Origin: a virus
Length of the DNA stretch: 40,416 nt
Strand: one strand, 5' to 3'
Virus record (IMG/VR): IMGVR_UViG_3300037635_001210
Location: 1-40,416 of that record
Shown here: positions 1-40,416 of the stretch, piece after piece
Position numbering within the stretch: the stretch's first letter is position 1
Layout: each line of letters begins with the position of its first letter
The notes under the pieces: model-generated
Seen by the model: the letters and a program-made list of their open reading frames with translations, nothing else
Told to the model about the DNA's origin: nothing
Databases searched by the model: none
Made by a program: the position numbers and the translations under genes

Positions 1-535
1 ATACTGCAGCAGATACTGAAGCAGCTGCAGCATTAGCTGTAACGACTGCAGCACTAGCATTTGTAGATGCTGTATTAGCTGTAGTAACAGCAGTACCTGC
101 AGTTGTATTAGCTGTGTTAGCAGTAGTTACAGCACTATTAGCTGTTGTAACAGCGTTATTAGCTGTCGTAGTAGCACTATTGGCTGTACTAATAGCAGTT
201 GCTGCATCAGTTGCTGCAGAGTTAGCCGTAGTAACAGCACCATTTGCCGTAGTTGTTGCTGTATTTGCCGTATTAACAGCAGTAGTAGCATTAGTAGATG
301 CTGTATTAGCCGTTGTAACCGCACTAGCTGCAGCTGTAGACGCTGTATTAGCGGTAGCACTCGCAGCATTAGCTGTAGTTACAGCTGCACTAGCGTTGGT
401 ATTAGCTGTGTTAGCCGTAGCAGTGGTTGCATTGGCTGTAGTAACGGCACTGTTAGCCGTAGTAACAGCACTGTTGGCTGTCGTTACGGCACTATTAGCA
501 GTTGTATTAGCTGCTGTAGCTGTTGTGTTGGCCGT
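1..535 (-). repeat. Degenerate 21-nt tandem repeats coding a heptad (A-V-T-T-A-N-x) fibre shaft
   Basis: The DNA consists of about two dozen degenerate 21-nt units encoding variants of AVTTANS/AVTTANT. It explains open frames on both strands. Recombination between units could change shaft length. It is an in-gene protein repeat, not a CRISPR or an intergenic repeat. Confidence 0.8.
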
Positions 536-853
536 GACTACTTCGTTATCAGTCTCTTGGGTAGCAAAGTGAGTCTGAGTAAAGTTATTATTGAGGTCTT
601 CAGCCTTAATAGCTGAACCAGGGAAGAACGTAGCATTAAGAGTTGTAATATCCGTATCACGATAAATACGAATAGCAGCTCCATTAGCTGGTGCTGTATT
701 AAATGACAGCGTTGTAGCGTTAGCAAATGTAAATTGAGTTGTAGCTGCAGACGCTACTGTTACCTTGACGTCTGCTTGCTTGATATATTCAAATGTAAGC
801 GAATAGTTCGTTGTCGAACCATCTCCAGTGTATGTGTTTTGTGTAGTTGCCAT
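1..853 (-). CDS. Tail fibre protein, gp17-like, N-terminal part (cut by window edge)
   Basis: The ATG is at 853-851 and the frame stays open to position 1, so at least 284 residues are present and the C-terminus is missing. Residues about 8-70 (GDGSTTNYSLTF, DVKVTV, FANATTLSF, APANGAAIRIYR) resemble the N-terminal virion-attachment domain of T7 gp17-type fibres. From about residue 105 onward the protein is almost purely Ala, Thr, Asn, Ser and Val in heptad-like units such as AVTTANS, as expected for a trimeric coiled-coil shaft. It follows the gp16-like gene by 6 nt, the gp16-gp17 order of T7. Its role should be host recognition and adsorption. The antisense open frame over this region is only the shadow of the repeats. 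Confidence 0.88.
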   Translation of the reverse strand, partial: MATTQNTYTGDGSTTNYSLTFEYIKQADVKVTVASAATTQFTFANATTLSFNTAPANGAAIRIYRDTDITTLNATFFPGSAIKAEDLNNNFTQTHFATQETDNEVVTANTTATAANTTANSAVTTANSAVTTANSAVTTANATTATANTANTNASAAVTTANAASATANTASTAAASAVTTANTASTNATTAVNTANTATTTANGAVTTANSAATDAATAISTANSATTTANNAVTTANSAVTTANTANTTAGTAVTTANTASTNASAAVVTANAAAASVSAAV

Positions 854-859
854 TACGCT

Positions 860-3800
860 TTAGATACCATACTTTGTTTTTACGTAATCCAGATATCTCT
901 TTGCTTCTTCCAGTTCACCTCTTTTTTGATATTCAGCTGTTCTTTCACGGACGTACTGTCTACGTCTAATAGAAGTGAAGTGTTTAGACCCGGTAATAGC
1001 ATCACCAATAGCTCTCCTTAGTTTAGAATCAAGCTTGTCATGAACACTTTCAGCAAACGCAGAATCCATTGGTAAGCCCATACTTTGTCCTTCTCTAAAT
1101 CTTTTCCTAAAGCCTTTACCACCGCCAGCAGTTTCCGCCATAACTTCTTGAATGCCTTGTTTCCATAATTCATCATTACCCATAATGCTGAGGATTTCAG
1201 ACTGTTCAGCTGCGCTTAATTTCTCACCTTGGCCGTTTGTACCAAGCGTAGCTGTAGCATCGTATTCAATGTCAATAAGGAATTGCTTTTCAGGAGAAAT
1301 TTTTCCGCTTTCTTTCCAAGGTGTATAAGTGTTTCTAAGACGTGCCCAGATGCTATCTGGTACGTTGACTTCACCACCATCGATCCAATCATATTCCTTA
1401 GGCAGCATTCCTTTTAAGCCAGGCAGCCTATTCATAATCATTGCATCGAGTTCATTATTGATAAGCTTCAATTCAGGATCAAGCAGCCTTGCAATTTCAG
1501 CCATTTGACTAGAACCACGTACTGTTGATGCAGTAAGGAATCCAGAACCCCACCGATTAATAGCACCTACATCACCACGTAAAACATCGAAGAATGGTTC
1601 TAAACCAGCCATATAAGTTCTATCTTTAAAAGATGCGCCAAAAGCAAAGGCAGTTTTTCCAAGAAGGTTGCCAAGATCATTAGGTTCTAATACATCAAAG
1701 TTATCTCCGATAGTAGCAATCAAACTAAGGTAAGTCGTAATTGGTCCTAAGCCTTCAAAGCTATACCATTTATCATCAAAGCCTCGGATAGAATTTCTCT
1801 TCCAATCAGCTTTGTCTCTTGTCTTCTGTACTTGTCTATTGTAATGACCTGCTCCGTGAAGCCTGTCATCCAAAAACAAGGCAACAGCACTACCTGTCAT
1901 CAATGTACCTAACGCTTTCCTTCCGCGCATGTCTGCCCTTAGTTCGTTATACTTACCTTTAACTTGCAGTGGATCACTAACATCAACACCTCGCTGAGTT
2001 AATATTTCCATTACCTTATCTGTTTCAATGTCATCAAAAGAATGCTTAAATACATGCACATCTTTCATAAATAGACCGAGTACAGGTGATACTGGATTGT
2101 AAGAAGCAGTATACTTAAGCTCATTAAGTGGTGTTTTAGTAAACAGCATGAATGGTTTTAATACAGGCATCCGCCTAATTAGAGCAGATACGTCATCATT
2201 AAAACTATTGTCTAGGTTAAATGCCATCTCACCTGACGCCTTTTTGACTGCCTTATCAGTGATAATGCCGCTCTCATCAAACATCTCAGCGTGAGCATCT
2301 GCAAATAAGTCTTCTGCTGCCTTTGAATCAAACTCAACAGAGCCGTTCTTAGTAAACTTATCGAAAGCTCTGCCTTTAGCTTCAAAATTAGCAAGCAATG
2401 AATCCATAAATCCATCCATTGCCTGCATAGATCTAGTACCAAGTCTGAGAGCTGGATGATTAGCTAAATCATTCATAGCGTTGATGTTTTCCATCAACAT
2501 TTGAGGACCATACTCGCCTTTAGCTGCCTTAGCATCAGCAAATGCCGTCAAGATGTCTAATTGTCCTTGGTTTCTGAGACCGATGTCATCCCTTACAGCA
2601 GTTACATTTGGATCGAGTGCAGATCTTTTAAAGATTTGCTTTGCATAACTCAGGCCTCCAGTTAGTGATTCCCACATACTGCTGTATTGATATAACGCTC
2701 TACGAATTTGGCGTTTTTCTCCAGACATCACTGCACCAGCAAAATGTCTTATAGGTTTTTCTACTAACAAATGGCTACCTGAAACTACTGCTTTGATCGG
2801 AGTAGATGCTGCACTCAACGCACCGTTATACACATTGGCATAGAAAGCTGTATTAATTACTGAAGGGATTTCAGGTTGTCCATCGAAGAATGCTTTACCC
2901 CAAATTGACGTTGATTGTTTTACGTAGTTATTTAATGCACTAATAGTTTTTACATTACCATCAGTAAGCTCATATGCCATCATTAATGGTGACAACATCT
3001 CTGGGTTTGAATCCTTGATGATGCGTAAATTGTTGATTGTATCTGCTGTTTCCAACTTGATACGATTTATAGCGGCAAGTGTTTTATTTTTTTCACCCTT
3101 GATTAAATTCTGTATGCGCTTCTTAGTTGCATTGTCGTAGGCTTGAGACCCTTGTGTTGTCATCCGATTCCAAATATTTATCATATTCAAGGATCTACCA
3201 CGTACATAAGAGGTCATGCCTTTCTGAGCCATTAGAAACTCAACACGGTCTAAGATCTGCTCTTGTGCCCGTTGGATGGAGCCTGATCCAGCAGTCAATC
3301 GCATGCCTTGAGCCATATCACTAATCTGTCCTGCCATGGAAGTGCCGACATAAGCAATAGCTTTAGCCTCATCCATATTTACAAAGTCATCCATGTACAT
3401 TTTAATTGCACCCATGACGCCCTGATATCCTTCATCAGTTAGTTCAGGTGTTTTATTAGGTACATTGATGCCTTGATAAATTGAACCAGGGTAGATCGTC
3501 CGCTGTAACTCCTCAAGATCCATCTCATAGAAATCATTGGCATATTTTTGGCCAACATTCTCGATCTCTTTAAAACTTAGATATCTCGCGTCATCTAATC
3601 TATAACCATACTGACCAGCATCTTTTAAAGTTTCAGCTAGCCCACTGATCACAATACGTGCATTCTCACTACTTTCATTAGCAAACTTAATAGCAGCTTC
3701 AGACATAACGCTACCTACACGTCCGTAGACAGTGCCAAGATTCATATCAATACGTGCAGCATCAATAGATGCCCCAACAATGCCAAGATCATCTACTGAT

Positions 3801-4918
3801 CTAATGCCTGACTCTTGGTATCCGTATGCATCATGATAGCCAAAAACTGGCTCATTTGGATCAACAGACTTTTCAAAGTTAAAGGAGCCTACTTCGTCTG
3901 TTTCAGTAAATCGTTTTGCTGCCGATCGTTCAATAACATCTTCTGGTGTATTGTCTATTTCTATATTCTTATCAAACCAAGCTTTAGCTTTATCATTTTC
4001 AGGTGTGTGCCTAAGAAGGTCGTGAGTATCTTTGACTCGTTTGATGTACTTACTTAGACCCATAACCAGGTCTATACCGATGCCTAAACCGGCACCTTCC
4101 AAGACATTCTTGCCACGTTTAACATCAGGCAAATCACTATCTAATGTAGCAACATTATCTGGAATCCAGCCCAAAAATCTTGGAAATGTCTTCTTAAGTG
4201 TGCCACTAAGGTTGTCGTCAGTTTGGTTCATAGGAACCGCATAATCAACGAATGCACCTGAACCAGCTTGAAATGCTGTGTTACCCATCCATTTAACAAA
4301 TGGATCACTTAGTAGTTTTAGCCCTCTGACATTTTTTACTTTAGCTGCTTGTGCTGTCAATCCAGCTGAACCGGCACCACCTAATAGCATTGTTGGCAAG
4401 ACAACAGAAGATATTTCTCTTACGGTTTGTGCTACTTCGTTTTCAAACTTAGGTCTTGGTGCAATATCTACACCAGGGATTAGATCAAGTGTTCCAGAAA
4501 TAAAGTCTTGGATGCCAGTAACGACATCCATATCGCTTTCAGCCCCGTATTGCTCGATCTTATCGTAATCAAGACTTCCATCCTCTTGTAGAAAATTGCC
4601 TGTAGTTACTGGACGTAAAACTCCCTTATCATCAATTCTATTCCAATAAGGTCCATCATTCAGCTCACCTCTTTGGTATGCAGCTTCATCCCAACCTGTG
4701 TTTTTGGAGTTGTCTGTTGTCTGTTGCTGCTGTACTTCAGGTTGCTCTTGAACAGGCGGCATAGATGCAGCCGTAGCTGCTTCTCTTTCTTCAATAGCTG
4801 CCACCTTAGCCGCTAGCCTTTGTTCTTCCTCTTCGGCTTCTCTAAGTTCTTGTTCCCATTGGGTACGTTGTTCTATGCTGTCAAAGCCTTGACTTTGCAG
4901 CAGTTCTTCTTCGTTCAT
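860..4918 (-). CDS. Internal virion protein, T7 gp16-like (1352 aa)
   Basis: Very large protein directly between a gp15-like gene (start adjoins the stop at 4919) and the tail fibre gene, the position of T7 gp16 (1318 aa). In T7 gp16 is ejected with gp14 and gp15 to form the DNA conduit across the cell envelope. The first 60 residues are an acidic coiled coil rich in Glu and Gln. The body is largely helical with scattered hydrophobic stretches (for example around residues 170-190). I see no lytic transglycosylase motif at the N-terminus, unlike T7 gp16; a lysozyme-like domain sits on the preceding gp15-like protein instead. Assignment rests mainly on synteny and size. Confidence 0.8.
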   Translation of the reverse strand: MNEEELLQSQGFDSIEQRTQWEQELREAEEEEQRLAAKVAAIEEREAATAASMPPVQEQPEVQQQQTTDNSKNTGWDEAAYQRGELNDGPYWNRIDDKGVLRPVTTGNFLQEDGSLDYDKIEQYGAESDMDVVTGIQDFISGTLDLIPGVDIAPRPKFENEVAQTVREISSVVLPTMLLGGAGSAGLTAQAAKVKNVRGLKLLSDPFVKWMGNTAFQAGSGAFVDYAVPMNQTDDNLSGTLKKTFPRFLGWIPDNVATLDSDLPDVKRGKNVLEGAGLGIGIDLVMGLSKYIKRVKDTHDLLRHTPENDKAKAWFDKNIEIDNTPEDVIERSAAKRFTETDEVGSFNFEKSVDPNEPVFGYHDAYGYQESGIRSVDDLGIVGASIDAARIDMNLGTVYGRVGSVMSEAAIKFANESSENARIVISGLAETLKDAGQYGYRLDDARYLSFKEIENVGQKYANDFYEMDLEELQRTIYPGSIYQGINVPNKTPELTDEGYQGVMGAIKMYMDDFVNMDEAKAIAYVGTSMAGQISDMAQGMRLTAGSGSIQRAQEQILDRVEFLMAQKGMTSYVRGRSLNMINIWNRMTTQGSQAYDNATKKRIQNLIKGEKNKTLAAINRIKLETADTINNLRIIKDSNPEMLSPLMMAYELTDGNVKTISALNNYVKQSTSIWGKAFFDGQPEIPSVINTAFYANVYNGALSAASTPIKAVVSGSHLLVEKPIRHFAGAVMSGEKRQIRRALYQYSSMWESLTGGLSYAKQIFKRSALDPNVTAVRDDIGLRNQGQLDILTAFADAKAAKGEYGPQMLMENINAMNDLANHPALRLGTRSMQAMDGFMDSLLANFEAKGRAFDKFTKNGSVEFDSKAAEDLFADAHAEMFDESGIITDKAVKKASGEMAFNLDNSFNDDVSALIRRMPVLKPFMLFTKTPLNELKYTASYNPVSPVLGLFMKDVHVFKHSFDDIETDKVMEILTQRGVDVSDPLQVKGKYNELRADMRGRKALGTLMTGSAVALFLDDRLHGAGHYNRQVQKTRDKADWKRNSIRGFDDKWYSFEGLGPITTYLSLIATIGDNFDVLEPNDLGNLLGKTAFAFGASFKDRTYMAGLEPFFDVLRGDVGAINRWGSGFLTASTVRGSSQMAEIARLLDPELKLINNELDAMIMNRLPGLKGMLPKEYDWIDGGEVNVPDSIWARLRNTYTPWKESGKISPEKQFLIDIEYDATATLGTNGQGEKLSAAEQSEILSIMGNDELWKQGIQEVMAETAGGGKGFRKRFREGQSMGLPMDSAFAESVHDKLDSKLRRAIGDAITGSKHFTSIRRRQYVRERTAEYQKRGELEEAKRYLDYVKTKYGI

Positions 4919-7561
4919 TTAGAAATTACCTAAAATTTCACTGTGCCTTTTTGAGTCTCTTTCAGGATGTGCAGGTCTTTCCCAATACTTCATCCACCAA
5001 TCTGCAGCTTCTTGTCTAGAGCTAAAGTTTTGCTGGAGATATTCTTGTCCTGGTTCACCTTCCTCTTGTAAAGCGTATTGAATTTGTGCTCGCCAATCAT
5101 TCCAGCGATCACCTAGCACTGCTTTTGCTCTGCTCAGGCGGCCTGCATGCCATTGGAACCAGCCGTCACTTGTATTGTTATCGCCTGGGTTAGTTGTTTG
5201 TAGACTGGACTCTCGTATTGCATTTGCAAGTAGACCATATGCATGGAAATCAGACAGACCTAAATCCTGTGTCATATACGTAATTGCTTGGTTACCTTTC
5301 TCTTGAATTGTTCCATTCAAAGGTTCTATAGTTTGGTTACTTGGTTGAAACGATTCCCTAGGCTGAAAACTATTCCTATTTTCAAATTCATTGACTTGTT
5401 GCTGCAGCTCTCTTAAACGCTGCTGATTACTTGCTTTATCGCTAGTAAATGAATACCTTTGTTTTGGTGACCAATTGTTTTGTATTTCTACATAGGTCGG
5501 ATTTATAAGTATGGGTTCGATGTTTGGATTTTCCTCCGCTAATTTTTTCTGTACTTCATATGCAGTCAATCCAGTCCTTTGACCGATTACATTTAATACT
5601 TCACTGGTTCCAGTTTCTGCTAACTTTTTAGATGCTGCAATCAATGCAGTTTCACCGATTGAAGTTATCCAATTACTTGGATCCTTCTGTTGTGTAGGAG
5701 TTAGCCCTTTAAATTTAGTAACCCTACGTTGAGCGACTAACTGTGCTTTTTCTGTTTCATTAACCATCTTTTCGTATGGCTTTAAGGTAAAACCATCGAA
5801 TTGCTCTGGTCTTGATAAAAATTCTGCAGCATCGTTACCGACAGTAGTGCCTACCATATTCATTGCTTCTTCAATAGGTGTACCTGCACCTACTAATTCA
5901 ATAACTTTCTTTCTAGCTTTTTTTACCTTTTCTCCAACAAACCAATTAAATTGATCACTTTGTGGCCCTACATCCTTAAACTTTAGTTTAGACTCTGTAG
6001 TTTTAATAGCACCTTCAATTCTACCTCTTAGGTAAGTATTTAGATCTTTATATTGTGGTGTTGCTTTAATTGTATCTAGTCGCGTCGCAGCTCCTAAGTA
6101 TTGATCATATAGCATCTTAGGTGGATTAATACGATTAAGTTCCTTTAAACTCAATGTACCATTTAATCTCATCTCCTCTAGCTGGTCGTTCATCACAGGA
6201 ATTAGTTGCACATCAACTGTCTGACGTTTAATACCTTCAAGAACCTTTGGATCAGCTCCACGTCCAGCTAATTCGTAGTATCTGTTTGAGATATCTCTAT
6301 AGTCTTTATTATCTAGCCTACCGTCATCAGTAGCTAATTGCTGTGCAAGTTGATTGATTTCCATCTCTGCACTTAGCTGCTTCTGCTGCGCTTCCAAGGC
6401 CTGTACAGCTCTGATATCTTCATAAGCTCTTTTCTTAGCATTTTTCAGTACTGCCGCAGCATCTTTATATCCAAAGCTAAAAATATTTCCTACCTTTCCA
6501 TCTTTAATAATTGGAGCTTTTTCAAGCTGTTCAATTTGATCTAAAGTTAGATCAGCAGAAGCTAAATATTCCATTGTATCTTTCATTGCCCCTGGTCTAG
6601 GATCAGTTGCAATTGCATCCATTACACCTTGAGCATTGAAGCCCCCACCACTAAATGCAATATCAAAGATAGTTGAACGCTGATCTCTTTCAAAATCTTT
6701 GGCTAGTTGATTTCTTTTTTCCTGATTAGTAACTTGCTCTGCTCTGTCAAGAGCACGGCGCATTGTTGGATTATATGCCTTTTCTAGTATTTGTTGAGCA
6801 GGTGTTTGTCCATCAATTGTCAATTCACCACGCATCCTTGCGTCAGCAATTGCTATTTGCTTTTGTTTTTCTTCAATTGATAAACTTGGATTATTATTGA
6901 TTTGATTAATTACTTGTGCATTAATCCCCGCTTGCTCTCTTAATACATTTGAATTAGCAATGTAGTTTCTGTACCCGCCACCTTTTACAAGATGGTTATA
7001 CATAGTGTCAATGAACTCTTGAGACTTACCTTCTTCTAAGTATTTTTTTACTACATTTGTTCGTTGAAATTCAGCATTTGAGATCGAGCTATTTACACTC
7101 TGTGCATTTAGAATATCTTTATGAGAGTATTTTTCTGAAAAGGCAATCTGGTTAACTGCCTTTAACTGCAACTCTTTATTTTGCTTGACAATTGTGAAGG
7201 TAGTGTCTAACGCAGTTTTAGAAAAATCAATAAGGGCGCCAAGCGTATCAATCTTATATTTATCTTGATTTTGCTTTTTAACAAGCTCCATTTCATAAGC
7301 TTGCCTGGTATGGCTTCTTTGAGCCTTAAGGTTTTGCTGTTCAAGCTGTGAGCTTGTTGAACGAAAATCTTTTTCTATATTAAAGGCTTGTTGCTGTGCC
7401 TGTCGGAAGATACGTTCGTTCTTTTCTAGATAACTCTGAGCATCATCCATGCCCCGAAGCTGTCTTTCTGTTTCACTCTGTTGCTTTTGAACTGCATCAG
7501 GTACGGTTAACTGTTTATTAGAAAAGCTTCCTTCCCGTGCAGATGATTTAAATTGTGCCAT
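4919..7561 (-). CDS. Internal virion protein, gp15-like, with C-terminal tail-lysozyme domain (880 aa)
   Basis: Residues 1-700 are Gln/Lys/Glu-rich and helical, typical of podovirus internal core proteins, and the gene lies between gp14-like and gp16-like genes. Residues about 758-880 look like a phage tail lysozyme domain: AYGLLANAIRESSLQ with a candidate catalytic glutamate near residue 784, then GWFQWHAGRL, IQYALQEE, and AADWWMKYWERP. This resembles the Phage_lysozyme2 pattern (ESG...GLAQW..R...L.FL..EL). It would open a local hole in peptidoglycan during DNA ejection. T7 carries its muralytic domain on gp16, so the activity seems to have moved to a different ejection protein here. Start is ATG at 7559-7561. 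Confidence 0.82.
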   Translation of the reverse strand: MAQFKSSAREGSFSNKQLTVPDAVQKQQSETERQLRGMDDAQSYLEKNERIFRQAQQQAFNIEKDFRSTSSQLEQQNLKAQRSHTRQAYEMELVKKQNQDKYKIDTLGALIDFSKTALDTTFTIVKQNKELQLKAVNQIAFSEKYSHKDILNAQSVNSSISNAEFQRTNVVKKYLEEGKSQEFIDTMYNHLVKGGGYRNYIANSNVLREQAGINAQVINQINNNPSLSIEEKQKQIAIADARMRGELTIDGQTPAQQILEKAYNPTMRRALDRAEQVTNQEKRNQLAKDFERDQRSTIFDIAFSGGGFNAQGVMDAIATDPRPGAMKDTMEYLASADLTLDQIEQLEKAPIIKDGKVGNIFSFGYKDAAAVLKNAKKRAYEDIRAVQALEAQQKQLSAEMEINQLAQQLATDDGRLDNKDYRDISNRYYELAGRGADPKVLEGIKRQTVDVQLIPVMNDQLEEMRLNGTLSLKELNRINPPKMLYDQYLGAATRLDTIKATPQYKDLNTYLRGRIEGAIKTTESKLKFKDVGPQSDQFNWFVGEKVKKARKKVIELVGAGTPIEEAMNMVGTTVGNDAAEFLSRPEQFDGFTLKPYEKMVNETEKAQLVAQRRVTKFKGLTPTQQKDPSNWITSIGETALIAASKKLAETGTSEVLNVIGQRTGLTAYEVQKKLAEENPNIEPILINPTYVEIQNNWSPKQRYSFTSDKASNQQRLRELQQQVNEFENRNSFQPRESFQPSNQTIEPLNGTIQEKGNQAITYMTQDLGLSDFHAYGLLANAIRESSLQTTNPGDNNTSDGWFQWHAGRLSRAKAVLGDRWNDWRAQIQYALQEEGEPGQEYLQQNFSSRQEAADWWMKYWERPAHPERDSKRHSEILGNF

Positions 7562-8917
7562 TTACCTTTGTCTTGGATAGAAACTAGAACTTAAAGTATT
7601 GAGTCCTGTACCGATTGTCCCGAATGTTGATGCGCCAGTTGCTAAGAAACCTGTACTGCTTAACATTGATCCAGCAGCAGCGCCACCAAACAGTCCGCCA
7701 GCAGCAAGACTACCAACTCCACTAGCAACACCTGCAACCATTCCACCAATCTTCAGTGCATCACCGAAGTTAGATGCAGCTACATTTTCTCTGCCTAACT
7801 TATAATGGAAGTCATCTTCATAACTTAACTCTGGTGCCGGTACATAGTCAGGGAAGTCTTGATACCTTGGCCTGAGCAGCATCTCTACATAGTCTTCAGT
7901 TTCGGGGTCATCATATTCAGCATAAAATTCTCTCGGATCCGTTAATTCAGGGAGGCGAGTAGGCATCAATAAGAGTGAGTTTGCTGCTTGCATATCGGCC
8001 TGCCTTCTTGCAAGTGATATGTTTTGCCTTACAATTTTATCCCTATCTTCTATGCTTCGCCTTGTTGCAGAAAGTTTAATCTTATCTGTTTCAAGTGATG
8101 CATCAAATTTTGCACTGTTGTACTCATAATCATTATTTGCCATATCTCTAGCTGCAAGTACCATTGTCTGGTCTAAAATCAGCATATCTTTCAGCTGTGC
8201 AATTCCAAGGTCTATGCTTTGCTCGGCATACATCAGACCATTTGCAATTGCAGCTCTCGTAGCACCTGATTCAGCCATGATGCCTAGAACTGCTTTTGAC
8301 GATGACCTGCCAGCATTACCGCGAGAACGCATCTGACCAACAGCTTTCATGCCATCAACAATCGCCTTTTGTGCTTCTATCTGACTGTCGCTTTGAGTCT
8401 TACGACGCTCTATTCCAAAGGCACCTATATCAGCTGAATATTTGGCATCAAACCGTGCCTCATTAAAAGCAGCTTCAGCAAATTTATTGTTCTTATTTAT
8501 TCTTAAACCAGCGGTCCCATATGCATAGTCTAGAAGTGAATCACCTTCATCAAATACTACAGAAAGAAGATCATCCTTCTTTTTAATTTGCTGTTCCATC
8601 ATAGCAGCATGTTCTGCTATGGCATTAAAGGTAACTTGCGCTTCTGCTTGGTCTAGTGAACGTCCGAATGCTTCATTTGCTCTGTCATATTGATAATTCT
8701 GTCTATCAACTGCTTGGTTATACTCCTGAAGTATACCTTTTTCATTTAAGCGTAATTGGGTTTCGTTTTGTTCAATATTTAATTCATATTCTTCTTTTTG
8801 CCTTTTATATTCGGCCTTCCTTATTTTTTCCTCTGCTCTCCAGCCTTCTTTCCACCTCTTATACTCTGCCCTTTCCGCACGCCTATTGTCGTTGTTCCTG
8901 TCTGCTGCTCCAAACAT
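7562..8917 (-). CDS. Internal virion protein, gp14-like (451 aa)
   Basis: I chose the ATG at 8917-8915, which overlaps the stop of the tail tube B gene and has an AGGAG ribosome binding site 6 nt upstream; a longer frame to 8959 lacks this support. The N-terminal half is highly charged coiled coil (RRAERAEYKRWKEGW). Near the C-terminus is a Gly/Ala-rich hydrophobic segment (GGMVAGVASGVGSLAAGG) that could insert in a membrane, as proposed for T7 gp14 in the outer membrane. The order tail tube B, this gene, gp15-like, gp16-like matches T7 gene order. Confidence 0.78.
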   Translation of the reverse strand: MFGAADRNNDNRRAERAEYKRWKEGWRAEEKIRKAEYKRQKEEYELNIEQNETQLRLNEKGILQEYNQAVDRQNYQYDRANEAFGRSLDQAEAQVTFNAIAEHAAMMEQQIKKKDDLLSVVFDEGDSLLDYAYGTAGLRINKNNKFAEAAFNEARFDAKYSADIGAFGIERRKTQSDSQIEAQKAIVDGMKAVGQMRSRGNAGRSSSKAVLGIMAESGATRAAIANGLMYAEQSIDLGIAQLKDMLILDQTMVLAARDMANNDYEYNSAKFDASLETDKIKLSATRRSIEDRDKIVRQNISLARRQADMQAANSLLLMPTRLPELTDPREFYAEYDDPETEDYVEMLLRPRYQDFPDYVPAPELSYEDDFHYKLGRENVAASNFGDALKIGGMVAGVASGVGSLAAGGLFGGAAAGSMLSSTGFLATGASTFGTIGTGLNTLSSSFYPRQR

Positions 8918-11550
8918 TACTTTCTCCTGTAGAATCTTGGTGTATAATTGCCTTCCCACATCATTGCGTTTACAGCAACAGGAAATGGTGAATTGTTGAA
9001 CATCCTTACTTTAAAGTTTTCTGTACGTTGATGGATAGGCAATGTAAATACTGTTTCGTTATCTAATGGGACGTCATTGGCTAAATAGTTGTTTGCTTGA
9101 ATCACAGGATTAGTAAGGAACCATTCATCGATATACATCTTGATAACTGCATTAGCAGCTGGTGCAGAGGTAAATACAATTGTTGTAGCGTTGCTAAAGT
9201 TAAATGCTGTAGTAGCAATACCATTAACTGTAATTTTTACATCACTCCTGTCTTCGTAATTTAAATCACGCTTATTAAATGGAAATGTTGTTGTAGACCC
9301 ATCACCAGTAAAGTCAATGCTATAAGGGATTCTTCCCTGTTGTTTTACTTTAAAGCTCATGTTACCTGAAAGTCCTACAGAAAACTTCATCCGTGCAATA
9401 GCTAGACTTGCAGTGAAGTCTGCCTTCTTCTCTTCAGGTCGATAGTATGTAGTAGGTAGCTCAACATCAAAGTTATACTTAAATCCTACGATGACATCGC
9501 TAGCATTACTGGTAAGGTTTTTCTGCGGCACTATAAAGTATGGTCCTGTACTATCATTACTCCGTTCTGGAGTGATGGTAAAGCCTGATTCAACAAATGA
9601 ACCAGTGCTTGTATTACCTTTGATAATAAGAACAGGAGTAAGCTCTGCTACATCGTTATAAGGCAAGTAGCATTTAGATAAATTATTAGTTGTGTCATAT
9701 ACAACGCTAGACGCTGTTGCATATAAATCCATACATGGATTAACTCTTTGACCTCTGTTGTTGACAATAATTGCTTGCTCAGGGCTTTGGCTTAATGCTG
9801 CTTTTAAAAGCACTACCTGATTACCTTGCTTAGTTACTGCATACATGTCATCTGAGTCGATGTTCATGAATTGTGTATTACCAGGCATGAACCAACTTGT
9901 CCACGACTCCATCAAATTCTTCTCACCATCTGTGTAGTATCTAAAAATAAATACTTCTTTACTTGATTGTGAAGACAATGCAATCAGTGAGTTTTGAGGG
10001 CTAGCAATTAGATGATCAATGTTGGGTGAAATCCACTCCTTCACTACACGCGAGAGGTCAAGTACTTGGGGGTTCTGTTGCTGTCCTTTGGTAACCATGC
10101 TGAAGACTCTGGTATAGCCAGGAGTCTTACTAATAAAGTTAATGTTGGTACCTACATCAACAGGTTCCACAGTGTTATCCATCTCGTAATTAGCGATGAC
10201 TCTGATGGTTGCCAGTGCTGGTGTAAGCACTCCACTGTCTGAAAACAGAATGAACTGCTGACGTGCAGAAAATAAAATTACGCCTTGTGCTGTAGGTAGT
10301 ACTGCATACAGTGCCGTAGGGATAATTGAGGAACAACTAATGTCTACAGGATCTGAATCCAGCGTTGCCTGTGCTGTTTCAAAGAAGAAGTTGTAGTACT
10401 TGCCAGCTCGGCTCATACATACATTATCTTTAGAAAGGAATCCTAACCTATCGTTATGAAAGAAACCTGCTGAGATCTTCTCACCAACAAAGCTAGGGTC
10501 ACTATTTGTAATTTCATCGCCAACATCTCTATCGGCATAGCCAATTTTTTGGAAGACAAACGTATTAGTAGCTGTGTTAATTAGCTCATGTGGCATTGTT
10601 GAGTTATCAATTCCAGGCGAGACCTTTGGACTTACTGTCTCAACCCAATAACCACGCCCACTAACCCCATTATCTGCAACAAACTTGGTATAATAATCAT
10701 CGGCTGATGTAATCGTATTTACAATATTAACTTGATGATTATGAAATGTCTCTAGTGGTAATAGGCCTACGCTTGAGGCTTCATCTTGAAATGCACTAAG
10801 ACCGCTATTTGATCTACCACCCCTTACTTTTAAAGTAAAAGCTGTTGGTGTGCCACTGACTACGCGAGTTATATCTAGACTTGAATTACCATTCCGTGTA
10901 ACTGTCCATGTCCCATTAAAGTTTGCATTGCTTGCACTTTGTTGAGCTGCAATGCCAGCTGTAACAGCGTCTTTAATATTATGTCCTGACTTGTCTGTCA
11001 GTACGTCATCGAATGTATAGTCTGTATCATGCGCTGTTACACTAAATTCTACACCTTGAATTTCTACATAATACTTTGCTTCAGGTATAGTACTTTCAAG
11101 AACAATTGTACCTAATACGTTTGGGGTTGGCGTAGGCGTCGGTTTTGCTGCTACTGTTACACTAGTATTAATTACAATTGTAGTGTCTTGTACAGTAAGC
11201 AGTTTGTAATTTAGTTTTGTCGATGAAAGATATGCCTGAGCACCGCTGCCGTATGAAACAGTACAAGCTGTTCCAGTTACAGCATTCCAAATATAAATAG
11301 CTGTTCCTTTGATACAACCAATGTAGATTTCATCATTATCTCTATTGATGTAAAACCACTTAGCATCATCATATGTTGAACCTGTTCCTAAGTTTGCAAT
11401 ATGCTTAAAGCCAGGTCTTTTTGTAAGACCATATGTTGCATCAGGAAATCCGTTGTAGCACTCACGGACCTGGCCGGGAAGCATTTTGTCATCTGATTGT
11501 TTAGATACTCCACCAAGATAGTTAGGTATCCGTTGAGTTACTGCTGGCAT
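8917..11550 (-). CDS. Tail tubular protein B (gp12-like nozzle, 877 aa)
   Basis: Length and position (after tail tube A) fit the T7 gp12 nozzle protein (794 aa), which forms the end of the short tail. The N-terminus (RIPNYLGGVSKQSDDKMLPGQVRECYNG is split here as RIPNYLGGVSKQ and GQVRECYNG) is typical of the family, as are SCSSIIPTALYAVLP and the C-terminal MWEGNYTPRFYRRK. An extra segment at residues about 744-808 (coordinates about 9133-9315: TGDGSTTTFPF, DVKITV, FSNATTIVF, APAANAVIKMY) resembles the N-terminal domain of the tail fibre in this same window and seems inserted in the nozzle C-terminal domain. Start ATG adjoins the tail tube A stop. Confidence 0.9.
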   Translation of the reverse strand: MPAVTQRIPNYLGGVSKQSDDKMLPGQVRECYNGFPDATYGLTKRPGFKHIANLGTGSTYDDAKWFYINRDNDEIYIGCIKGTAIYIWNAVTGTACTVSYGSGAQAYLSSTKLNYKLLTVQDTTIVINTSVTVAAKPTPTPTPNVLGTIVLESTIPEAKYYVEIQGVEFSVTAHDTDYTFDDVLTDKSGHNIKDAVTAGIAAQQSASNANFNGTWTVTRNGNSSLDITRVVSGTPTAFTLKVRGGRSNSGLSAFQDEASSVGLLPLETFHNHQVNIVNTITSADDYYTKFVADNGVSGRGYWVETVSPKVSPGIDNSTMPHELINTATNTFVFQKIGYADRDVGDEITNSDPSFVGEKISAGFFHNDRLGFLSKDNVCMSRAGKYYNFFFETAQATLDSDPVDISCSSIIPTALYAVLPTAQGVILFSARQQFILFSDSGVLTPALATIRVIANYEMDNTVEPVDVGTNINFISKTPGYTRVFSMVTKGQQQNPQVLDLSRVVKEWISPNIDHLIASPQNSLIALSSQSSKEVFIFRYYTDGEKNLMESWTSWFMPGNTQFMNIDSDDMYAVTKQGNQVVLLKAALSQSPEQAIIVNNRGQRVNPCMDLYATASSVVYDTTNNLSKCYLPYNDVAELTPVLIIKGNTSTGSFVESGFTITPERSNDSTGPYFIVPQKNLTSNASDVIVGFKYNFDVELPTTYYRPEEKKADFTASLAIARMKFSVGLSGNMSFKVKQQGRIPYSIDFTGDGSTTTFPFNKRDLNYEDRSDVKITVNGIATTAFNFSNATTIVFTSAPAANAVIKMYIDEWFLTNPVIQANNYLANDVPLDNETVFTLPIHQRTENFKVRMFNNSPFPVAVNAMMWEGNYTPRFYRRK
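9133..9315 (-). other. Fibre N-terminus-like domain inserted in tail tube protein B
   Basis: The translated segment shares GDGSTT, DVK-V/I-TV, a hydrophobic run ending in SNATT/ANATT, and APA-x-x-A-x-I-x-x-Y in the same order and spacing as residues about 10-70 of the gp17-like fibre. Both DNA segments also share short exact words such as AACGCTACAAC. This is domain-level similarity judged by eye. Confidence 0.65.
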
Positions 11551-12165
11551 TTAACGATAAAGCGCGTTGTACGGTTTGTAGCTGTTGTATGTATTAGTTT
11601 CACCAGGATGTCCAAAGAATGTGTAATCACCTTGATTACATTCATATTCCATAGCCATTGCTCTATTGAACTCCTCCTTTTGTTGGAGCATTTGGTATTG
11701 ATTACTATCTCCAACAATCCTGCTTGAAACTGTTGTAGCTGCTTTGCTAGTAATAAAATCAGCGATAGGTGTTGGAATATCTACCCAGTCGAACAACCAA
11801 GTAATATCACAAGATACCTTCTTTGTAAATGTATATGTGTGATGTGCTTTGTCGTATAGTTTACCGCTCCGCCTAATAACATCAATTTGTGCATTAGCTG
11901 CATTTTTAGATGCATCAATTTGCAAGATATTATTTGGGATTGGTATTTCATCATTACTGTCAGGAAGCATGTCATAGTTAAGCTCCTTATTAAATGACCA
12001 TCCTTCCGCCTGTACTTCCCGTGAGACTTCTAACAAAGTCTGATAGGCAATCGCAACGTCCGGGTTGGTTTGATCTAGGGTTGTCACAGGCGCTTGACCA
12101 CATGACTGTAGTATTTGATTTACAGCTGGCAGCTCTCGCTGAGCATTAGTGGTTGGAAAAGCCAT
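11551..12165 (-). CDS. Tail tubular protein A (gp11-like adaptor/gatekeeper, 204 aa)
   Basis: Size close to T7 gp11 (196 aa) and located between capsid and nozzle genes as in T7. Recognisable family features are an N-terminal AVNQILQSCGQAPV helix segment, the EVSREVQAEGWSFN motif, and LFDWVDIPTPIADFITSKAA. Gp11 forms the ring linking portal to nozzle. The ATG at 12165-12163 follows the capsid gene and its terminator by about 55 nt; its own stop directly precedes the nozzle ATG, so the two tail genes are likely translated together. Confidence 0.9.
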   Translation of the reverse strand: MAFPTTNAQRELPAVNQILQSCGQAPVTTLDQTNPDVAIAYQTLLEVSREVQAEGWSFNKELNYDMLPDSNDEIPIPNNILQIDASKNAANAQIDVIRRSGKLYDKAHHTYTFTKKVSCDITWLFDWVDIPTPIADFITSKAATTVSSRIVGDSNQYQMLQQKEEFNRAMAMEYECNQGDYTFFGHPGETNTYNSYKPYNALYR

Positions 12166-12177
12166 ATTATTTTAAGG

Positions 12178-12206
12178 TTAAAAAAAAGGGCCTCCGAAGA
12201 GACCCC
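12178..12206 (-). terminator. Intrinsic terminator after the capsid gene (UUCG loop)
   Basis: On the minus strand GGGGTCTC-TTCG-GAGGCCCT forms an 8-bp stem with a stable UUCG tetraloop, followed by eight T. It lies between the capsid stop (12221) and the tail tube A start, the same place as the T7 T-phi terminator. As in T7, partial readthrough would give capsid mRNA in excess of tail mRNA. Confidence 0.85.
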
Positions 12207-12220
12207 AAAGAGTATTTAAA

Positions 12221-13553
12221 TCAGAATGCAGAAGGTGCAGTAGCACCGACATACAGCTCAACAGCTGCAGCAGGATTGAGGTAATCAGCACCCATTGCAA
12301 GACGGCCAAGGATAACGTCGCCCTGATAAATCACAGAGACATCACCACTGGTGACTTGTACTTGAGGACCGATTGCTTCAACACAAGCGGCGGCTTCACG
12401 TTGGAAGATAAGACCACAAGATGTAGCAGCAACTTCTGCGGCTGTGCCGTAGTCATTGTTGATACCAGTAGTAGCACCTGAAGCATCTTCCAGTGCAGGA
12501 CCGATGAAATCACCAGTATTGCCAGGAGAGGTTTGACCAGATGTACCGCCGTACTTGGTGCCGTACTTGCCAAGGAACGGAATGTTCATTGACTTGTAGA
12601 TGTGGATACCAGCGATCTCGATGATGCCGTTACCGCCTTGCAGAGCAGAGCCCTGAGCGTCACGATTCACAAGACCATTGGAACCAACAGCTTGGATCAG
12701 TTCGTAGTACTGACGTGGGTTCAGGACAGCGCAACGGCCATCGCTAGAAACACCCTTCTCATCCATTGCAGCAGCTGCGTCATAGAAAGCAGCAATCAAT
12801 GCGCTAGAAGAGAAAGCATCAGATTCGTTAGTAGTAGCACCAACACGGATCTGAGTACCGCCGGGCTCTTTGAAGTTAGTTGCACTAACTGGAGATGCTG
12901 CACGAGCACCGCGAGCAATAGCGCGGAAGATCAAGCGGTCATATTTTTCTGCGAGGGCGTAGCCGATTTTGCGGCTGATCTCCGAGCGCAGATCGTAATG
13001 CTTATTTTCTACTATTTCTAGTAGGATCGGACTATATCTTCACTAAAGTGTTGGATGCTAATGATGTATTACATGGGACGCTTCCCAAACCATCTAGTCT
13101 CTGAACCTTCCGCTTAAGCGTAAGCGGCTCGGCTGCTGATTGCCATATCCAAACGGACTTAGGGTTCCAGCAATTCTTCCAATTGTTTATACTCGGTCCC
13201 ATTACTTAAGATAGAGTTTCGTCTAAATCGTAGACGAAGGCTGAACTAATAAGAAGGTCGTCAACCGTGACGGTCTTCTCTGCCACTGGAGGCGCACCGT
13301 CGGAGTTACCGAGGATTGCATTTCCAGGGGTGTGATACTCAGCCGTTGTACGACCGGTATAGATGAACTGCAAAGACTTGCCGTTCTTAAGTGTACGCTT
13401 CATCACAAGATCGCGAGCGATTGCATTGTGCTGGAAGCCTTTGAACATTTCGCCACTGAACAACTTAAGGTACAGTGCGCGCTTATCTCCGGAGAGATTA
13501 GATTGACCTAGATTAACCTGGCTGGTTGTTAGGTCTGAAGACTGATGTGCCAT
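12221..13553 (-). CDS. Major capsid protein, gp10-like, two exons joined across a group I intron
   Basis: Exon 1 is 13553-13209 (115 codons from ATG) and exon 2 is 13000-12221 (259 codons plus stop), giving 374 aa after splicing, in phase 0. Exon 1 ends in DLDETLS and exon 2 continues HYDLRSEISRKIGYALAEKYDRL... (written in short: HYDLRSEISRK, GYALAEKYD), restoring a continuous T7-type capsid sequence. Without splicing the first intron codon is TAA, giving a useless 115-aa fragment. There is no clear Shine-Dalgarno before the ATG; instead a terminator-like hairpin and U run end 3 nt upstream. The order scaffold, capsid, terminator, tail tube A matches T7. The protein forms the icosahedral shell. 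Confidence 0.93.
13001..13208 (-). ncRNA. Group I self-splicing intron in the capsid gene (208 nt, no ORF)
   Basis: All four conserved core elements are visible on the minus strand in order: P GAATTGCTGGAA (13176-13165), Q AATCAGCAGCC (13141-13131), R GTTCAGAGACTA (13106-13095) and S AAGATATAGTCC (13040-13029). R and S pair through GACTA/TAGTC to make P7. The exon 1 end CTCTATCT pairs with the internal guide GGACCGAG (13199-13192) with a U.G wobble at the 5' splice site (CTC/GAG, two mismatches, UCU/GGA). The intron ends in G (13001), and CTACTA-GAAA-TAGTAG (13024-13009) makes a P9-like hairpin. Removal fuses the two capsid halves in frame. There is no homing endonuclease inside. Confidence 0.94.
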
Positions 13554-13874
13554 TTTAAAAAAGAGAGTTAATTATGTACGACTCTCAAAGATCTTTGAGT
13601 AATATTCAATTGTATTGTGGTCTATCCCACCGTCTAGACGACTAAGGGTATCCCTCGTAAGGGGCCGAAGCCAATAGCAATGGAGTCCTACTCTGAGGTG
13701 CTCCAAAGCCAGACCTTAGGTTTTTCCAGTCCTAAGTCCGTAACCGATCCTTGGAAGATTACAAGGAAAAATCAGATATTATTGAGCCTCTGAGGGGGCT
13801 CTTTAAACTGCCAGTAGAGATAATGTTTTACTTCTATGAAGATACATAGAGACAAAACAAAAACGACTGTCCAC
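13554..13874 (-). ncRNA. Long structured leader upstream of the capsid gene, no ORF
   Basis: This 321-nt non-coding gap lies between a small gene (13875) and the capsid ATG. Read on the minus strand it is packed with hairpins: GAGCC/GGCTC (13801-13784), TCCTTG/CAAGGA (13767-13748), GACTTAGG/CCTAAGGTC with one bulge (13738-13712), GGAG..CCT/AGG..CTCC (13704-13682), and GGC-TTCG-GCC (13672-13663). None of the group I core elements is present, so it is not a second intron of that type. It may be a leader RNA that stabilises or regulates capsid mRNA, or may include a phage promoter that I cannot recognise. Confidence 0.6.
13557..13599 (-). promoter_or_regulatory. Attenuator-like pair of mutually exclusive hairpins at the capsid start
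   Basis: Hairpin A is the perfect 16-nt inverted repeat CTCAAAGATCTTTGAG (13599-13584). Hairpin B is GAGAGT...ACTCTC (13586-13581 with 13568-13563), followed by six T and then the capsid ATG 3 nt further on. The two share the GAG at 13586-13584, so they cannot both form fully. Hairpin B plus the U run looks like an intrinsic terminator placed directly against the start codon, where a ribosome binding site would be expected. Function is inferred from structure only. Confidence 0.55.
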
Positions 13875-14093
13875 TTAACCATATTTCTTTGTAGATTTTT
13901 TCTTAGCTAGTGGCGGTAGCTGAGGCCCAGTCTTCTTCAGGAAGGCATCCCTTTCATGCTTGTTGTCAGTACCTTTACCTTTGTCATAGATCTTTTTACC
14001 ACGCTGTGCGCCTTTGTGACCTGGCCCAATATCCATGGACTGAGCAGTAAAATTACTTTGAAAGGCTTTTTGGTCTACTTTCTTTTTATGCAT
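13875..14093 (-). CDS. Small basic protein of unknown function (72 aa)
   Basis: Start ATG overlaps the stop of the 53-aa gene upstream (TAATG), so the two are translationally coupled. The protein is strongly basic with Lys-rich ends (MHKKKVDQK, AKKKSTKKYG) and a Gly/Lys middle (GPGHKGAQRGKK, DKGKGTDNKHERD). It lies in the virion gene block between an outer-membrane-like protein and the capsid leader. Charge suggests nucleic-acid contact, perhaps inside the capsid, but no family is recognised with confidence. Confidence 0.7.
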   Translation of the reverse strand: MHKKKVDQKAFQSNFTAQSMDIGPGHKGAQRGKKIYDKGKGTDNKHERDAFLKKTGPQLPPLAKKKSTKKYG

Positions 14094-14254
14094 TAGTATT
14101 TTTTAGAAGAAGGTTTCTTTGCTGTCTTTGCTGCACGTTTAAAATTGGCTGCGGTCGGAGCACCTTTGGCTCCTGCCTTCCGCATCTTCTCTCCGCTGCC
14201 TTCAGCGATACGCTTTTTCTTAGCGTGGATATTTGCATACAATCCTTTAGCCAT
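14093..14254 (-). CDS. Small basic conserved phage protein, MAKGLYANIHAKKKR type (53 aa)
   Basis: ATG at 14254-14252 overlaps the upstream stop (ATGA) and the stop at 14095-14093 overlaps the next ATG (TAATG), a tightly coupled trio. The start MAKGLYANIHAKKKRIAEGS and the GEKMRKAGAKGAPTAANFKR segment are familiar from many phages as a short conserved protein of unknown function. About a third of the residues are Lys or Arg. Its place next to head genes suggests a virion or DNA-binding role, which is inference. Confidence 0.75.
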   Translation of the reverse strand: MAKGLYANIHAKKKRIAEGSGEKMRKAGAKGAPTAANFKRAAKTAKKPSSKKY

Positions 14255-14604
14255 CAGAAGTTATATTTCACTCCAACTTTGGTGCCGTAGCTATTTACAT
14301 CGTCGAACGCTGCAGACAACTCACCGTAAATTGAGACACGATCAGTTGCTTGAATAGAACCACCAACCTTGCCAGTCAGTTTAGTTTCTTCTTCACCACC
14401 ATCAGGAGCAAAGATGCTAGGTCCAGCTTGTACATAGTACGAACCGAAATCAGTACTACTTTCATAACCAAGATGGAAGTCAGTTACATGTCCACCGAAA
14501 TTAGATCCACTGAAACCAGCGTTGTTTTCTACGTTGACGTAAGGACCAGCTACAGCTGGCGTTGCCAATGCAGCGGCAGAGAGAATAGCAATAATTTTTT
14601 TCAT
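14254..14604 (-). CDS. Secreted outer-membrane beta-barrel-like protein (116 aa)
   Basis: The N-terminus MKKIIAILSAAALATPAVA followed by GPYVN is a clear Sec signal peptide with a cleavage site after residue 19. The mature part alternates polar and aromatic or hydrophobic residues (FHLGYESS, GSYYVQAGPS, KVGGSIQAT, GTKVGVKYNF) and ends in Phe, the usual outer-membrane barrel C-terminal signal. It sits within the head gene operon between scaffold and capsid, coupled to the gene downstream. A phage protein sent to the host outer membrane late in infection could alter receptors, exclude other phages or help lysis; which one cannot be told from sequence. Confidence 0.75.
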   Translation of the reverse strand: MKKIIAILSAAALATPAVAGPYVNVENNAGFSGSNFGGHVTDFHLGYESSTDFGSYYVQAGPSIFAPDGGEEETKLTGKVGGSIQATDRVSIYGELSAAFDDVNSYGTKVGVKYNF

Positions 14605-14623
14605 TATAAATTAAAAGGGTTGT

Positions 14624-15391
14624 TTAGAAATTAACGTTAGAACTTTCAAGTTTTGCCATCACCTCTTGGCGATAGGCAGGGTCACGGTCATAGCGTGGGT
14701 CTTGCATTGCAGAGACCACTTCTGCTTGACTCTTGAAACCTTTTTGAGTACTTGTAGGTGCTTTACCTTGTAGTAGATCCCCATCTACACCAACAGCATC
14801 TTTGTACCGATAAGACAATGCTTGCATAGCAAAGTATGCAGCACCAGCATTACCAGTATCCATTACAGAGTCATACATGCTGATTTCTTGTTCACTAAGA
14901 CTGCTGTTTGCCCACTGCATCATTTGTGAATAAGTTTCTTCTCCGCCTACGGAGTTCTTTAGGCTAGATGCGTCTGACTCGCTCAGCGTCTGTTTCTCTT
15001 GACTATTGTTATAGCGATAATCAAGATACATTTTAGCTAGATCTTCAGGCTTAGCTTGGGAAATTTGCTTTAGTGTTTCTTCCGAGAACTCACCTTTTGA
15101 TTCCTCATAAAGCCGATCAAAAAGTGATGCGTCACCTGAAGTTGCTTCACTATCTTCTTCTTCTTCAGATTCTGGATTTGTTTCAGCCTCCTTATTTTCT
15201 TTAGGAGTACCTAGTTTTTTTTGGAGTTCAATGTAAGCAGCTTCTAGCTCCTCAGCGTTTTTATATTTACCAGCAAGCATTGTCTCTTGCTGCTCTTCCA
15301 TCTCTTCTCCAATTTGCAGAGACTCTTGTTCATCTGCATTTAGTTCTCCCTGACTATTCTCGTCAGAGAGCATTGACATTACTTCTGCCAT
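14624..15391 (-). CDS. Capsid assembly (scaffolding) protein, gp9-like (255 aa)
   Basis: Very acidic, Glu/Ser/Gln-rich, helical protein (QIGEEMEEQQETMLAGKY, PESEEEEDSEATSG) directly after the portal and before the capsid gene, as T7 gene 9. The KYKNAEELEAAYIELQKKLG segment is a common motif of podovirus scaffold proteins. The C-terminal part is more ordered and basic, where scaffold usually contacts the capsid. It guides procapsid assembly and exits before DNA packaging. Confidence 0.85.
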   Translation of the reverse strand: MAEVMSMLSDENSQGELNADEQESLQIGEEMEEQQETMLAGKYKNAEELEAAYIELQKKLGTPKENKEAETNPESEEEEDSEATSGDASLFDRLYEESKGEFSEETLKQISQAKPEDLAKMYLDYRYNNSQEKQTLSESDASSLKNSVGGEETYSQMMQWANSSLSEQEISMYDSVMDTGNAGAAYFAMQALSYRYKDAVGVDGDLLQGKAPTSTQKGFKSQAEVVSAMQDPRYDRDPAYRQEVMAKLESSNVNF

Positions 15392-15401
15392 GTATTACTT
15401 A

Positions 15402-16991
15402 TTAAATTGGTGGTTGTTGTTGTTGTTGTTGTTGTGCCATTGCCATTTCTTGTGCCTGTAACTCACCATTTTTCGATGGATCCATTCCAGGTGTCTTCAT
15501 TGCTTCAACTTGCATTTGTTGTTGTTGCATAGCCATCTGTTGTTGCATCATTCCAGCTTGTTCTTGCTGTACTTCCTGCATTGAACGTACAAGATTAAGT
15601 ACATCAATACCTTGAGATGCAGCAAGACGTTTAATAACCTCATCTGTATTGATGAATTGTGAAATGGCATCAGGCCCAAGTGTCTGTGCAAGTGTTGTCA
15701 GGAATTGACCAAGACTTTCTCTATCTTGTCCACGACCTAGTGCGTTAATACCTGCAACAATGGTTGGCTTGACAATATTTTTAGGAATCTTAGGGATCTC
15801 ACCTTTCTTTTGTGAATCTGAAAGTTTCCTATTTAGGTATGGTACTAAGAAGTCAACTGTGAGTAGGCTAAATAGTCCACCAAGTTGCTGCTCTAACTCC
15901 ATCTGTGTCATACGTACTTCTTCAGCAGTAGTACGTTCTGACTGTCTGATATTTAATACTAAGAATGCATCACTTATACGACGTTCTAGTGTGGCTGCCA
16001 TTTCATAAGCAGTTCTAAAATCAGCTGTCTTACCAACTTGTATGACACCAATGTCATCAGGCCTGCCTTGAATGATGGCGCCATTGCCAGCAGCTGCGAG
16101 CGTGGAAGGCTTAGTAGTACTTGAGGGTGATACTGTGAATACCACTTTTGCAGCAGCTGCAGAGCCTTCTACCAGTGCCTGAGAAAGGCCTTCAAGTGAT
16201 TTCAGATCACCTATGAATTGACCAACTCTTCCACGACCGTAGCCTTCACCATCGACTGTATTAAAGCGTAGTGGAATCCAAGGATTAATATCAATAGGCG
16301 CTTTACCTTGTGATGCTTTCAGCACCTTATCATTTACTTCTTGATGCCAGATGAACCTATTGTTATCACGCTTAATATGCGTGTAAACATCTACATCATC
16401 ACTGTACTCGTTTTCATCTGTTACTTGATTAGTTTCCAGTACCTCTTTAGGTAGCTGACTATCAATCAAATCTTTTGAAATACGCTCTTTGGTTACTATT
16501 TCAATAACTTGACCGTTGCCATCTCGATCGATCACGTAGCGATTCAAAGGGTATACCTTTAGTCCATACTTACTCATATAAACTAGGGCGTTACCAGCAA
16601 CTACAAGATGTAGTAATGCTTGGTGAACAGCAACTCGATCGTCAGATGCAGAGATAGATTCCAGAATAATTCTTTCTACTTTTGCGAAGGAGAGATCAAG
16701 TTCTGATTTCATCTCTGGAGGAAACTCCTCACCGAGTTGACTTTCATCTAGTTGTAACTTAAAGAAGCTAGTCTGTACAGGTAGTAATGCAAGCATTAAC
16801 TTACTTGCTAATGTCACACAACCTTTTGCCCCAACCGATTGGAAAGGTGTTTTAAGTTGTGCCATACCCGACACATGCTCTTCATGTCCACGGATTAAAT
16901 ATGGAAGGGTAAGCTCTGATGCTTGACGTGCCTCTTCTAGAAATTGGGAACGGTCGCTTGCTAAATAGTCATACCTTGTTCTTGCTGACAT
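15402..16991 (-). CDS. Portal (head-tail connector) protein, gp8-like (529 aa)
   Basis: Length matches T7 gp8 (536 aa). Typical portal segments are ARTRYDYLASDRSQFLEEAR at the start, GLKVYPLNRYVIDRDGNGQV, PWIPLRF-type text (NPWIPLRFNTVDGEGYGRGR), and ERTTAEEVRMTQMELEQQLGG. Twelve copies form the DNA entry channel and dock the terminase. The C-terminus ends in a Gln-rich tail with a run of eight or nine glutamines encoded by a CAA microsatellite (about 15409-15435) before PPI. The gene lies between a 179-aa unknown gene and the scaffold gene. Confidence 0.94.
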   Translation of the reverse strand: MSARTRYDYLASDRSQFLEEARQASELTLPYLIRGHEEHVSGMAQLKTPFQSVGAKGCVTLASKLMLALLPVQTSFFKLQLDESQLGEEFPPEMKSELDLSFAKVERIILESISASDDRVAVHQALLHLVVAGNALVYMSKYGLKVYPLNRYVIDRDGNGQVIEIVTKERISKDLIDSQLPKEVLETNQVTDENEYSDDVDVYTHIKRDNNRFIWHQEVNDKVLKASQGKAPIDINPWIPLRFNTVDGEGYGRGRVGQFIGDLKSLEGLSQALVEGSAAAAKVVFTVSPSSTTKPSTLAAAGNGAIIQGRPDDIGVIQVGKTADFRTAYEMAATLERRISDAFLVLNIRQSERTTAEEVRMTQMELEQQLGGLFSLLTVDFLVPYLNRKLSDSQKKGEIPKIPKNIVKPTIVAGINALGRGQDRESLGQFLTTLAQTLGPDAISQFINTDEVIKRLAASQGIDVLNLVRSMQEVQQEQAGMMQQQMAMQQQQMQVEAMKTPGMDPSKNGELQAQEMAMAQQQQQQQPPI

Positions 16992-17000
16992 TTAATTTAT

Positions 17001-17540
17001 TTAAATATTAAGTGATTTGATCCGTAATCCTTCGCGTCCAAATGAGCCTTTCGTACCCTGACGACTTAGTGCTGCAGATTGGCTGGCATTACCTACACCA
17101 GCTCCTTTTACTCCTAACACACTTTCACGTTTTGATGGATTTTGAGAAGCAGCAAACTGTTTTTGTTGTTCAGTCAACGAATTTTTCATATCCATTAAAT
17201 TAGTTTGATATGTTTGTTGCTGATCAAACATTTGCTTATTAACTGCTTCCATGCGTGAGTCAAAACTACTTTGCATAGCTGCTATTTGAGCTGCTCTTGC
17301 ATTAATCTCTGCTTGTTGCTGGGCTTGATTTGCCGCAAGTGCTGCCTCGCGTTGCCTTTCTTGCCCCGCTGCAGCTGAAATCTGTTGATACAATTCACCT
17401 GCGCCATATCGGTTCTGATGTAATTGTCCTCTATTACCATTGATCCAACTTAGAATTTGTTGATTACTCATACCTGAACTAAGGTTGGCGTAGTAATCTG
17501 CGTGACCAAATAGGTTGCTTGCGCCGTGAGAAGTGTTCAT
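17001..17540 (-). CDS. Coiled-coil protein upstream of the portal (179 aa), unknown function
   Basis: Residues about 45-140 are Gln/Ala-rich coiled coil (AANQAQQQAEINARAAQIAA, QMFDQQQTYQTN), while the last 40 are Gly/Ser/basic. It precedes the portal gene by 9 nt and so belongs to the head operon. Likely a small virion or assembly protein; T7 gene 6.7/7.3 products occupy a similar place, but I see no sequence basis for equating them. Confidence 0.7.
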   Translation of the reverse strand: MNTSHGASNLFGHADYYANLSSGMSNQQILSWINGNRGQLHQNRYGAGELYQQISAAAGQERQREAALAANQAQQQAEINARAAQIAAMQSSFDSRMEAVNKQMFDQQQTYQTNLMDMKNSLTEQQKQFAASQNPSKRESVLGVKGAGVGNASQSAALSRQGTKGSFGREGLRIKSLNI

Positions 17541-17554
17541 GATTGTTAATTAGT

Positions 17555-17737
17555 TTAGTTTTCTTCCATGTATTTAATGACCCATTCAACGACGTCACGC
17601 TGTCCTGATCTGTACATGATTTTTGAATGCGAATCTTCTGGCGAAGGATTCACTGGTGGAAAAGCTTCTTCTAATTGATGTACTAAACCGCGAGCTTGCA
17701 TGCCCACGGTCTCAAGCATATTGAGGGAGGTTGTCAT
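17555..17737 (-). CDS. Small hypothetical protein (60 aa)
   Basis: The ATG at 17737-17735 overlaps the end of the RNR beta gene; a slightly longer frame reaches 17749. The sequence (SLNMLETVGMQARGLVHQLE, SGQRDVVEWVIKYMEEN) looks like two amphipathic helices. No family recognised. It sits at the change from nucleotide metabolism to virion genes. Confidence 0.6.
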   Translation of the reverse strand: MTTSLNMLETVGMQARGLVHQLEEAFPPVNPSPEDSHSKIMYRSGQRDVVEWVIKYMEEN

Positions 17738-18428
17738 TACTGTGTTCAAAGAAAGCTAACATTCTGGCTGATTTAGTAAATGACAATTCGGGGGCCTTAC
17801 CTTCGTACATCAAGCGATCACTAGAATCAAGCCAAAATTTTTTATCCAAATATTTATCAGTAGTATTAATACCTAGGGGTTGCATTACCCAATTGATAGT
17901 TGCCTTGCGGAGTTTATCAAGACTAGGGCTAAAAGTAAGTCCTAGCTCCTGACAAATTAATGAATTGGCCGCGACATGGATCTGTTCGTCTCGTGAGATA
18001 TCGGCACTTGTTCCGCGCATTGCAGCGTCACCATTAGCGCGGAAGAATGGTAAAAGAACGAAGAAAATCGCACGCTCGGCAACCATCGCTTTGAGGATTG
18101 TGTGATCAGGATGCGAAGTCCAAGCTTCCCTGAGTTTGATAGCTTCCGATTCAGCTTTTTCGTCAACCCCGTAAGTATTGGCAATGTAACCAAGTGCCAG
18201 GTCGTGATTGATCTCGTCGGTGATGTTTGATTCCAGTAACTCCCGCGATAGTTTTGGTACGTCGGTAGCCAGTCCATCACGGATAAAATCGCCCACAGGT
18301 AGTTCCATGTGTCGCAACGCAAGAGCACGGAGTACCGTCTCTTCCGCCCCTGCCTTGCATAATCCGGCAGTCGTCTGAACTGGTGTCCATTTTCTTTTTC
18401 TGTTTAGTAGCTTTTCGTAAGGGTTCAT
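17712..18428 (-). CDS. nrdB: Ribonucleotide reductase beta subunit (NrdB-like, cyanopodovirus type, 238 aa)
   Basis: The ATG overlaps the stop of the alpha gene (ATGA). Ferritin-fold ligands can be placed: E42, E72 and H75 (DEINH), E118 (AERAIFF), and E148 and H151 (DEQIHV), with spacing like E. coli D84, E115, H118, E204, E238 and H241. The residue four after H75, where E. coli has radical Tyr122, is Leu79, so this subunit lacks the canonical tyrosyl radical site. It is much shorter than bacterial NrdB (about 375 aa). As I recall, P-SSP7-type cyanophage RNRs were reassigned from class II to an unusual class I group; this fits. It supplies dNTPs for phage replication. Confidence 0.85.
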   Translation of the reverse strand: MNPYEKLLNRKRKWTPVQTTAGLCKAGAEETVLRALALRHMELPVGDFIRDGLATDVPKLSRELLESNITDEINHDLALGYIANTYGVDEKAESEAIKLREAWTSHPDHTILKAMVAERAIFFVLLPFFRANGDAAMRGTSADISRDEQIHVAANSLICQELGLTFSPSLDKLRKATINWVMQPLGINTTDKYLDKKFWLDSSDRLMYEGKAPELSFTKSARMLAFFEHSNDNLPQYA

Positions 18429-19792
18429 TCTTGACAGTCACATGTAAGTTCATTGGTTAAAATATCCTCTAAATAATTCTCGACATCTTCTGCATCAAGT
18501 GCAGCATATGCATCAGTCTTATCTTGGGTATCACCCATTACTTGTAATGAATAATATAGAGAGGTTTGCGGAGACCGAAGCCACTCTTCCACGAACGCAT
18601 TGTCGTAGGTCACTACATCACTCCAAGAGTTGAAGCTATAACCGTGAAGAAGTCCTGTGCGATCAAGTAATGTCATCATTCCGTCAGCCACTTGCTTATA
18701 AGCATCCCAGCCAACTTCTGAAGCAATCTCTACATCGCCATAGTTATATGTTTGTACACCGAATGTACCGCTATCACGATCAACGGTTCTACTGATCGGC
18801 GGAGCAATCTCTGGTGTTGCAGTGAAGCCATCTAGATCTCTTGACCTATAGCTACACGATGCAGTTGGTGCAATAGCAAAAGCACGGACCATATTGTATT
18901 CCCTTGCAATTGCAGCAGCACCTTCAATACCCGAAGCAATCTCAGACACCAACTCAAAGGCTGGTGTGCGTACAATTTCACCGCGATTGTATTGACTTAA
19001 AGCATTACCGAATTGCCTATAAGTTATGCCGTACCTTCGTAGCAAGTTGGCAAGTCCAAGCATTCCAAGTCCGACTTGTCTGTCAACTTTTGGTGAGAGG
19101 TATTCTCCGCTAGCATCAATGCCAGTTGCAGCGTGGAGGGCACACAATTCGGACATACCTTCAGCAAAAGCTCTCGTGATATTCCCGAACTCACAGGCAG
19201 ATAAATTGACATGCTGAAGCAAGCAAGTGCCTCGTGAGGGCAAATAAACCTCAGTGCAAACGTTGCCTCTGATTCTGTTTCCTTCATTGTCATACTTAAC
19301 TTTGTTTAGCCAGATGTCACCGGACTTGATTCCATAAAGAAGTTCGTCCTTGAACTGACATTCAGCCCACCATTCTGGTTTGATGTTGACGCATCTTTTG
19401 ATCCATGGGAGGTCATGCCTAGGCGCACGAATAAAATTGAGACAGTCAGGATGGTTGAGATCGAGATGACAAACCACAGCGCCATTACGGAATTTGCCAC
19501 CCCTTCGTAAGATTTCATTAAGTGTAGAATATATTTTTGCAAAAGAAACAGGGCCACTAGAAACGACTCCTGAGGGCCGTACAAAACCTTTTGGATCAAG
19601 CTTTGAAAGATGGACGGCAACACCTGCCCCAAACCTAAGTCCGTGGCTCACGTAGCGCCAGCTAGCCTCAATACCATTTGGACCTTCCATTTCATTTTCA
19701 ACTACAAATACAGTGCAGCTGACAGGAAGTCGTCCTGTTGGATCATCAATCCAAGATTGTACCCGGCCTGTGCGGGAGATTAAATTAGTCAT
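18425..19792 (-). CDS. nrdA: Ribonucleotide reductase catalytic alpha subunit, short cyanopodovirus type (455 aa)
   Basis: I take the ATG at 19792, overlapping the stop of the preceding gene; a longer frame reaches 19831. Visible RNR features: PVSCTVFV with the first redox Cys, NLSACEFGNI with the probable thiyl-radical Cys followed by Glu, APTASCS, and a C-terminal tail ending LTCDCQE with the CxC pair that re-reduces the active site. At 455 aa it is class II-sized and lacks the N-terminal ATP cone of E. coli NrdA, yet it is directly coupled to a beta subunit, arguing for class I function. It converts ribonucleotides to deoxyribonucleotides in infected cells. Confidence 0.9.
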   Translation of the reverse strand: MTNLISRTGRVQSWIDDPTGRLPVSCTVFVVENEMEGPNGIEASWRYVSHGLRFGAGVAVHLSKLDPKGFVRPSGVVSSGPVSFAKIYSTLNEILRRGGKFRNGAVVCHLDLNHPDCLNFIRAPRHDLPWIKRCVNIKPEWWAECQFKDELLYGIKSGDIWLNKVKYDNEGNRIRGNVCTEVYLPSRGTCLLQHVNLSACEFGNITRAFAEGMSELCALHAATGIDASGEYLSPKVDRQVGLGMLGLANLLRRYGITYRQFGNALSQYNRGEIVRTPAFELVSEIASGIEGAAAIAREYNMVRAFAIAPTASCSYRSRDLDGFTATPEIAPPISRTVDRDSGTFGVQTYNYGDVEIASEVGWDAYKQVADGMMTLLDRTGLLHGYSFNSWSDVVTYDNAFVEEWLRSPQTSLYYSLQVMGDTQDKTDAYAALDAEDVENYLEDILTNELTCDCQE

Positions 19793-20003
19793 TGTTAAAT
19801 TGTTTGAAATTGTCGGTTGCTTTGGACTCAACTCTGTCTAGTTCCAGAATTTGCTTGACGTGATACTGACGCCAGTCGTGTAGTGCTAACAAGAAGCCAG
19901 CAATTAGGTTGTCACTAAATTCAGGTGAGTCATGTTGAACATCAGCAATCAAGTCTGCAAATTGTTCTGCGTAATACTCCTTTGTGCCATATGCACTAGT
20001 CAT
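19785..20003 (-). CDS. Hypothetical protein (72 aa)
   Basis: Overlaps the MazG-like stop by 4 nt and the RNR alpha start by 8 nt, so it is part of one coupled set. The sequence (YGTKEYYAEQFADLIADVQ, DNLIAGFLLALHDWRQYH) is acidic and helical. No family recognised; position suggests a nucleotide-metabolism accessory role but this is only context. Confidence 0.65.
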   Translation of the reverse strand: MTSAYGTKEYYAEQFADLIADVQHDSPEFSDNLIAGFLLALHDWRQYHVKQILELDRVESKATDNFKQFNND

Positions 20004-20377
20004 TTGTCTGTCAAATCTTTTAGGTTTGGTGGTGCATAATTTGGTCCTTTAAGAACCTTGCCATCTGCTCTGTAAATGGGCTTACCGTCTTCTCCTAGCT
20101 TTGACAAGTTTGATTTGTGTACACGACGCATGGCTTCATCTAGGTCCCACTCTTGGGAAGCAGCCATTTGAAAGCAGACATATACGAGATCTGCTAACTC
20201 TTTTAGTTGTTCACAATCATCTTTTAAATGATATGCCTCGTGGTATTCACTCCACTCTTCATCGATCAAAGCCTTTTGAATTGGCTTCTGATTCCCATTC
20301 GTCGTAAGATTGTAAGCTGCTCGGAATTCCTCCGCCTGATCCATCAATGTTTGGTGAATCGAGTAAGGTGTTGTCAA
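20000..20377 (-). CDS. MazG-like NTP pyrophosphohydrolase (125 aa)
   Basis: The all-alpha NTP pyrophosphatase metal motif is present: E40-E41-x-x-E44 in DEEWSEY and E60-x-x-D63 in KELADLV. The later NLSKLGEDGKP segment is common in phage MazG-type proteins. Such enzymes hydrolyse (d)NTPs to (d)NMPs and have been proposed to tune nucleotide pools or alarmone signalling in cyanophage infection. The gene overlaps the DUF3310 gene by 119 nt in another frame; an internal Met at 20344 would shorten the overlap. Confidence 0.82.
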   Translation of the reverse strand: MTTPYSIHQTLMDQAEEFRAAYNLTTNGNQKPIQKALIDEEWSEYHEAYHLKDDCEQLKELADLVYVCFQMAASQEWDLDEAMRRVHKSNLSKLGEDGKPIYRADGKVLKGPNYAPPNLKDLTDK

Positions 20378-20552
20378 GTTCGTTCTGTAAGTAGTGGATT
20401 GCTTTTTCTAAATCTGATACTTTGCTGATCTTATATCCAGCTCTGCAGATATACTTCACGGCACAACCTAAATGGTAATTTAGCTGTTGGTCTCGGATGA
20501 AGTCCCAGCATTCGATGGAGCCTCTTGTGTAGTAGGCAGGTGAGTTGGCCAT
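20259..20552 (-). CDS. DUF3310 (SaV/T7 gp1.7-like) protein (97 aa)
   Basis: Residues 7-60 fit DUF3310: YYTRGSIECWDFIRDQQLNY, then LGCAVKYICRAGYK and DLEKAIHYLQNELDN. T7 gp1.7, a member of this family, is a nucleotide kinase acting on dGMP/dTMP. The 37-residue tail past the domain (SGGGIPSSLQS...) lies wholly inside the overlap with the MazG-like gene and may be an extension caused by loss of an earlier stop. Start overlaps the preceding gene by 73 nt. Confidence 0.82.
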   Translation of the reverse strand: MANSPAYYTRGSIECWDFIRDQQLNYHLGCAVKYICRAGYKISKVSDLEKAIHYLQNELDNTLLDSPNIDGSGGGIPSSLQSYDEWESEANSKGFDR

Positions 20553-20749
20553 AGTTTTACTAGGTTGGATACGGTGTTAGCTAAAGCAAAGTTCTGACGT
20601 TGTAACGCCATAAATAATGTGATGATGTCTTCCTTACCTGCCTCCGGTAAAAGATCTTCTAGTCTTCGCAGCTTGAATGACTGCTCAACTGTCAGCTCGA
20701 TAATCGGGGGTGGGGGTCCAAGGAATGACGGTGTGTTCGATTGGGTCAT
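20480..20749 (-). CDS. Hypothetical protein (89 aa)
   Basis: Overlaps the exonuclease 3' end by 65 nt and the DUF3310 start by 73 nt. The middle (LTVEQSFKLRRLEDLLPE, EDIITLFMALQRQNFALANT) reads as a real helical protein, while the first 18 residues (Pro-rich) and last 15 fall in overlaps. Function unknown. It may start at a later codon than the ATG at 20749. Confidence 0.55.
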   Translation of the reverse strand: MTQSNTPSFLGPPPPIIELTVEQSFKLRRLEDLLPEAGKEDIITLFMALQRQNFALANTVSNLVKLWPTHLPTTQEAPSNAGTSSETNS

Positions 20750-21431
20750 AGTCAGTACAGGTAAGGATTCTTGCTAGTCGTGCATTCATTAAGGCATCAT
20801 CTTCTGAAAGACCTTTGTCTTCAAAAGCTTTGACTACTGTCTTCCATGTGTACCCATGCTCCTCAAACAAAGCAACAGCACGTTTGATTCCAATGCCGGG
20901 AACGCCAGAATAGCCATCGGTCTGGTCACCGGCAAGTGTCTGAATTAGATGCCACTTAGCTCCCTCTTCGGGTTCTACTGTGGTCAACTCTTTCATGTCA
21001 TATAGCTTGCCAGGTATCTGTTTCATATCCTTGTCAGGACTACATATAATATTATCAATATGAGCTGTTGCATAAATGCCCATAGCATCATCTGCTTCCA
21101 GTGTCGGGAGTCTGATGACTTCATAACTTTCAGCTAGTTGTGTGATAACTTTTCTGTAGCCACAAGGCTTCTTACGATTTCGATGTCCTTTGTAATCGGG
21201 ATAAATTTTCTTCCTAAAATTCTTAGAGTCACTAAAGAAAAGAATTAGTTCTGGTGTGTCCCACATAAATTCATTCTTGATTTTAGTTAGGTCACGCTCA
21301 ACATTCTTCAATGCTTCAGAGAACTTACTGACTACAGTAATGACATCATCACCCCAGTCAATATCTTCTTCTGCTCCAGCGCAGGCTTTATAGACTATGT
21401 AGTCTGCATCAATAAGTAGTTTCAATCCCAA
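20685..21431 (-). CDS. 5'-3' exonuclease, T7 gp6-like (about 248 aa)
   Basis: FEN/RNase H-like signature residues are visible: LLIDADYIVYKA at the N-terminus, LFFSDSKNFRKKIYPDYKGHR, LEADDAMGIYA, SPDKDMKQIPG, AGDQTDGYSGVPGIGIKRA. The enzyme degrades host DNA and removes primers, as T7 gp6. No ATG is available; I favour the TTG at 21431 because GGGAG lies 6 nt upstream, but TTG at 21443 or 21425 are possible. It overlaps the preceding PD-(D/E)XK-like gene slightly. Confidence 0.88.
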   Translation of the reverse strand: MGLKLLIDADYIVYKACAGAEEDIDWGDDVITVVSKFSEALKNVERDLTKIKNEFMWDTPELILFFSDSKNFRKKIYPDYKGHRNRKKPCGYRKVITQLAESYEVIRLPTLEADDAMGIYATAHIDNIICSPDKDMKQIPGKLYDMKELTTVEPEEGAKWHLIQTLAGDQTDGYSGVPGIGIKRAVALFEEHGYTWKTVVKAFEDKGLSEDDALMNARLARILTCTDYDPIEHTVIPWTPTPDYRADS

Positions 21432-21700
21432 AAATTCTCCCAACCTTCTGGAACATGTCGTTTATTCCAACGAGGCTTCCACTGTTCAGCGTCAATAAAG
21501 ACGTGATAGATGCCAGGTAATGGCTTATCAGAGTTAGAGGCGTATTTATTAGACCGAGGATCAAATTTAAGGGTCTTTACATCAACCTTTAAAACCATAC
21601 CTTCTTTCATGAAAATAAGATCAGCTTTGCCTACACAGGAGACATTCCTAAATACATCTGCACCTCGTAATAGAGCATCACGACATACAGTCAATTCCAT
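21422..21700 (-). CDS. Putative PD-(D/E)XK-fold protein (92 aa)
   Basis: From the ATG at 21700, with GGTGAC 3 nt upstream, the protein reads MELTVCRDALLRGADVF, then GKADLIFMKEG and LKVDVKTLKF. The pattern E...D(8-12)xVDVKT matches the core of PD-(D/E)XK nuclease folds (compare endonuclease families with D...IQVKT). It lies between DNA polymerase and exonuclease. The open frame extends to 21910 but that part overlaps the polymerase C-terminus and is probably not translated. Nuclease activity is inferred. Confidence 0.6.
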   Translation of the reverse strand: MELTVCRDALLRGADVFRNVSCVGKADLIFMKEGMVLKVDVKTLKFDPRSNKYASNSDKPLPGIYHVFIDAEQWKPRWNKRHVPEGWENFWD

Positions 21701-21731
21701 AATGTCACCACTTCTACTGGAGTCAAACTCA

Positions 21732-23078
21732 TCAGTGAGTCTCTGCCCACGTTTTTCCAATGACTGCTTCTGCTTCGATTGGGACTCTAAGTTTGTAATA
21801 TTCTCCAGCTGCGAGGCTGCTAAATACCAAGGATGTTGAAAGGTCAGCTGCGTGTTCAGGGGAACATTCGTATTGCAATTCGTCATGTATAAATGCGAGC
21901 TGTGATGCACACAGCCCTGTTTGTTTAATAGTTTCGTTTGTAATAACCATCCACCGCTTTGCGACGCAGGCTGCGGATGATTGCAAAAGCATGTTTAATG
22001 CTTTGTGTGGGCTGTCTACTTTGATGTGACGCCCATCTATCGATCTGATAAAGCCTTCCGCACTCGCCTTTTTAATTGCCTCAAGTAATTCCGAAAGTCC
22101 ATCAATTGCAGAGACAAATGCTTCTCTAATTTCTTTGCCTTTCTTTTTAGCCTGAGTTTCATTTAATAAAGGGTCGTAGGACATGCCAATTTTCTGATTG
22201 CCCGCTCCATAGATGAAGGCGTAGGAAATTGTTTTGATTTGTTTTCTAGAAACTCCGACCTTATCTGCATTGACTTGATGAATGTCTCCATTGAGTAAGG
22301 TGTCTCTAAAGTTGTTACTCCATCGTCCAAGGTAATGCGCGAGCAGCCTAAATTCGATAGCACTAAGATCACTCCCAACCATAACTTGACCTGGCGTTGC
22401 TTTAAATAACTTTCTAAATTCATCATCACTTTTACACTGCGCTAAATTTGGATTACGATGAGCACATCTATGCGTTACTGTGGCAACAGAACAGTGATGA
22501 TGTATACGCTTAGCAGTCGTACATAGCTTGAGCCATGCGTTGGTGCCTTCGGAGATCATCCCCAAGCTCTTCGTAATATCGAGACATTTCAGAAACTCCA
22601 AAGCAATCTGCGGTCCACCTGAGGCAGCCATCTCCTTCAGTACAATCTCGTCGATAATTGGCTTCCCAGTAGCTGTCATCTGGGTTGGTTTCCAGTTGTG
22701 GTGTTCCTTTAATATCCATGCAATATGGTCTCTTGAGGTGGGATTCGTTTCTTTTAAACGTGTGAATGGAGCGTCTTTGACATAGCCTGTGGTCCGATTA
22801 TCTCGTTTAGGAGTAAATACTGGTCCGGCAACGAAAGGATACCTGTGACGTAATAGTTGATAAGTTTCTTCAAGTTGTTTTCTGAGAGACGATGCAAGTT
22901 CCCATGCAGCGCGTTCATCAAAGTACCATCCATGTAGTTGTTGTGTAGTTAATAATTGAGCAACTTGGTGCTCTAGTTTGACCCACTCAGGGATTTGTGG
23001 AAGTGGTCGCATAGTTTGACTGTGACGTTTACATCTTGGGCGCAGTAAGTCTCCATTTCTGGTGACCATTCCTGCCAA
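21732..23078 (-). CDS. DNA polymerase family A, polymerase domain part (separate frame)
   Basis: Contains the family A polymerase motifs: A SDLSAIEFRLLAHYLG, B KQIKTISYAFIYGAG (finger helix), C AFIHDELQYE. It also has T7 pol-like PTSRDHIAWIL and SPHKALNMLLQSSAA. The frame opens at a TTG at 23078 but useful sequence starts near 22995 (PEWVKLEHQVAQLL), which continues the exonuclease-domain protein in the -1 frame; an ATG at 23012 is another possible start. There is no good ribosome binding site for either. So this is either a split polymerase, a frameshifted product, or a one-base indel in a CCC run. Confidence 0.88.
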   Translation of the reverse strand: MAGMVTRNGDLLRPRCKRHSQTMRPLPQIPEWVKLEHQVAQLLTTQQLHGWYFDERAAWELASSLRKQLEETYQLLRHRYPFVAGPVFTPKRDNRTTGYVKDAPFTRLKETNPTSRDHIAWILKEHHNWKPTQMTATGKPIIDEIVLKEMAASGGPQIALEFLKCLDITKSLGMISEGTNAWLKLCTTAKRIHHHCSVATVTHRCAHRNPNLAQCKSDDEFRKLFKATPGQVMVGSDLSAIEFRLLAHYLGRWSNNFRDTLLNGDIHQVNADKVGVSRKQIKTISYAFIYGAGNQKIGMSYDPLLNETQAKKKGKEIREAFVSAIDGLSELLEAIKKASAEGFIRSIDGRHIKVDSPHKALNMLLQSSAACVAKRWMVITNETIKQTGLCASQLAFIHDELQYECSPEHAADLSTSLVFSSLAAGEYYKLRVPIEAEAVIGKTWAETH

Positions 23079-23488
23079 TCTGTGCTTTTACCAAACTCAC
23101 CTTTGTATTCTTTTAGCCTGTAGCCATATGCCTCCAACGAATGGCGTCCACGAAGATGCAATGGCATGAGTGGGTTATCTAGCTTCCTATCTATCTCTGC
23201 CATATCTGTGTGATAGAGCCGAGAAAGAAGCAGTGTGTCCAATACAAAAGCTTTTGGTTCAAACCAGGGATAAAGCTTTCTGATTACAGGAATGTCGTAG
23301 CCAATAAGGTTGTGACCTACTAGGACATCAGCATCTTCTAGTCTTTGAATACCCCTACTAATAGGTTCTTGATTACCCCTGTCGTTGTAAATAACTGTGG
23401 TGTCAGCCTCGCTGTCATAAATAACAAGGCAGTGGATTTTGGTAACATCATCAAGTAGACCGTCAGTCTCTAGATCGAATACGAGCAT
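22973..23488 (-). CDS. DNA polymerase 3'-5' exonuclease domain (171 aa, split from polymerase domain)
   Basis: N-terminal MLVFDLETDGLLDDVTKIHC closely follows T7 DNA polymerase (MIVSDIEANAL). Proofreading motifs are Exo I FDLETDG, Exo II HNLIGYDIPV, Exo III YCAQDV. After HFHKSL the frame runs 5 residues to a stop at 22973, while the rest of the polymerase is in the -1 frame. Reading TCC then CCT in TCCCTGAG would join it to PEWVKLEHQ. The domain proofreads replication; in T7 it is part of a single 704-aa enzyme. Confidence 0.87.
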   Translation of the reverse strand: MLVFDLETDGLLDDVTKIHCLVIYDSEADTTVIYNDRGNQEPISRGIQRLEDADVLVGHNLIGYDIPVIRKLYPWFEPKAFVLDTLLLSRLYHTDMAEIDRKLDNPLMPLHLRGRHSLEAYGYRLKEYKGEFGKSTDWQEWSPEMETYCAQDVNVTVKLCDHFHKSLSGSN

Positions 23489-23579
23489 TAGTCCAGTGGT
23501 ATGTTTTGTCTACAAACTGTGCTTTGCGTATAGCTTCAGCTGTAGGTGGATTAGGTTTAAAAATCTGGCGGTTCGTCAA
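23463..23579 (-). CDS. Possible small ORF between primase and polymerase (38 aa)
   Basis: A TTG-started frame overlaps the primase stop and the polymerase start, covering an otherwise empty 68-nt gap. Its translation (NPPTAEAIRKAQFVDKTYHW in the middle) looks protein-like. T7 has small genes 4.1-4.7 in the corresponding place. There is no convincing ribosome binding site, so this is tentative. Confidence 0.3.
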   Translation of the reverse strand: MTNRQIFKPNPPTAEAIRKAQFVDKTYHWTNARIRSRD

Positions 23580-25140
23580 ACACTGCTGTTGTTGCTGTTT
23601 CATTAAATTTACAAGTATTAAGGTCGTATTTCAGTTGGCATGCTTCACCAACTTCGCCTGAATGGCGATTTTTAAGGACTCGCACTGTCGTAGCATCTCG
23701 TTCAGATCCGCTCTGTTGATTTCGCTCGAGTGCAATAACTGCGTCGCTAAGTTGACCAATGCTCCGACTTCCGCGCAAGCTTCTGAGCTGTACCCTTCCT
23801 CCTTCTTCATGTGATTGTCCATTAGGTGGTGTTGTTGTGTGACATACAAGGAATAAAGCAATACCTGTTCGTTCAACTAATGACCTTAGTTTTGTCATTG
23901 TTGTATCAATCATCCGACGTTCATCACCTTCGAGACCACTCAAAAGAATGGATAGGTGATCAAGAAAGATGACCTTTGTATCTAGCCCAGCCGCCATGTA
24001 TTCAATGCGGTTGTAGATATGGTCAGGGTCATAGCTACCGAAACCATCAAACAAATGAAGGTTCCATTTAGCAATAGTGTTATCGAAGATTTCTGTCAGC
24101 TCGCTTCGTTGTTGCTCTCCGAGGTGTAGAGATTTGCCAGCGGCGACTGACATAAGCCCGAGTGCTGTTCTTCTATTTGACTCTTCAAGCGCCAAGTAAC
24201 CGCACCGCTCTCCCTTACGGAGAAGGTCAGCACATATTTCTCTAAGAAAGGAACTTTTCCCAATCCCAGAGCCTGCAGTAACCGTGACAAGCTCTCCATA
24301 TCTGATCCCGTGTAATAGCTTGTTGAGGCCTGCAAAGGGGTAGTCATGATCAGATGGAGGTGAAGGTGTGGTTACTAGATCTAAAAGAGTTTTGGCATCA
24401 ACAATGCCGTCCGGTTGATATTGAGCATGGTTGTAATTACATACTGCTCGTACTGCTTCAGTATCACCAACCTGTAATGCATCAGAGGCATCCTTGTAAT
24501 CGTCTAGAAAGCCTATGAAAGTCTTGTTAGGTGGTAATACACTAGCTGCCTCTTTTGCAGCCTTCTGGCCTGCCTCATCGTTATCAAAGAATAAAACAAT
24601 CTTGTCGTAATGATTGATCCATTCATAGTTTTTCTGAATGGCTTTCTTAGCTGCAGCTGCTCCATTTGGAATAGAGACCACGGGCCAAGGTTGACATTCA
24701 TAGATGCTCATCGCATCCATTTCGCCTTCGCAAATTATTAACTTCTGATCCTTAGCTGTCTTGTGTCTGAAGTTCTGCATTCCGAATAGAGAATTGACTT
24801 CTCCTTCACAGCGGAACTCCTTATCTTTAGACCTTACTTTTGCTCCGACAACCTTGCCAGAACTGTCGAAATAATAGTGGCGTAAGATCTCACCATCTTT
24901 GTAGGTTTTGAATAGTTCACAGGTTCGTTCAGAGATTCCTCTTGATTGCAGCCGTCTGGCTGATCCTTGAAGTTGGACATTTGACACGTGATGATTGTGA
25001 AAGGAAGTGTTGTTATTGCCATGCGTCCGGGCATGACATTTAAAACAAAACGTGTGACCATCTGAATACAAACTATTTGCATCTGATGAGCCACACTCTG
25101 GACAAGGAATATGCTCTACAAACTCATTCTCTACATGAAC
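23557..25140 (-). CDS. DNA primase-helicase, T7 gp4-like (527 aa)
   Basis: I choose the ATG at 25140, overlapping the endonuclease I stop; a TTG frame starts at 25173. In order: a zinc ribbon (CPEC..CFKC, residues 13-35), a TOPRIM primase core (ICEGEMDAMS near 137; FFDNDEAGQ near 185), and a RecA-like helicase with Walker A GSGIGKSS near 290-297, VIFLDHLSIL as Walker B, and LRGSRSIGQLSDA motif 4. The hexamer unwinds the fork and makes primers for the phage polymerase. Length is close to T7 gp4A (566 aa). Confidence 0.95.
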   Translation of the reverse strand, partial: VHVENEFVEHIPCPECGSSDANSLYSDGHTFCFKCHARTHGNNNTSFHNHHVSNVQLQGSARRLQSRGISERTCELFKTYKDGEILRHYYFDSSGKVVGAKVRSKDKEFRCEGEVNSLFGMQNFRHKTAKDQKLIICEGEMDAMSIYECQPWPVVSIPNGAAAAKKAIQKNYEWINHYDKIVLFFDNDEAGQKAAKEAASVLPPNKTFIGFLDDYKDASDALQVGDTEAVRAVCNYNHAQYQPDGIVDAKTLLDLVTTPSPPSDHDYPFAGLNKLLHGIRYGELVTVTAGSGIGKSSFLREICADLLRKGERCGYLALEESNRRTALGLMSVAAGKSLHLGEQQRSELTEIFDNTIAKWNLHLFDGFGSYDPDHIYNRIEYMAAGLDTKVIFLDHLSILLSGLEGDERRMIDTTMTKLRSLVERTGIALFLVCHTTTPPNGQSHEEGGRVQLRSLRGSRSIGQLSDAVIALERNQQSGSERDATTVRVLKNRHSGEVGEACQLKYDLNTCKFNETATTAVFDEPPDF

Positions 25141-25484
25141 CATTGAATTGGAATGTTGTGAAATGATGTCCAAGGGATACCTAATTTGTCGCAGTAAGCG
25201 GCATAAGTAGTCTTAGACTTCTTGCTAATTTTGTTATATGGTGACTGAAACACCATGCGTAAATCTATTTCTGGATGTTGCTCTTTTACGTTGCGGATCT
25301 TACGGCGATCTTCACTGTCCCAGTAGCCTTTGCATTCAAGAAAAATGCCATTTGGTAATAAAAAGTCTGGGGAGTAAATGTGCTGGATGATGTATGGAAC
25401 CTTGGTAGATTCATATTCATACTTAACACCCAGCTCGCACATAAGATCAGCTACCTGCTCTTCAAGTCCTGATCTAAATGCCAT
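25131..25484 (-). CDS. Endonuclease I, Holliday-junction resolvase, T7 gp3-like (117 aa)
   Basis: Catalytic residues of T7 endonuclease I can be matched: E9, D40 in YSPDFLLPNG, E50 and K52 in FLECKGYW. It cleaves branched DNA before packaging and helps degrade host DNA. Start overlaps the SSB stop by one base, and the end overlaps the primase-helicase start. T7's lysozyme (gene 3.5), which would follow here, is absent. Confidence 0.92.
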   Translation of the reverse strand: MAFRSGLEEQVADLMCELGVKYEYESTKVPYIIQHIYSPDFLLPNGIFLECKGYWDSEDRRKIRNVKEQHPEIDLRMVFQSPYNKISKKSKTTYAAYCDKLGIPWTSFHNIPIQWFM

Positions 25485-26062
25485 TAGAAGTCAGAGTCAT
25501 CCTCTTCTTCAGAAGCAGGCTCTGCTGCAATAACATTAGGGATCATTGCTTTGTATCCAGCAGTAGTACCGAATAGATCGACAACATCTTCAGTAGACAT
25601 ATCTCCTACATCAACGCCTGCTGATGAAGACAATGTGACTACTTGAATACCCTTTAGCTTAAGACTTGTGCCATAGGTAACACCATCTCGCAAGATGTAA
25701 GGCTTTTGGTAAAGAGCTAGCTTTACGGTAGATCCACTAAAAAGAGGAAGACGCTCATCAGTGATGACAGTGCCGTCAGTATCTACTACAGGTGGTTTTG
25801 TATCTTCATTCCAAGAGAACTTAACTTTATATTTTCCTTTAGTTACTTCTTCCCAAGGTTCAGGCTTAAGTACTGAACGTTTTGGATTCTTTAGTTTAGA
25901 TTCAGCCCACTTAAGGGACTCAGTGCGGTCTTCTTCTAGTGCTTCAACCATTGATTCATCGACTAGTGCGCCAAGTGAATAGCCAAATTTAGAAGGTGTC
26001 ATTACAGCTTGATATCCTTCAAGGACAACAGGCTCTGGAGTTACAAATGTGTTGCGGGTCAT
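25484..26062 (-). CDS. Single-stranded DNA-binding protein, T7 gp2.5-like (192 aa)
   Basis: Position directly before endonuclease I and after RNA polymerase, and a body with KYKVKFSWNED and GTSLKLKGIQVVTLSS that resembles the OB fold of gp2.5. It ends in an acidic tail with terminal aromatic residue (EEEDDSDF), the hallmark of gp2.5-type SSBs used to contact polymerase and helicase. Its ATG overlaps the RNA polymerase stop by one base. Confidence 0.88.
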   Translation of the reverse strand: MTRNTFVTPEPVVLEGYQAVMTPSKFGYSLGALVDESMVEALEEDRTESLKWAESKLKNPKRSVLKPEPWEEVTKGKYKVKFSWNEDTKPPVVDTDGTVITDERLPLFSGSTVKLALYQKPYILRDGVTYGTSLKLKGIQVVTLSSSAGVDVGDMSTEDVVDLFGTTAGYKAMIPNVIAAEPASEEEDDSDF

Positions 26063-28404
26063 TAACAGAAAAAATAGGTGGAGTTAATTACTGATTCAGG
26101 GTTCAGTGTTCCAATGATTGGGGGCTCTTCTTCAGCCCCAATTTGTTCAGCCCAAGACTTTAAGTAATCTTGTTCTGCAAATATGTGCATGTATGTCTGA
26201 CGAATAAGGGTTGAAAGAGTAGACATGTCAGTAGCACGACATAAAACCGAGTCGTGTATGAGGGCCAACGGAGCGTTGAAGCGTAGTGCAGATAGGTGGA
26301 GTAATGATGCATCAAGTGAGTGGATTAGATTAGGACTAGTAGCATTTAAGTGGTGCAATTTATCAACTTCGTTCTTATCAGCTGTTGCTACAGAAATTTT
26401 ACATTCTCCTAGTAACTTCAGTTTGACATGTTCAACGTGTTTCTTCATCAGAGACTGCGTTACTACGAACCCTGATGGAGTAGTCCAAGTTAACTTATTA
26501 GCACCTCTATCGATAGCTTTACCTACTTCTTTCTCAATCCACTTCATGACCTTCATTGGTCCTTCAAACTTAAGACACATAGCTTCTCTAACTGCGTTAA
26601 CAATCTGAGTAAGCTCATCCTTATCTACTTCAATGCCATCTTCTTTTAACGCTTCTTTGATATAAGAGCGGTTAGAGAATGGCTTTGCATTGTAAGGAAT
26701 AGTCATCACAGTTCGCTTGGTTTTCTTTCTATCCCAGCAAGGTTTTATCCGTTCTGGAATAGAATCAATACAAGCTTCTGCAATTACTAAATATGCATCT
26801 TGTGGTGTGTCACTAGGCAGTACATTCACAAGCTTTGCAGTTGAAGCACAGCGGCAAAGTCCTGACAGCACTTGCAATCCTGATGCAGTGGCGTCAACTG
26901 CGACCGGCAGATTTGTGTAATTTCTATCACACAAAATCACGGAATGGTAGTAAGCATCGCACGCGGCCAGAAAACGCCAAGGCTCATCTACCCCTTCCCA
27001 AGTGGACAGGTTGCCAATGGGATCGGTAGCGACCTTAGTGATTAGATCGTGATTGTCTAACGTCCAAAGGATTCGTTCAGTCATAGGAAGCTTAGAGTTT
27101 CCATATGTAGTACTGACTTCAAACGCCAGCCAGTCTTCTGCTTCAGGTGTCATCAACGCTTGATTGTGAAACAAGAGTAGTGACTTAGAGAAGTCATCTC
27201 CTTGCGGTGTAAGAAATGCAGGGATTGGATAGACCCTACCCCTGTAGTCAAATGACCACGGAATGTAAAACTTCTCATATTGTTCAAACACTTCAACAGC
27301 ATTCATAGTCATACGTGTACGACATGAACGCTTGAAGGCTTGAGCATTGATATTCATTACCTCTGCTGCTCTTCGTCTGTAGTCTTTGCGTGATTCTTTG
27401 TTGTCAGCAATGTCTACAGGCTTAGGAGGCAGTGGCATCTCAATAACAGGGATAAACTTACCAACCCCAATCCCACGCTCTTGCAACGTCTTTGCAACGT
27501 CAACAATGAATGGATTGAGGGTGTAGCTGGTTTGCTGAATGTGATTCAGAAAATCAACTGGAGTCTTTCCCTGTATACATGTCCTATCGCCTCTACGAAC
27601 CATGTCGTAGCCCTCCATCACTTCATTGAGGATGTAGCCGCCACCTGTCCCATCAGGATGCCAATCGTTAGGTGGCACGATCATGGGCCAAGCAATAGGG
27701 CTAAACATTTCTGCTTGTGCCATGAGCTGATCTCTAATCGCCATGAACTCAGGCGTAGGGATCACATAGTTGACACGTTTACGGCCTTCCTGGCGGCTAT
27801 CGATACTGAACCAGCCGCTTACCTCACAAATACAGTCGAGCAGCCAGCCACCTAAACGGACACGATTAGCTCGCCCCCAAGGCTTCCAATGCTCCACGTC
27901 ATATCGATTCATAAGGGTTCGGATCACCGTCACCTTTTGAGTAGTGCCTATGGACTTATGCCAATAGTTTTTTTGAAGTGTGTGGAGGAGGCCAGGACAT
28001 GTGCGTTCGTAATGACGCAACATGCATTCCTGCTCAATTGCCAAGCCAATGCAATCAGTGACATTGGCCACCAAGTTTGACTTTCGTTTAGCACTGAATA
28101 CAGTGTCAAAGGTGATCTTGCTAGCGATGACTGCTGCATCATTAGCCGCAAGTTCAGCAAGGAATGGCTTGATTTCTTTGAAATTAACGCCTGTCTTTCC
28201 TTCCTTTATGCGGTTAGTCGTGACTTTAATGCGTTCAACCACAAGAGGAACAAGCTCCTCAATAGAAGACACTCCATAAACACTTGCACTTGAATAACTT
28301 TTCTCTTCAAGTTGTTTTGTGTTGTTGTGTAGCTTCTCAAGACCACGCTTGATTTGCTCCCGCTCAAGTTTAATTTGAGCACCGATTTCTTCAAAGGTTG
28401 TCAA
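26062..28404 (-). CDS. Single-subunit phage RNA polymerase, T7 gp1-like (780 aa)
   Basis: Motif A aspartate D504 in PVAVDATASGLQ, motif B K563 and Y571 in KRTVMTIPYNAKPF, and motif C D718 in LIHDSVLC are all present (T7 D537, K631, Y639, D812). T7 RNAP is 883 aa; this one is shorter, mainly in the N-terminal domain. The only usable start is TTG at 28404, since a stop lies four codons upstream in frame. A weak start may hold down polymerase level. The C-terminus ends STYFFC rather than T7's FAFA foot. It transcribes replication and virion genes. A 21-nt repeat (27590-27570) is embedded in the coding sequence. Confidence 0.96.
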   Translation of the reverse strand: MTTFEEIGAQIKLEREQIKRGLEKLHNNTKQLEEKSYSSASVYGVSSIEELVPLVVERIKVTTNRIKEGKTGVNFKEIKPFLAELAANDAAVIASKITFDTVFSAKRKSNLVANVTDCIGLAIEQECMLRHYERTCPGLLHTLQKNYWHKSIGTTQKVTVIRTLMNRYDVEHWKPWGRANRVRLGGWLLDCICEVSGWFSIDSRQEGRKRVNYVIPTPEFMAIRDQLMAQAEMFSPIAWPMIVPPNDWHPDGTGGGYILNEVMEGYDMVRRGDRTCIQGKTPVDFLNHIQQTSYTLNPFIVDVAKTLQERGIGVGKFIPVIEMPLPPKPVDIADNKESRKDYRRRAAEVMNINAQAFKRSCRTRMTMNAVEVFEQYEKFYIPWSFDYRGRVYPIPAFLTPQGDDFSKSLLLFHNQALMTPEAEDWLAFEVSTTYGNSKLPMTERILWTLDNHDLITKVATDPIGNLSTWEGVDEPWRFLAACDAYYHSVILCDRNYTNLPVAVDATASGLQVLSGLCRCASTAKLVNVLPSDTPQDAYLVIAEACIDSIPERIKPCWDRKKTKRTVMTIPYNAKPFSNRSYIKEALKEDGIEVDKDELTQIVNAVREAMCLKFEGPMKVMKWIEKEVGKAIDRGANKLTWTTPSGFVVTQSLMKKHVEHVKLKLLGECKISVATADKNEVDKLHHLNATSPNLIHSLDASLLHLSALRFNAPLALIHDSVLCRATDMSTLSTLIRQTYMHIFAEQDYLKSWAEQIGAEEEPPIIGTLNPESVINSTYFFC
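27570..27590 (-). repeat. 21-nt exact repeat, copy 1 (inside RNA polymerase gene)
   Basis: Minus-strand sequence GCGATAGGACATGTATACAG plus G is identical to 34247-34227. It encodes RNAP residues 273-279 in this copy. An exact 21-nt match in the same orientation is unlikely by chance in 40 kb, and the length suits a phage RNA polymerase promoter. Confidence 0.65.
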
Positions 28405-28416
28405 TAAAAATCCGCG

Positions 28417-28437
28417 TTAGAACCGGTGATTAGAACC
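28417..28437 (-). repeat. Direct repeat GGTTCTAA x2 before the RNA polymerase start
   Basis: Two copies of GGTTCTAA spaced 13 nt start to start, ending about 12 nt before the TTG start codon. It could be a protein binding site controlling the polymerase, or chance. Confidence 0.4.
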
Positions 28438-28469
28438 ATGTCGTAGTGGACAGGTGTTGTAGAAAGGAA

Positions 28470-28491
28470 GGCCAGGGAATTAACCCTGACC
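28470..28491 (-). terminator. Hairpin between attP and RNA polymerase gene, terminator-like
   Basis: Minus strand GGTCAGGG-TTAATT-CCCTGGCC gives an 8-bp stem (one G.U or U.G pair) followed by TTCCTTTCT. The T tract is broken, so termination would be partial. It lies after the integrase and attP and before the polymerase gene. Confidence 0.5.
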
Positions 28492-28519
28492 TATACGTAA
28501 GTGTTACGGAACCGCGCTC

Positions 28520-28560
28520 GAACCTAAAACCAGCGCGTCTACCAATTCCGCCAGATGGGC
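28520..28560 (-). other. Probable attP: 5' half of a tRNA-Leu(UAG) gene
   Basis: On the minus strand GCCCATC-TGGCGGAATTGGTAGACGC (given as two parts) and GCTGGTTTTAGGT-TC reproduces acceptor strand, D arm and anticodon loop (TAG) of tRNA-Leu, then stops: the 3' half of the anticodon stem and the T arm are missing. It lies about 85 nt after the integrase stop. P-SSP7 is known to carry a 42-bp match to a host tRNA-Leu beside its integrase, and this stretch is about the same length. So this is best read as the phage attachment core, not a working tRNA. Confidence 0.85.
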
Positions 28561-28644
28561 TCTGGGTTTCAGCTGTCACAGTGTGCCAGTTGAAATAGGG
28601 TGTTGCTCAGAAACAAGGGTAACTGAGTGCCCCATTAGACACGC

Positions 28645-29508
28645 TTAGATGGCAAGCATGGCGTCCGTGAGAGCTGTATCTGAGGCGTGGGCGTAGCGAA
28701 GGGTGGTCTCCACTCTTTTATGTCCGCAGAGCGTTTGTATCGATCTGATGGGTACACCTGCCTCAGCGAGCCATGTGGCATAGCTGTGACGCAGTGTGTG
28801 GAAGACATACTGCTCGTCCTTAGGAATGAGCCTATTGGCTTTTTTAAAGGCTCTCAGGAGCTGATCCTTGTCTCTCCACTCGTCACCAAAGATCCGAATA
28901 TCGGAGCGTGATGATTGTGAACAGCGATCTGTCACCATCCCAAGAATTGATTCATGAATAGGAATAGCCCTCCAATTCTTAGCTTTTGTGGTTTGTGTAG
29001 GAACACCGCCGACGTGAATCTTGTTAGCTACAAGATCGATGTCTTTCTTACGAAGCTTAAGTATTTCTGATTGGCGCATGCCTGTAAAAGCTGCAAATCC
29101 AATGATGTCACTTAAGTCTTCACGTTGAAATACATTAGTGGACACGTAGCGTAATTTAGTAACTTCGTCCTTGGTGTACCAAGTAACGCGACCTTCATCT
29201 TCTTTACGACGCCTAAATTTAGGGACGTTTTGAATTAAGCCATCAAATTCGCAGTGACGTAAGACAGTACTAACAGCCGACACAATGCGGTTGATAGTTG
29301 CATCTGACTTGCCTTCATCCTCAAGTTCAATAGAGACTTGAGCGATAACAGGTTGTGCAATCTTCTTAACTGGAAAAGAAGATCCACGCAGACGTGTGAA
29401 ATGATTGCAATTGATTTGTGCAGCCTGCTTGCCATTGCCGTGTCTCCACGTATGGCGAGTAGTAAGCGTGTAATCAAGTGCCTGTTGCCAGGTTCTGATT
29501 TCAGTCAT
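28645..29508 (-). CDS. int: Tyrosine-family site-specific integrase (287 aa)
   Basis: Catalytic residues are complete: R145 (FTGMRQSEIL), K175 or K177, H237 and R240 (HTLRHSYA), H263 (LCGHKR) and Y272 (TLRYAHAS). An N-terminal SAM-like core-binding region precedes. The start overlaps the winged-helix gene by 8 nt, so the two are coupled. The attP-like tRNA-Leu half lies just downstream. It should catalyse recombination between this site and the host tRNA-Leu gene; marine T7-like phages that carry int have rarely been seen as lysogens, so activity is uncertain. Confidence 0.95.
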   Translation of the reverse strand: MTEIRTWQQALDYTLTTRHTWRHGNGKQAAQINCNHFTRLRGSSFPVKKIAQPVIAQVSIELEDEGKSDATINRIVSAVSTVLRHCEFDGLIQNVPKFRRRKEDEGRVTWYTKDEVTKLRYVSTNVFQREDLSDIIGFAAFTGMRQSEILKLRKKDIDLVANKIHVGGVPTQTTKAKNWRAIPIHESILGMVTDRCSQSSRSDIRIFGDEWRDKDQLLRAFKKANRLIPKDEQYVFHTLRHSYATWLAEAGVPIRSIQTLCGHKRVETTLRYAHASDTALTDAMLAI

Positions 29509-29857
29509 AGATGGTTTGCTTGATCATTCGGGCTAAGTCTTTGCCTAAAGACGTGAGCTTTAGGGTCTGACGACGTTTGTTAGTTGGGTCTACCTCCTTA
29601 GTGATAAGCCCTAAACCAACAGCACCACGTCCAACACGACCCTTTGATAAAAGATCAGTATTACGACTAGCTGATGCAGTTGTCATGTTGAGATCTTGTT
29701 CAAGTGCTTGCTTATGACAGCCATCATGTGAGGCCACATAAAAGAAAGTGCAAGCAGTTTGACCAGGCATTTCACGGTCTCTCAAGCGGAGAAGCTCGAA
29801 CGCAAGGTGGATACGTTCCATCCGAGCATCTGTTACTTGAGTCCGTATCGGATCCAA
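29501..29857 (-). CDS. MarR-like winged-helix regulator (118 aa)
   Basis: Helix-turn-helix plus wing pattern: CHKQALEQDLNMTTASASRN as recognition region, then LGLITKEVDPTNKRRQTLKLT typical of a MarR-family wing (DxxNKRRQxLxLT), and LGKDLARMIKQ as final helix. Gene overlap with the integrase suggests control of, or co-expression with, integration. It could bind the palindromic sites upstream of thyX or near attP, which is inference. Start is ATG at 29857. Confidence 0.82.
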   Translation of the reverse strand: MDPIRTQVTDARMERIHLAFELLRLRDREMPGQTACTFFYVASHDGCHKQALEQDLNMTTASASRNTDLLSKGRVGRGAVGLGLITKEVDPTNKRRQTLKLTSLGKDLARMIKQTIYD

Positions 29858-29975
29858 CGTTTAGGAGCGAAGTACTTCCAAACTCTAGCCGGAAGATACC
29901 CAAGTGGACTTGTACATCGAAGAAGGATTGCTTATCAATCCCAAGATAGAAGTTGCCAAAAGAAATGATTGTCAC
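29772..29975 (-). CDS. Possible small ORF overlapping the winged-helix gene
   Basis: A GTG- or TTG-started frame (GTG at 29975) fills the gap before the winged-helix gene. Its first half (GNFYLGIDKQSFFDVQVHLG, then FRLEFG) is protein-like and aromatic-rich, but the second half is the shadow of the regulator. Possibly a small early gene that lost its stop, or a remnant. Confidence 0.35.
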   Translation of the reverse strand: MTIISFGNFYLGIDKQSFFDVQVHLGIFRLEFGSTSLLNVGSDTDSSNRCSDGTYPPCVRASPLERP

Positions 29976-30010
29976 AAGTTGTGTGGGTGGCGTAAGCAAT
30001 TGTAACTAAA

Positions 30011-30352
30011 TTACTGATTATCATTCTCATTTTCAGCGTCACTTTCAATCAATAAATGTTTATGAACAATATCAATGGACCATTCACCTTGATACAGACC
30101 TGTCCGGCACTGTAAGGTATAGGCACAACACCTACACTTAAAACCAAAGCATTCCTTGCCAGCACGCTTATCTAATGCAATATTTTCATTAGCAAGCAAG
30201 TCACGGGCAAAGGAGCAGATTTCTGCACTTCCGTGGATGTGAGACCTTGACATCTCTTCTAAAGCTTGGGATAGCGTTAGATTCCACTTGGCTGCATACA
30301 GTTTTAAAACCCTGGCATCAGCATCAGTCAAAGTGACGACTACTCGTTTCAT
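30011..30352 (-). CDS. RHH-like small protein with a cysteine cluster (113 aa)
   Basis: Residues 1-40 (VVVTLTDADARVLKLYAAKW, LSQALEEMSRSHI) follow the strand-helix-helix pattern of ribbon-helix-helix DNA-binding proteins. The C-terminal half contains C68, C73, C75, C76 and C82 (CFGFKCRCCAYTLQC), which may bind zinc or an iron-sulfur cluster. Early-region gene; perhaps a regulator of host or phage genes. Confidence 0.6.
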   Translation of the reverse strand: MKRVVVTLTDADARVLKLYAAKWNLTLSQALEEMSRSHIHGSAEICSFARDLLANENIALDKRAGKECFGFKCRCCAYTLQCRTGLYQGEWSIDIVHKHLLIESDAENENDNQ

Positions 30353-30421
30353 GCAGTAAGGGCATTGACAAAACTGTAAAGAGCTGCTGACCCTATTAGG
30401 GCAAGATGTGGGTAAATAAAC

Positions 30422-30547
30422 TCAATAAAGTAATGTGTCATCTTTTACCTGTGCATCCATGATTTCGATGATTTCTTCTCGATGTGGATGGTCAGCCAAT
30501 AGATCATAGAGTGTGTCGCAATGAAAGTTAAAAGTCGAGAGGTTCAT
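30422..30547 (-). CDS. Small hypothetical early protein (41 aa)
   Basis: ATG at 30547 overlaps the end of the preceding gene by 20 nt, with AGGA about 10 nt upstream. The sequence (TLYDLLADHPHREEIIEIMD, ending DDTLLY) is acidic and helical. A longer frame to 30661 is mostly the shadow of the neighbour. Function unknown. Confidence 0.5.
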   Translation of the reverse strand: MNLSTFNFHCDTLYDLLADHPHREEIIEIMDAQVKDDTLLY

Positions 30548-30875
30548 CGTCGATTGATCCTGGGAAAGGATGCGGGCCGACGTAATGCTGTGCTTCATGA
30601 GTGGTGACGCAGAGATCATGGGTTTTGAGTTTTGCAAACTTAAGTAGCTTTTTATCTGCACTTTTTGACTGCTTGTAAACGTATTCTTTAACCTTCTTGG
30701 TTTCTAGATGTGTTGCACGGATAATGCAGCACACGTCAGGCGGCAATTGCCAACCGAAAACTTTCCAGTCCATGAAGTCTAAAAAATCAAGATCTTCAAA
30801 CAGTTCAGCCGGTGCGTCCTTGTATCGTTGCCAGTTATTTGGAAAATACTTTTTACGTTTCCTGGATCCATTCAT
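30528..30875 (-). CDS. Hypothetical early protein (115 aa)
   Basis: ATG at 30875, overlapping the preceding stop. Basic N-terminus (MNGSRKRKKYFPNNWQRY) then DLDFLDFMDWKVFGWQLP, CCIIRATH and a C-terminus ending DDEPLDF. The pattern of alternating hydrophobic strands and helices looks like a compact folded protein. No family recognised. Part of the overlapping early gene chain 32.9-30.0 kb. Confidence 0.7.
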   Translation of the reverse strand: MNGSRKRKKYFPNNWQRYKDAPAELFEDLDFLDFMDWKVFGWQLPPDVCCIIRATHLETKKVKEYVYKQSKSADKKLLKFAKLKTHDLCVTTHEAQHYVGPHPFPGSIDDEPLDF

Positions 30876-31068
30876 CAACAATTCTCACATTAAGTAATTT
30901 ACTATTACGGTCTTCTGATAATTCGAGGGCGCTATAAGCTGCGTCCATGGAATTACGAGCTAAAAGATACATCTTCTCACCACTAGATAGAGTGACTAGG
31001 TACTCATACGGTGATTGTGAAAGAGAATCATCCTGCCTTACGTTTGGTTCTGGTCCTTGGTGTGGCAA
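30853..31068 (-). CDS. Hypothetical early protein (71 aa)
   Basis: Overlaps genes on both sides. The core SPYEYLVTLSSGEKMYLLAR followed by NSMDAAYSALELSE and LLNVRIVDEW has regular strand-helix-strand alternation, suggesting a small alpha/beta fold. The start is TTG at 31068, as no ATG precedes the core. Function unknown. Confidence 0.65.
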   Translation of the reverse strand: MPHQGPEPNVRQDDSLSQSPYEYLVTLSSGEKMYLLARNSMDAAYSALELSEDRNSKLLNVRIVDEWIQET

Positions 31069-31231
31069 TCGTGGGCTCCTTGGTTGTTGAATAGTTACGT
31101 TCCCTCATTTCCCTATAAATAGGTGCCCATTTATGATTGGGAAAGTGATGCAGCCAACAACTGATTGCATTCTTGATGAAGTAATCATCATCAAGCGAGA
31201 TCTCGTTACTTGGTTGTTTTTCTGTGTTCAT
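31028..31231 (-). CDS. Hypothetical early protein (67 aa)
   Basis: ATG at 31231. The sequence has an acidic first third (EISLDDDYFIKNAISCWLHH) and a basic end (PRTRTKRKAG). It overlaps the 71-aa gene by 41 nt and the 30-aa frame upstream by 26 nt. No family recognised. Confidence 0.6.
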   Translation of the reverse strand: MNTEKQPSNEISLDDDYFIKNAISCWLHHFPNHKWAPIYREMRERNYSTTKEPTIATPRTRTKRKAG

Positions 31232-31298
31232 TTTGTTGAATGATACGTTGAAGGGCTTTGTATTTAGTTTTGAGATAGTTAATGAATGCTGGGCTCAT
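31206..31298 (-). CDS. Tiny ORF coupled to the gene upstream (30 aa)
   Basis: The ATG overlaps the preceding stop (ATGA at 31298-31295), and the frame fills the 63-nt gap to the next gene. Product MSPAFINYLKTKYKALQRII... is basic and helical. Coupling supports translation; size makes it uncertain. Confidence 0.45.
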   Translation of the reverse strand: MSPAFINYLKTKYKALQRIIQQNEHRKTTK

Positions 31299-31507
31299 TT
31301 GTGATCTTTGCTCCTGTACATCAAAAGCTCAAATTCTCTTCGTCTTTGGAAGCATTCAATGTAATCTTGTTCTGAAGGAGACCAATACTTAGGTTCTGGT
31401 TCTTCATTGACCATTTCGTCGTACTCACGTTCTTGTTGACGTTCATACGCTGCAAGCATTTGATCCTGTAGTGAATCATTCATGCGGTCCATTTCCTGTT
31501 GAGTCAT
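31295..31507 (-). CDS. Hypothetical early protein, Glu/Gln-rich (70 aa)
   Basis: ATG at 31507 overlaps the stop of the gene upstream (TAATG). Helical, charged sequence (QDQMLAAYERQQEREYDEM, FQRRREFELLMYRSKDHK). Small acidic early proteins of phages often inhibit host enzymes, but nothing here identifies a target. Confidence 0.65.
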   Translation of the reverse strand: MTQQEMDRMNDSLQDQMLAAYERQQEREYDEMVNEEPEPKYWSPSEQDYIECFQRRREFELLMYRSKDHK

Positions 31508-31671
31508 TACTTGACCTCAGGAAGTGAGACAACTGGAAAGATGCGGTAGTCATGCATCTGGAAGCGTTCCATATAATGCGTGAATAATTGGACAGCATCA
31601 TTCCATGATCTGGGTTGATAAGTCTTTAGATCTTCCCAGCGGTTTCCGTTAAGTACTTGTACTGAGTACAT
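31507..31671 (-). CDS. Hypothetical early protein (54 aa)
   Basis: ATG at 31671-31669, stop TAA at 31509-31507 overlapping the next ATG. Product MYSVQVLNGNRWEDLKTYQP then WNDAVQLFTHYMERFQ and YRIFPVV looks like a real small alpha/beta protein. Unknown function; it is too short for usual gene-length cut-offs. Confidence 0.6.
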   Translation of the reverse strand: MYSVQVLNGNRWEDLKTYQPRSWNDAVQLFTHYMERFQMHDYRIFPVVSLPEVK

Positions 31672-31717
31672 TGTTTGGGTCCTTGGTGTTATGATTGTGA
31701 AAAGGCAAAAGTTATAC

Positions 31718-31990
31718 TTAAATGAAGTCAGATGTTATAGCTAACTTGTTGTCAACGTAAGCATTAATATCTGGGGACAGGTTATGTTCCACCCAGAGAT
31801 CAATTGAAATGCTTGGGCCATACAATAGGTTCAGGATTGCAAGCCTTGATACATGGTCATGAACAGTCACGATTCCCGTGGTGTGTTCAACAACAACCTC
31901 ACCATTAAGTAAATCCGTTGTGACATTATTCACTGGGTGAGATGTCCCCATGACATTGGCCAGCGTGTGATATCCAAAAGGATTAAACAT
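31718..31990 (-). CDS. Hypothetical early protein (90 aa)
   Basis: I prefer the ATG at 31990 (MFNPFGYHTLANVMGTSH) over a longer frame starting at 32032. Contains ILNLLYGPSISIDLWVEH. No clear ribosome binding site is visible; a double-hairpin structure lies 40 nt upstream. No family recognised. Confidence 0.6.
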   Translation of the reverse strand: MFNPFGYHTLANVMGTSHPVNNVTTDLLNGEVVVEHTTGIVTVHDHVSRLAILNLLYGPSISIDLWVEHNLSPDINAYVDNKLAITSDFI

Positions 31991-32025
31991 GGTGAAAATA
32001 AAAACAAAAGACAAGGGATGTGAGT

Positions 32026-32052
32026 CCCTCATTGAGGGGCACTAAGGCCCCT
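32026..32052 (-). promoter_or_regulatory. Two overlapping hairpins between early genes
   Basis: Minus strand AGGGGC-CTTAGT-GCCCCT (32052-32035) and CCCTC-AAT-GAGGG (32038-32026) share CCCT, so only one can form at a time. There is no U run, so neither is a standard terminator; perhaps an RNA processing or translation control site. Confidence 0.45.
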
Positions 32053-32085
32053 AAAGGAGAGATTCAGTATGCCTATGTGTACAGG

Positions 32086-32400
32086 TCAGGCGACGCCGTA
32101 CCAACCATCATTTGTCATGGCAATATCATTGACATACCATATGAAATCTTTCTGACGTATGTAATCAGAATCAGAGCCAAATTCACTTAACAAGGCGCGT
32201 AGACGTGATCGTGTCGTGTTAGTACGCCAGCCAGCATGCCTAACTTTGATCCAGTCATCTCCGAGTTGAGCAATCTCATGACCATGTAAATACACATGGT
32301 GAGTGCCTTCTTTGTCCTTAATAACTGCAGTATTTGCAGTAGACCAGTGCTCACAATTGTTTTCAATTGCTTTGCACATCTGCTGTTCAAGTTTACGCAT
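32086..32400 (-). CDS. Hypothetical early protein (104 aa)
   Basis: ATG at 32400 (MRKLEQQMCKAIENN). Middle has HHVYLHGHEIAQLGDDWIKV and GWRTNTTRSRLRALLSEFG, a pattern I recall from other T7-like phage hypothetical proteins with no assigned role. Single gene flanked by short gaps in the early region. Confidence 0.7.
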   Translation of the reverse strand: MRKLEQQMCKAIENNCEHWSTANTAVIKDKEGTHHVYLHGHEIAQLGDDWIKVRHAGWRTNTTRSRLRALLSEFGSDSDYIRQKDFIWYVNDIAMTNDGWYGVA

Positions 32401-32436
32401 GATGATTTAGATGATTAGTGGATTAAGTGAGTGGTG

Positions 32437-32646
32437 TTAGTTGATGTGAGTGCCATAAACAGCAGCACAGAATTCGAGAACATGTTCGCGGTCTAGTGTG
32501 TCACCATCGCCCCAATGTTCTGATTGTTCTCTGTACGCTGTCGCGTGATAAGCCTGAGAATGTGTCATCGGTGGATACATCTCGTAAATACCATCAACTC
32601 CATAAAAGCTAAGGCAATAGTTAACGAATTCAGAACGCGTGATCAT
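32437..32646 (-). CDS. Hypothetical early protein (69 aa)
   Basis: ATG at 32646 (MITRSEFVNYCLSFYG). Rich in Tyr, Glu and Asp; the first part resembles a short helix used in phage regulator or inhibitor proteins but no family can be named. Preceded by a 14-nt direct repeat. Confidence 0.6.
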   Translation of the reverse strand: MITRSEFVNYCLSFYGVDGIYEMYPPMTHSQAYHATAYREQSEHWGDGDTLDREHVLEFCAAVYGTHIN

Positions 32647-32650
32647 GATT

Positions 32651-32686
32651 GAATGAAGCGATTAGGAGAAGAGAATGAAGCGATTA
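32651..32686 (-). repeat. 14-nt direct repeat pair upstream of a small early gene
   Basis: TAATCGCTTCATTC occurs at 32686-32673 and 32664-32651, 22 nt apart (two helical turns). The first copy overlaps the stop of the upstream gene. Could be a regulator binding site or a small duplication. Confidence 0.5.
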
Positions 32687-32947
32687 ATAAGTGTTGACGT
32701 AGCTCCAAGCTGTTGATCGGCTGATCTGTTGAGCAATGGCAATCTGTTTGTATGTGTTGCCTAGTGATCTGAGGATCTTGGCCTCTTCAATGAGAAGAGA
32801 ACGTGTGAGCAAGTGGACAGGTTGAAAGGGTTTAAAGGTTGGGAGCTGTTGGACGTGGTGACCTGCTAGTTCGTTGATGATCCAGCAGAGGCCCTCAGCT
32901 AAGACGAGGAGAGCAGCTATGAAGTGCTCTATAGGATGGTTGTTCAT
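32684..32947 (-). CDS. First early gene: small protein with C-terminal helix-turn-helix (about 87 aa)
   Basis: The most upstream gene after the early promoter. The C-terminus (EAKILRSLGNTYKQIAIAQQ, ISRSTAWSYVNTY) reads as a helix-turn-helix. The N-terminal part HFIAALLVLAEGLCWIINEL is hydrophobic. Start is uncertain: ATG 32947 is used here; ATG at 33052 or TTG at 33073 would add a basic N-terminal extension. May act as an early regulator. Confidence 0.55.
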   Translation of the reverse strand: MNNHPIEHFIAALLVLAEGLCWIINELAGHHVQQLPTFKPFQPVHLLTRSLLIEEAKILRSLGNTYKQIAIAQQISRSTAWSYVNTY

Positions 32948-33073
32948 TGCAAGATTGAATAGGTTGCAAGCGATGCAGCGATGAAGGGAGTGCTGTCGCT
33001 TGATGTCAATGTATAGCCAGTTGTCCACTAAGGCAACGTGTCGAAGCAGCATGACTCGTGCAACATTGAACAA

Positions 33074-33361
33074 GATGTCAGTGATACCAACTGATCTCAG
33101 CGAACAGCTGCCATTCTTAAATAAATATTAAAAGTGCAAAACCCTTGGTATGACTGAGCCGCTACAGATTGGTGGAGATTAAGAGATGTAACAGCACGTC
33201 ATGGTTACGGCAGCGTGCCACCCCAGTGCCGAGAGAGCCAAGTGTTTAATGCTGGATCCGATATCCAGCGCGGCAAAAATATCAAATAGGGAGCACAATG
33301 ACCCCCCCATAGGGGTAAATTTGCGTCCCTGCACCTACGTATATGGCTTCAGAAAATTATG
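33074..33361 (-). other. Non-coding early control region
   Basis: No ORF is supported in this 288-nt stretch. It starts with a sigma70-like promoter, then contains several short inverted repeats, the best being GCTGGAT-ATCGG-ATCCAGC (33269-33251) and GTAAC/GTTAC further on. Such a region between late packaging genes and early genes is where a T7-like genome end or leader would be expected. Confidence 0.55.
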
Positions 33362-33365
33362 TCAA
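33338..33365 (-). promoter_or_regulatory. Sigma70-type early promoter
   Basis: A perfect -35 TTGACA (33365-33360, overlapping the thyX stop) is separated by 16 nt from TATACG (33343-33338). It points into the early gene region. Host RNA polymerase would use it to start takeover genes, as at T7 A1-A3. The -10 matches only 4 of 6. Confidence 0.6.
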
Positions 33366-34003
33366 AATTCCTGAGCCGCCATGAATGCCTCATAGACCAT
33401 CGGAAAGCATTGATAAATCAGTTCTTGACAGTAATCAGCAATAATCCTGTGTTCATGCTGTGTACCATTACCACATCGTAGCTGACAATAATGTAACCAA
33501 GACCTTAAAGTACCATTCATGTACAATTTAGTTTGGGAAGCCATAGGAAGTACATCTCTAGCACACTCTTTAGCAATACCTGAAGACAACATAGACTCAT
33601 ACAGTGTATTTGATTGAACAAACAGCTGTTGAATCTGTGAATCAAAGTAATCCACCATTGAAGGATTCAAGTCATCAATACTATTCTGTCTATTCTTAGT
33701 ATCTTGACGCCTTAGCTCAGGCATTAAAGGTTTCTCTGTAACTTGAGCATAACGTTGGCTAAACTCTTGAAAAGAGAAAGACCTATGACGAATGATTTGA
33801 GCAGAGACACTACGTGTAGTAGATATTTCTACACACATGTTAACCATTTCAAAGGGAGACCAATGATTATGATCTATAAGGTATTTAATTAAACGAGCAC
33901 TGTTCCCAGTGTTGTTTTGATTAGCAGGATTAGAGACTCTAGCCATGTAAGCTATCAAGTCATCACCACCTTGAGTTGAATGTACTAAACGTACAGAATG
34001 CAT
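33362..34003 (-). CDS. thyX: FAD-dependent thymidylate synthase ThyX (213 aa)
   Basis: The signature RHRxxSxxExSxR is exact at residues 72-84 (RHRSFSFQEFSQR). Other features are HWSPFEMVNM and SWLHYCQLRCGNGTQHEHR. It methylates dUMP to dTMP using methylene-tetrahydrofolate and FADH2, supporting phage DNA synthesis alongside RNR. It stands alone between the terminase and the early region, with a long structured upstream region holding two tandem palindromes, so it may have its own regulation. Confidence 0.96.
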   Translation of the reverse strand: MHSVRLVHSTQGGDDLIAYMARVSNPANQNNTGNSARLIKYLIDHNHWSPFEMVNMCVEISTTRSVSAQIIRHRSFSFQEFSQRYAQVTEKPLMPELRRQDTKNRQNSIDDLNPSMVDYFDSQIQQLFVQSNTLYESMLSSGIAKECARDVLPMASQTKLYMNGTLRSWLHYCQLRCGNGTQHEHRIIADYCQELIYQCFPMVYEAFMAAQEF

Positions 34004-34023
34004 GTAATTTACTAGCTGTGTAA

Positions 34024-34069
34024 TAAGGGATGATACGGATCATCATTAAGGGATGATTCAGATCATCAT
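34024..34069 (-). repeat. Two tandem 23-nt palindromic repeats upstream of thyX (operator-like)
   Basis: Units 34069-34047 and 34046-34024 are directly adjacent and 20 of 23 bases alike. Each contains a 6-bp inverted repeat GATGAT-N4-ATCATC, then CCCTTA. The pair ends 20 nt before the thyX start codon. Head-to-tail dyads like this are typical binding sites for dimeric repressors. Confidence 0.7.
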
Positions 34070-34109
34070 GTATTAAGTACTGGTCGAGCTCCAGCGAGAC
34101 GCCTATTAC

Positions 34110-34211
34110 TTAATTAATTAAATAAACTTGTGTCAGTGCTTACGGATTATCCATTCATCGGATAATAGTAAAGGGGTTGGATTGTCTCCTTTACCCCTCC
34201 AGAAGTTGGAG
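34110..34211 (-). other. Structured intergenic region between terminase and thyX
   Basis: Contains TTAATTAATTAA (34121-34110) and three hairpins on the minus strand: CTCCA-ACTTC-TGGAG (34211-34197), GTAAAGG/CCTTTAC (34194-34168), and ATTATCC-GATGAAT-GGATAAT (34166-34146). A run of AGG repeats follows the 21-nt repeat. It has no ORF. Could contain a replication origin, genome end, or RNA processing sites. Confidence 0.5.
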
Positions 34212-34226
34212 TCCACCCCTCCTCCT

Positions 34227-34247
34227 CCTGTATACATGTCCTATCGC
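34227..34247 (-). repeat. 21-nt exact repeat, copy 2 (just after terminase stop), candidate phage promoter
   Basis: Identical to 27590-27570, same orientation, beginning 3 nt after the terminase large subunit stop. T7 has a phage promoter (phi OR) after gene 19, and marine T7-like phages also use few, short promoters. This copy is non-coding, which supports a regulatory role for the sequence. Confidence 0.6.
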
Positions 34248-34249
34248 AC

Positions 34250-35980
34250 CTAAACCCAGTTGGGGACTGCAGTTTGGTCATTTCCTCTAGCTTGTTGTCT
34301 TTGGTCTTTATTTAGGCCTAAAACAAGGTGATTAGCTGAGCCTTGAGGGTCATCAATAGTGGATCTAAGCATGTCTAACCACTCTTCCTGTTTACGAGTA
34401 TTAATCTGTTCTTGAGCGGATATAGCCATGCAGTCAGTGAAGTATTGGATACCTTGACTAAGACAATCAAGTCTATCGTCATGTTTAACGGCACCTTTTT
34501 CACGACACATACGGCTCATCTGATAGAAGAGCATGTAGAGGAGTCTAGATTCGGGTGGAGCATCTTTGTTGGAGTTGTAGTCCCAATCAATGACAGAGCG
34601 ATCCACAACAAGCCTATGCTGATTAAGAACGGGTTCAAGAGTATCAATAATACGTTGTTCTTTACGGACTGTTGCCCGGACTTCTTCGACATCAATACCT
34701 TGTTTAGTTTGGACTAAGTGTTTTTTAAATAATTCAGCAACAATGCCATCACCGAAGTTAGTTTCGATAATGAGTTTAGTAACGTTGTACTTACGGCAAC
34801 CTTTTAGAATGTCCAGAAGAGTGTTGTCTGAGTACCCTTCTCTGTAAGCACGCATTTCGTGCAAGTACAGGAAACCGTTGCGTTGGGAGATATACGCTGC
34901 TGCCGTTTCATCCGAGCCACGACCCGACGGGTCAACACTGCAGATTGTCTCTTGGTAGGTATCCCAGTCTCCTTGGAGCTGCATTGGACTGTAGAAATAA
35001 TCTCCAGGTAATCCGACAGTCGGAGCATCCCTGATGATGTTTCTTGGGTCTGAGCACCAGATGATGGAATCGGGAGCAGTAGTGGGATTAACGCTAGTGA
35101 CAATAAGGTCAGCCATTTTAAGGGGGAACTTTTCTGCGTCACTAAGTGAAGTATCGAGCATGAACTGAAGCATGAAGTTGCTTCGTCCCATTGCTGCTTC
35201 ACGTTCAATAAGGTCTTCATCATTAAATCTATCTGGGTCAGTTACAGCCCATTTTTCAGAGCCAGTGTCTATATCTTCTTGTAATTGAGGAGCTATGAGA
35301 CCCTCGTAATTGGACAGAGAGCGCGGGAAACGTGCTGGCCATATGAAAGGCCTATAGTTACGCTCTGCAAGCTTCCTGTAGACCGTAAAGACCGTCTGAG
35401 GAGTACCTAAGTACATAATACGGCTGTCATCCTTAGGGGTAAGAATAGACTCAGCTTCAGTGCATAATTGTAAAAGTTTCTCCCTCATCATTTCTGTCAT
35501 CGAATTGCCAGGAACCTCAATATCGTCCAGAATCATTAAATCTGCACGACTACCAGTAAGCTGACCAGTAATTCCCACTGATTTAACAGAAGGAGCTTGG
35601 TGAGGGGAGCAATTAACATCAAAAGATATCCGACTCCAACGGGAGTCATCAGATTTAGGGCGCAAATGCACCAGCCATGGTGTTTCAATTATCAGTTTCT
35701 GTAAGAAGATTGACATATTGTCTGCACGTTCTTTAGATGCAGAGATGATCATGATTTTCTTTTCAGGATCTTTAAATAAGGTCCAAAGAACAAACGCACC
35801 AGTAATCCAAGATTTACCGATTCCTCGGAAGGCTTGAATCTGTAGACGTTTAGGACCGTTTTGCAGATAGTCTGCGATTGCGTATTGTGCGCGTGTTGGC
35901 GTAGGAAGTTCAAGTTGTCCCCACAGTGCTTGTAAGAACAACTTGAAATCATCTTGCAACGCCTCAAGGACGTTAGTCAT
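34250..35980 (-). CDS. Terminase large subunit (DNA maturase B, gp19-like, 576 aa)
   Basis: ATPase Walker A is AFRGIGKSW (residues 50-58) and Walker B is LMILDDIE (148-155). The C-terminal RNase H-like nuclease shows CSVDPSGRGSDET, KLIIETNFGDG and HDDRLDCLSQG. T7 gp19 is 586 aa. It docks on the portal, pumps DNA in with ATP, and cuts concatemers. The small subunit lies about 1.4 kb upstream, separated by an HNH gene and two unknown genes. Confidence 0.96.
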   Translation of the reverse strand: MTNVLEALQDDFKLFLQALWGQLELPTPTRAQYAIADYLQNGPKRLQIQAFRGIGKSWITGAFVLWTLFKDPEKKIMIISASKERADNMSIFLQKLIIETPWLVHLRPKSDDSRWSRISFDVNCSPHQAPSVKSVGITGQLTGSRADLMILDDIEVPGNSMTEMMREKLLQLCTEAESILTPKDDSRIMYLGTPQTVFTVYRKLAERNYRPFIWPARFPRSLSNYEGLIAPQLQEDIDTGSEKWAVTDPDRFNDEDLIEREAAMGRSNFMLQFMLDTSLSDAEKFPLKMADLIVTSVNPTTAPDSIIWCSDPRNIIRDAPTVGLPGDYFYSPMQLQGDWDTYQETICSVDPSGRGSDETAAAYISQRNGFLYLHEMRAYREGYSDNTLLDILKGCRKYNVTKLIIETNFGDGIVAELFKKHLVQTKQGIDVEEVRATVRKEQRIIDTLEPVLNQHRLVVDRSVIDWDYNSNKDAPPESRLLYMLFYQMSRMCREKGAVKHDDRLDCLSQGIQYFTDCMAISAQEQINTRKQEEWLDMLRSTIDDPQGSANHLVLGLNKDQRQQARGNDQTAVPNWV

Positions 35981-35986
35981 ATATGT

Positions 35987-36802
35987 TTAGTACATCATTA
36001 AAGTAGCTGGACGTGGTATTGATTGATCTTTAATAGATCTTTTAGCTTGCGGTATAAACTCTTTAATAACACTTTTGCCTGTAATACCTTCGAATACGCT
36101 GTCAGCAGTCATAGCTGCTTGAATATATTGACCAACTACAGGAATAAAACGTGCAGCACCTTTTTCAATTGCAAATTTACCAAGCCTTTTTACAGGATCA
36201 GTTGGGTCAAATTGGACATGTTTGCCAAATTTACCACCAGCATTTCTTGGCTGCCAAGTAGTTTCTCCTTTACGGGTGCCATGCCCGACCATTTCACCAT
36301 CTTTTTTGGTGTGAGCATTGAAGGCACCGTTTGTACTACGCTTATAGGCAGTATTTCGTGAGTTGGACCTTTTACCAGTCCTTAGCGAGCGTTTAAAATC
36401 CTTAATATCTTCCAAAGGTGAGAAAGTATATCTATTGTCTACACCAGTTGCTTTATTACGAGAAGTGGGCAACTCATTAATCAATTGATTAACGGTAGCG
36501 TTTGATCCTAACGTTTGCAGCTTAGTATTAGGCACATTTGGTCTACTAAAACTACCATTAGATGTAAACGAGACTTCATGACCTTGAGGACCAGGAATCA
36601 TATGACCCTGAATATTTGTGACAGGATTACGAATGGATAATGTTCCACCAATATTCTTAGGTTGATTAATCCGAAGACTTTCTAGAATCCTATTTGCTTC
36701 TATTGCGTCACGAGTTGGCATTTGGTCAGGAGGACGCATAAGGCTCATTAAAAGAGCCGCACGTTCCTCTGCTGACATGTTGTCTATGTTATTTTTACCC
36801 AT
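35987..36802 (-). CDS. Unknown protein between HNH endonuclease and terminase (271 aa)
   Basis: ATG at 36802 overlaps the HNH stop (TGATG). Basic, low-complexity middle (RSLRTGKRSNSRNTAYKRS, HTKKDGEMVGHGTRKGE), then a hydrophobic C-terminal segment AARFIPVVGQYIQAAMTADS. It could be a minor virion or membrane protein; T7 genes 18.5-19.5 near this place are spanins and small proteins, but no spanin features are clear. No family recognised. Confidence 0.7.
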   Translation of the reverse strand: MGKNNIDNMSAEERAALLMSLMRPPDQMPTRDAIEANRILESLRINQPKNIGGTLSIRNPVTNIQGHMIPGPQGHEVSFTSNGSFSRPNVPNTKLQTLGSNATVNQLINELPTSRNKATGVDNRYTFSPLEDIKDFKRSLRTGKRSNSRNTAYKRSTNGAFNAHTKKDGEMVGHGTRKGETTWQPRNAGGKFGKHVQFDPTDPVKRLGKFAIEKGAARFIPVVGQYIQAAMTADSVFEGITGKSVIKEFIPQAKRSIKDQSIPRPATLMMY

Positions 36803-37131
36803 CAAGAAATATGTGAGAGAATTAGTATTTCACGTAGTTGATTTTCACCAAAGGTTTGTCTCATCCAACTGAGCCAATGTTTACTTCCTTTATCCTGATT
36901 ACATTGAGTACACGCTGGTACAACATTCGATGAAATGTCTTCGCCGCCCTTACTGCGAGGTAGCACGTGATCCAAAGTGAGTTGATGTTGTTCATAAGTT
37001 TGTCCGCAATAAACACATGTGCATCCAAAATGCTCTTTGATGCTGCGCCTCCATAGGCGCTTGGCTTCAGGAGATGTCATGGCTATGAGGTTGTAGAGGT
37101 AGTGTTCAGGAGATGGAAGTAGAGGGGTCAT
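36802..37131 (-). CDS. HNH endonuclease (109 aa)
   Basis: Zinc-binding C39-x-x-C42 (CVYCG), catalytic LDHVLPRSKGG (D54, H55), then N69, and PAC-x-x-CN with C74 and C77. This is a full free-standing HNH domain of the McrA/phage type. It sits among packaging genes; HNH nucleases near terminase are often needed for cos/DNA cleavage in packaging, but it could equally be a homing endonuclease. ATG overlaps the upstream stop (ATGA). Confidence 0.9.
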   Translation of the reverse strand: MTPLLPSPEHYLYNLIAMTSPEAKRLWRRSIKEHFGCTCVYCGQTYEQHQLTLDHVLPRSKGGEDISSNVVPACTQCNQDKGSKHWLSWMRQTFGENQLREILILSHIS

Positions 37132-37382
37132 GCGTATTTGATCTTTAGGCGTGGTCTTCGACGGTTAGTAGAGGCTTTCTCCAACTTTCCTTTATTCGGA
37201 CCTGTATGGGATGCATCTTTGCCATCACCATTGCCATAAGTACCCAATTTCCGATTGAGCTTATTGGCGTCAGTACGGATCTTTAAACCTTTACTTGTCT
37301 TGTTATATTTAGCCTGTTGCGCGTTACGTTTTTTACGTGCTTTAGGGTTAGATTCGTAATAACTAGCTGTGCTTTCTGCCAT
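37128..37382 (-). CDS. Small basic conserved phage protein (84 aa)
   Basis: ATG chosen at 37382 (MAESTASYYESNPKARKKRN); a longer frame to 37433 overlaps the terminase small subunit further. Contains KGLKIRTDANKLNRKLGTYG then NGDGKDASHTG and ends in basic residues. The pattern seems conserved in cyanophages, function unknown. Probably a nucleic-acid-binding accessory of the HNH or terminase. Confidence 0.65.
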   Translation of the reverse strand: MAESTASYYESNPKARKKRNAQQAKYNKTSKGLKIRTDANKLNRKLGTYGNGDGKDASHTGPNKGKLEKASTNRRRPRLKIKYA

Positions 37383-37608
37383 AAAGTCTGCTCTGTACAA
37401 GTTCTGGGTCAATTGTTGGCATAATGTTTGCAAGTTTGGACAACGGGTTGCCTTCTACTGCAACTCCACTGATGTCATTCTTTGCTAGCCAATCACAAGC
37501 TGCTTTGAGATCCTGTGTAGAGGCTTCACCAGATTTGACACGTTGCAAAAACTCTTTAGTTACCAGATTATGGAGTTCGTTAAACTGGTCTTCACTTGCT
37601 TTCTTCAC
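37363..37608 (-). CDS. Terminase small subunit-like (DNA maturase A, gp18-like, 81 aa)
   Basis: Helical protein with LHNLVTKEFLQRVKSGEAST, QDLKAACDWLAKNDIS, and PLSKLANIMP. The segment SGEASTQDLKAACDWLAKNDI matches the usual phage small terminase pattern; T7 gp18 (89 aa) has a similar size and layout. It recognises phage DNA for packaging. Placement upstream of the large subunit in the same operon agrees. Confidence 0.65.
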   Translation of the reverse strand: MKKASEDQFNELHNLVTKEFLQRVKSGEASTQDLKAACDWLAKNDISGVAVEGNPLSKLANIMPTIDPELVQSRLYGRKHS

Positions 37609-37780
37609 TTACTACCTTCTTTGCTTTCTTAGCTTTAGGCTTGGGTTTAGCATCTGCTTGAATTTCAAGCCTTACATAATCTTCAACTGATTGGTAGCGC
37701 AAAGCTTTTTCAGCTTGCTCAATAGTTTCAAACTCTTGCAGTACTTTGTTACGTGTTACGTCTACTAGTTTATAAGACAT
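37592..37780 (-). CDS. Hypothetical protein with Lys/Ala-rich tail (62 aa)
   Basis: The first 40 residues (YKLVDVTRNKVLQEFETIEQ, EKALRYQ) look like a small alpha/beta fold, followed by a basic tail (KPKPKAKKAKK). ATG overlaps the upstream stop by one base. No family recognised. Confidence 0.65.
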   Translation of the reverse strand: MSYKLVDVTRNKVLQEFETIEQAEKALRYQSVEDYVRLEIQADAKPKPKAKKAKKVVSEESK

Positions 37781-38031
37781 TAGTTATTCCTCAATGCAAT
37801 TTGGTCTAATTTGTTTTCAATGCGTACCATATGGTCTTCCATACGTTGCACCATTACTGATAGATCAGCTTTAGATACATAGTCTTGAGCTACATTTAGC
37901 TCCAAGGCGTCAATGCGCCTATCAAGACCGCCTATGCGATCGTGTACGTTATTTATTCTGTTGTGTAGTCTGTTGTTTAAAGCTGCTCCGCCAGCAATTG
38001 CGGCAATAACGGCAGCTACCAATGATTCCAT
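37780..38031 (-). CDS. Membrane-anchored coiled-coil protein (83 aa)
   Basis: Residues 1-18 (MESLVAAVIAAIAGGAAL) form a transmembrane or signal-anchor helix; the rest is coiled coil (RIGGLDRRIDALELNVAQDY, RMEDHMVRIENKLDQI). This shape is common in cyanophages between fibre and terminase genes. Similar topology to some holin-associated or spanin proteins, but function unknown. Confidence 0.72.
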   Translation of the reverse strand: MESLVAAVIAAIAGGAALNNRLHNRINNVHDRIGGLDRRIDALELNVAQDYVSKADLSVMVQRMEDHMVRIENKLDQIALRNN

Positions 38032-38673
38032 TTATTCAAGTGCAACAATAGGTACGATGTCATTACATAAAATTTCAACACGAGAACCGGGTCTAAAGGT
38101 AAAACCTTTTTGCATAATCTCTGTACACTTCAGTGCCCTAACTAACTCATAGTCAAGGCGCATCTTCTGTTCGTGTTTACGGGCAATAGCTTTACAGGTT
38201 TCAGTCATGCCACCATCTAATGGCACTGAAAAACTAATCTGTGCTCCCCAGTTATTACTTTTAGTATAACTTTCTCTTGCGTAAGGAACTGTGTCATTAC
38301 CCATATAAAAAGGAGAAAGCTGCATGGTTGTACCATTACAGCTATTATTACCACTAAAGTATTGTCTAGACGGTGCTCCATTATTTTGAAACTGTACCGC
38401 CTGATTGGTTACATTACCTGTAGCTGCTGCCACAGGATTTGATGTATTTTGTACTCTAGGTTCTTCTGCGTAAGCAGGTACTACTGAGAAAAGACTGACA
38501 AGGATGTAGTAGTAGATACTTGTTTGATAGTTTCTGTTACAAGACTGTCTTCTACCTTTCCTGCTGCTCTTGTCATAATTTCTAGTTGAAACTGCTGACC
38601 AGCATTTGTTACTGAATAAGTTGTGGAAGTATTTTTGATATCTCCACTTGGTGTTACGTTTGTTCCTGACCAT
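38032..38673 (-). CDS. Secreted cyanophage-type protein, start uncertain
   Basis: The convincing part begins with a signal-like segment (YYYILVSLFSVVPAYA, cleavage before EEP) at about 38520-38463, then a mature domain with four cysteines (SCNG, ETCK, LKCTE, ILCND). No ATG, GTG or TTG is found in frame near that segment: the next start upstream is ATG 38673, giving about 50 residues that are only the shadow of the overlapping gene. Either translation starts at a rare codon such as ATC, a frameshift joins it to the upstream gene, or the long form is real. Likely periplasmic, function unknown. Confidence 0.65.
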   Translation of the reverse strand: MVRNKRNTKWRYQKYFHNLFSNKCWSAVSTRNYDKSSRKGRRQSCNRNYQTSIYYYILVSLFSVVPAYAEEPRVQNTSNPVAAATGNVTNQAVQFQNNGAPSRQYFSGNNSCNGTTMQLSPFYMGNDTVPYARESYTKSNNWGAQISFSVPLDGGMTETCKAIARKHEQKMRLDYELVRALKCTEIMQKGFTFRPGSRVEILCNDIVPIVALE

Positions 38674-38828
38674 GATGAATATGCACCACCATAAATATTA
38701 GTAGCAATAGTGCGATCAATATCAATAGTAGTTGTAGTGGTTGATTGCATTGAACCCTGTGTAAAATTAGGGGTTACTTGTGCTGCAGCTGGGCTAGCCA
38801 GCAATAAAAATACTAATAAGCTTTTCAT
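38481..38828 (-). CDS. Secreted Thr/Ser-rich protein (115 aa)
   Basis: Signal peptide MKSLLVFLLLASPAAA with cleavage before QVTPN. The mature part is Thr/Ser/Gln rich (GSMQSTTTTTIDIDRT, NIYGGAYSSWSG). It overlaps the holin-like gene stop (ATGA) and the next secreted protein gene. Possibly acts in the periplasm or outer membrane at lysis; no family identified. Confidence 0.72.
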   Translation of the reverse strand: MKSLLVFLLLASPAAAQVTPNFTQGSMQSTTTTTIDIDRTIATNIYGGAYSSWSGTNVTPSGDIKNTSTTYSVTNAGQQFQLEIMTRAAGKVEDSLVTETIKQVSTTTSLSVFSQ

Positions 38829-39127
38829 TCGTCTTTCTTTTTAGGGTCTGATGATTTACTATTAGATTTATTGTTAGAAGTTGTCAAGCCAAATGTAGCC
38901 AATGCTCCTGTAAATATTGAAGCAGGGAATGTTATATCCCCACCAACACTTTTTTTAAACATTGGTAATTCAACGTAGTTTAAAGTAATAATAAAACCAC
39001 TCCATACTACGACGCCTAGACGTACAAACGTACCTAGGATTTGAAGCTCGTCTTCAGAATTTTCCTTAACCTTTTCTAAGAAGTTTCTTGGCTTTCCACC
39101 GTCTTCTTTTTTGTTAACTTGCTCCAT
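38825..39127 (-). CDS. Small membrane protein, candidate holin (100 aa)
   Basis: Two hydrophobic helices, about residues 33-50 (GVVVWSGFIITLNYVE) and 66-82 (TFPASIFTGALATFG), separated by a short linker, with a charged N-terminus and a very basic C-terminus (SKSSDPKKKDE). The topology fits class II holins. No endolysin gene is visible in the window. Assignment is by topology only. Confidence 0.55.
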   Translation of the reverse strand: MEQVNKKEDGGKPRNFLEKVKENSEDELQILGTFVRLGVVVWSGFIITLNYVELPMFKKSVGGDITFPASIFTGALATFGLTTSNNKSNSKSSDPKKKDE

Positions 39128-39525
39128 GCTTGTTTAATTATAGGTTTAAATAGCGTCACTAAATGTTTAAATAGTGATTGCCCAAGTAATGTAGCTGCAA
39201 CTGATATAAATGCTGTAGTTGCAGCAGTAGTCATAATAGTAGTAGTTGGCATTGGCACTTCAATGTCAGTAAAAGGTACTTCTATTATCTGTGCCTCTGG
39301 TGGAACATAAGGTGTAGATGGTGTAGTCTCAGCCTTTTTTGTAGGTGCCTCATCTTGTGCAGCAATAGGTTCAATCCCAATAGGAGGTCTAAGGGTGCTA
39401 GGAGGCACTACAAGGGGCTGGTAGGAAGGTAAGGAGGCTCTTGGTACTTCAAGTACTGCATCAGGCAATAGAGGCGCTTCTGGAAGCACCAAATCTGGGA
39501 AGCCTGGTACCTCTTCCCATTCCAT
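39076..39525 (-). CDS. Proline-rich single-span membrane protein (149 aa)
   Basis: Residues 1-90 are Pro-rich and acidic (PGFPDLVLPEAPLLPDAVLE, PPSTLRPP), then a membrane span (TTAFISVAATLLGQSLFKHL), then a basic tail (KQAWSKLTKKK). Proline-rich, extended periplasmic parts can bridge the envelope, as in spanins or TonB-like proteins. ATG overlaps the upstream stop. Function inferred, not established. Confidence 0.68.
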   Translation of the reverse strand: MEWEEVPGFPDLVLPEAPLLPDAVLEVPRASLPSYQPLVVPPSTLRPPIGIEPIAAQDEAPTKKAETTPSTPYVPPEAQIIEVPFTDIEVPMPTTTIMTTAATTAFISVAATLLGQSLFKHLVTLFKPIIKQAWSKLTKKKTVESQETS

Positions 39526-39686
39526 TATTTGTTAGGGAATAAGCCAGCAGACACAAACGCAACTACCTTGTCATCAACATCATTATCAGTTGACTTAGCG
39601 TATGCCTTTAGAAGATCAAGAATAAGAAGTTTAACCTTCTCTGACTTCATAAATGAAAATAGGATTGGACGGATAAGTGTAATCAT
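39525..39686 (-). CDS. Small hypothetical protein (53 aa)
   Basis: ATG at 39686-39684, stop at 39527-39525 overlapping the next ATG. Product MITLIRPILFSFMKSEKVKL then LILDLLKAYAKSTDND and a C-terminus ending GLFPNK. It is helical with a hydrophobic start; such small proteins occur next to fibre genes in cyanophages. Function unknown. Confidence 0.6.
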   Translation of the reverse strand: MITLIRPILFSFMKSEKVKLLILDLLKAYAKSTDNDVDDKVVAFVSAGLFPNK

Positions 39687-39688
39687 AA

Positions 39689-40003
39689 TTAAGACCAAGG
39701 AAGACCAGATGCTTTTGTAGGAGCTGCTTGCTCGTCAAGTTGTGTTTGAAGTGATGCTTCAATATTAGAAACAGTATCTTCGTTTTCTTCGTTAAGCTTT
39801 GCCTTTACCCAACCCACAACTGTCTCTTCTGTGAGATCAGAAAAAGGTACAAGGGTTTCAGGCTTTTCAAAGCCAACCGAACCGTAAACTCCTGACTTAT
39901 AAGTGTTGTCAGAAGCATTAACAGTAAAATGAGCAGTAAATACATAACCGTCTGCAGTTTCGCGGTCAAGTGAAGCGATGTTCCAAGTAGTGGTTGTAGC
40001 CAT
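39689..40003 (-). CDS. Conserved cyanophage protein (104 aa)
   Basis: Sequence such as WNIASLDRETADGYVFTAHF, VYGSVGFEKPETLVPF, LTEETVVGWVKAKL and the ending TKASGLPWS follows a pattern I recall from many cyanophages. It seems to be a beta-rich N-terminal part plus helix. Function unknown; it lies downstream of a fibre-like gene. ATG at 40003. Confidence 0.75.
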   Translation of the reverse strand: MATTTTWNIASLDRETADGYVFTAHFTVNASDNTYKSGVYGSVGFEKPETLVPFSDLTEETVVGWVKAKLNEENEDTVSNIEASLQTQLDEQAAPTKASGLPWS

Positions 40004-40019
40004 GATTGTTTATTTTAAA

Positions 40020-40238
40020 TTAGGAGCCAGCAGTAATAGCTGCATTAAGTGGTGCAAGATCTTCTTTAGTCCAGTAATCTTTGGCGACCATAAGTTCAAG
40101 GTGCTCAACATTACGTGCAACTGTTGCTGTTTGATCAGCATTACGTGAATCAAGAGCCATCAGTTCAGTAATAACTGTGACGCTATCAAGAGCTGCACTG
40201 TAGTTTTGTGCAATTTGTTCGGCAGTAAGAGTTTCCAT
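40020..40238 (-). CDS. Hypothetical protein (72 aa)
   Basis: Helical acidic protein (LTAEQIAQNYSAALDSVTVI, VARNVEHLELMVAKDYW). ATG at 40238 follows the upstream stop by 2 nt. Found beside a fibre-like gene, maybe a fibre assembly or virion accessory. No family recognised. Confidence 0.65.
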   Translation of the reverse strand: METLTAEQIAQNYSAALDSVTVITELMALDSRNADQTATVARNVEHLELMVAKDYWTKEDLAPLNAAITAGS

Positions 40239-40240
40239 AA

Positions 40241-40416
40241 TTAACCTTTAAGTGTTTTGATTTCAGTTTGAAGTTCTTTGACCATTGCGGTCAACTCTTG
40301 CACGGCATTAACCAGTACAGGAACAAGATGCTCACCTTTGTACTTGAGGTGGTCAGCATCTTCAGTGTCAATAATGACGGGGTTGTCGCCTTCTAAAGCG
40401 AGAATATCTTGTGCTT
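40241..40416 (-). CDS. C-terminal end of a fibre-like protein with S74-type chaperone tail (cut by window edge)
   Basis: The open frame enters from the right edge and ends with TAA at 40243-40241. The last residues (DADHLKYKGEHLVPVLVNAV, QELTAMVKELQTEIKTLKG) match the helical end of the intramolecular chaperone (peptidase S74) domain, which trimerises tail spikes and fibres and then cleaves itself off. So a tail fibre or spike gene lies upstream, outside the window; it may be a different protein from the fibre that leaves at position 1. Confidence 0.7.
   Translation of the reverse strand, partial: AQDILALEGDNPVIIDTEDADHLKYKGEHLVPVLVNAVQELTAMVKELQTEIKTLKG

Follow-up and report, generated by a model that had tools for sequence, protein, structure and literature searches.

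A subgroup IA2 group I intron predicted in the major capsid gene of a T7-like cyanophage, with related introns at six sites of the same gene

What interrupts the major capsid protein gene in the virus record IMGVR_UViG_3300037635_001210 (40,416 nucleotides, analysed at full length and referred to here as the window), and can an intact capsid protein be produced from it? An open reading frame running from 13553 to 13209 on the minus strand is closed by a UAA codon and a second open frame resumes 208 nt downstream, at 13000 (Table 1). We report that the arrangement is very probably due to a minimal IA2 group I intron, which would splice the two exons in frame into an intact capsid protein and which appears to be a nearly neutral mobile element. 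This view is based on the anatomy of the locus, covariation among related introns, the colinearity of the exons, the sporadic distribution of the intron and a pattern of horizontal transfer.

Table 1. Predicted features of the interrupted capsid gene and its intron (positions in the window).
Feature	Position	Strand	Remarks
Exon 1, major capsid protein gene	13209..13553	-	115 aa, C-terminus DETLS; phrog_27239 positions 1-115
Exon 2, major capsid protein gene	12221..13000	-	259 aa, N-terminus HYDLRSEIS; phrog_267 to position 331, phrog_27239 from 116
Group I (IA2) intron, 208 nt, no ORF	13001..13208	-	RF00028, covariation; UAA in frame at start, terminal G at 13001
P1 5' exon strand ACUCUAUCU	13209..13217	-	U.G at splice site; 2x2 mismatch in window copy
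P1 intron guide strand GGACCGAGU	13191..13199	-	pairs with ACUCUAUCU of exon 1
P10 intron strand GUAAUG	13200..13205	-	just before guide; pairs with exon 2
P10 3' exon strand CAUUAC	12995..13000	-	perfect 6-bp P10 with GUAAUG
P3 5' strand UUGGA	13178..13182	-	3' strand 13055-13051
P4 5' strand UUGCUG	13168..13173	-	3' strand 13138-13133
P6a hairpin CCGCUUA-CGCU-UAAGCGG	13110..13127	-	compensatory change in 4/7 pairs
P7 5' strand GACUA (R element)	13095..13099	-	3' strand UAGUC 13034-13030 (S element); RF00028 and covariation
P7.1 and P7.2 stems GAUG/CAUC, UGGGA/UCCCA, linker UGUAAUA	13063..13094	-	compensatory change in 4/9 pairs
P8 hairpin CACU-UU-AGUG	13041..13050	-	covariation
P9 hairpin CUACUA-GAAA-UAGUAG	13009..13024	-	RF00028 and covariation

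Both parts of the gene were matched by PHROG profiles for phage major head proteins, and since the two halves abut in phrog_27239 (exon 1 at 1-115, exon 2 at 116-163) no residue is gained or lost at the joint. Fusion of the exons is in frame and gives a major capsid protein of 374 aa, in agreement with the original prediction, made from the sequence alone, of a capsid gene whose halves fuse in phase 0. The fused protein shows 83.4% amino acid identity to that of S-TIP37 and 80.9% to that of P-SSP7. Capsid proteins of intronless relatives are colinear with the fused exons and align across the joint, the uninterrupted genes running straight through the DETLS/HYDL position where such an alignment had been proposed, and the two exons are jointly 93-95% identical to these proteins with no frameshift. 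The window also encodes a T7-type RNA polymerase, portal, scaffold, tail tube and internal virion proteins, terminase and DNA polymerase; judged by this gene set and by the capsid identities the source virus is, as had been claimed, a T7-like cyanophage related to Synechococcus and Prochlorococcus podoviruses. The DNA polymerase is seemingly split at 21732-23488 (minus strand) into two overlapping frames, an exonuclease-like one of 171 aa (as judged by eye) and a polymerase frame of 448 aa, an arrangement that could reflect a natural split, a frameshift or a sequencing error.

A search of the window with the Rfam models returned a single match above gathering score, that of the group I intron model RF00028 (13253-13008, 73.5 bits with a gathering score of 50, E=6e-17, model positions 1-253 of 253), and the P, Q, R and S core elements are present, which confirms the predicted intron type. 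A terminal G, a U at position -1 and a P3/P7 pseudoknot are features of group I introns; here the last base of exon 1 is U and the last base of the intron is G. The predicted boundaries, 13208 and 13001, proved exact, with exon 1 ending in DETLS, the intron running from UAA to G and exon 2 starting at HYDL. The first intron codon is indeed a stop (UAA at 13208), and there is no homing endonuclease inside the intron, as judged by the lack of any ORF of at least 60 aa within 13001-13208. The claim of a P1 helix with U.G at the splice site held with a minor correction: the U.G is found in 13/13 sequences compared, and in the window copy the helix comprises 7/9 pairs, with two mismatched positions (A.C and U.C) in its middle; the P1 of the L009 intron has one mismatch. 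The 3' splice site is fixed by the perfect P10, and among the same-site introns compared all have a terminal G and a P10 of 5-7 pairs with compensatory exon-intron changes. Together, the P1 and P10 pairings and the reading frame leave a single plausible pair of splice sites, giving the predicted spliced junction ...GAAACTCTATCT/CATTACGATCTG and the unspliced exon-intron boundary ...TATCT/TAAGTAATGG. The perfect 6-bp P10 was not among the features listed in the original prediction.

The proposed structure (P1, P3-P9, P7.1, P7.2 and P10) was tested for covariation using 12 distinct introns from the same site. In these, 97.6% of the proposed cells are paired and 19/60 pairs have compensatory changes on both sides. 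The number of cells changed on both sides is 58 compared to 18.2 in shuffles, with 0/500 shuffles as high, a test that is inflated by the kinship of the sequences and in which the structure was drawn on one of them. With the partners slid as a control, pairing drops to 31-49% with double changes in 0-4 pairs, and given these controls and the per-pair tables the sequence-based case for covariation is still strong. Moreover, the introns match their own exons: for P1 we counted 97 pairs versus a mean of 80 with swapped exons (maximum 94 in 20,000) and for P10 80 pairs versus 76.2 (fraction 5e-5), where the swaps ignore the tree and the kinship caveat holds, and where exon codons differ silently (CAU/CAC for His, UAC/UAU for Tyr) the intron shows matching changes. 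The minimum-energy fold is only mildly better than shuffles (z -1.78), as can be expected, because the ribozyme is pseudoknotted and folding energy is uninformative here. Subgroup IA2 is recognised by P7.1 and P7.2 stems linked by a GUA sequence and by the absence of P2 (PMC3428280); since both stems are present with a GUA-containing linker and there is no P2, we assign the intron to IA2.

Other explanations for the interrupted gene were weighed against this one. Precise interruption of a coding gene would also be seen with an insertion sequence, an intein or a group II intron, and we regard any of these as having next to no chance of being correct: they are contradicted by the RF00028 match and by the group I features listed above, an intein is excluded by the stop as first codon, and 208 nt is too short for an insertion sequence with a transposase. 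That the intron has decayed and lost its splicing activity, leaving a broken capsid gene, or that it reflects an assembly error is very improbable. The two P1 mismatches and the metagenomic origin of the contig would fit such a reading, but all core helices are intact in the window copy and the exons retain their high identity to intronless relatives; in addition, two more assemblies of the same population (99.8% identity over 12.5-14.3 kb) carry an identical intron, which is thus no assembly artefact.

It is also improbable, if less so, that the intron is a regulatory switch, with splicing sensing a host condition (light, GTP, magnesium or translation) and setting capsid output. The in-frame stop, which leaves the capsid wholly dependent on splicing and which has counterparts in the 34 capsid introns examined, from five sites, would suit a switch, and so would the light-dependent splicing of the psbA intron of S-PM2d, a distant sequence relative (PMC5931967). 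However, group I introns often have early in-frame stops, which have been explained by ribosome exclusion (PMC3984707), no Rfam ligand-binding element was matched inside the intron, and its presence is sporadic: capsid is made from intronless genes in the nearest relatives and in the cultured isolates that were compared, and relatives carry an intron at differing sites or nowhere. For the suggestion in the original prediction that splicing couples capsid yield to the conditions of infection, this analysis gave no evidence.

Under the preferred model, that of a spliced and nearly neutral IA2 intron, the intron would fold in the transcript and exogenous guanosine would attack the 5' splice site marked by the P1 U.G. 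The freed exon 1 would subsequently attack after the terminal G, which P10 would hold beside exon 2, and ligation of the exons in frame would give the intact capsid protein; with a stop as the first intron codon, an unspliced message would yield no more than a 115-aa fragment. As no other gene of the virus is probably expressed as strongly as that of the capsid, splicing must be very efficient. The in-frame stop may also keep ribosomes away from the ribozyme core. Among the 34 capsid introns the stop in the exon-1 frame comes early, and before the ribozyme core in the 32/34 for which a core start could be placed; since early stops are frequent in the other frames too, these data are therefore consistent with ribosome exclusion without proving it. 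We infer further that the intron could spread among related phages at the same site, via recombination or an endonuclease supplied from elsewhere, and that this highly conserved gene would tolerate it as a mobile element that is nearly neutral.

To find further introns at the same site, contigs were scanned for the S element followed by exon codons HY[D/E]. This pattern identified introns of 194-217 nt in 17 other viral contigs, and a relaxed pattern gave no additional contigs. Including this site (aa 115), introns were found at six positions in the capsid gene, the others being aa 35 (14 contigs), 72/73 (14 contigs), 342/343 (21 contigs; counts from pattern scans, several contigs being cut by their ends), 107/108 (a single case, L283) and ~212 (a single case, L315). 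Confirmation with Rfam was based on loci submitted from the aa 35, 72/73 and 342/343 groups, and the introns at aa 107/108 and 212 were identified by conserved core sequence only. One or more capsid introns are present in approximately 60 ocean virus contigs, of which eight carry two (L013, L018, L020, L045, L188, L283, L287 and L315). Across the sites the introns are ~194-235 nt, lack an ORF and share the same core. Among the 80 loci nearest to exon 2 of the window, a set chosen irrespective of introns and including some truncated loci, five have a capsid intron, so that the frequency in close relatives is a few percent as a rough lower estimate. None was present in the 60 best capsid matches in a cultured-phage collection (a few fosmid records included), and a scan of a genome-contig collection gave no capsid match. 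Pattern matches without a capsid gene were rejected as chance, except in L003 and L036, where two and three group I introns, respectively, lie close together in an unidentified phage gene region. The capsid genes of P-SSP2 and P-SSP3 (L274, L275) were rejected as intron-split, each being a single ORF of 437 aa with an in-frame coding insertion of ~60 aa.

In a tree of 40 distinct intron cores, the introns at sites 115, 73 and 342 each form their own clade (support 0.998, 0.905 and 0.897, respectively), the first uniting the window copy with the same-site introns of other uncultured T7-like cyanophages (L002-L045). Those at other sites are mostly separate lineages, some genes have two introns, and the site 35 introns are not monophyletic. 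Since the introns mostly group by site, within-site spread rather than hopping between sites seems to be the usual event. The introns also resemble one another more closely than the exons around them do: those of L005 and L021 are identical in exon stretches that are 77-93% identical, and the window shares 97% of its intron with L009 versus about 75-77% of the exon DNA, although such identity alone is no proof of transfer as the ribozyme may evolve slower than silent codon positions. A stronger argument for transfer is that the intron is missing from the closest capsid relatives of the window (87-89% nt and 93-95% aa identity). Taken together, the grouping by site, the similarity of the introns and the intronless nearest relatives suggest that the intron appears to move horizontally without an endonuclease of its own. 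Just upstream of the site, 3/6 informative positions agree with L009 against the intronless sisters, versus 13/136 elsewhere (Fisher p 0.02), a weak signal of co-conversion that is only suggestive.

All other capsid introns found are likewise too short for an endonuclease. Searches of 24 records revealed GIY-YIG proteins in none and HNH proteins in four, all contigs of ~38 kb or more, and no nuclease was recognised between the capsid and tail tube genes, where an ORF in P-SSP2 and P-SSP3 gave no Pfam match. The HNH copy of the window lies 24 kb away from the capsid gene and looks resident rather than an intron endonuclease because the other three tested contigs of ~38 kb or more also carry HNH; it is a small protein encoded near the large terminase gene (36802-37131, minus strand). 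As no endonuclease was found, any route of mobility is a guess. By analogy with the free-standing F-CphI, which adjoins psbA in S-PM2 (PMC5931967) whereas no counterpart was found beside the window capsid gene, a trans-acting nuclease is possible, as is plain recombination. We also consider, as a rather doubtful extension, that site-specific endonucleases contend over the capsid gene of ocean T7-like cyanophages: nucleases that are free-standing or encoded by competitors would cut conserved capsid sites, the short ORF-less IA2 introns at six sites would ride on this cutting and shield their carriers against co-infecting phages, and splicing would hide the insertion from the virion.

The original prediction knew of no described capsid intron in this phage group. 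This stands for T7-like cyanophages, for which no report was found in the open literature (subscription papers and preprints were mostly outside the search), but not for phages at large. In the mycobacteriophage LittleE, splicing of a major capsid gene intron was demonstrated by RT-PCR and N-terminal sequencing of the protein; that intron is, like ours, of group I type, but it is ~819 bp, has an endonuclease ORF, resides in a Mycobacterium siphovirus and is classified only as "most likely" group I (PMC3706429). A capsid-gene group I intron in Tuc2009 is cited in the same paper (PMC3706429). The DNA polymerase intron of the T7-like cyanophage Pf-WMP3, which self-splices in vitro and splices in vivo, shares subgroup IA2, the lack of P2 and the P7.1 and P7.2 stems with the window intron, and differs in its gene, in encoding the HNH endonuclease I-PfoP3I and in the freshwater host Phormidium (PMC3428280). 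The psbA intron of S-PM2 and the related S-SRM01 intron are also group I introns in cyanophage genes (67% and 72.5% nt identity, respectively, over 82-83% of the window intron), but reside in T4-like myoviruses and in a photosynthesis gene. Hence, as both capsid group I introns (PMC3706429) and an IA2 intron in a T7-like cyanophage (PMC3428280) have been published, the kind of element is not new; most likely new is the distribution over six sites within one virion gene. These six sites, the genes with two introns and the lack of introns in the cultured relatives compared constitute a natural experiment on the persistence and spread of ORF-less introns among phages. Moreover, because gene callers split such genes, intron-bearing lineages may be overlooked or appear truncated when cyanophages are surveyed by their capsid.

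Finally, two observations concern the region upstream of the capsid gene. In the relatives L013, L020, L282, L287, L290, L294, L298, L314 and L316, glutamine-II riboswitch matches precede the capsid gene by a few hundred nt or more, and Rfam detected none in the window. The window has a strongly conserved leader at 13585-13680 (minus strand; GGCUUCGGCC..GAGGGAUACCCUUAGUCGUCUAGACGGUGGGAUAGACCACA) that contains a covarying stem and gave no Rfam match. Its 21-nt core is exact in 108/159 fetched loci. Cultured cyanopodoviruses, P-SSP7 and S-RIP2 among them, have related, unannotated sequence ahead of their capsid genes, and we consider this leader a candidate cis-acting RNA.
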